The notes below the pieces were generated by a model that was not told the origin of the DNA, did no database searches, and worked only from the letters and a program-made list of their open reading frames with translations. 34,186 nt of DNA, taken from Pseudotabrizicola sp. (lineage in GTDB: Bacteria; Pseudomonadota; Alphaproteobacteria; Rhodobacterales; Rhodobacteraceae). This document shows, one piece after another, positions 1 to 34,186 of the stretch. How positions within the stretch are numbered: the stretch's first letter is position 1; each line of letters starts with the position of its first letter. The translations under genes and the position numbers were made by a program. The stretch lies in the NCBI RefSeq assembly GCF_030684215.1, contig NZ_JAUXOV010000051.1, positions 1-34,186 on the forward strand, given 5' to 3'.

Positions 1-480
1 GACGCTTTCCACGGCCAAAAGGAGTTCGCGACAGAGAGGACAGCATGGAACGGAGAAAATACGCCCCCAGAGTCTGACGGCCCTTATGGTCAGCAAGGAC
101 CTTGCCGCTAATGAGACCAAGGCGCGTGCGTAACCCCATCACGGCCACGGCCCGCGAGCCGATCAACAGGCCGGATACATATGAGCGATTTCCGAAGTCG
201 TGCCAAATTCTCAATTGCGAACAGCAGCCGACACATACAAAAGGGCCGAGAAAGGCAGGGCGGGTCAAGAATACCTCGCGCTCATATCCCATGCCACCAA
301 ACCAAGCGGACGCAGGGGCAATGGATGAGATCTTCAAAAAGCGGCGGGCTGACTGCCCTTTGCCCGAAAGGTGTAAGGCGAACCCGCACCGGTTGCAACT
401 GCCGATGGCCGCACTGCAAACGGGCCGCGCATGGGTCAGAACAACCCTTCGTGCGGCGACTGGCTTACCATCTGCCGTGC
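1..480. other. No gene called; possible open frame running off the left edge
   Basis: I see no recognisable gene here. A minus-strand frame is open from an ATG near 294 down to the left edge and reads SGLLIGSRAVAVMGLRTR in part, which could be the end of a membrane protein, but no family is recognised. The two long plus-strand frames that span 102-768 have no ribosome site and run through the antisense of the cold-shock gene, so they look like chance frames. Confidence 0.3.
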
Positions 481-492
481 GCGCATACAAAA

Positions 493-518
493 ACGGGGGC
501 AGCATGCGCTACCCCCGT
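493..518 (-). terminator. Rho-independent terminator of the cold-shock gene
   Basis: A 7-bp perfect stem (ACGGGGG with CCCCCGT) encloses a smaller AGC/GCT stem with an ATGC loop. Read on the minus strand it is followed directly by TTTTTG, the usual U-run. It lies about 30 bases beyond the stop codon of the cold-shock gene on the same strand. Confidence 0.85.
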
Positions 519-546
519 CTTCAGATCGTATCAACCAAACCGAAGT

Positions 547-753
547 TCAGGCGAGTGCGAGATTCGTCGCGGACTCGCGGCCATTACGGTCGGTTTCCAG
601 ATCGAAGGTCACAGCCTGACCATCATCCAACTGGCGGATGCCAGCACGTTCCAGCGCGCTCACATGGACGAAAACGTCCTTGGAACCTTGCGCCGGAGCG
701 ATAAAACCAAAACCTTTAGTTGCGTTGAACCATTTCACGGTGCCATTGGCCAT
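547..753 (-). CDS. cspA: Cold-shock protein, CspA family
   Basis: A 68-residue single cold-shock domain, the normal family length. It binds single-stranded RNA and DNA and acts as an RNA chaperone in the cytoplasm. The start [10 protein letters not shown] is canonical. RNP1 (KGFGFI, residues 13-18) and RNP2 (VFVHV, 27-31) are intact. The ATG at 753 was chosen because it gives the family N-terminus and is preceded by AGGAGA seven bases upstream; the same frame is open further upstream to 1095, but that part is unrelated remnant sequence. A strong intrinsic terminator follows at 493-518, so the gene is probably monocistronic. The exact paralogue cannot be told from sequence alone. Confidence 0.95.
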
Positions 754-1475
754 CGTGTTGTCTCCTAGATATTTACCATCCACTTGATTGCGATGGCCCG
801 GCTCAGTGTCGTCAGAATCGCAACTGAAGCCGTAAGGAAACAGGAGGTCGAAAGAAGAAGCTTTGCCCAGACCGTATAACTGTCTTTGCGAATCTTTACA
901 AGCGTTATCAACATCGCAGCCATCCGAGGGCTTTGTCCGCGCGCAGTCACCATCTGCAAGCACCTCATCCCGCAGTTGCTCTGCATCCGGCAACTCTTGC
1001 AGGTGTTCCATGCCAAAGGCAGCCAGAAATGCATCGGTGGTCACACAGCTATAGGGCGTGGCGGGTGGGGGCCGGGTCAGCCGCTCTACTAACAACGGCA
1101 GCAGATGCGATCAGCCCAAAGCCTGCGCAGCTTTGCAAAATCGATCACGTGTTTGGTGCCGGTAGCTAATCATCAAGCCCACAGGGGACTCAATAACCGG
1201 ATCGCGGTCAGTCACAGACCAAAACAGCCGTGAGAGAAATTCATGGGCCATTTCAAGTCACAAAGACAACCACAACGTTTCGTTGTCGCCCATGACCAGA
1301 TTGACGCGCTCTTCTAACCCTGCCTCGCCGCCACATCTAATCGTAATCACCACGTTTGTGCAGACGAATTCTAACCACGGCAGTGCTATGCCCCTTAACT
1401 GACGCCATGACTCGGAAAACGTCGCGTAGCGCACCTGCCATCAAACAACTTGGCAATGCTAAATCCGCCCATGGC
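754..1475. other. Gene-poor stretch with remnants
   Basis: No intact gene is seen between the cold-shock gene and rsuA. The minus strand carries an ScpB-like tail (entered separately) and a 46-codon frame at 1111-1251 reading MAHEFLSRLFWSVTDRDPV at its start. That frame has no ribosome site and I recognise no family. Stops and unrelated frames fill the rest, so this looks like old debris rather than functional intergenic DNA. Confidence 0.4.
943..1095 (-). pseudogene. Possible remnant of ScpB (SMC-Scp complex) C-terminus
   Basis: The translated stretch [20 protein letters not shown] followed by [10 protein letters not shown] resembles the C-terminal winged-helix end of segregation/condensation protein B, where a (Y/G)TTxAFLxxFGLExLxxLPxLxxLxxxGLL pattern is typical. 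Only about 40 residues match, upstream stops exclude the rest of the protein, and the frame then runs without a stop into the cold-shock gene. I infer a decayed 3-prime fragment. The match is from memory of the family pattern and is short, so confidence is low. Confidence 0.3.
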
Positions 1476-2210
1476 CTAGTCAAAGATCGAAGCGATCTCT
1501 CCTTCATCCAGCAGCTTCCACTGACCGGAGGCCATGCCATCAGGCAACGATAAGCCGCCCAGATGTTCGCGGTGCAATGCGTCAACGTGGTTGCCGGTGG
1601 CAGCGAACATGCGGCGCACCTGATGGTATCGGCCCTCGGTCACCGTTAGCAGGGCTTCGGTTTGCGAGACAACGTCAAGCCTGGCAGGAGCCAACGGCTT
1701 GTCCTCGCCCTCCAGCATCAAATGGCCTGAGGCGAACAAGTCGCCCTCGGTGCCAGCGAGCGGACGGGCCAGCTTGGCGCGATAGGTCTTCTTGACGTGG
1801 CGCTTTGGGCTGATGATACGGTGCAGCAGGTTGCCATCATCGGTCAGCAGCAAAAGCCCAGACGTCTGCTTATCCAAACGGCCGATGGTCGAGATTGCCG
1901 GATCGCGTCGCCTCCACCGATGGGGCAGGATGTCATAGACCAGCGGTCCGTCTTCCTTGTGCGAACAGGTCATCCCCAATGGCTTGTTCAAAAGGATGAC
2001 GACGCCGACGAGTGGATCGAGCGCCTCGCCGTTTATCTTCATGCGCGCTGGCAAATCCGCAGTGACAGGAATGCGTTTGGTGACGTCCATAAGGTCGGCC
2101 GCGTCCAGAGTTATACCGCCAGCCTTGGCCAGTCGCGCCATTTCGTTGCGTGAGCCATAGCCCATCGAGGACAGGAGCTTGTCAACGCGAGAGGTTGGAG
2201 CCTTGACCAT
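1476..2210 (-). CDS. rsuA: 16S rRNA pseudouridine(516) synthase, RsuA/RluB/E/F family
   Basis: A 244-residue protein that would isomerise a uridine in rRNA (U516 of 16S rRNA for RsuA itself). It has an N-terminal S4 RNA-binding domain (about residues 5-60, starting SRVDKLLSSMGYGSRNE), then the pseudouridine synthase core. The catalytic motif GRLDKQTSGLLLLT holds Asp113, and the late family motif GRYHQVRRMFAATG is present. The start at 2210 gives the usual short lead-in to the S4 domain; the frame is open 24 codons further upstream but that part looks non-coding. No operon partner is apparent. RsuA is the best fit, but RluB/E/F cannot be fully excluded. Confidence 0.9.
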   Translation of the reverse strand: MVKAPTSRVDKLLSSMGYGSRNEMARLAKAGGITLDAADLMDVTKRIPVTADLPARMKINGEALDPLVGVVILLNKPLGMTCSHKEDGPLVYDILPHRWRRRDPAISTIGRLDKQTSGLLLLTDDGNLLHRIISPKRHVKKTYRAKLARPLAGTEGDLFASGHLMLEGEDKPLAPARLDVVSQTEALLTVTEGRYHQVRRMFAATGNHVDALHREHLGGLSLPDGMASGQWKLLDEGEIASIFD

Positions 2211-2354
2211 CACTGCAATTTCCCAAAGTTGCCCGTACTGCCCACGCGTCGACTGCGCAAAAGACCCTGACCCGAGCCACACCTCAGGCGTTTAGCGCCA
2301 TGGGTTTATCGCCGCAAGGCAGCCATTTGATCGCAGCCTTTCATCATTTGCCCG

Positions 2355-2545
2355 TCATGTGGATTGTTCTTTGGCCATGACAAGCAGGCTGAGCGTGTTC
2401 AGACGATTGTTGTGGCGTCTCTGCACAGCATTCAAGGCACACAAAGTCGCGTTGACGCTTCCGGTGCCCGTCTTACGCTTACCAAAGGCTGCTGCGTCCC
2501 GCGTGCGATTTCATCAATGTGCATTGGTCCTTCAATCTCGATCAT
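2355..2545 (-). pseudogene. Frameshifted 3-prime remnant of a DUF3320-type helicase/AAA protein
   Basis: One frame reads MIEIEGPMHIDEIARGTQQP. After a one-base slip near 2475-2495 the next frame continues GKRKTGTGSVNATLCALNAV and ends at a stop at 2355. Together these fit the C-terminal DUF3320 domain of very large SF1-helicase-like proteins, where an EGPxHxxEIARR...FGKxRTGxRIxxAxxxAL pattern is usual. The fragment abuts the inner edge of the dead IS3 element, and nothing of the remaining roughly 1,500 residues is in the window. The identification rests on pattern memory; a short winged-helix remnant of another protein is possible. Confidence 0.45.
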
Positions 2546-2622
2546 CTAGATAATTGGATCGCCAATCTGTCCCATAGGTGATTGTCCGTCGTAGAATGAT
2601 TTGGAACAGCCTCGCTGATTTT

Positions 2623-2645
2623 GGAGCGGAAGGCTGGGGCTCATC
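2623..2645 (+). repeat. IS3 terminal inverted repeat, orfB side
   Basis: GGAGCGGAAGGCTGGGGCTC plus ATC aligns in inverted orientation with the orfB-distal end at 3709-3735 (GTAGCGGAGGGTTTGCGGCT plus CATC). AGCGGA and GGCTCATC are shared and there are a few mismatches between them. The true outer tip is probably the TG at about 2616-2617. Confidence 0.65.
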
Positions 2646-2654
2646 GGGTTCAGG

Positions 2655-3256
2655 TTATGCTGCTTGACGCTGATGGTTCAAGCGGCAGTTTTGGATGGTT
2701 TGGTGTTTGATGCGCCTCCTTTCAGCCAGGATGGTTTCGCCACGGCCAAAATAGACGTCGGCTGGAGTGAGGTTGCCGATGCTCTCGTGGTAGCGGTGGT
2801 TGTTGTAGTGGTCGATGAAGGCGGTGATGGCAGCTTCGAGTTCACCTTCGAAGAAGTAGTTTTCGAGCAAGATGCGGTTCTTCAGGGTCTGGTGCCAGCG
2901 TTCCGTTGCCCGGCAGCGGTTTGTCTTCAAACCGCGAGAGGGGATTTTGCCTTGAGTTTGCGGATGCATCGGAGCGCCGCGAACATGTTTCATGCCCTTG
3001 TCCTCGAGGTATTCCGCCAGATCGCCAGCGATATAGGATGAGCCATTGTCGCCGAGCAGGTGGGGTTTGTGCAGAACCTTGGCGCTGTCGCAGCATGATG
3101 CGGCAAGGGCGAGGTCGAGCGTGTCGGTAACATCCTCGGCCCGCATGTTGCCTCAGAGTTTCAAGCCGATGACGTAGCGCGAGAAGTCGTCGAGGATCAT
3201 GGACAGGTAAAACCAGCCCCAACCGATGACTTTCTGGTAGGTAAAATCAGTCTGCT
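2655..3256 (-). pseudogene. IS3-family transposase orfB remnant (integrase core)
   Basis: The rve-type DDE domain is present: QTDFTYQKVIGWGWFY carries the first catalytic Asp, LLGDNGSSYI the second, and ERWHQTLKN the Glu. Normal C-terminal motifs follow (YNNHRYHESIGNLTPADVYF). The N-terminal helix-turn-helix region is deleted. A TGA at 3153-3155 interrupts the reading after VIGLKL. A 13-codon, frame-preserving insert from hairpin repeat A sits immediately before the catalytic Glu, between QGKI and ERWH. The protein cannot be functional. Confidence 0.85.
2904..2942 (+). repeat. Hairpin repeat, copy A (inside transposase orfB)
   Basis: A 39-bp insert: C, constant arm GTTGCCCGGCA (2905-2915), stem GCGGTTT (2916-2922), loop GTCTTC, stem AAACCGC (2929-2935), constant arm GAGAGGG (2936-2942). 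The boundaries are defined because removing it restores the canonical family string QGKIERWHQTL. The outer CCC and GGG could also pair, leaving a GGCA/GAGA internal loop. Copies B and C have the same arms but different, still perfectly paired, stems. Confidence 0.85.
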
Positions 3257-3293
3257 GTTGCCCGGCAGGTGATGCGTTGCATCACCGAGAGGG
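3257..3293 (+). repeat. Hairpin repeat, copy B (at the orfA-orfB deletion junction)
   Basis: Constant arm GTTGCCCGGCA (3257-3267), stem GGTGATGC (3268-3275), loop GTT, stem GCATCACC (3279-3286), constant arm GAGAGGG (3287-3293). It lies exactly where the last residues of orfA and about the first 145 codons of orfB are missing. Its TGA, read on the minus strand, now ends orfA. It has the same orientation as copy A. Confidence 0.85.
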
Positions 3294-3686
3294 CCCGGTC
3301 ATGTTTTTTTTGAGCAGACGGTTTTCAAGGCTGAGATCGGCCACCAGTTCCTTAAGTGCCAAAGCCTCGGCGCGCAGATCCTTCACCTCGCCTGTATTTG
3401 CCTGGCGGGCCGTGTCACTGGCCAGCCGCTTCTTGCCAGCCTCAAGAAGCTCCTTGGACCAGCTGTAATACAGGCTTTGGGCAATCCCTTCGTTGCGGCA
3501 TAGCTCGGCAATACTGTCCTCACCACGAAGGCCGGAAAGCACGATCCGGATCTTCTCCTCGGAGGAATGCAATTTGCGCCCCTCTCATCGATTCTGCGTA
3601 TCGATTGCCGGGCAACGGTACGCGCGCCGGATGTCCTTCACAACCTGCTCAGCAGGCACCTTCGTCGTCACGGGTTTCTTCATCAT
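3282..3686 (-). pseudogene. IS3-family transposase orfA remnant
   Basis: From the ATG at 3686 the frame reads MMKKPVTTKVPAEQVVKDIR, then enters hairpin repeat C and stops at a TGA within it. The same frame resumes after the repeat as RKLHSSEEKIRIVLSGLRGE and continues through the helix-turn-helix (EDSIAELCRNEGIAQSLYYSW) and the leucine-zipper-like C-terminus (ALKELVADLSLENRLLKKNM). It ends in hairpin repeat B with the extra residues TGPSR. In relatives the KKxM segment is followed by a short acidic tail, which is lost here. OrfA normally binds the IS ends and is joined to OrfB by frameshifting. Confidence 0.85.
3579..3617 (-). repeat. Hairpin repeat, copy C (inside transposase orfA)
   Basis: Read on the minus strand: constant arm GTTGCCCGGCA (3616-3606), stem ATCGAT (3605-3600), loop ACGCAGA, stem ATCGAT (3592-3587), constant arm GAGAGGGG (3586-3579). 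It interrupts the orfA N-terminus between DIRRA and RKLHS. Relatives read DIRRATRK there, so the net gain is about 39 bases and the frame is kept, although the insert brings a TGA. The orientation is opposite to copies A and B. Confidence 0.85.
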
Positions 3687-3708
3687 CTTTAACTCTAACT
3701 GGGGTAAA

Positions 3709-3735
3709 GATGAGCCGCAAACCCTCCGCTACGCA
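3709..3735 (-). repeat. IS3 terminal inverted repeat, orfA side
   Basis: On the minus strand this reads TGCGTAGCGGAGGGTTTGCG then GCTCATC. It pairs with 2623-2645 as an imperfect inverted repeat and begins with TG, as IS3-family ends do. It lies 23 bases outside the orfA start codon. Confidence 0.65.
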
Positions 3736-3806
3736 ATCATGCTTAACGTTCCATGGGCGCTGACGTCAGACAACTAGTGATGACAGTAACGGGGATCGTG
3801 GTCAGG

Positions 3807-4172
3807 TCAGACATCTTGAGACTCTATCGGGGGAAGGCGGGCAAGGCATTGCTTGCGGAAAATCACAGGACGGTCGCGCCAAGGTACCAGACCGTCGGAT
3901 GTGCCTGCAAAAAGCGCGGCCCCGCGCAGGATTTCAGAAGAATCTGCATCGGTCATCCGTCCATAAACATAAGACCAGCCCCCCGACTTGGTCAGCGCAA
4001 TTGCGCAACCGTGATCGCAAGCAGACAGGCATTCCACCGCGCGGATCTGGACACCATCGGGCAAGAGCGCTTCGGTCAAGGTCGCGTACAGTTGCGCGCC
4101 GGGACAAGCCTGACCTTCGGCAACGGGTTGACCTGCGCGACACGTTTTACAGACATGCAATGTGGTGGCCAT
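3807..4172 (-). CDS. DUF1636 putative metal-binding protein, under a cobalamin riboswitch
   Basis: A 121-residue protein of the DUF1636 family, whose function is not established; relatives are often found next to cobalamin genes. It is cysteine-rich in the family pattern: CKTC at residues 8-11, Cys23, and CLSACDHGC at 48-56. This suggests an Fe-S cluster or metal site in a thioredoxin-like ferredoxin fold. It is the only gene downstream of the minus-strand cobalamin riboswitch at 4278-4475, so its expression should fall when adenosylcobalamin is plentiful. It is divergent from cobO and intact, unlike its plus-strand neighbours. Confidence 0.85.
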   Translation of the reverse strand: MATTLHVCKTCRAGQPVAEGQACPGAQLYATLTEALLPDGVQIRAVECLSACDHGCAIALTKSGGWSYVYGRMTDADSSEILRGAALFAGTSDGLVPWRDRPVIFRKQCLARLPPIESQDV

Positions 4173-4277
4173 GCTATCCCTTCAGTTTTGTAGACAAACG
4201 GGGAATGGCCGACGGCAGTGGCGTGAACGCCCTATCCGAAGGTCACGGAACACCCCGTCCGTGCAATTCAGTCTGGA

Positions 4278-4475
4278 CGCTGGCAGGTCTCCCGGCTTGC
4301 GGATATCGGGGTTTTCACCCCGGCGCCCTGTCCTCCTTCCCGATCCTGCGATCAGTGGCTTGGACAGACCTTTCCGGTCACGGTCGCGGGGGCGGCTGCG
4401 CTTGGTATTCTGACCGGAAGAGTCAGAAAACCTGTCACATTCCCTTTTCACCAGTCTTACGACAGGCACCAACGC
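4278..4475 (-). promoter_or_regulatory. Cobalamin riboswitch upstream of the DUF1636 gene
   Basis: On the minus strand the leader holds the hallmark blocks in order: GGTGCC, GGTGAAAAGGGAA, GCCGCCCCCGCGACCGTGA, CCACTG, GGGAAGGAGGACA and GCAAGCCGGGAGACCTGCC. This matches the B12-box aptamer. The aptamer ends about 105 bases before the DUF1636 start codon, leaving room for an expression platform that I did not resolve. Confidence 0.9.
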
Positions 4476-4529
4476 TAGTCTGTCTGCAATGACAGAGGCA
4501 CGGGCGAAGTCAAGGAAAAGGGCGAAAGA

Positions 4530-5172
4530 ATGACTGACCCCACTGACATTTCCGTGCCAACAGAAAATGCAGACCTGGCCCGTCATGCCGCGAAGATGGC
4601 CAAGAAAAAAGCCGCCCGCGATCGGATGGTGGCTGGAAAAGCGGAAGAAAAGGGTCTGATCATCGTTCACACCGGGGCGGGCAAGGGTAAGTCATCGTCG
4701 GGGTTCGGGATGATCTTGCGCCGCATCGCACACGGAATGCCTTGTGCGGTCGTACAGTTCATAAAGGGCGCATGGGACACTGGGGAACGTCGCCTGATCG
4801 AGGCCAATTTTGCCGATATGTGCCAGTTTCATGCGATGGGCGAAGGGTTTACCTGGGAAACTCAGGACAAGGCTCGCGACATCGCCGCTGCCCGCAAGGG
4901 GTGGGGAAAAGTCCAAAGAGTTGATCCGCGATCCAAACATCCGTTTTGTGCTGGTGGATGAAATCAATATCGCCTTGCGCTATGATTATTTGGATCAGGA
5001 CGAGGTGCTGGCAATTCTTCGCGACGAAAAGCCCCCGCTGACCCATGTGTGCCTGACCGGACGCAACGCCAAAGAGGCGCGGATCGAGGCGGTCGATCTG
5101 GTGACCGAGATGACGTTGCTAGAGCACCCGTTCCGATCAGGTATCAAGGGCCAGCCCGGCGTAGAGTTTTAG
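4530..5172 (+). pseudogene. cobO: Cob(I)alamin adenosyltransferase CobO, frameshifted
   Basis: CobO (CobA/BtuR type) would adenosylate the corrinoid cobalt. The reading starts MTDPTDISVPTENADLARHA and has the P-loop HTGAGKGKSSS and the QFIKGAWDTGE motif. At 4903-4906 a run of four G shifts the frame. Removing one G restores KGWEKSKELIRDPNIRFVLV and the conserved DEINIALRYDYL, ending at GQPGVEF with normal total length (about 213 residues). As read, translation ends at 4961. A sequencing error cannot be excluded, but the next genes are also damaged. A good ribosome site (AAGGAAAAGGG) precedes the ATG, and cobQ follows after 7 bases. Confidence 0.9.
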
Positions 5173-5179
5173 GCCCGCA

Positions 5180-6102
5180 ATGCCCGCTTTGATGATTCAG
5201 GGCTGTGGCTCGAATGTTGGAAAGTCGATGCTGGTGGAGGGCTTGTGCCGGGCTGCAATGCGGCGCGGGCTGACGGTTGCCCCGTTCAAGCCGCAAAACA
5301 TGTCGAACAACGCAGCCGTCACGGTGGATGGCGGCGAAATTGGCCGCGCGCAGGCCCTGCAGGCGCTAGCTTGTGGATTGGCCCCCGTGACCGATATGAA
5401 CCCGGTGCCGCTAAAACTGGAATCCGAGGTGGGGTCGCAAGTGGTGGTGCAGGGGCGGCGCGTGGCGACCGTCAAGGCACGCGACTATGCTGCGCTGAAG
5501 CCGAGCCTGATGGTCCCGGTTCTGGAAAGTTTTCACCGGCTGGCTGGTGCACATGATCTGGTGATCTGGCGTTTTTGCGCGCGCAGGGCCGGGACATTGA
5601 CCTTGCCGCACATGTGCGGCGGGGCGGGCATGTTTTGGGCATCTGTGGCGGCTATCAGATGTTGGGCCGCATCGTGGCAGACCCCGAAGGAATTGAGGGG
5701 CCAGCGGGGCAGACACCCGGTCTGGGCCATCTGGATATTCAAACCGTGATGACGCCCGATAAGCGGCTGGCCCGGGTGCAGGCGGTTCATGTGGAAACTG
5801 CTTTGGCGGTGGACGGTTATGAAGTCCATATTGGCCGCACATCAGGACTTGATTGCGTTCGCCCCTTTGCCCGTGTCGAAGGTCACGACGAAGGCGCGAT
5901 CAGCGCCGACGGGCGAATCGTGGGCAGCTATCTGCACGGGTTGTTCACATCTGATGCGTCTCGCGCAAAATATCTGGCGCGCCTTGGCATTGCGGCCGCC
6001 CATCGGTCGCATGGGGCCACGGTTGAGGCTGCTCTGGACGCGCTGGCCGACCATGTTGAGACATATATTGACGTGGCAGGGCTATTAGCCTGCGCGCGGT
6101 GA
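5180..6102 (+). pseudogene. cobQ: Cobyric acid synthase CobQ, internal deletion
   Basis: CobQ amidates adenosylcobyrinic acid diamide to cobyric acid. The N-terminal synthetase part is clear ([31 protein letters not shown]) up to residue 127 (AGAHDLVI). The reading then jumps to [18 protein letters not shown] and the class I glutamine amidotransferase end ([14 protein letters not shown] with the Cys nucleophile, VGSYLHGLF with the His). About 170-180 middle codons of the usual roughly 480 are missing, and the two halves are in different frames. The joint lies in a tandem TGATCTGG TGATCTGG at 5554-5569, as expected from short-homology deletion. The 3-prime end overlaps the convergent cobC by 18 bases. 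Confidence 0.92.
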
Positions 6103-7071
6103 AGGTTGATCTTTCATGGCGGCCTCCAGCCGAAGCCATTCCGCCTCAGCTCCAGGCAGGCCAAGCCTGATCCAGTTGAACGACCACGGGAAAATTCGAC
6201 TCCAGATACGGTGGCTGGCCAAATGATCTTGCGCGGCCTTGGCATCGGGCGTGTGATACAACCGAAACAGAGAGGTGCCGCCTTGCAAGGTCCAGCCAGC
6301 ATGGGCCGCTAAAGCATCGCAGCGGGTCGCATCTTCCGCCAGTTGCGCGCGCATGGTTTCCGCCCAATGCGCGTCGTCCAAAGCCACCGCTCCGATGTGC
6401 AGCCCGGAACCGGACACTGGCCACGGCCCGGCCATTTCGGCCAGCCGCGCAATGGTTGGTTCGGCGCCAAAGGCAAAGCCCAGACGTAAGCCTGCCAGCC
6501 CGTAGAACTTGCCGAAAGATCGCAGCACAAGCACATTTTCGGGCAGCGCATGGGGTAAAAGCGACAATGCGGGCGTGGCGTCGGCAAAGCTTTCGTCCAC
6601 GACAAGAAACCCGACCTTTGCCGCCAGCCCCAGCAGGGAATTGGGCAACCAAGTTCGCCCGTCGGGGTTGTTTGGGTTAACCAAAACGGCCAGATCGGCC
6701 CCTTCAAGTGCCGCAAGATCCGCAGACTCGGTCACCTTCCAGCCCCGCGCCTTCAGGCTGGCGGCATGTTCGTTATAGGTCGGGGTAAGCACGCGCGCCT
6801 GTCCGCTTTTGCGCAGCAATGGAACCAACTGGATGGCGGCCTGAGCGCCGGCCAGCGCCACCGCCTTTGTGGCGGGCGCTACGTGCCAGGCCCTTTGTGC
6901 TGTGACGATCAGGCGTTCCTGTTCCGTTTTGGTGGGTAACGATGCCCAGGCTGAATGCGGCAAACACGGCAGGGCATAGGGACGTCGGTTGATGCCAGTG
7001 GAGAGGTCTATCCAGCCCTCGCCGCCATGTCGAGCCATCGCCATATCAAGATTTCCGCCATGATCGCGCAT
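6085..7071 (-). CDS. cobC: Threonine-phosphate decarboxylase, CobC/CobD family
   Basis: A 328-residue PLP enzyme of aminotransferase fold I that would decarboxylate L-threonine O-3-phosphate to (R)-1-aminopropan-2-ol phosphate for the nucleotide loop of B12. Visible are the N-terminal [17 protein letters not shown] typical of the family, WIDLSTGIN (20-28), [11 protein letters not shown] (131-141), VVDESF (157-162) and the PLP-lysine motif [17 protein letters not shown] with Lys188. The start at 7071 matches the family N-terminus; another ATG at 7092 would overlap the upstream kinase gene. It follows the PduX-like kinase, which would make its substrate, with 4 bases between stop and start. The frame is intact. 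Confidence 0.92.
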
Positions 7072-7075
7072 TACT

Positions 7076-8860
<1,785 letters not shown>

Positions 8861-8952
8861 TCTGGCCTAATGCTTTGGTCAGCGTTTCGCAATGGACTCG
8901 TGCAAAGGGAATGCGTGTGTGCTGCGGGATACGGCATCGCCATTACTGTTAT

Positions 8953-8981
8953 ATTATAACTTTATTCGTGCTATGTGTCAG
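8953..8981 (-). promoter_or_regulatory. Sigma-70-type promoter for the bluB riboswitch transcript
   Basis: On the minus strand CTGACA (8981-8976), a 17-base spacer and a perfect TATAAT (8958-8953) are seen. Transcription would start near 8945, about 85 bases before the first conserved riboswitch block. Confidence 0.65.
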
Positions 8982-9065
8982 AAGAGTCTGCGATGTCATT
9001 TCGCGGGGACGTCTGGTCGGAATGCGGCTTGACCCGGCGTGCAAGCGGCGGCAGCTTGCGCGTTG

Positions 9066-9245
9066 ATGGTTCCCGGCCAAACCACGTGCGGTCGGGTGAA
9101 AAGGGAATACGGTGTGGTGTAGGCAAAAGCCGCCAATTCCGTGACTGCCCCCGCAACTGTAAGCGGCGAGCGACCCCCGATGCCACTGGCCGAATGGCTG
9201 GGAAGGCGGGGCAAGCCCAGACCCGCGAGTCAGGAGACCTGCAAT
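9066..9245 (+). promoter_or_regulatory. Cobalamin riboswitch upstream of the broken ABC importer genes
   Basis: On the plus strand the blocks GGTCGGGTGAAAAGGGAA, CCGTGACTGCCCCCGCAACT, GTAAGCGGCGAGC, GCCACTGG, GGGAAGGCGGGGC and GCGAGTCAGGAGACCTGC are in the expected order and spacing. It is divergent from the bluB riboswitch, with about 205 bases between them. The genes it once controlled (binding protein-dependent corrinoid or siderophore importer) are all damaged. Confidence 0.92.
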
Positions 9246-9290
9246 CGAAGTCAGTATTCACCGGGCGGGGTGCCCCGGAAGGAGTCTTCG

Positions 9291-9440
9291 ATGGACGATA
9301 CATTGCGGCTGCCAGTGGCGACGCCATCCGATTGGGTTGTGCAATTCGCGCTGCATCAGAGTCTGGTTTGCAGGTCATGCAAGCACGATGGGTTGATCTG
9401 CGAACACGGCTTTGACCTGTTGCGGCGGTGTTGGTGGTGA
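9291..9440 (+). CDS. Small ORF directly after the riboswitch, unknown
   Basis: A 49-codon frame (MDDTLRLPVATPSDWVVQFA at its start) lies 45 bases after the third riboswitch and has a strong ribosome site (AAGGAG, six bases from the ATG). It contains CRSCKHDGLICEHG, a cysteine and histidine cluster that could bind metal, but I recognise no family. It may be a genuine small protein, or the start of a gene shortened by deletion like its neighbours. The ABC ATPase remnant begins 20 bases downstream. Confidence 0.35.
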   Translation: MDDTLRLPVATPSDWVVQFALHQSLVCRSCKHDGLICEHGFDLLRRCWW

Positions 9441-9459
9441 ACCGCGAGGGGGCGATCCA

Positions 9460-9910
9460 ATGACCGCCGTTGAATTGACCGCCGTGTGCTGAGGGCCTAA
9501 GGGGCGACCGGATATCCTGTCCAAGATCAGCTTTGCCGTGCCGCATGGCCGACCGCGCCATTGGCACATTATCGGGCGGTGAGCGTCAGCGGGTGATGGT
9601 CGCCCGCGCGCTGGCGCAGCAGCCGCGCGTGATCGTGCTGGACGAACCCACCAATCACCTCGACATCCGTCACCAGATGGAACTGCTGGCGCTGCTCAAG
9701 AGCCTTGGCCTTACGGTGATCGCTACGTTGCATGACCTGACCCTGGCCGCTGAATTTGCTGAACGCGTGCTGATCCTGCGCGATGGCCGCATCCTTGCCG
9801 ATGGCCCGCCCGATCAGGCCTTGTCAGAAATCACCCTCGCCGACGCCTTTCAAGTGAAGGCGCGCATCGACCGCACGAGGCCAAGCCCCCGCTTTTCCTT
9901 TCAACTTTGA
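9460..9910 (+). pseudogene. FecE/BtuD-type ABC importer ATPase, remnant
   Basis: The start [10 protein letters not shown] is followed at once by TGA where relatives have TGG. The frame then continues [19 protein letters not shown], after which everything up to [20 protein letters not shown] is missing. The Walker A P-loop and Q-loop are therefore deleted, while the ABC signature LSGGERQ, Walker B VIVLDEP and the switch region TLHDL remain. The two parts are in different frames. The intact parent would have been about 250 residues, energising import of a corrinoid or ferric siderophore; the upstream riboswitch favours a corrinoid. Confidence 0.88.
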
Positions 9911-9925
9911 CCCAAGGGCACTCAT

Positions 9926-10853
9926 ATGATCCGTCTTTCGCTACTGGCCTTGCTATTTTCTGCCACCACCGCAGCATCCTTTCCGGTGACAGTAAAAAGT
10001 TGTGGCCACGAGGTGACCTTTGATACCGCCCCAACCAAGGCCATTTCAAACGATGTGAACCTGACCGAAATGATGCTTGTCCTTGGCCTGCGCGACAACC
10101 TGATCGGCTATACCGGCATCTCGGGATGGAAGACGCTGGATGAGCAAATGCGCGCAGGCATTGCCGAACTGCCGGAACTGTCTGCCAACCCAACAAGGAA
10201 GTGCTGGCCGGGGCCGAGCCGGACTTTTTCTCCGCCGGCTGGAATTACGGCATGAAGGTTGGCGGCGAGGTCACGCCCGAAACGCTGGAGCCACTTGGCA
10301 TCAGGACTTATGAGTTGATTGAAAGCTGCATCCACATCGGCCCCAAGTCCAAGACCAGTATGGATGATATGTATGCAGATATCCTGAACCTTGGGAAAAT
10401 CTTTGGAGTCGAGACCAAGGCGCAGGACTTGGTCACAGGCTGGCAGACACGTCTGGCCGAGTTGACTAAGGGCGTAGACCGCACTGCCCCCTTGCGCGTT
10501 TTTATCTATGACAGTGGTGAAGAGGCCCCCTTCACAGCCGGGGCCTTTGCGATGCCCACCGCCCTGATCGAGGCGGCGGGATGCACCAACATCATGAACG
10601 ATCTAGAGAAAAGCTGGGCTGAGATCGGCTGGGAGCCGGTTGTGGAACGCACCCGCAGGTCGTGGTGATCGTCAATTATGGCGACGTGACCGCCGAGCAA
10701 AAGATCACATTTATGAAAGAGCACCCCGCCTTTGCCAATATCGACGCCGTGAAGAACGACCGTTTCGTCGTGCTGGACTATGTCGAGGCCACACCGGGCC
10801 CCCGCAACATCGAGGCGGTGGAAAAGCTGGTCGGCGGGTTCTTGGGCAACTGA
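9926..10853 (+). pseudogene. FecB/BtuF-type periplasmic binding protein, two frameshifts
   Basis: A secretion signal (MIRLSLLALLFSATTAASF) leads a TroA-like substrate-binding protein. The first frame is lost near 10189-10192, where one base is missing (NPNKEVLAG expected). The second runs from LAGAEPDFFSAGWNYG to VVERT, and a second missing base near 10649-10654 sends it to a stop; one extra A would restore VVERNPQVVVIVNYGDV. The third frame continues to the stop at 10853. All pieces are collinear and together give the usual length of about 310 residues, so only two single-base losses separate it from an intact gene. Confidence 0.88.
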
Positions 10854-10856
10854 ACC

Positions 10857-11828
10857 ATGGGTGAGGCAACCGCCTTTCCTTCGCGGGCCCGCCGTGCCGG
10901 AACTGCAAGCGGCATAATCCTGATGTCGGCGCTGGTGCTACTGGTCTCAAACATCGTAGCCGTGGCGGTGGGTGCGGTGGCGATCCCGCTTGGCACGGTC
11001 TGGGGTGTGGCGCTGGACCGCATCATGCCCGGAATTGTGACCCCGGACTGGAGTTCAGGCCACGCCAGCATCGTGTGGGAAATCCGCTTTCCCCGCGTGA
11101 TGCTGGCCGGGCTGGTGGGGGCGGGCTTGGGCCTTGTTGGCGCAATTGCCGCGCTGTTGCACACCGGGCTGTTCCTTGGCCTTTTGACCGTGCCACTGAT
11201 GGCTTCTGTCGGTGCACTGGTGGCCACGGTATTGGTGCTGGGGGTGGCGCAACTGGCCGGAAATAGCAGTGCCGACCGGCTGGTGCTAGCAGGGGTGGCG
11301 GTCAGCTTTGTCATCATGGCCTGCGCCAACATATTGATCTTTTTAGGCGATCCGCGCAGCACGCATACGGTGGAGTTCTGGATGCTGGGTGGGCTCGGGC
11401 TTGCGCAGTGGAGCCATCTTCTCTGGCCGCTGGCCGTGCTGATCCCCTGTGGAATCTGGCTTTGGGCACAGGCTGGGCGGCTGAACGCCATGAGCCTCGG
11501 GGAAGAGACTGCCGCCAGCCTTGGGATAGAGGTCGGTCGCTTCCGCCTGACCGTCTTTGTTGCTGCGGCGCTGATCACTGGGGTGATGGTGGCATTTTCG
11601 GGCCTGATCGGTTTTGTCGGGCTGATGATGCCACATCTGGTTCGGCTGGTGGTGGGGGGCGACGCTGCCCGTGTGTTGCCCGGATCGGCCCTGACAGGGG
11701 CGGTATTTTTGATCTGGGCCGATGCAATTGCACGCATCGTGTTGGCACCAGAGGACATTCCCATCGGCGTCGTCACCGGCTTGATCGGTGGGGTCTTTTT
11801 CATCTGGATGATGGCTCGAAGGCAATAA
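10857..11828 (+). CDS. FecCD-type ABC importer permease with internal in-frame deletion
   Basis: A 323-residue polytopic inner-membrane permease of the BtuC/FecCD family, starting three bases after the binding protein gene. Late motifs are intact (GEETAASLGIEVGRFRL, GLIGFVGLMMPHLVRL, PIGVVTGLIGGVFFIW). After GAGLGLVGAI (about residue 97) the sequence passes directly to AALLHTGLFLG. Relatives have about 26 residues in between, including the RNPLADPxLLGISSGAAxG block of the second and third membrane segments. The frame is open, but the product is probably inactive, in line with its broken partners. Confidence 0.85.
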   Translation: MGEATAFPSRARRAGTASGIILMSALVLLVSNIVAVAVGAVAIPLGTVWGVALDRIMPGIVTPDWSSGHASIVWEIRFPRVMLAGLVGAGLGLVGAIAALLHTGLFLGLLTVPLMASVGALVATVLVLGVAQLAGNSSADRLVLAGVAVSFVIMACANILIFLGDPRSTHTVEFWMLGGLGLAQWSHLLWPLAVLIPCGIWLWAQAGRLNAMSLGEETAASLGIEVGRFRLTVFVAAALITGVMVAFSGLIGFVGLMMPHLVRLVVGGDAARVLPGSALTGAVFLIWADAIARIVLAPEDIPIGVVTGLIGGVFFIWMMARRQ

Positions 11829-11841
11829 GCGACGGGGGTAG

Positions 11842-11976
11842 ATGCACTGCAGTGTTGCGGACTGGCATAAAGGCCAGATCATCTATCACTCCTTGACCCT
11901 GATCTGCATCGCAGGCGGCGGCCACACCTTTCTGATGGCGACGCTGGATGAACTTCCGGCCGCCTTCAGCGAGTGA
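11842..11976 (+). CDS. Short ORF after the permease, unknown or truncated
   Basis: A 44-codon frame starting MHCSVADWHKGQIIYHSLTL, with a G-rich stretch (GACGGGGGTAG) before the ATG and 13 bases after the permease stop. It includes a glycine-rich LICIAGGGHTFLMATLDE stretch. I recognise no family. Since the next 150 bases are debris of a peptide transporter, it may be a gene end or start left by a deletion. Confidence 0.3.
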   Translation: MHCSVADWHKGQIIYHSLTLICIAGGGHTFLMATLDELPAAFSE

Positions 11977-12021
11977 GCCGTGCACGACCGGCACGGGTAT
12001 TCCTCATCAGCCTAAATCACG

Positions 12022-12140
12022 CGGATGACCCGGAGCTTCATGCTGTACCAGCTGGGGCAAGAATACATAACCACCGCGCGGGCATCCGCGACATCGAACG
12101 GGTGTATGACATGTATCCGCACGAGATTTCGGGCGGCATG
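12022..12140 (+). pseudogene. Scrap of a peptide (Dpp/Opp) ABC transporter: permease joined to ATPase
   Basis: RMTRSFMLYQLGQEYITTAR fits the EAA-loop region of DppB/DppC-type permeases (R-L-T-R-S-x-M-L-E-V-L-x-Q-D-Y-I-R-T-A-R-A). After a frame change the next codons read IRDIERVYDMYPHEISGGM, the region just before and including the ABC signature of DppD/OppD ATPases (YPHEFSGGM). The joint is near 12083. At least the C-terminus of the permease and the N-terminal half of the ATPase must have been deleted between them. Confidence 0.6.
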
Positions 12141-12277
12141 CCTCCGGCCAAGGTAAGCAATCCGTCCGATGCCACACTGCCTGCAATGCCGCCAAAGTGC
12201 CAAAGCCGCGCGGCACGCCCGGTGGGCACCCAAGCACCGACGCTGTCACCATCATGGGGCAAAGGCACTCTCCGGTG

Positions 12278-12664
12278 TCAGGTGTGGGTGGATTGCTTGC
12301 GCAACCGGCGCAGGTGCCAGCGATAAATCACCGGGGCCAGCACATGATCATAAGCTGCACTCGCGATCTGCCGGATCCCCGGCAAGCCTATGATCCTGCC
12401 CAGGAAACGATAGCGCGGCATCTGCGCCCAAAGCACCAGAAAGGCCGGAATGCCCGATGCTAGCTGGCCGTCATGCAGCACATAAAGCCGCCGTGCCGCC
12501 GTATCGGCATCGAGCCCCCACTGGTCCCGCGCATCGGTGTTCAGATCATCAAACCGGATTGGTAGGCCCGCTTTGCCCGCATAGCGCGCGTAATGCCCGA
12601 TTTCAAAATTACACACCGGGCAGTTGGCGTTGTACAGAACGGATGTCTTGGCGCTGTTTTCCAT
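12278..12664 (-). CDS. DCC-family thiol-disulfide oxidoreductase-like protein (DUF393)
   Basis: A 128-residue protein of the DCC (YuxK/DUF393) family, a thioredoxin-like fold of largely unknown role. The defining pattern is present as VLYNANCPVCNFEI with Cys15 and Cys18, followed by IRFDDLN. The ATG at 12664 is preferred because it sits just before the conserved block; a TTG at 12682 in the same frame is possible. It lies 252 bases after the DUF3131 gene on the same strand with no sign of coupling. The 3-prime end faces the peptide transporter scrap. Confidence 0.85.
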   Translation of the reverse strand: MENSAKTSVLYNANCPVCNFEIGHYARYAGKAGLPIRFDDLNTDARDQWGLDADTAARRLYVLHDGQLASGIPAFLVLWAQMPRYRFLGRIIGLPGIRQIASAAYDHVLAPVIYRWHLRRLRKQSTHT

Positions 12665-12915
12665 TTTCGACAGATAGGACAACCGTGCGTGAAGTCCAAC
12701 CGGCTGCGCCTTGGCTGTAACTTCCCATGTGCCCGCGCCGAGCTGGCTTGTTCGCCCTGTGGATCGTTTACCTTTTTAGGTTGGGTTTCCGTCAGATCTG
12801 GTGTGACTTCAGAACAATCTTCAGCCCTCCGAACGAAATCCCGCGGCTCAGGATGCTGAAGCCAGGCTTCGGTTCGAGGTGTGCGTTTCGTCGTCCAACC
12901 CATCCAAAGGGCAGG

Positions 12916-15453
12916 TCAAGGCCGATCCAGGCTCTTGTCCATGACTATTGCCGCAACACTTTGCAAAATGATGCCGTTGGTGTTGATATCGGAATTGTTA
13001 GACGTTGGCATGCCGGTTTCAACGAAAATGCATGACGCAAACCCGAACTGTTCCCTTGCCTTTTCGCGGACGTATCGGAGCAATCGGCTGCTGTGAGGAT
13101 GTTCGATGACCGCAGCCCACAGGTAGGCGGCTTTGCAGCTTATGGCCAACTGGCTTTGGTCTGCGCTTGTATCAATACTCTTGCCATCCTTATCGACCAG
13201 AATCCGCCACGGCTGTTCACTTTCACCCAGTTGCAGCCCTTGGTAGGTAAACCAAGGTGATCGGTTGATTGGCGTTTCTGAGGGGCAAAGCAGACGGCCA
13301 TCTTGTTGGTATTGAATCAGCATGGCCGTAAACAGCGTATCGGCAAGATAGCCAGACGCGACGTCAAGGCCATGGTCAAGCGCCTGAAGAAGCGCGGGTT
13401 CGGTTCCGAACGGGCCCAGTTGCGACAGGGTTGAAAGAAAAGCCATCTTCTGGTCGGCCGAATAGCGTTCGGTAAATCCGGCATAGGGCGTTGATGTTGC
13501 AATTCCCCATGTCGCCATCCCTCGGGCCGAGTAGTCAGTATATTGCGAGCCATCTGCCGGAACCAGAGTCCCCCGCACTATGGAGTGCAGGCTCCCATTC
13601 ACCACCACGCCTGCCAGATCCCAGGTCGCGACCAGCGCCTTGATTTCGGTTTGATCTGCATAGGGATGCTGGGCAAGGTTTGCGAGGGAGGCAAGCAGGC
13701 GCCCGGTATCCGACGCGTTGAAGTTGCGTGTCGTCCTGCCCGTCCCGACAATCACCTCTTCGGGCGGGAGGAGGAGGCCAAGAATCTTGCGGCCTTTGAT
13801 ATTGCGCAGCACGGCCTGAGTCCGTGCCGTGAACCCGTCTTTGTCAATCAAACCCAAGTCGGCTGCGGCGATCAGCGCGTTGATGTGACTGCCGATATCC
13901 CAATTGGTCAGGCGATCATATTGGCTTGCATTGCTACCAGATCCGCTGAAGGCGGCCAAGCATAACCCGGTCCGTCTGTCGGTATGGCGTTCGAAGTAAC
14001 TCCAGGCTGCCTGCGCGTCCTGCATCAGTAAAGTGCGATCAGCCTGCGATACTTTCCCGCTACGACGCAGAAAAGACGGCGATACCACTTCAGTTTTCTG
14101 GAAGGTGGGCAGCAGCGGATCGGGTGGCATGACTGTCGCGACAAGATCGGCAAGCGATGTGATATTGGTCACGCCATTGCCGTCAAGCTGCAGCAGTGCG
14201 CGCAAAACCGAAAGGCGCTGGGCCTGAGTTGTGACGCCCGCCGGGTGGATCAGGACAACCCCGTCATCAAGTGGACCAAGCGCGCGCGCAAGCGCACCTT
14301 CTTGCAGCGGCTCAGCTACGTCTAAGGTCAGCGGCATATGCAGGTTGCCCGCGTCATCCAGACCGCGCCACGCCGAGTTGGTCCTGCCGAGTATGACGGT
14401 GATGCCCGGACTTGGTGTTGTGGCAGTTTCTGTAGGGGGGGCGTATGGCAAATGGACTGGCATCGGCTCTTTGGTGCCAGTGACCCGGAAGCCGACACTT
14501 GCCGCGTCCAGCCCTGCATGGGGTGGGGCGCTCGTGCTGTGGGCAATCCCTGCATTCTTTAGCATGGCGACGAATTCGGCGATGCCTGCAGCAGCTGTTG
14601 GCCAGCCAGAAGGTGCATTGCACAGATGCAGTGCGATCTTTCGGCCAAACGTGGTGCCGTCTCTGACAAGGATGTCGCGGGCCTGCGTCAGCGTTCCCTT
14701 GCCGCGAAGCTCTTTTTCTGACGCGGCACGCGCGAACCGGGCTGCGGCAATGGAAAGGGACTGAACACTGGGAACCGCGAAATCCGTAGCGGAGAACACG
14801 AGCACATTATGGCTTTGCGGTTCAGGTGGGTCCAGAAGCTGGTCTGCTGACTCCAGAAAACTAACACGCCGCCCACCGGAAACGGTCAGCACGTTCGAGG
14901 GCGAAACGCGGTTGCGCAAAGGCAATACCGAGACTTGCGGCAAGGACAGGATCGTTCGCACCCCCGCAGACCGGAGTCCGTCCAGATTGACACGTTGCGC
15001 CCCACCCCGGCAGGCCAATGTGCTGATCCGCCGACCAGCGCGGATATGTTGGGTAAGATCGAGCGTTTCGACCAGTTGGATAAGCGCAAGGCTAGCGAGC
15101 CTTGCCTGAAAATACGGCCGCTGGCCTTCAAGATCAGGAACAAATGGCGCCACTTCGATCAGACCAGGATAATCGGTCCAGACCCGCCGGAGCAAGACCG
15201 CGCGCGGATCATCGGGCATCAGCGGTGCATCGGTCGAAATGGCCGGATCAATCACGCAGACGCAAGGCACTGCCTGTGTCAACAGCGCATCCAGCACCGC
15301 TTCCAGCCCAGCCAGAGACGTTTCAGCCCCGATGTCAGAAAGGACAACCACTGTGTCTGTCCCCTCGCGGTCTCTGGCAAAGGAAAACGCACTGATGGGT
15401 GCAAGCGTGCATGCCGATGCCGAGATCGATGTCAAAAATGTCCGCCGTTTCAC
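12916..15453 (-). CDS. Tat-exported DUF3131 domain protein (putative glycan-acting)
   Basis: An 845-residue protein. The N-terminus VKRRTFLTSISASACTLAPI is a twin-arginine signal, so the product should be periplasmic or extracellular. Residues about 30-430 form an alpha/beta region (TVVVLSDIGAETSLAGLEAV) that may be a degenerate deacetylase-like barrel; this is a guess. Residues about 480-840 are the DUF3131 domain (WDIGSHINALIAAADLGLI near 518-536), a family with a glycoamylase-like helical toroid. The GTG at 15453 overlaps the stop of the upstream synthase gene as GTGA, and AAAGGG precedes it, so the start is fixed by coupling. It probably trims or modifies the polymer made by its partner. 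Confidence 0.85.
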   Translation of the reverse strand: MKRRTFLTSISASACTLAPISAFSFARDREGTDTVVVLSDIGAETSLAGLEAVLDALLTQAVPCVCVIDPAISTDAPLMPDDPRAVLLRRVWTDYPGLIEVAPFVPDLEGQRPYFQARLASLALIQLVETLDLTQHIRAGRRISTLACRGGAQRVNLDGLRSAGVRTILSLPQVSVLPLRNRVSPSNVLTVSGGRRVSFLESADQLLDPPEPQSHNVLVFSATDFAVPSVQSLSIAAARFARAASEKELRGKGTLTQARDILVRDGTTFGRKIALHLCNAPSGWPTAAAGIAEFVAMLKNAGIAHSTSAPPHAGLDAASVGFRVTGTKEPMPVHLPYAPPTETATTPSPGITVILGRTNSAWRGLDDAGNLHMPLTLDVAEPLQEGALARALGPLDDGVVLIHPAGVTTQAQRLSVLRALLQLDGNGVTNITSLADLVATVMPPDPLLPTFQKTEVVSPSFLRRSGKVSQADRTLLMQDAQAAWSYFERHTDRRTGLCLAAFSGSGSNASQYDRLTNWDIGSHINALIAAADLGLIDKDGFTARTQAVLRNIKGRKILGLLLPPEEVIVGTGRTTRNFNASDTGRLLASLANLAQHPYADQTEIKALVATWDLAGVVVNGSLHSIVRGTLVPADGSQYTDYSARGMATWGIATSTPYAGFTERYSADQKMAFLSTLSQLGPFGTEPALLQALDHGLDVASGYLADTLFTAMLIQYQQDGRLLCPSETPINRSPWFTYQGLQLGESEQPWRILVDKDGKSIDTSADQSQLAISCKAAYLWAAVIEHPHSSRLLRYVREKAREQFGFASCIFVETGMPTSNNSDINTNGIILQSVAAIVMDKSLDRP

Positions 15454-18400
15454 TCCGGCAGCCCTTTCATTGCCTTTGTTTGACCCATGCCGTGCCGCGT
15501 CAGCTTGTCCCAACCTGTAAGCCGCCCGCTGATGGCCGAAATGACCGCGCGGAGTGCCGAGACGTAGATGAGTTGGCGGTAAAACAGGTTCTGCAAGGGC
15601 CAGACCCATAGCAGCCTCATGCTTTCGCGGCGATCGAACCGGAACGCGGCAAGGATCATCAAAATGTCAGCCAGCGGCAACAGGATATAGCCCAGCATCA
15701 TTGCGCGCGATGTGTTTGAAAGATCTGGTGCCTGACCGGCAATCACATCGGCAAGGACCCCGAACAGCAGGGTAAAGAAAATCACGTCCACCAAAGGCGC
15801 AAGGAACGGCAGCACATAGCCAAAAATGATCAGATCAGCGAGCGAGGCGAGCCGCAGCGACGGCGATTCCCGGAAAATGCCCTTGTGCTTCCACAGGGCC
15901 TGCAGGATGCCCGTGTTCCACCGAAGCCGTTGAGCGAGAAGCGACCGCACATCGGCAGGTGCTTCGGTTCGGCCTGTTGCACGCTCTGCATAGGCGATTG
16001 TGTAACCGTTGCGCAGCATCCACATGGTCAGGTCTGTGTCTTCGGTCAGCGTCTCATTTGACAGCATCCCAATGTCGCGCACTGCCTCGACCCGCCAAGC
16101 CCCCAGCGCCCCGGGAACCACGATGATACCATTTATATGATCCTGCGCACGGCGTCCGATATTCTGCGTCGTAAAATATTCCAGCGCCTGCAACCGGGTC
16201 AGAATGTTGCGCTTGTTGCCGACAAGAATGGTCCCCGCCACCGCACCAACCCGAGAGTCGACAAAGGGCTGCACCAGATGGAACACGGCATCAGGGGCGA
16301 TTTCGGTGTCTGCGTCCATGCAGACGGCAATCTCGCTTTCCATTGCCTCGTAAGCAGCGTTCAGCGCCATCCACTTGCCTTGGTTCGGTTGTGTGAGGAT
16401 GGTGACAGCAGGGTGGATGCCATAGGCCCTGCGCACCAGCCGAAGCGTGTCGTCGGTCGACCCGTCATCGACGACGATTACCCGCAGGTTCGGATAGGAC
16501 GAGGCAAGCGCGGTCCGAATACTGCTCAGGATGACCAGGCTTTCATTGAATGCAGGGATGACTATCGTGACAGACGGCAGCACCCGCAGGCGGCTTTCGC
16601 CGGGTGTTTCGCGGCGATGTGCAAGGAAAAGGTAGATCAGGGATCGGGCCATACCCGAGATCAAGACCAGCCAGAACACCCAGTATATCAGTTGCGTAAG
16701 GCCCATGATCGCGCCGAAAGACGCCGAGTCAAAGCCCGATAGACTGACATTTGTTGCAGGCATCAGTGCTGCTGTGGTTGTGCCTAGTATCTCGGCCAGA
16801 GGCACGATCTGATAGCCGCGGTCACGCAACGCCTTTACCAGTGGACCGATTGCTTCGGCAGTATTCATTCCTTTGCTGCGCCCGTCATGCAGCACGATAA
16901 CATTGCCGTAACCAAGGTCGAGGTCACCGATCACTCGATCGACGATCTGTTCGGCGGATATTCCGTCCCAGTCCGGTGGCGCGATGTCGCTGCCGGCCAC
17001 GATATACCCGCGTTCTGCGACGGTCCCGAATACTCTTGCTTCACGCCCATCGAATGGGCCGTCACCGCGAACATAGGGGGGGCGGAAAACACGCATGTCA
17101 TGTCCCGTGATGCCTGCAACCAGCCGATTCGTGGCACTGAGTTCGACCTGCATGCGCCAAGGCTCGATCTCGCCCAGCTTTGGATGTGTGAAGGTGTGGG
17201 TTCCGACAAGATGCCCCTCCTGAACCATCCGCCGTACCAGTTCAGGGTATTTAAGAACCGCGTTGCCCACCACAAAGAAGGCTGCGGGCGCATCTGCAGC
17301 TTTCAGGGCATCGAGAATTTCGGTTGTAGCGTCCAGACTTGGCCCATCGTCAAATGTCAGCGCGACCTGCACGCCGTTGCCGCGACCGAATTTCTGCATC
17401 ACGGCAGGCTGTGGCAATACGGTCCAGTTTTGATCAATGATCTTACCGCTATCCGGATCTTTTCTGATCAGTCGCTGCCCGGTCCGGGGGGGCGTCGACC
17501 ACTGGTAGAACGACCCTTGGCCCTTGAACTGAACCTTATCGGACAAAGACGTGTTTTGCAGGTCTTGCGCGAGGTCACGCCGATCGGTGTCGAACCCGGC
17601 AAGCACGGCCCATACCGCAGGATCTTCTTGTCCGAGGTCTGAGAGCCCGATCTGCGCTATGCCCATTTCTTCAAGGTCAATCAGACTGTTATGTGCCGAG
17701 GCGGCATCAAGAAACCAGATCTGGTGGCGCAACCCGTCCGTGTCGACGAACCGACTGTAAGAATTGCGGGCGTTCTGCGCAAACTCCACCTTACCGCCTG
17801 CGGCGTCGATCCGCACCATCGCCTCGGCAAAGGAAATCGTTTCTGGCTTGGTCTGACCCGATACCCAATCAACAGCCATGAGTCCCAGTGCAGGAACGAA
17901 CTTTTTTGGACCGACTGTCTTTGAAATCTGGAACGCCGTTTCAAGGAACCTGTCGTCGGGTGAAAGCGGTCGGGGGGCTGATCCAATCCAGGGGGAGCCG
18001 AACATTTTGACGATCACATAGTCCGAGGCAGAAGCGATTCCGGGTCGTTGCCAAAGATCGGATTCGGCTGTCAGAATGGTGCAAAGCTGGCTTCCGGTAA
18101 GCTGAAAATCGCGCTGGAGGTCCTTCAGCAATGCCTCGACCCCTGAAAGATCCGCGGTCGCCGGAAAGTCGAGCGTCAGACAGACGCCGGCAGCCTTGAC
18201 CGCCGCTATCGCCGTGCCCACCTCGTCTACCAGTCGGGCCCGGAAATCCGCAGCGCCCAGCCGGTTCAGAAAATCTGTGCGATCTGCTTTGTGGGAAAGC
18301 GAAATGGCCGGCAACAAAAGCGGCGCCGCTACATTTGAACCAAAAATCGGTGCGATTGCTGCGATCAGGTCGGGATCGAGAGAAACCGACGTCAGCCCCG

Positions 18401-18917
18401 GCGCGTCACCGCCGATTTCAAACCAGTCGGGCACCAGAACGTCGACTTCGGCGCAATTGTCGACAAATGATCGGAAAGCACCGACGGGCGTGTTCGGCAA
18501 CATCGCAAAGACCGACAAGGGGCGGCGTTGCTGTGCATTTGCAAGAGCCGAACCGGGTGCCACCACGGCAGGTTTGCACGTGTTGATTACAGGTGCGGCG
18601 CGTGCGTGATCATGCGGCTGATAGTTTGCACCTGTCGCAGGCAAACGGCCGGACGCCGGACCTGCAAGCACCTCGATCATCTGCGCATCTGGTGCGCTGC
18701 TAACCTGAGTGGTTCGTGCAGGCGCGAAATCGTTGACCGGCAGTTCCGGAACATATTTCATCAGGCTCACAGAAAACAACGCCACCCAGACTATGGATGC
18801 CAGGGCGGTTACAAGCGCCCATCGGCGCATGATCAGGCGCCGCCGACCGCTGTTGTCCAGAAATATGGGACGTTCGGCCTTCGGTTTGGATTTGAAACTA
18901 AACTCTTCAAATCCCAT
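15450..18917 (-). CDS. Three-domain polysaccharide synthase: GH18-like, NodB deacetylase, GT2
   Basis: An 1155-residue inner-membrane protein. A membrane segment lies at about 32-54, then a periplasmic GH18-like domain (about 130-470), a NodB polysaccharide deacetylase (about 515-700: TFDDGP 521-526, H574/H578 in HTFTHP, RPPY 612-615), membrane segments (about 732-766), a family 2 glycosyltransferase (about 781-1010: DDGS 817-820, DAD 868-870, TEDTD 958-962, QRLRW 996-1000) and C-terminal membrane segments. It should polymerise a beta-linked (probably N-acetylglucosamine) glycan and deacetylate it during export, like PgaC plus PgaB in one chain. The GH18 catalytic string reads LTLDFPA, so the expected Glu is Pro252 and this domain is probably non-hydrolytic. 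It is coupled to the DUF3131 gene. Confidence 0.9.
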   Translation of the reverse strand: MGFEEFSFKSKPKAERPIFLDNSGRRRLIMRRWALVTALASIVWVALFSVSLMKYVPELPVNDFAPARTTQVSSAPDAQMIEVLAGPASGRLPATGANYQPHDHARAAPVINTCKPAVVAPGSALANAQQRRPLSVFAMLPNTPVGAFRSFVDNCAEVDVLVPDWFEIGGDAPGLTSVSLDPDLIAAIAPIFGSNVAAPLLLPAISLSHKADRTDFLNRLGAADFRARLVDEVGTAIAAVKAAGVCLTLDFPATADLSGVEALLKDLQRDFQLTGSQLCTILTAESDLWQRPGIASASDYVIVKMFGSPWIGSAPRPLSPDDRFLETAFQISKTVGPKKFVPALGLMAVDWVSGQTKPETISFAEAMVRIDAAGGKVEFAQNARNSYSRFVDTDGLRHQIWFLDAASAHNSLIDLEEMGIAQIGLSDLGQEDPAVWAVLAGFDTDRRDLAQDLQNTSLSDKVQFKGQGSFYQWSTPPRTGQRLIRKDPDSGKIIDQNWTVLPQPAVMQKFGRGNGVQVALTFDDGPSLDATTEILDALKAADAPAAFFVVGNAVLKYPELVRRMVQEGHLVGTHTFTHPKLGEIEPWRMQVELSATNRLVAGITGHDMRVFRPPYVRGDGPFDGREARVFGTVAERGYIVAGSDIAPPDWDGISAEQIVDRVIGDLDLGYGNVIVLHDGRSKGMNTAEAIGPLVKALRDRGYQIVPLAEILGTTTAALMPATNVSLSGFDSASFGAIMGLTQLIYWVFWLVLISGMARSLIYLFLAHRRETPGESRLRVLPSVTIVIPAFNESLVILSSIRTALASSYPNLRVIVVDDGSTDDTLRLVRRAYGIHPAVTILTQPNQGKWMALNAAYEAMESEIAVCMDADTEIAPDAVFHLVQPFVDSRVGAVAGTILVGNKRNILTRLQALEYFTTQNIGRRAQDHINGIIVVPGALGAWRVEAVRDIGMLSNETLTEDTDLTMWMLRNGYTIAYAERATGRTEAPADVRSLLAQRLRWNTGILQALWKHKGIFRESPSLRLASLADLIIFGYVLPFLAPLVDVIFFTLLFGVLADVIAGQAPDLSNTSRAMMLGYILLPLADILMILAAFRFDRRESMRLLWVWPLQNLFYRQLIYVSALRAVISAISGRLTGWDKLTRHGMGQTKAMKGLPE

Positions 18918-19435
18918 AGGATTTTGTCCATATTCGACAAGACATTATTTTGTATTGACTTTCGGGAAATTACCGCTGCCAGATCGTGAATGTTGTGATT
19001 TTGCGCGGGCATACTAATAAAAAAGCATACTGGAACGCTACCGTGCCCGCAGAAACGAGTATCCACATGTTTGTGGCAAATTCAAGGAAGTTGGATAGCT
19101 GCCTGACCTTGGATAGGCGGTAAATGCACGTCTGGATTGTGTAAGATCACAAAGATAAAGCCTGTGGTGGTAATTGTTTATTTCTTACGTGTTGAAAATT
19201 TAAAATAATGGACATTATAAGTGCCGTGAGTGAACTTCAAAAGTACAAGGCAAAAGTTCATCATGAAGATCAAATAAATATGCTATCTTGCCCTTCAGTT
19301 TGATAAAGCTTTATTACATTTTTATTTAAAATGAGGAAACATATTATGATGCTCGTAGCGCGCAATTAACTCTATTGGTCAAGTCTTTTCATGTGGGCGC
19401 CGAATGACCGGCGCCAATAGTTGAAAGGATATAGA
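18918..19435. other. AT-rich divergent intergenic region of the polysaccharide locus
   Basis: This 518-base spacer lies between the divergent synthase and secreted-protein genes and is clearly AT-richer than the rest of the window. It contains an inverted repeat GCGGGCA (19005-19011) with TGCCCGC (19044-19050), inside which GCATACT is repeated directly at 19009-19015 and 19025-19031. A second inverted repeat, GGCGCC N8 GGCGCC, lies at 19395-19414. A 12-codon frame starts at 19331 (MRKHIMMLVARN). No riboswitch or confident promoter was recognised; long spacers like this often carry several regulator sites. Confidence 0.5.
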
Positions 19436-20044
19436 ATGATCGGAGTTTTGAGGGTGGCCTGCTTGCTGATCGGAACGGCAACTGCAGGACTTTGCGGACC
19501 GACCGGTTTTGGCATCACAGCGAAGACCTCAGTGCCGAACACCGATGGAGTGTCTCAGATCATAAATGTTGTACAAGGAGAGAGCTCCTTCCAAGGCTAT
19601 TTGACCGGCTACAGTTTCTGGGACAACACGCCTCCCGGTTCTGCGGCGATTGCACGGCCAGTCATCCATAGCCGTGCCGGCGGCACTGGAACTTATGGCG
19701 ATCCGATTACAATCGCGGTTGGTTATCGGCTCGTAAATGGGTCGGCGCGGCTTGATTTTCCGGCTGGAACCCGGTTCTACATCCCGGCGATCAGGCGCTA
19801 TGCAATCGTCGAGGATATTTGTGGCGATGGCCCTCAACCGCATCTGACAGGATGCCATCGGGGAAAGAACGGTGCCCCTTGGCTGGACATCTATGTCGGC
19901 GGTGAGTCCGCAGGTCGGGCTGCCTCGGACACCTGCATGCGACGCATTACCGGGATGAAACAGTTCATCATAAACCCGCGCAAAGGCTATCCTGTAGAAG
20001 CTGGCGCGCTGACGGAAAGCGGCTGCGGTGGCGGCATCAGTTGA
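19436..20044 (+). CDS. Secreted protein, possible double-psi-barrel (RlpA/expansin-like) family
   Basis: A 202-residue protein with a Sec signal (MIGVLRVACLLIGTATAGLC). The mature part has TGYSFWDNTPPGSAAIARPV, then GGTGTYGDPITIAVG, DFPAGTRFYIPAIRRYAIVE, DICGDG and WLDIYVGG. This set fits a family of small secreted proteins known from fungi and some bacteria with an aqueous-extract/RlpA-like barrel; the assignment is from memory. Six cysteines after the signal could form disulfides. The ATG at 19436 has GAAAGGA upstream and is preferred over the in-frame TTG at 19421. It is divergent from the polysaccharide synthase and may bind or remodel the same polymer, but this is only inferred from position. 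Confidence 0.65.
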   Translation: MIGVLRVACLLIGTATAGLCGPTGFGITAKTSVPNTDGVSQIINVVQGESSFQGYLTGYSFWDNTPPGSAAIARPVIHSRAGGTGTYGDPITIAVGYRLVNGSARLDFPAGTRFYIPAIRRYAIVEDICGDGPQPHLTGCHRGKNGAPWLDIYVGGESAGRAASDTCMRRITGMKQFIINPRKGYPVEAGALTESGCGGGIS

Positions 20045-21213
20045 CCATGAAGCAATTGGGGTGTCGGCCAGCTTGCGAACCGGCGCTCCGACCCGGATTT
20101 TGTGCCCACCTGGCCGTTTCCAACGGCCGGCCAGTCCGGGGAAAATTGTTCTCAAGGGCAGCACAAGACCAACGCAGACGGCATTGCTTCCCACAGGGCC
20201 GTCAACTCGTCTTTGTAATCAAGTCCCAGATTGGCAAAAAGTTTGCCCTACCGTCATTCACTCTGACCGCGTGAACGTGAGGCGCGCACGGCTATAGCAA
20301 AGCTGGATCTGGCACATTCTGCCGGGCCAATACAGCCTCATATCCGACCAAAGGCAGCTTGCGCTATCTGAGTTGCACGCTGCCCCATATTGTCAAAGGG
20401 GATCGCTATGGCCAGTTTTAAAGGTTCCAGCCCTGAAATCCGCACCAAGCATTTTCCCCGGCAGGCACCAACGATAGTGATCGGCCGCTCCGCGTGAAGT
20501 CCTCTGTTTGGGTCGCCAAGAATTCGGGGGCCATGGCATCTCGACCGAACTCGTCTGCAATGACCGCACTGGGACAAGCGCAGATCAGTGTGTCGGCAGT
20601 GCCAGAAAGCGTTGCGAGCCAGCAGCGCACCCCGGCCGCTCCGACTGCTAATCTGCGGCGAACCTATAGCGTTCATCCACCGCAAATGCCCGGCCCCGCA
20701 CTGCTGGAACATGTGCGCTTTAAATCATAAACCAGCGTTACCCATCTGTGATTGGCATGAGCGCTAGTGCAGTAAAAAAATTCGTCTTCACAAAATGGGC
20801 ACCTGCTTTGGCATCGACATGGGAGATGTCTCCAAACGCTCGGGCTGACCGCTTTGGCCCGAAACGCGGGTAGCTTTGTAGCCACAGATATGACGCTTAT
20901 CAGCCCATGGCGGCGCGGGATGATGACGCTGTGATACGCGCGCTGGAATGTTTGGAGCGTGCTGATTTTGTCAAATAGGTGGGCATCCGCTACCAGTCGT
21001 CCACAAATTCGGCTATGACGATTGAGCCGGAAGATCTGACTGCGACGCCTTGGGCGTCGGATATCGCGCCGATGGAATCGTGACTGGTCGCTTGCTGACC
21101 TATAGGACAGCACGACCACAAGGATCGACGAGACGCGCGTGCATTTGTTCGACGCCGCATCCGGCAACCGCCTGCAAACCGTATTCTGAAAGCTGAAAAA
21201 AAGAGGAACCGGA
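20045..21213. other. Decayed stretch without intact genes
   Basis: About 1.2 kb without an acceptable gene. The minus strand at 20418-20630 reads ACPSAVIADEFGRDAMAPEF and then SGRSLSLVPAGENAWCGF, which has protein-like composition but no family I can name. The plus strand at 20884-20979 reads YDAYQPMAARDDDAVIRALE up to a stop, again protein-like. The last part is the tail of a sugar ABC ATPase (separate entry). The pattern is of several old genes broken by stops and deletions ahead of the intact aldolase-kinase operon. Confidence 0.5.
21106..21189 (+). pseudogene. Tail of a MalK/UgpC-type sugar ABC ATPase
   Basis: The frame reads TRVHLFDAASGNRLQTVF and stops at 21187-21189. VHLFDAxxGxRL is the usual C-terminal end of MalK/UgpC/MsmK-type ATPases, from the TOBE domain. 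A stop at 21103 closes the frame upstream. It sits 24 bases before the aldolase gene, so that operon probably once followed a complete carbohydrate ABC importer. Confidence 0.6.
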
Positions 21214-22203
21214 ATGACACGCCCGCTTGATGCAAAGCTGTCCCGCATTCGGGAAGGCAACTACTCCCCTGCCGATTTTGTCATCGCGGATGCCAAGGAT
21301 GGCGATATGTCGATGGGTGTTGCGACGCCGGGCTTTCGTACAGGCCCCGATGGCAAGCCTACGACACAACCGCGCCCCTTGTCAGACTACCGCGATGACA
21401 TGCGCAAGATGACTCGCTCGGGTATGGTTGACGTGATGCTGATGTCACTGTCTTCGGCCGAAGCGTTGACGACGGAGGGTGTTTTTGCAGGCAGTGACGT
21501 TACCCCCGCAGTGCGACTGAACGATGCCTCAGATATCTGGGCGTATCGTGGTGCCAGCTATCGCAAGGTGCCCGCAGCACCTTTTCGCACTGCGCGGCTG
21601 GACCGGGCGCTTAAGGTGGCCGATCTTGGCCTCTATGCGGCGACCTTTTACAATGATCTGGCGCAGGATGCCGCAACGCTGAACGCCTATACCGCGTTTC
21701 GTGATGAGGCCAGCGCCGCTGGAATGCGCCACTTTTTGGAGGTGTTCAATCCGGCCTTTGACATCGACACCAACGGCGTTGAAATCGGTCACTATATCAA
21801 CGACACGATTGCCCGCTGCCTTGCCGGTGTGTCCAGCGAGGAATACCCGCTGTTCCTAAAGATCGCCTATAACGGCCCGCGTGCGATGGAAGAACTGGCC
21901 AGCTATGACCCCGGCAAGCTGATCGTCGGCATTCTGGGCGGCGGCGTCGGCACCACGCGGGACACGTTCGAACTGGTCAGCCAGGCGGAAAAATACGGCG
22001 CGCGGATCGCGCTGTTCGGGCGCAAGATCTACTTTGCCGAAGACAGCACGGAAATCGTCGCCGCGATGCGCCGGGTCGTCGAAGGCGTGCAGACATCCGA
22101 GGATGCGGTGCATGATTATCACGACCGGCTGACGAAAAAGGGCATCCTCCCCAATCGCAACCTGGAGGATGATCTGCAAGTGACCGAGGCGGTGCTGAAA
22201 TGA
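21214..22203 (+). CDS. Class I aldolase-like protein of the DeoC/LacD superfamily
   Basis: A 329-residue TIM-barrel protein. The string YPLFLKIAYNGPRAMEELAS suggests a Schiff-base Lys216 at the end of a barrel strand, and KLIVGILGGGVGTTRDTFEL a phosphate-binding loop, as in tagatose- or fructose-bisphosphate class I aldolases (LacD type). The ribosome site AAGAGGAA precedes the ATG. It overlaps the PfkB kinase gene by ATGA, so the pair probably works in sequence: the kinase phosphorylates a sugar or sugar acid and this enzyme cleaves it. The substrate is unknown. The family is often annotated only as hypothetical. Confidence 0.65.
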   Translation: MTRPLDAKLSRIREGNYSPADFVIADAKDGDMSMGVATPGFRTGPDGKPTTQPRPLSDYRDDMRKMTRSGMVDVMLMSLSSAEALTTEGVFAGSDVTPAVRLNDASDIWAYRGASYRKVPAAPFRTARLDRALKVADLGLYAATFYNDLAQDAATLNAYTAFRDEASAAGMRHFLEVFNPAFDIDTNGVEIGHYINDTIARCLAGVSSEEYPLFLKIAYNGPRAMEELASYDPGKLIVGILGGGVGTTRDTFELVSQAEKYGARIALFGRKIYFAEDSTEIVAAMRRVVEGVQTSEDAVHDYHDRLTKKGILPNRNLEDDLQVTEAVLK

Positions 22204-23219
22204 CCAGTCGCAAGGGCGTTCTGACAGCCGGAACATGGTGTGCCGATCACAACAAGGTTGTGGAGTTCTGGCCGCTGGAAAACGAGGTGGTCGAGATCCT
22301 GTCGGAAGACGTCAAGGGCGGCGGTTCGGGCTGCAATCTGGCGATTGATCTCAAGCGGCTTGACCCGTCCATCCCGGTGGAAACCATCGGGGTGATCGGC
22401 AATGACGAAGACGGCCGCATTCTGTTGGCAGAGGCCGATGCTTATGGGATCGAGCGCAGCCGGCTGCATGTGGTCGAAGGGCTGCGCACCAATTATACCG
22501 ATGCCTATACCTCGAACAAGACCGGGCGACGGACGCATATCTATCTTCAGGGCGCGAGTGCCGAACTGAACCCGGACCATTTTGACTTTTCCAAAACCAA
22601 TGCGCGGTTTCTGCATCTGGGGCTGCCCGGCATTCACCGGCAGATGGACAGGGCTTGGGGAAGTGATGAAAACGGTTGGGTGACGGTGCTGAAGGCCGCG
22701 CAGGCGGTCGGTATCGAAACCAACATGGAGCTGTGCTCGATCGCGCCGGAAAAGCTGGCCAAGATCGTGCGGCCTTGCCTGCCGCATCTGGATTACCTGA
22801 TCATCAATGATTTCGAGATGGCAGCCATTTCGGGCAACCCCACCGTGGCGGCGGAAGCGGCGAATGTGGATCGTGTGATCCTGTCGGCGCAGGCGGTTCT
22901 GGCGATGGGGTCGATGCGGCTGCTGGTGGCGCATTTCCCTGATGGCGCGGTCGTGCTGACACGTGGGGAGGGGCCCAAGTTCATCGCCTCTGTCGATGTG
23001 CCGCCCGACAAGGTGATCGGTGCAAACGGCGCAGGCGATGCCTTTGCCGCGGGTGTGATCTATGGTCTGCATGAAAACTGGCTGATTGAAGACGCAGTGC
23101 GCCTTGGCCACGCGGCCGCCGCAGTGTCTTTGCGTAGCCTTGGCACCACCGATGCGGTCCTGCCGGTGGCAGAGTCGCTGGCCATGGCCAACAAATGGGG
23201 ATGGCGCAAACTTGACTGA
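22200..23219 (+). CDS. PfkB-family carbohydrate kinase
   Basis: A 339-residue ribokinase-like kinase. The N-terminal KGGGSGCNLAIDLKRL carries the Gly-rich substrate loop, and the C-terminal VIGANGAGDAFAAGVIYG carries the GAGD catalytic Asp and anion hole. It starts on the ATG that overlaps the stop of the aldolase gene (ATGA), so the two are translationally coupled. Its 3-prime end converges with the LacI gene at 23271, with 51 bases between them and no strong terminator. The substrate cannot be told; a ketose, deoxy sugar or keto-sugar acid would fit the neighbourhood. Confidence 0.85.
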   Translation: MTSRKGVLTAGTWCADHNKVVEFWPLENEVVEILSEDVKGGGSGCNLAIDLKRLDPSIPVETIGVIGNDEDGRILLAEADAYGIERSRLHVVEGLRTNYTDAYTSNKTGRRTHIYLQGASAELNPDHFDFSKTNARFLHLGLPGIHRQMDRAWGSDENGWVTVLKAAQAVGIETNMELCSIAPEKLAKIVRPCLPHLDYLIINDFEMAAISGNPTVAAEAANVDRVILSAQAVLAMGSMRLLVAHFPDGAVVLTRGEGPKFIASVDVPPDKVIGANGAGDAFAAGVIYGLHENWLIEDAVRLGHAAAAVSLRSLGTTDAVLPVAESLAMANKWGWRKLD

Positions 23220-23270
23220 TGGATCGCCAGCTTGCACTGTTCCCGACCTAAGATCCGGGATGAATTGTCG

Positions 23271-24287
23271 TCAGTGACTTGATTGCCGGATCATCAGTTC
23301 CGGTGAGATAGCGATCTTTGCCGCAGTGTCCTGCTTGCCATCCAGCACGTCCAGGATCAGGGCGGCTGTGCGGGTGCCGATATCGCGTGGGAAGGGATTG
23401 ATTGTGGTCAGAGCGGGGACGGCGATTTCGGCGATCTCGTAATCGCCAAAGCCCGCGATCCACAGTTGGCCCGGCACCGCGACGCCGCGCCTTTGGCATT
23501 CGGTCAGCGCGCCAAAGGCCGACAGGTCTGATACGCAGATCACTGCTTGCGTGTCGGGCAAAGTTTCAAGCAGGCGCGCCATGGCCCCAGCCCCTTCGCG
23601 CATTGAAATTGGCGGAGCACCAACGGCGATCAAGCGGGTGGCGTCCAGCCCTTGGGCCTGCATGGCCGCAATAAACCCAGCGCGGCGGTCTGCACCGCGC
23701 GTGTCACGCGTTGTGTCGCCGCCGATAAAGGCAATCCGCGTCAGACCCTTGGCCACGAAATGATCGACCATGCCGCGCACAGCCAGCGCATTGGAAAAGC
23801 CGATGGCATGGCCAATCGGGTCTTCGGGCAGATCCCAGGTTTCGATGACTGGAATGCCTGCATTTTCCAGCATCCGCCGGGCGCGCGGGGTATGGCGGCC
23901 ACCGGTCACCACAATGGCTTCGGGGCGGCGGCGCAGGAATTGCTCGATCAGGCGCTCTTCCTCGGCCATGTCGTAATCGGTATAGCCCAGCAGGATTTGC
24001 AGCCCGCGCGCTTTCAGTCCTTCGGAAAGCCCGCGCACCGTATCAGCAAAGTTGGCATTGTTGATTGACGGGATGGTGACGGCGATAAAATCTGTGCGCT
24101 GCGACCGCAGGTTCGACGCCGTGCTGTCAAAGACATAGCCCAGATCATCGGCAGCTTTCAGGATCGCCAAGCGCGTAGGCTCGCTGACCGAACTGTCGGT
24201 CTTGAAGGCGCGGCTGACTGTCATGGGAGAGACGCCCGCAAGACGGGCGACATCGGCCATTGTCAAGGTTTTGCGCGGCGGGTTCAT
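23271..24287 (-). CDS. LacI-family regulator of the gluconate operon (GntR type)
   Basis: A 338-residue LacI/GalR regulator. The helix-turn-helix MADVARLAGVSPMTVSRAFK (10-29) and hinge (SNLRSQRTDFIAVTIPSI) are intact and the periplasmic-binding-like effector domain follows. The HTH wording is close to gluconate repressors of the GntR (LacI-family) type. It is the last gene of the minus-strand operon, 52 bases after the EthD-like gene. A GTTATCGTTAC half-site directly upstream of its ATG suggests it also has its own regulated start. The likely effector is gluconate or 6-phosphogluconate, by inference. Confidence 0.9.
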   Translation of the reverse strand: MNPPRKTLTMADVARLAGVSPMTVSRAFKTDSSVSEPTRLAILKAADDLGYVFDSTASNLRSQRTDFIAVTIPSINNANFADTVRGLSEGLKARGLQILLGYTDYDMAEEERLIEQFLRRRPEAIVVTGGRHTPRARRMLENAGIPVIETWDLPEDPIGHAIGFSNALAVRGMVDHFVAKGLTRIAFIGGDTTRDTRGADRRAGFIAAMQAQGLDATRLIAVGAPPISMREGAGAMARLLETLPDTQAVICVSDLSAFGALTECQRRGVAVPGQLWIAGFGDYEIAEIAVPALTTINPFPRDIGTRTAALILDVLDGKQDTAAKIAISPELMIRQSSH

Positions 24288-24293
24288 GGCACC

Positions 24294-24307
24294 TTGTTAT
24301 CGTTACC
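24294..24307. promoter_or_regulatory. Likely LacI/GntR half-site before the regulator gene
   Basis: TTGTTATCGTTACC shares the GTTATCGTTA core with the sites at 26853-26872 and 32780-32795, but its right arm is degenerate. It lies 7-20 bases upstream of the LacI start codon, over the region where a ribosome would bind, which is consistent with autoregulation. Confidence 0.5.
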
Positions 24308-24339
24308 GCGCCTGCAAATCCAGCCCCCAAACCCCGTGC

Positions 24340-24675
24340 CTAGACCAGTTCATGATCATGCGCGGTGGTGATGTGGTGATGGATACGCCCGGTAAAGAAG
24401 CGCGCCAACACTGACTCGGTCACGGCCTTGCCCATCGCGCGGGCCGGACTTGCCAATGCAGCATCAACAGTCGCAAGGTCGGGATAGCTGATCGCAAGGA
24501 TCAACGGGTATTCGGGCGCGCCGTCGTCGCGGCTTTCCGCAAAATTAACGCGCACCGCAAGGGCGCCGGGAAAGGCTTTCCACTTTGGCAAGATTTCGGT
24601 CAGAACTGCCTCACGAAACGCTTCGGTCTGGCCGTCGTGGACGCGGCCTTCAAACAGTGCATAGCGGGTGATCAT
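24340..24675 (-). CDS. EthD/ABM-like dimeric alpha-beta barrel protein
   Basis: A 111-residue protein with the look of the ferredoxin-like dimeric alpha-beta barrel superfamily (EthD or antibiotic monooxygenase-like): an N-terminal strand ITRYALFEGRV, helix HDGQTEAFREAVLTEILP, then SYPDLATVDAALASP and a C-terminal strand. The end is His-rich (IHHHITTAHDHE). It overlaps the preceding dehydrogenase gene by ATGA. Its role in sugar-acid use is unknown; a sugar mutarotase or a small-molecule binding function is possible. Confidence 0.6.
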   Translation of the reverse strand: MITRYALFEGRVHDGQTEAFREAVLTEILPKWKAFPGALAVRVNFAESRDDGAPEYPLILAISYPDLATVDAALASPARAMGKAVTESVLARFFTGRIHHHITTAHDHELV

Positions 24676-25559
24676 TCGAACAAATCCTTATCTGGTCCCT
24701 TGAAGAATTCCATCAGTGCCGCTTGATCCTCGCCACCCAAGCCTGCGGCGGTCAGCATGCGGTGAATTTCGGCACAAAGCGCTGTCAGCGGCATCGGTGT
24801 ATGGGTCAGGCGGGCAAGGTCGGCTGCACCATTCAGATCCTTGACCATGTTGTCGATGCGGCCCGTGCGGCGGTAGTCGCGCGCGGTAAAACGGGGCATG
24901 TATTCCTGCAAGATGGCAGAATCTGCGCGGCCACCTTTCAGCGCGCGCGGGATCATTTTGGCGTCCACCCCGGCAGCTTCGGCGAGTGCGGTGGCTTCGG
25001 CCACGGCCAGAAAGCCAAGGCCGCACAGAACCTGATTGATCAGCTTTGTGGTCTGGCCCGCACCGGGGCCGCCCATCCGGGTCTGGTTTGACGCAACTTT
25101 TGACAAGATCGTCTGTGCGGCGGCAACATCATCGGGCGCGCCGCCCTGCATCAGGGTCATTTCCCCCGTTGCGGCCTTTGGGATGCCGCCCGACAGCGGG
25201 CTGTCCACCCAACGCAGGCCTTTTGCGGCGGCATCATTTGCAAGCGCCTTGGTGGATTCGGGATCGATCGACGACATATCGATGATCAGGGTGCCGGGAG
25301 ACGCGCCTTCGGCAACGCCGCCGGGGCCGAATACCGCCGCGCGCACGATGTGGGGCGCGTTCAGCGACAGGATGACCGCGCGTGCGCCCCTTGCAGCAGC
25401 CGCGGCAGATGGGGCGGCGGTTGCGCCCCCTGCCACCAGCGAAGCCACTTTGGCGGGGTCGAGATCGAAGACTGCAAGCGGGGTTCCGGTGGCCACCAGA
25501 CGTGCGCCGATGGCCCCGCCCATGGCCCCCACGCCAATCAGGGCGATTGTATCGGTCAT
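24672..25559 (-). CDS. Beta-hydroxyacid dehydrogenase (GarR/MmsB-like NAD(P) oxidoreductase)
   Basis: A 295-residue enzyme of the 3-hydroxyisobutyrate / tartronate semialdehyde reductase family. The Rossmann motif GVGAMGGAIG (9-18), the substrate motif DSPLSGGIPKA and the catalytic-lysine motif GPGAGQTTKLINQ are all present. It would reversibly oxidise a beta-hydroxyacid; in this operon tartronate semialdehyde, a 2-keto-sugar acid or 6-phosphogluconate-like substrates are candidates. It starts on an ATG that overlaps the gluconokinase stop (ATGA), and its own stop overlaps the EthD-like gene. Substrate assignment is open. Confidence 0.85.
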   Translation of the reverse strand: MTDTIALIGVGAMGGAIGARLVATGTPLAVFDLDPAKVASLVAGGATAAPSAAAAARGARAVILSLNAPHIVRAAVFGPGGVAEGASPGTLIIDMSSIDPESTKALANDAAAKGLRWVDSPLSGGIPKAATGEMTLMQGGAPDDVAAAQTILSKVASNQTRMGGPGAGQTTKLINQVLCGLGFLAVAEATALAEAAGVDAKMIPRALKGGRADSAILQEYMPRFTARDYRRTGRIDNMVKDLNGAADLARLTHTPMPLTALCAEIHRMLTAAGLGGEDQAALMEFFKGPDKDLFE

Positions 25560-26053
25560 GGCTGGGCTCCTTCCAGATGGGTGGTGATGGTGTCGATCAG
25601 CGCAGGCAGCGGCTGATCAATAGAAACCGTCAGCGCCTCATCTGGCCCCGGTGGTTCAAGCGCTGCAAACTGGCTGTCGAGCAGGCTGGTCGGCATATAA
25701 TGTCCGGTGCGGGTGGCCATGCGCCCGGCAATCAGATCAAGGCTGCCGGATAGGTGGACAAACTGCACTGGCCCACCCGCGCCCGCGCGCAGGCGGTCAC
25801 GATAGGTGCGGCGCAGGGCGGAACAGCCGACAATCACCGGCGCATCATTGGCCAGCACGGCGGCCACGCGGTCCAGCCATGGCCAGCGGTCATCATCAGT
25901 GAGCGCAACACCGGTGCGCATCTTGTCAACGTTCTCTGCAGGGTGCAGGTCATCGCCATCGCGGTATGGGATGCAAAGGCGTGCAGACAGCCCTTCGCCC
26001 ACTGAGGATTTGCCGCAGCCTGACACCCCCATGATCACGACACGTACATTCAT
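25556..26053 (-). CDS. gntK: Gluconokinase GntK
   Basis: A 165-residue P-loop kinase converting D-gluconate and ATP to 6-phosphogluconate. GVSGCGKSS (9-17) is the Walker A, YRDGDDLHPAENVDKMRTG is the diagnostic gluconate-kinase block, and VGCSALRRTYRDRLR and TGHYMPTSLLDSQFAALEPP match the rest of the family. The ATG at 26053 overlaps the SDR stop as ATGA; the frame is open further upstream but that is antisense-like sequence within the SDR gene. The 6-phosphogluconate would enter the Entner-Doudoroff or pentose phosphate route. Confidence 0.95.
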   Translation of the reverse strand: MNVRVVIMGVSGCGKSSVGEGLSARLCIPYRDGDDLHPAENVDKMRTGVALTDDDRWPWLDRVAAVLANDAPVIVGCSALRRTYRDRLRAGAGGPVQFVHLSGSLDLIAGRMATRTGHYMPTSLLDSQFAALEPPGPDEALTVSIDQPLPALIDTITTHLEGAQP

Positions 26054-26805
26054 AGGGACGCCGTGATGCCGCCATCCACATACAGGATATGGCCATTGAC
26101 GAAGCTGGCAGCGTCGGAGGCAAGGAAAATGCAGGCACCCTGAAGTTCTTCGACATTGCCCCAGCGCCCGGCAGGGGTGCGCTTTTCCAGCCAATTGGTA
26201 AAGGCTGGGTCGGCCACCAGCGCGGCATTCAGGGGGGTGTCAAAATACCCCGGCGCGATGGCATTGCAGTTCAGCCCGTATTTGGCCCAGTCGGTCGCCA
26301 TGCCCTTGGTCAGGTTGCCAACTGCGCCCTTGGTCGCGGTGTAGGGGGCGATGCCGGGGCGGGCGAGGGCGGTTTGCACGCTTGCGATGTTGATGATCCG
26401 GCCGCGCTTGCGTGCAATCATGTGGCGGGCGACGGCTTGGCCGACGTGAAACACGCTTGCAATATTGGTTTGCAACAGCCGCTCAAACGCATCGGCCGGA
26501 AACTCCTCTAGCGGACCGCGATGCTGCATGCCAGCGTTGTTCACCAGAATGTCGATGGGTTTGCCCGAGGCTTCAAATGCGTCAACGGCGCTGCGCACTG
26601 CCGTGTGGTCTGTGGCGTCAAAGGCCAGCACTTCTGCTCCCGATATGCGTGCAGCGGCATCGGCAAGTTTGGCCGCATCACGTCCGTTAAGCACCACCTG
26701 CGCGCCTGCGGCGACCAAGCCCTGCGCCAGTGCAAAGCCAATGCCCTGTGACGACCCGGTGATCAGCGCTCGCCGTCCCGTCAGATCAAAAAGCTGGTGT
26801 CCCAA
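26050..26805 (-). CDS. idnO: Gluconate 5-dehydrogenase / 5-ketogluconate reductase (SDR)
   Basis: A 251-residue classical short-chain dehydrogenase that would interconvert 5-keto-D-gluconate and D-gluconate (IdnO/Gno type). LITGSSQGIG (14-23), NNAG (89-92), Ser142, Tyr155 and Lys159 (YTATK) are in place, and the family string FDLTGRRALITG opens the protein. No ATG lies near the true N-terminus; the start is taken as TTG at 26805, which has AAGGAAA seven bases upstream and gives the expected MGHQLFDL. It is the first gene of a five-gene operon and is divergent from the 2-hydroxyacid dehydrogenase, with an operator palindrome between them. Confidence 0.9.
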   Translation of the reverse strand: MGHQLFDLTGRRALITGSSQGIGFALAQGLVAAGAQVVLNGRDAAKLADAAARISGAEVLAFDATDHTAVRSAVDAFEASGKPIDILVNNAGMQHRGPLEEFPADAFERLLQTNIASVFHVGQAVARHMIARKRGRIINIASVQTALARPGIAPYTATKGAVGNLTKGMATDWAKYGLNCNAIAPGYFDTPLNAALVADPAFTNWLEKRTPAGRWGNVEELQGACIFLASDAASFVNGHILYVDGGITASL

Positions 26806-26852
26806 GGTGTGTTTCCTTTCAGTTCGCTCTCGACAAGCGTGGTTTCTCCTGT

Positions 26853-26872
26853 TTATGTTATCGTTAACATAA
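26853..26872. promoter_or_regulatory. LacI/GntR-type operator in the divergent idnO / dehydrogenase promoter region
   Basis: TTATGTTATCGTTAACATAA is a 20-base palindrome with a single mismatched central pair. ATGTTA-N4-TAACAT closely resembles operators of LacI-family gluconate repressors. It is centred between idnO (start 26805, minus) and the 2-hydroxyacid dehydrogenase (start 26899, plus), so one bound repressor could silence both operons. Confidence 0.85.
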
Positions 26873-26898
26873 ACTGTCAAGCCGGGATCGGAAAGACG

Positions 26899-27846
26899 AT
26901 GACAAAGCCCCATATCCTGCAAGTCGGCCCTTACCCTGAATGGGATCAGGGTCCGCTGGATGCAAGTTTTCATATGCACCGCTACTTTGAGGCTGTGGAC
27001 AAGGCGGCTTTCCTCGCCGACGTTGGTCCGCAGATCAGGGGCATTGCCACACGGGGCGAGTTGGGGGCCAATGCGGCAATGATCGCGGCTTGCCCGCAGT
27101 TGGAAGTGATCAGCGTCTATGGTGTCGGCTATGATGCGGTAGACCTTGAGGCTGCACGCGCGCGGGGCATCCGTGTGACCAATACGCCCGATGTCCTGAC
27201 GAATGATGTGGCTGATCTGGGCGTTGCGATGATGTTGGTGCAATCGCGTGGGATGATCGGGGCAGAGGCGTGGGTACGCGACGGGTCTTGGGCGGCCAAG
27301 GGGTTGTATCCGTTGCAACGGCGGGTCTGGGGTAAGCGGGCGGGGGTGCTTGGTCTTGGCCGCATCGGCTTCGAGGTGGCCAAACGGCTGACGGGCTTTG
27401 ATCTGGAGATTGCCTATTCGGATGTCGGGCCAAAGGAGTACGCAAAGGGTTGGGAGTATATAGCTGATCCGGTCGCCTTGGCCGCACGTTCGGATTTCCT
27501 GTTCGTGACGCTGGCCGCATCAGCCGCCACGCGGCACATCGTTGGGTCAGAAGTGATTGCGGCGTTAGGGCCCAGTGGCATGCTGATCAACATCTCTCGG
27601 GCGTCCAACATTGACGAAGATGCGCTTCTGGCAGCGTTGGAGGATGGCACGCTGGGGTCGGCCGCGCTCGATGTGTTTGAGGGTGAGCCAAAGCTGAACC
27701 CACGGTTTCTGGCTTTGCCGAATGTGCTGGTGCAACCCCACCACGCCAGCGGCACCTATGAGACGCGGCAGGCCATGGGCAAGCTGGTGCGTGACAACTT
27801 GACCGCGCACTTCGCGGGTCAGCCGTTGCTGACGCAGGTGGCATGA
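26899..27846 (+). CDS. D-isomer-specific 2-hydroxyacid dehydrogenase (possible 2-ketogluconate reductase)
   Basis: A 315-residue NAD(P)-dependent dehydrogenase of the D-2-hydroxyacid family. It has the cofactor motif GLGRIGFEVAKRL, the catalytic Arg in INISRASNID, the Glu in LDVFEGEP and the His in QPHHASGT. By context it would reduce 2-ketogluconate to gluconate, or glyoxylate/hydroxypyruvate. The ATG at 26899 has GGAAAG just upstream; the open frame before it crosses the operator and is not coding. The stop overlaps the idnD start (ATGATG), so the two are coupled. Confidence 0.88.
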   Translation: MTKPHILQVGPYPEWDQGPLDASFHMHRYFEAVDKAAFLADVGPQIRGIATRGELGANAAMIAACPQLEVISVYGVGYDAVDLEAARARGIRVTNTPDVLTNDVADLGVAMMLVQSRGMIGAEAWVRDGSWAAKGLYPLQRRVWGKRAGVLGLGRIGFEVAKRLTGFDLEIAYSDVGPKEYAKGWEYIADPVALAARSDFLFVTLAASAATRHIVGSEVIAALGPSGMLINISRASNIDEDALLAALEDGTLGSAALDVFEGEPKLNPRFLALPNVLVQPHHASGTYETRQAMGKLVRDNLTAHFAGQPLLTQVA

Positions 27847-28880
27847 TGCGCGCGATTGTCATTCACGCTGCAAAAGACCTTCGGGTTGAGGATCGCCCGG
27901 TTGAACAGCCCGGCGCAGGCCAGTTGCGGCTGCGGCTTGCCACGGGCGGGGTCTGCGGGTCTGATTTGCATTATTATCACCACGGCGGTTTTGGCACCGT
28001 TCGTCTGCGCGAGCCGATGATCCTTGGCCATGAGGTTTCGGCCTTTGTCGATCAGATCGGGCCGGGGATTTCGGGCTTTCATGAAGGCCAGCTTGTGGCG
28101 GTATCGCCAAGCCGCCCGTGTGGCGGTTGCAAATTTTGTCTGGAAGGTTTGCCCAATCAATGTCTGAACATGCGGTTTTATGGCAGTGCAATGCCCTTTC
28201 CCCATATTCAGGGCGCATTCCGTGAAAGCCTTGTGGCTGAGGCCAGCCAATGCGTTGACGCGACCGGGTTGACGCCGGGTGAGGCTGCGATGGCCGAACC
28301 GCTGGCGGTGACGCTACATGCCACCAAGCGCGTCGGCGACATGCTTGGTAAACGGGTGCTTGTCACCGGATGCGGGCCGATTGGGGTGCTGTCGATCCTT
28401 GCAGCGCGGCGTGCGGGGGCTACGGAAATCGTGGCGACAGACCTTTCGGACTTCACGCTTGCCCTTGCGCGCAGGGTCGGTGCGGACCGGGGGATCAACA
28501 CAGGCACAGAACCGGACGCTTTGGCCGCTTACGGCGCGGACAAGGGGTACTTTGACGTGCTTTACGAATGCACCGGGGTTGCGGCAGCGCTTGCGGGCGG
28601 CATCGCCGCTTTGCGCCCGCGCGGGGTGATTGTGCAACTGGGGCTTGGTGGCGACATGGCCCTGCCGATGATGGCGATCACCGCCAAAGAGTTGGAGCTG
28701 CGCGGGTCTTTCCGCTTTCATTCGGAATTTGCGGTCGGAGTGGGGTTGATGCAAAAGGGGCTGATTGATGCAAAGCCGCTGATTACCCATACGGTTGGGC
28801 TGGATCAGGCCGAAACCGCATTCCGGCTGGCGTCGGACCGTTCGCAGGCGATGAAGGCGCAAATCGTGTTTTCGGGGTGA
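27843..28880 (+). CDS. idnD: L-idonate 5-dehydrogenase IdnD (zinc MDR family)
   Basis: A 345-residue medium-chain zinc dehydrogenase that would oxidise L-idonate to 5-keto-D-gluconate. The catalytic zinc site GGVCGSDLHYYHHGG and GHE, the structural zinc cysteines in CGGCKFCLEGLPNQC and the Rossmann motif VTGCGPIGVLS are all visible. SDLHYYHHGGFG is characteristic of IdnD. Two adjacent ATG codons at 27843 and 27846 follow the upstream stop. Together with the SDR and GntK on the other strand it completes the idonate to 6-phosphogluconate route. Confidence 0.92.
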   Translation: MMRAIVIHAAKDLRVEDRPVEQPGAGQLRLRLATGGVCGSDLHYYHHGGFGTVRLREPMILGHEVSAFVDQIGPGISGFHEGQLVAVSPSRPCGGCKFCLEGLPNQCLNMRFYGSAMPFPHIQGAFRESLVAEASQCVDATGLTPGEAAMAEPLAVTLHATKRVGDMLGKRVLVTGCGPIGVLSILAARRAGATEIVATDLSDFTLALARRVGADRGINTGTEPDALAAYGADKGYFDVLYECTGVAAALAGGIAALRPRGVIVQLGLGGDMALPMMAITAKELELRGSFRFHSEFAVGVGLMQKGLIDAKPLITHTVGLDQAETAFRLASDRSQAMKAQIVFSG

Positions 28881-28945
28881 TGGCGTGATTTTGGGTCTAA
28901 CTTTGACCAGACATTGATACAACCACGCCAAAAGGAAGCGGCCTC

Positions 28946-29836
28946 ATGTCATGCTTTGAAATCCACGATCCGGCCTTTGGTACCTTTGTTCTTGGTAATG
29001 CGCCGGTGAAACGTCTGGCGACGGGGTTTGACTGGGTCGAGGGGCCAGTCTGGTTTGGCGACATGGGGTGTTTGCTGTTTTCTGACATTCCGAACAACCG
29101 CATCCTGCGCTGGACCGAAGACGGCGTGACCACGTTTCGTGCACCGTCGAACTATGCCAACGGCCATACCCGCGACCGTCAGGGGCGGCTGATCAGCTGT
29201 GAACACGGGTTGCGGCGAGTGACGCGCACCGACTGGGACGGGGCGCTAAGCGTGCTGGCCGATGCCTTTGATGGCAAGCCGCTGAACAGCCCCAATGATG
29301 TGATCGTGGCGCGCGATGGCGGTGTGTGGTTCAGCGATCCGCATTACGGCATCATGACAGACTATGAGGGTTTTCGCGCCGAACAGGCACTGCCCTGCGC
29401 GGTCTACCGCGTGGACCCGTCGGGCGCGATTGACGCGGTGATTACCGATATGGCCTGTCCGAACGGTCTGGCCTTCAGCCCCGACGAATCCCTGCTTTAT
29501 GTGGCAGATACAGGGCGGATGTTTCAGGGTGATCCGCAGCATATCAGGGTCTATGACATGGTCGATGGGCGCCCCGTCAATGGCCGGCTGTTTTACACCA
29601 TCAAACCCGGCTGCGCCGATGGCATAAGGGTGGACGCGGAAGGCAACCTGTGGTCGTCAGCGGCGGATGGGGTGCATTGCATCGCGCCGGATGGGCACCT
29701 GATGGGCAAGATCCTTGTACCGGAACTGGTCTCAAACATCTGCTTTGGCGGGCGGGCCAAGCACCGGCTGTTCATCACCGCCTCGACCAGCTTGTATTCG
29801 GTGGTCCTCAACCGCAAAGGCGTGCAGTGGCCGTGA
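28946..29836 (+). CDS. SMP-30/gluconolactonase family lactonase
   Basis: A 296-residue six-bladed beta-propeller of the SMP-30/Gnl/LRE family, which hydrolyses sugar lactones such as D-glucono-1,5-lactone using a divalent metal. Metal ligands typical of the family are seen: Glu32 in WVEGPVW, Asn and Asp in LNSPNDVIV, and PNGLAFSPDE. No secretion signal is present, so it should be cytoplasmic. A ribosome site AAAGGAAG precedes the ATG. It lies 65 bases after idnD and is followed by a strong terminator, closing the plus-strand operon. Confidence 0.88.
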   Translation: MSCFEIHDPAFGTFVLGNAPVKRLATGFDWVEGPVWFGDMGCLLFSDIPNNRILRWTEDGVTTFRAPSNYANGHTRDRQGRLISCEHGLRRVTRTDWDGALSVLADAFDGKPLNSPNDVIVARDGGVWFSDPHYGIMTDYEGFRAEQALPCAVYRVDPSGAIDAVITDMACPNGLAFSPDESLLYVADTGRMFQGDPQHIRVYDMVDGRPVNGRLFYTIKPGCADGIRVDAEGNLWSSAADGVHCIAPDGHLMGKILVPELVSNICFGGRAKHRLFITASTSLYSVVLNRKGVQWP

Positions 29837-29897
29837 CCCCGCGGCAAAGCTGCCATCTTACTGGGACTGATGAACCAGGGCATTTAGCGCAGGCCAT

Positions 29898-29926
29898 AAA
29901 GGGGGCAGTTGCCCACCCCCTTTTTT
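29898..29926. terminator. Terminator between the lactonase and dctP genes
   Basis: AAAGGGGG pairs with CCCCCTTT around a short loop and is followed by a run of T on the plus strand. On the minus strand the stem is also followed by several T, so it may serve the convergent TRAP operon as well. Confidence 0.85.
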
Positions 29927-29952
29927 GTAACCGCAACTTGCAGAATGAATGC

Positions 29953-30927
29953 TTATTGCTGTGCTGCCATGATGGCATTCACCACCACGTCGCCATTTTC
30001 GGCGATGAAGCCATCCCAGACTGATTTGACCGATGCCTGGAACGCGGCGGCATCCACATCGTCGTTCACTGCCATACCGGCGGCTGTCAGCTCGTCGATC
30101 ATCCCGGCCTCTTTGTCCTGCACTGCCTTGCGCTGCATGGCGACTGCTTCGGCCGCCACCTCAACAATCACGGCCTGTTCATCGGCTGTCAGGCTGTTGA
30201 ACTTGGCGTCGTTCATCACCAGAGCAAGTGCGGAATAGGCGTGCTGGGTCAGCGACAGATACTTTTGCACTTCGTTGAATTTGAACGACAGAACAATCCC
30301 GATCGGGTGGTCCTGCGCATCGACAACGCCGGTTTCCAGCGCGGTGTAAAGCTCGGCCACCGGCAGTTGCAGCGGGTTGGCACCAAGCGCTGCGAACATG
30401 TCGTTCAGCGCCTTGGAGTTGTTGACGCGCATGTTCAGACCCGCCAGATCACCCGGAACCTTGATCGGGCCTCGGTTGTTGGACATGTTGCGATATCCAT
30501 TTTCAGGAAAGCCCAGAACCTTCAGCCCGTGCTGTGTAAAGTCCCCGGCGATGCCTTGGCCGATGTCGCCATCCAGAATCGTATAGGCCACTTCGCGTGT
30601 CGGGAAGATAAACGGCAGCTCGAACGCTCCCGCCGCTGGCACCAGCCCGGTAAAGTTGTTCAGGCCGGACATGGCAATATCAATGATGCCCGACCGTGTG
30701 CCGTCGATCATCGCGCCATCGTTGCCAAGCTGACCCTGCGGAAAAATCGTGACGGTAACTGAACCGCCCGTGCGGGCCTCGACCTGTTCTTTGAAGAACA
30801 GCGACAGCGATTGCTGCAGATCGGTGTCTGGGGCTGCGTGGGCCAGCTTCAGATCTGTCTGTGCCTGCGCCGACAGCGCGGCAAAGGCAAAGGCCGATGC
30901 AAGGCCAAGCGTTTTCAAAAGTTTCAT
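29953..30927 (-). CDS. dctP: TRAP transporter substrate-binding protein DctP
   Basis: A 324-residue periplasmic solute receptor. The signal peptide (MKLLKTLGLASAFAFAALSA, then QAQT) precedes a DctP domain with KLAHAAPDTD at the start, FPQGQLGND, and LPVAELYTALETGVVDAQDH, a hallmark of the family. AGGGAGGA lies upstream of the ATG. It delivers an organic or sugar acid to DctQM; given the neighbours, gluconate or idonate is likely. It is the last gene of the dctQ-dctM-dctP operon, 23 bases after dctM. Confidence 0.93.
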   Translation of the reverse strand: MKLLKTLGLASAFAFAALSAQAQTDLKLAHAAPDTDLQQSLSLFFKEQVEARTGGSVTVTIFPQGQLGNDGAMIDGTRSGIIDIAMSGLNNFTGLVPAAGAFELPFIFPTREVAYTILDGDIGQGIAGDFTQHGLKVLGFPENGYRNMSNNRGPIKVPGDLAGLNMRVNNSKALNDMFAALGANPLQLPVAELYTALETGVVDAQDHPIGIVLSFKFNEVQKYLSLTQHAYSALALVMNDAKFNSLTADEQAVIVEVAAEAVAMQRKAVQDKEAGMIDELTAAGMAVNDDVDAAAFQASVKSVWDGFIAENGDVVVNAIMAAQQ

Positions 30928-30950
30928 GGTGTAGTCCTCCCTTTGGTTTT

Positions 30951-32231
30951 TCAGCCGCCAAGAATTTTGGCGGGAACGGTGATCAATTCTGGAAAGATGA
31001 TGAACATGCTTAACAGCACGACATACGCCGCAAGGAACGGTGAGATGCCGCGCACGGCGACGCTTAGCGGCACCTTGCCCACGCCGCAGATCACGTTCAG
31101 CACTGTGCCGACGGGCGGTGTGAGCAGGCCGATAGAGCAGTTCATCACAAACATCAGCCCGAAATATACCGGGTCAATACCCGCCAACTTGACTACTGGC
31201 ATCAGCAGCGGAACAAGGATCAGGATTGTTGGCGACAGGTCCATCACCATACCGACCGCCAGCACGATCAGCATGATGACCAGCATCAATAAACGCGGGC
31301 TGTCGATCAGTGGTTGCAGCATCATGGCCAGTTGTTGCGGCAACTGTGCCACGGTGATCAGCCAGGCGGCGACCATGGCGGCACCTACAAGAAACATCAC
31401 CATCGCAGTAGCCCGGCCAGCGGCCAGCAACACCTGATACAGAAGCGTTAAGGTCAGGGTGCGATAGACCACGGCAGATACGACAATGGCATAGACCGCC
31501 GCAACTACCGCCGCCTCTGTCGGGGTAAAGACCCCAGAACGGATGCCGCCGATGATGATTACTGGCAGCATCAGCGCCCAAACCCCATCTTTCAACGCGG
31601 CAAGACGTTCTGCGCCGCTGGCCTTGGGCAAGGTCGCGATGTCTTCCTTGCGCATCAAAAGCGACCAGACCACCATCAGCGTCACACCCATCATCAGACC
31701 GGGCGCAATTCCTGCCATGAACAGTTTGGCGATTGAGATGTTGCCTGCAACGCCAATCAGGATCAGCGGCAGCGATGGCGGAATGATCGGTGCGATGATC
31801 CCACCCGACGCCAAAAGCCCAAGGCTGCGCCCCTCGGGATAGCCTGCGTTGCGCATCATCGGATACAGGATCGATACCAGCGCCGCCGCATCCGCCACGG
31901 CAGAGCCTGACAGCCCGGCCAGCAGGATCGCCGTCAGCACCGCAACATAGCCCAAGCCGCCGCGCCGGTGGCCCACAAGGGTCATGGCAAGCCGGACAAT
32001 CCGTTCCGACAGGCCGCCCTTGGACATGACCTCGCCCGCGACCAGAAAGAACGGAATCGCCAACAGTGGAAAGTTGTCTACTCCGTTGATCAGGCCCTGC
32101 GCCAGAATATCCGAACTGAACGAGCCAAGGTGCAGCATAAGCGCCATCGACGACAGCAGCAGTGCAAAGGCGACAGGCAGGCCCGCCAGAATCGCCACGA
32201 ACAGAACGCCCAGAAACAGGAAAAGTGTCAT
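30951..32231 (-). CDS. dctM: TRAP transporter large permease DctM
   Basis: A 426-residue polytopic inner-membrane protein with about 12 hydrophobic segments. Conserved features are LINGVDNFPLLAIPFFLVAG, the GSAVADAAALVSILYPMM loop, IIPPSLPLILIGV and the end motif GLLTPPVGTVLNVICGVG. It forms the sodium-coupled translocation channel with DctQ. Its ATG overlaps the dctQ stop as ATGA, so the two subunits are made together. Confidence 0.94.
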   Translation of the reverse strand: MTLFLFLGVLFVAILAGLPVAFALLLSSMALMLHLGSFSSDILAQGLINGVDNFPLLAIPFFLVAGEVMSKGGLSERIVRLAMTLVGHRRGGLGYVAVLTAILLAGLSGSAVADAAALVSILYPMMRNAGYPEGRSLGLLASGGIIAPIIPPSLPLILIGVAGNISIAKLFMAGIAPGLMMGVTLMVVWSLLMRKEDIATLPKASGAERLAALKDGVWALMLPVIIIGGIRSGVFTPTEAAVVAAVYAIVVSAVVYRTLTLTLLYQVLLAAGRATAMVMFLVGAAMVAAWLITVAQLPQQLAMMLQPLIDSPRLLMLVIMLIVLAVGMVMDLSPTILILVPLLMPVVKLAGIDPVYFGLMFVMNCSIGLLTPPVGTVLNVICGVGKVPLSVAVRGISPFLAAYVVLLSMFIIFPELITVPAKILGG

Positions 32232-32716
32232 TCGTCCTGCTCCAGCCGGGCTATGCCGGTTTGCATCGGGTCAATCAGGCGCACGACGGCAATCGCCCCC
32301 ATCATCAACGCCGACACCACGCCTGCCAGATAGAACAGCGCAGACGGCAATCCGGTCAGCTGCGAGATGTTGTTCCAGTTCGCCATGGTCTGATTGAGCG
32401 CGCCGATGAACAGCATCCCCACGGCCACAATCACCACCACCCAGCACAGACGGCGCAAAGTGGGTACCGCGCGTGGGAACAGCGTCTCAGAAAACTCGGC
32501 CACCGCCAGATGCTCGCCCCGGCGCAAAACCACCGCAGCGCCCAGCATGACAACCCAGACGAACCACAGCCTTGCAAGCTCCACCGACTGCCGGATGCCG
32601 GATGAGAATCCATAGCGCAGAACGACATTTGCAAATACCAGTGCAATCATTGCGGCCAGCAAAACAGCCATGACAACATCTACGATTGACCACAGGTGCC
32701 TGATCAGGCGTTTCAT
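32228..32716 (-). CDS. dctQ: TRAP transporter small permease DctQ
   Basis: A 162-residue protein with four membrane helices. The typical ANVVLRYGFSSGIRQSVELA and VMLGAAVVLRRGEHLAV segments are present, the latter being the family A-x-x-x-R-x-G-x-H signature. GGGAGGAG lies upstream of the ATG. It is the first gene of the TRAP operon and is divergent from the second LacI regulator, with two operator-like palindromes between them. Confidence 0.92.
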   Translation of the reverse strand: MKRLIRHLWSIVDVVMAVLLAAMIALVFANVVLRYGFSSGIRQSVELARLWFVWVVMLGAAVVLRRGEHLAVAEFSETLFPRAVPTLRRLCWVVVIVAVGMLFIGALNQTMANWNNISQLTGLPSALFYLAGVVSALMMGAIAVVRLIDPMQTGIARLEQDE

Positions 32717-32779
32717 CGGCCGGCTCCTCCCTGAACCTACCCGGAGGCTCTAGCGCTTCTTGTGCGGTCTGAGCTTTTG

Positions 32780-32813
32780 GGTTATCGTTAAACTAAATTG
32801 GTATCGATAACAA
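32780..32813. promoter_or_regulatory. Pair of LacI-type operator sites between dctQ and the second regulator
   Basis: GGTTATCGTTAAACT (32780-32794) and TTGGTATCGATAACAA (32798-32813) both carry the core found at 26853-26872. The centres are 18 bases apart, nearly two helical turns. The second site ends four bases before the regulator start codon and no ribosome site is visible there, so binding would block both the regulator and the TRAP operon promoter region. Confidence 0.75.
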
Positions 32814-32817
32814 ATCC

Positions 32818-33852
32818 ATGAGTCAATCCCCTTCCGACCGCCGCCCTGCAACGATTTCTGATGTGGCCGAGGCCGCTGGCGTCAGTCGTATGACGGTATC
32901 CAAGGTGCTGCGTGGCACCGGGCGGATCAGCGAGGCCACGCGACACCGCGTTTCGGAAATTGCCGATAAAATGGGCTATGTCCCAAGTATTCTGGCCGGA
33001 GCGCTGTCGTCACAAACCAGCCCTTTGGTTGGGGTTCTGATCCCTTCGGTCAGCGATCAGGTCTATTCCGGTGTCCTTGCCGGGATCAATGCAGTGCTGA
33101 CCCCGCGCGGCTATTTCAGCCTGATCGGCGAGACTTTTTTTGACCCCGCTAATGAAGCGCGGCTGGTCCGTATGATGCTGTCGATGAAGCCCGCTGGGCT
33201 GATCGTGTCGGGTGGGCTGCCGCAGACAGAGGCGACGGCACATTTGTTGCGCACCTGCTGTTTGCGCCCGGTCCGGCTGTGGGATGGTGACACGCCGGGG
33301 CCAGAGACAACTGTCGGCCTGTCTCACGATGCAGCGGGTCGTGCGGCGGCCAAGATCTGCCTTGAGGCCGGGTTCACACGGGCCTGCTATGTCGGGGCGC
33401 AGCTTCAGCTGGATCTATGCGCCAGCCGCCGCAAGGATGGCTTTGTGGATGCGTTGCAGCGCGCAGGGGTCGCATGCCAGGTGCTGGCTGATCCCGATCT
33501 GACCCGCACCGTGCAAAGTGGCCAGATTCTGACTGAACGCCTGCTGCGCAAAGGCGAGGTGCCCGAGGTTATCCACTATCTGAACGATGCTATGGCGATC
33601 GGCGGGATGCGCGCTCTGTTCTCCGCCGGGTTTGCGGTCCCGAACGCCGTTTCCGTTATAGGCTTCAACGGTACATCGCTGAAACACGCTTTGCGGACCC
33701 GGCTGACCACATTTGAAGTGCCCGTTCGTCAGATGGGTGAACATGCAGCCCGGGCCGTTATCGGATACGAAACCGACCCTGCCTCCACTTTGTCCGCGAT
33801 TTTTGTGCCGCAGATCATCCGTGGCAATACCTTTCGCTGGCCAGCGGAATAA
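32818..33852 (+). CDS. LacI-family regulator of the TRAP/sugar-acid genes
   Basis: A 344-residue LacI/GalR regulator. The helix-turn-helix ATISDVAEAAGVSRMTVSKV (12-31), hinge (ILAGALSSQTSPLVGVLIPS) and effector domain are complete. The wording of the HTH again resembles gluconate repressors. The ATG at 32818 follows the second operator with almost no leader and no Shine-Dalgarno sequence, so translation may be weak or leaderless; no better start is present. It is divergent from dctQMP, and the shared motif suggests it and the 23271-24287 regulator recognise related sites. Confidence 0.9.
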   Translation: MSQSPSDRRPATISDVAEAAGVSRMTVSKVLRGTGRISEATRHRVSEIADKMGYVPSILAGALSSQTSPLVGVLIPSVSDQVYSGVLAGINAVLTPRGYFSLIGETFFDPANEARLVRMMLSMKPAGLIVSGGLPQTEATAHLLRTCCLRPVRLWDGDTPGPETTVGLSHDAAGRAAAKICLEAGFTRACYVGAQLQLDLCASRRKDGFVDALQRAGVACQVLADPDLTRTVQSGQILTERLLRKGEVPEVIHYLNDAMAIGGMRALFSAGFAVPNAVSVIGFNGTSLKHALRTRLTTFEVPVRQMGEHAARAVIGYETDPASTLSAIFVPQIIRGNTFRWPAE

Positions 33853-34137
33853 ATAGCCTCTGGGCGCCAACTGCCTTGACGGCTTCTTAGCCGCCCACTT
33901 TTGCGGATAGCGACAGCGTTACCTCAGCTTTCACCTTTTTGATCACGCAAACCATCACTGACCCTTTCAAGCCCTGACAGGTCGTGGAAATCGGGACGCC
34001 AAGGAAAGCCCTGGCGCAACGTGGAAAGATCCGTGCTCATCGGGATGAATAGATGGGGTGGTTGCCGTCCGCCCCCGTATCCGCAGGCTGCATCTGTGCG
34101 ATGCTTGTCCTGCAGCACATTCAGTGGAGGACGGTCT
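33853..34137. other. Intergenic region before the IS110-type transposase
   Basis: No gene is seen. A small inverted repeat follows the regulator (next entry). The rest is probably the 5-prime end of an IS110-family element, which lacks long terminal inverted repeats, so the outer end could not be placed. A long antisense frame at 33924-34178 overlaps the transposase start and looks like a shadow. Confidence 0.4.
33880..33893 (+). terminator. Weak terminator-like hairpin after the LacI gene
   Basis: CGGCT-TCTT-AGCCG forms a five-pair stem with a four-base loop, 28 bases after the stop codon. It is followed by CCCACTTTTG, a poor T-run. It could end the regulator transcript but is weak. Confidence 0.3.
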
Positions 34138-34186
34138 ATGAAGGATATGATCATTGGCGTGGACTTGGCTAAGCGCATTTTTCAGG
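34138..34186 (+). CDS. IS110-family transposase, N-terminus only (cut by window edge)
   Basis: MKDMIIGVDLAKRIFQ is the opening of IS110-family (DEDD) transposases, with the first catalytic Asp in GVDLAK. GGAGG lies seven bases upstream of the ATG. Only 16 codons are inside the window, so integrity cannot be judged. It marks the right border of the sugar-acid island. Confidence 0.8.
   Translation, partial: MKDMIIGVDLAKRIFQ

Follow-up and report, generated by a model that had tools for sequence, protein, structure and literature searches.

The window analyzed in this work, a stretch of 34,186 nucleotides from Pseudotabrizicola sp. (contig NZ_JAUXOV010000051.1), contains a degraded insertion sequence (IS) which carries three copies of a short hairpin element (Table 1). 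This IS was compared with sister IS copies, and its assignment to the IS3 family is taken from the annotations of plasmid relatives. The host copy lies on the minus strand, which places hairpin copies 1 and 2 in antisense, and copy 3 in sense, relative to it. As the original prediction had reported, the 5' foot (GTTGCCCGGCA) and the 3' foot (GAGAGGG) are identical in all three copies and the stems enclosed by them are different. One extra base on the 5' side is counted here as part of each insert. Copy 3, whose start had been placed at 3579, begins one base later, at 3580; the loops of 3 and 7 nt in copies 2 and 3 were described correctly, but copy 1, for which a stem of 7 bp and a loop of 6 nt had been proposed, has an 8 bp stem (GCGGTTTG/CAAACCGC) and a loop of 4 nt. 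Copy 1 is in frame with the antisense transposase frame, which stays open through the element, and its site is empty in the sister IS copies L214–L217 and L219. At copy 2, the host IS lacks 434–435 bp that are present in the compared sisters, and this loss, located exactly at the element, is perhaps the result of recombination between two elements. Three cobalamin riboswitches are also present in the window, within about 5 kb (Table 1).

Table 1. Positions of the hairpin copies and other features in the window, and of a Y1 transposase frame with neighboring elements at locus L244.
Feature	Sequence	Position	Strand	Foot-to-foot span	Characteristics
Hairpin copy 1	Window	2904–2942	+	2905–2942	5' base + GTTGCCCGGCA + 8-bp stem-loop + GAGAGGG; 39-nt insert
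Hairpin copy 2	Window	3256–3293	+	3257–3293	Stem GGTGATGC/GCATCACC
Hairpin copy 3	Window	3580–3617	-	3580–3616	Stem ATCGAT/ATCGAT; near start of first IS3 reading frame (read from sequence)
Degraded IS3-family insertion sequence	Window	2650–3716	-		Host of the three copies; sister IS comparison
Cobalamin riboswitch	Window	4264–4488	-
Cobalamin riboswitch	Window	8686–8871	-
Cobalamin riboswitch	Window	9050–9260	+
Element	L244 (= L333, genome G104)	902–942	-
Y1 IS200-type frame	L244	1411–1890	+
Element	L244	2013–2049	+

The reading of these segments as a mobile repeat survived genome searches, in which further copies were identified both in the same genome and in other genomes of the Rhodobacteraceae. 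The exact pair of feet occurs 8 times in the 4.4-Mb genome to which the window belongs and 0 times when a reversed control pattern is used; single feet number 42 as against 8 for the reversed pattern, and a covariance model for which 56 copies, in part those of the window, were used has 14 matches in this genome. When 29 loci, from 42 places, were read for a longer element bearing one foot, no common continuation was found outside the hairpin copies. A relaxed pattern revealed a second subtype of the form GTTACCCGGTA...GTAAGGG. The strict pattern is present in 4 of 16 genomes of the genus, including the present one, and a loose pattern in 66 of 394 genomes of the family, 31 of which were judged by eye to have true stems. 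Among the matches listed, the covariance model detects the element in at least 27 of 40 chosen genomes of the family, viz. in all 20 picked as bearing and in 7 of the 20 picked as pattern-negative, which indicates that the patterns undercount; the highest counts per genome, again among the matches listed, are 36, 22, 21, and 21. Among the GTDB contig matches listed, the exact feet are followed by 4 or more contiguous pairs in 39 of 57 from the Rhodobacterales group and in 6 of 61 from elsewhere, where the former group includes L137, L168, and L177 (non-Rhodobacterales loci placed there by hand) as well as L207 (Roseibium); the corresponding counts with L137, L168, and L177 taken out of the group are 38 of 54 and 7 of 64. 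One plasmid query matched 58 records, among them 38 from Pseudosulfitobacter, and another matched 7; a single query against 50,697 phage records gave 0 matches. The feet are also matched by 25 IMG/VR stretches, 4 of which were judged to be hairpin copies, two of these being the same sequence. These 4 copies (L303, L304, L311, and L323) are located on IMG/VR contigs classed as viral, and L303 and L311 represent the same copy, within a terminator-like repeat.

The usual insert, about 40 nt in size, consists of one C or T followed by [G/A]TT[G/A]CCCGGCA, a covarying stem-loop, and GAGAGGG, with a constant CCC/GGG clamp placed around a 4x4 internal loop. The combination of constant arms and covarying stems that had been predicted is confirmed by comparison with shuffled and slid controls. 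In 56 distinct sequences, standard pairs occupy 90.3% of the pair cells (72.4% in shuffles), 81 cells are changed on both sides (32.1 in shuffles), and the covariation score is 0.427, compared to 0.143 in shuffles and no more than 0.133 with slid partners; 0 of 500 shuffles were as high in any of these three measures. Two of the five measures were no better than shuffles, viz. double-change pairs (6 vs. 5.5) and further pair types (15 vs. 15.1). All six inner pairs change on both sides somewhere in the set, and the outer CCC/GGG is invariant in it and hence provides no covariation evidence either way. Contrary to the original prediction, the stems do not vary freely, and fall instead into recurring classes and lengths. 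Stem mismatches in 105 elements with 824 Watson-Crick pairs, false positives excluded, comprise 28 G.T and 6 A.C (p = 2e-4; 29 and 6 before the false positives were removed), or 18 and 6 when the first pair is left out (p = 0.02), although the counts are few and the elements are related, so that these p values are optimistic. A duplex palindrome would be indifferent to G.T versus A.C, and the excess of G.T thus suggests that the working form is probably one folded GTTG strand, of either DNA or RNA. The elements are slightly stop-poor, with a mean of 5.1 of 6 frames open compared to 4.5 with random stems, in counts that include the false positives L114, L147, L198, and L211. No Rfam family reached its gathering score on any element in the window or in 18 element loci.

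Comparison with empty sister sites provides evidence that the elements were inserted precisely and that target duplication is absent; the sister IS copies are without these segments, against the possibility that they are native to the IS. Of 89 copies submitted to this comparison, 32 (several of which share a site) had a counterpart, and the insert exceeded the foot-to-foot length by 1 nt in 20, by 2 nt in 6, and by 3 nt in 1, and equaled it in 3. Precision to within 0–3 nt is therefore seen in 30 of the 32, the two with a larger gap being window copy 2 and L080, in which an apparent gap of 221 nt was observed. A clean case is provided by Tabrizicola piscis, in which an IS66 transposase carries the element in frame inside an annotated 525-aa frame; two IS66 copies of Gemmobacter aquarius with about 92% identity to it are 39 nt shorter at the element. 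Both the existence of this hairpin family and its precise insertion are well supported. In a set of 119 copies, collected with a fuzzy rule over all loci and holding at least four false positives (the same four loci), 98 of 104 GTTG-type copies have C as the additional 5' base, and 14 of 15 GTTA-type copies have T there. In the same set, the target logo of the GTTG subtype is C-A/G-T-C before the insertion and G after it (preferred target CATC^G), and the base after the insertion is C for the GTTA subtype (preferred target CATC^C). A target formed by the loop of a small inverted repeat was also considered and rejected: a repeat of at least 5 bp is found at 5 of 116 sites (the four false positives included), compared to a mean of 5.8 when flanks were shuffled among elements.

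Many of the copies reside in transposase genes. Of 115 copies, counted with 16 loci excluded, 66 have a transposase from a panel of 24 no more than 150 nt away, and are antisense to it in 40 cases and sense in 26; the panel was drawn from the same loci with family labels assigned in this analysis, and hence this proportion is a rough lower bound. The frames flanking 84 copies, in both senses and with five loci removed by hand ahead of the scan, match many transposase families, of the IS3, IS5, IS91, IS66, IS110, IS21, and IS1595 kinds, and further transposase families (the best 25 of 33 families) were recognized around copies without a panel match in a follow-up scan of 118 of 124 frames around 33 of 49 such copies. 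The bias towards IS is best read as survivorship together with hitch-hiking, with a preference for IS DNA as a possible alternative. Some copies are found outside IS, in intergenic repeats or near ordinary genes. In L070, L071, L073, and L074 (one genome) and in L196, the elements adjoin another dispersed intergenic motif like CTTCATCTTGCNAAATAAACTC. At some loci, between three and six elements are crowded into about 1.5 kb, with stems that are mostly different. Local copying was rejected as a general origin of such clusters on account of these differing stems, and it may apply at the exceptions, viz. L139, which has two like stems in its cluster, and L202, in which two are nearly alike.

We favor, with a probability of about 0.53 and on the basis of sequence comparisons, the explanation that the hairpin is a tiny non-autonomous element which is mobilized in trans in the form of a folded single strand, with insertion sequences as its carriers; we infer that its movement as a single strand, considered by itself, is likely. 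The GTTG strand would fold into the hairpin, as single-stranded DNA or RNA, and an enzyme encoded elsewhere would recognize the constant feet and join the hairpin 3' of a CATC-like target; the persistence and spread of the element would then depend mostly on insertion sequences, on which it rides as a passenger. In-frame copies would be tolerable as about 13 extra residues and other copies should break the transposase, and the stems would change by drift together with either pair-restoring selection or palindrome correction. A double-strand MITE, whose ends an ordinary DDE transposase cuts in duplex form, would likewise be small, dispersed, non-coding, and situated in IS-rich DNA; however, the elements have no terminal inverted repeat beyond CCC/GGG and no target duplication, and they show the G.T/A.C asymmetry, which together make this origin quite improbable. 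Filler DNA captured during break repair might produce gaps such as those at window copy 2 and L080, but the precision of nearly all compared copies and their common target motif render it barely credible as an explanation of the family. It is also improbable that the hairpins are mini-introns or bypass elements that are removed or skipped so that transposase is still made. In several hosts, frames are indeed long and open when the elements are disregarded, in some cases several elements at once; in most compared pairs, flank substitutions concentrate at third codon positions, and the reading phase is usually kept from one side of the junction to the other if the insert is ignored. However, many hosts are degraded, and the occurrence of copies in both orientations means that an RNA signal would also have to work backwards. 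When inserts are taken as the foot-to-foot length plus 1 nt, a length divisible by three is found for 31 of 103 (the four false positives included), and the frame test speaks weakly against removal or skipping: in-frame inserts account for 7 of 15 copies in hosts whose frame is open over 300 nt to either side and for 22 of 84 others (p = 0.10 with false positives dropped; 9 of 18 vs. 22 of 85, p = 0.04, before their removal), with p = 0.54, 0.40, 0.18, and 0.08 at 150, 200, 250, and 400 nt.

The favored explanation must also be weighed against inheritance, in which the elements are old passengers that descend with the IS, are kept by selection as useful to it, and are occasionally lost precisely. 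All 11 same-site pairs identified by an automatic rule, with flanks 60–95% alike, share a stem class by eye, which fits shared descent or a matching of site and element better than random reinsertion, and similarity is usually higher between the elements than between their flanks. Occupied copies are closest to each other, and the empty one is farther, in the groups L064/L193, L139/L143, and L057/L058; an IS appears to have been copied while carrying its two elements in L081/L082, where a 1.18-kb stretch occurs at two places in one genome with 99.7% identity; and runs of equal model scores (scores alone, among the matches listed) are seen in G022, G050, G082, and G260. On the other hand, two same-site pairs outside the automatic rule (L159/L170 and L149/L195) differ in their stems, and for L019, L036a, and window copy 1 the occupied copies are no nearer to each other than to empty ones; L069 is nearer to the empty L022 than to the occupied L036, and L019, L048, and the empty L137 are about equally distant. 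Such mixed trees are compatible with repeated insertion at the same site as well as with old inheritance combined with precise loss, and we consider selective retention of old passengers rather unlikely as the overall account. A search for gene conversion between occupied IS copies, in alignments with some misaligned rows, found no clear rise in identity beside the junction.

With regard to the enzyme responsible, the hairpin could belong to the REP-like palindromes, with a RAYT/IS200-type Y1 tyrosine transposase as its mover, and would then simply be a new family of that system. The tagged hairpin, the tetranucleotide 5' of the insertion, and the absence of target duplication resemble this system, whose REP features are described in the available text of PMC3733652. 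Y1 genes (PF01797) are found in 9 of 34 bearing genomes but not in the other 25, nor was a match detected in the genome of the window despite its 14 copies, and the foot is not GTAG. Among the 15 Y1 loci searched, only 2 have an element match at E < 0.01, and a third has a weak match at 0.04. At L244 one element lies on each side of the Y1 frame, in opposite orientations and about 470 and 120 bp away (Table 1), the right-hand copy being degenerate; the weaker copy (19.4 bits) is in an apparent IS5-type remnant, so that this neighborhood may be just an IS cluster, and it is a lead and not proof. At a second Y1 locus, L249 (= L343), there is a partial element match which ends at the contig start. 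Movement by a Y1 enzyme of this system is on this evidence possible, though unlikely. Y2 (PF04986) likewise has no match in the genome of the window; it is present in 12 of 34 genomes taken as bearing and in 8 of 34 taken as non-bearing, a control group that is not clean in view of the model matches in pattern-negative genomes, and regrouping of 40 genomes by the covariance model (11 of 27 bearing vs. 2 of 13 others) decides nothing. A linked transposase, for which the original prediction had proposed a search, was sought as Y1 and Y2, and none was established as the mover. The choice of target might lie with the element itself. In 107 sites, excluding false positives, the base at foot position 4 is linked with that immediately right of the insertion (z = 15.8, 0 of 1000 shuffles), and a weaker link joins stem position 4 to the base lying four to the left (z = 4.9, 1 of 1000); the ties of stem 3 (z = 3.5, 5 of 1000) and foot base 1 (z = 3.4, 11 of 1000) are not safe, as the ties first surfaced over 93 sites in 336 tests. 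These relationships could represent either a guide code or just subfamily history, and a programmable single-strand element of about 40 nt, whose own foot and perhaps stem pick the target of a new hairpin integrase favoring insertion-sequence DNA, is a speculative and decidedly unlikely reading.

These hairpins constitute a real and apparently undescribed family of tiny mobile elements in Rhodobacterales, of a REP-like kind. Searches of open-licence PubMed Central for the 11-base foot as text found nothing related by title, and searches there for palindromic or hairpin mobile repeats found no title or abstract describing the family. The earlier opinion that no named element has this layout holds insofar as the family is apparently undescribed, but its nearest published relatives are REP-like tagged palindromes and hence it is not without kin. 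The family offers mobile elements of very small size whose occupied and empty sites are clear, its fixed feet and many covarying stems represent a natural experiment on hairpin recognition, and transposase genes dotted with smaller mobile pieces, at least one of which encodes in-frame extra residues, are an instance of parasites of parasites.

GTAG REPs and REPINs, which have RAYT transposases and for which movement as a single strand is proposed, are likewise tagged and non-autonomous hairpins; in the present family, however, there is no GTAG foot, the genome of the window has no Y1 gene, and a single genome contains different stems between constant feet. Elements of the IS200/IS605 type have hairpin ends, insert 3' of a short target without duplication, and possess bases tied to that target, whereas here the whole element is one hairpin and the genome of the window is again without Y1. 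The hairpin feet do not look like the RYYYAAC/GTTRRRY boxes of integron attC sites. Rickettsia palindromic elements are, in the available text of the source, likewise palindromes inside protein genes and sometimes in frame, but they are about 150 bp in size and occur in metabolic genes, unlike the present elements of about 40 nt, which are mostly in transposase genes and whose inserts are in most cases not multiples of three (PMC10969869). The repetitive hairpin elements of sponge mitochondria are also mobile hairpins, recognized in organelle genomes from sequence comparison, as far as the available text describes them (PMC2800124). The closest published match is the CGTC palindromes, described in the available text as mostly alphaproteobacterial short tagged hairpins with no dedicated transposase known and heterogeneous stems, some of them in genes (PMC3733652); what moves repeats without a transposase of their own is an open question for these palindromes, to which the present family offers an entry point. 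The tag of the present elements is [C/T][G/A]TT, within a foot [C/T][G/A]TT[G/A]CCC in aligned copies, in place of CGTC/TGTC/CCTC, and their 3' end is GAGAGGG in place of an unpaired CCA-like tail; they differ further from CGTC palindromes, as portrayed in that text, in their CCC/GGG clamp, 4x4 internal loop, strong residence in IS, and few copies per genome (PMC3733652). The complementary AT residues given there for the first two stem pairs of CGTC REPs (PMC3733652) are not characteristic of the present family, in which the first inner pair is GC in 46, GU in 6, and AU in 4 of 56 sequences, and the second is GC in 35, UA in 14, CG in 6, and another pair in 1.
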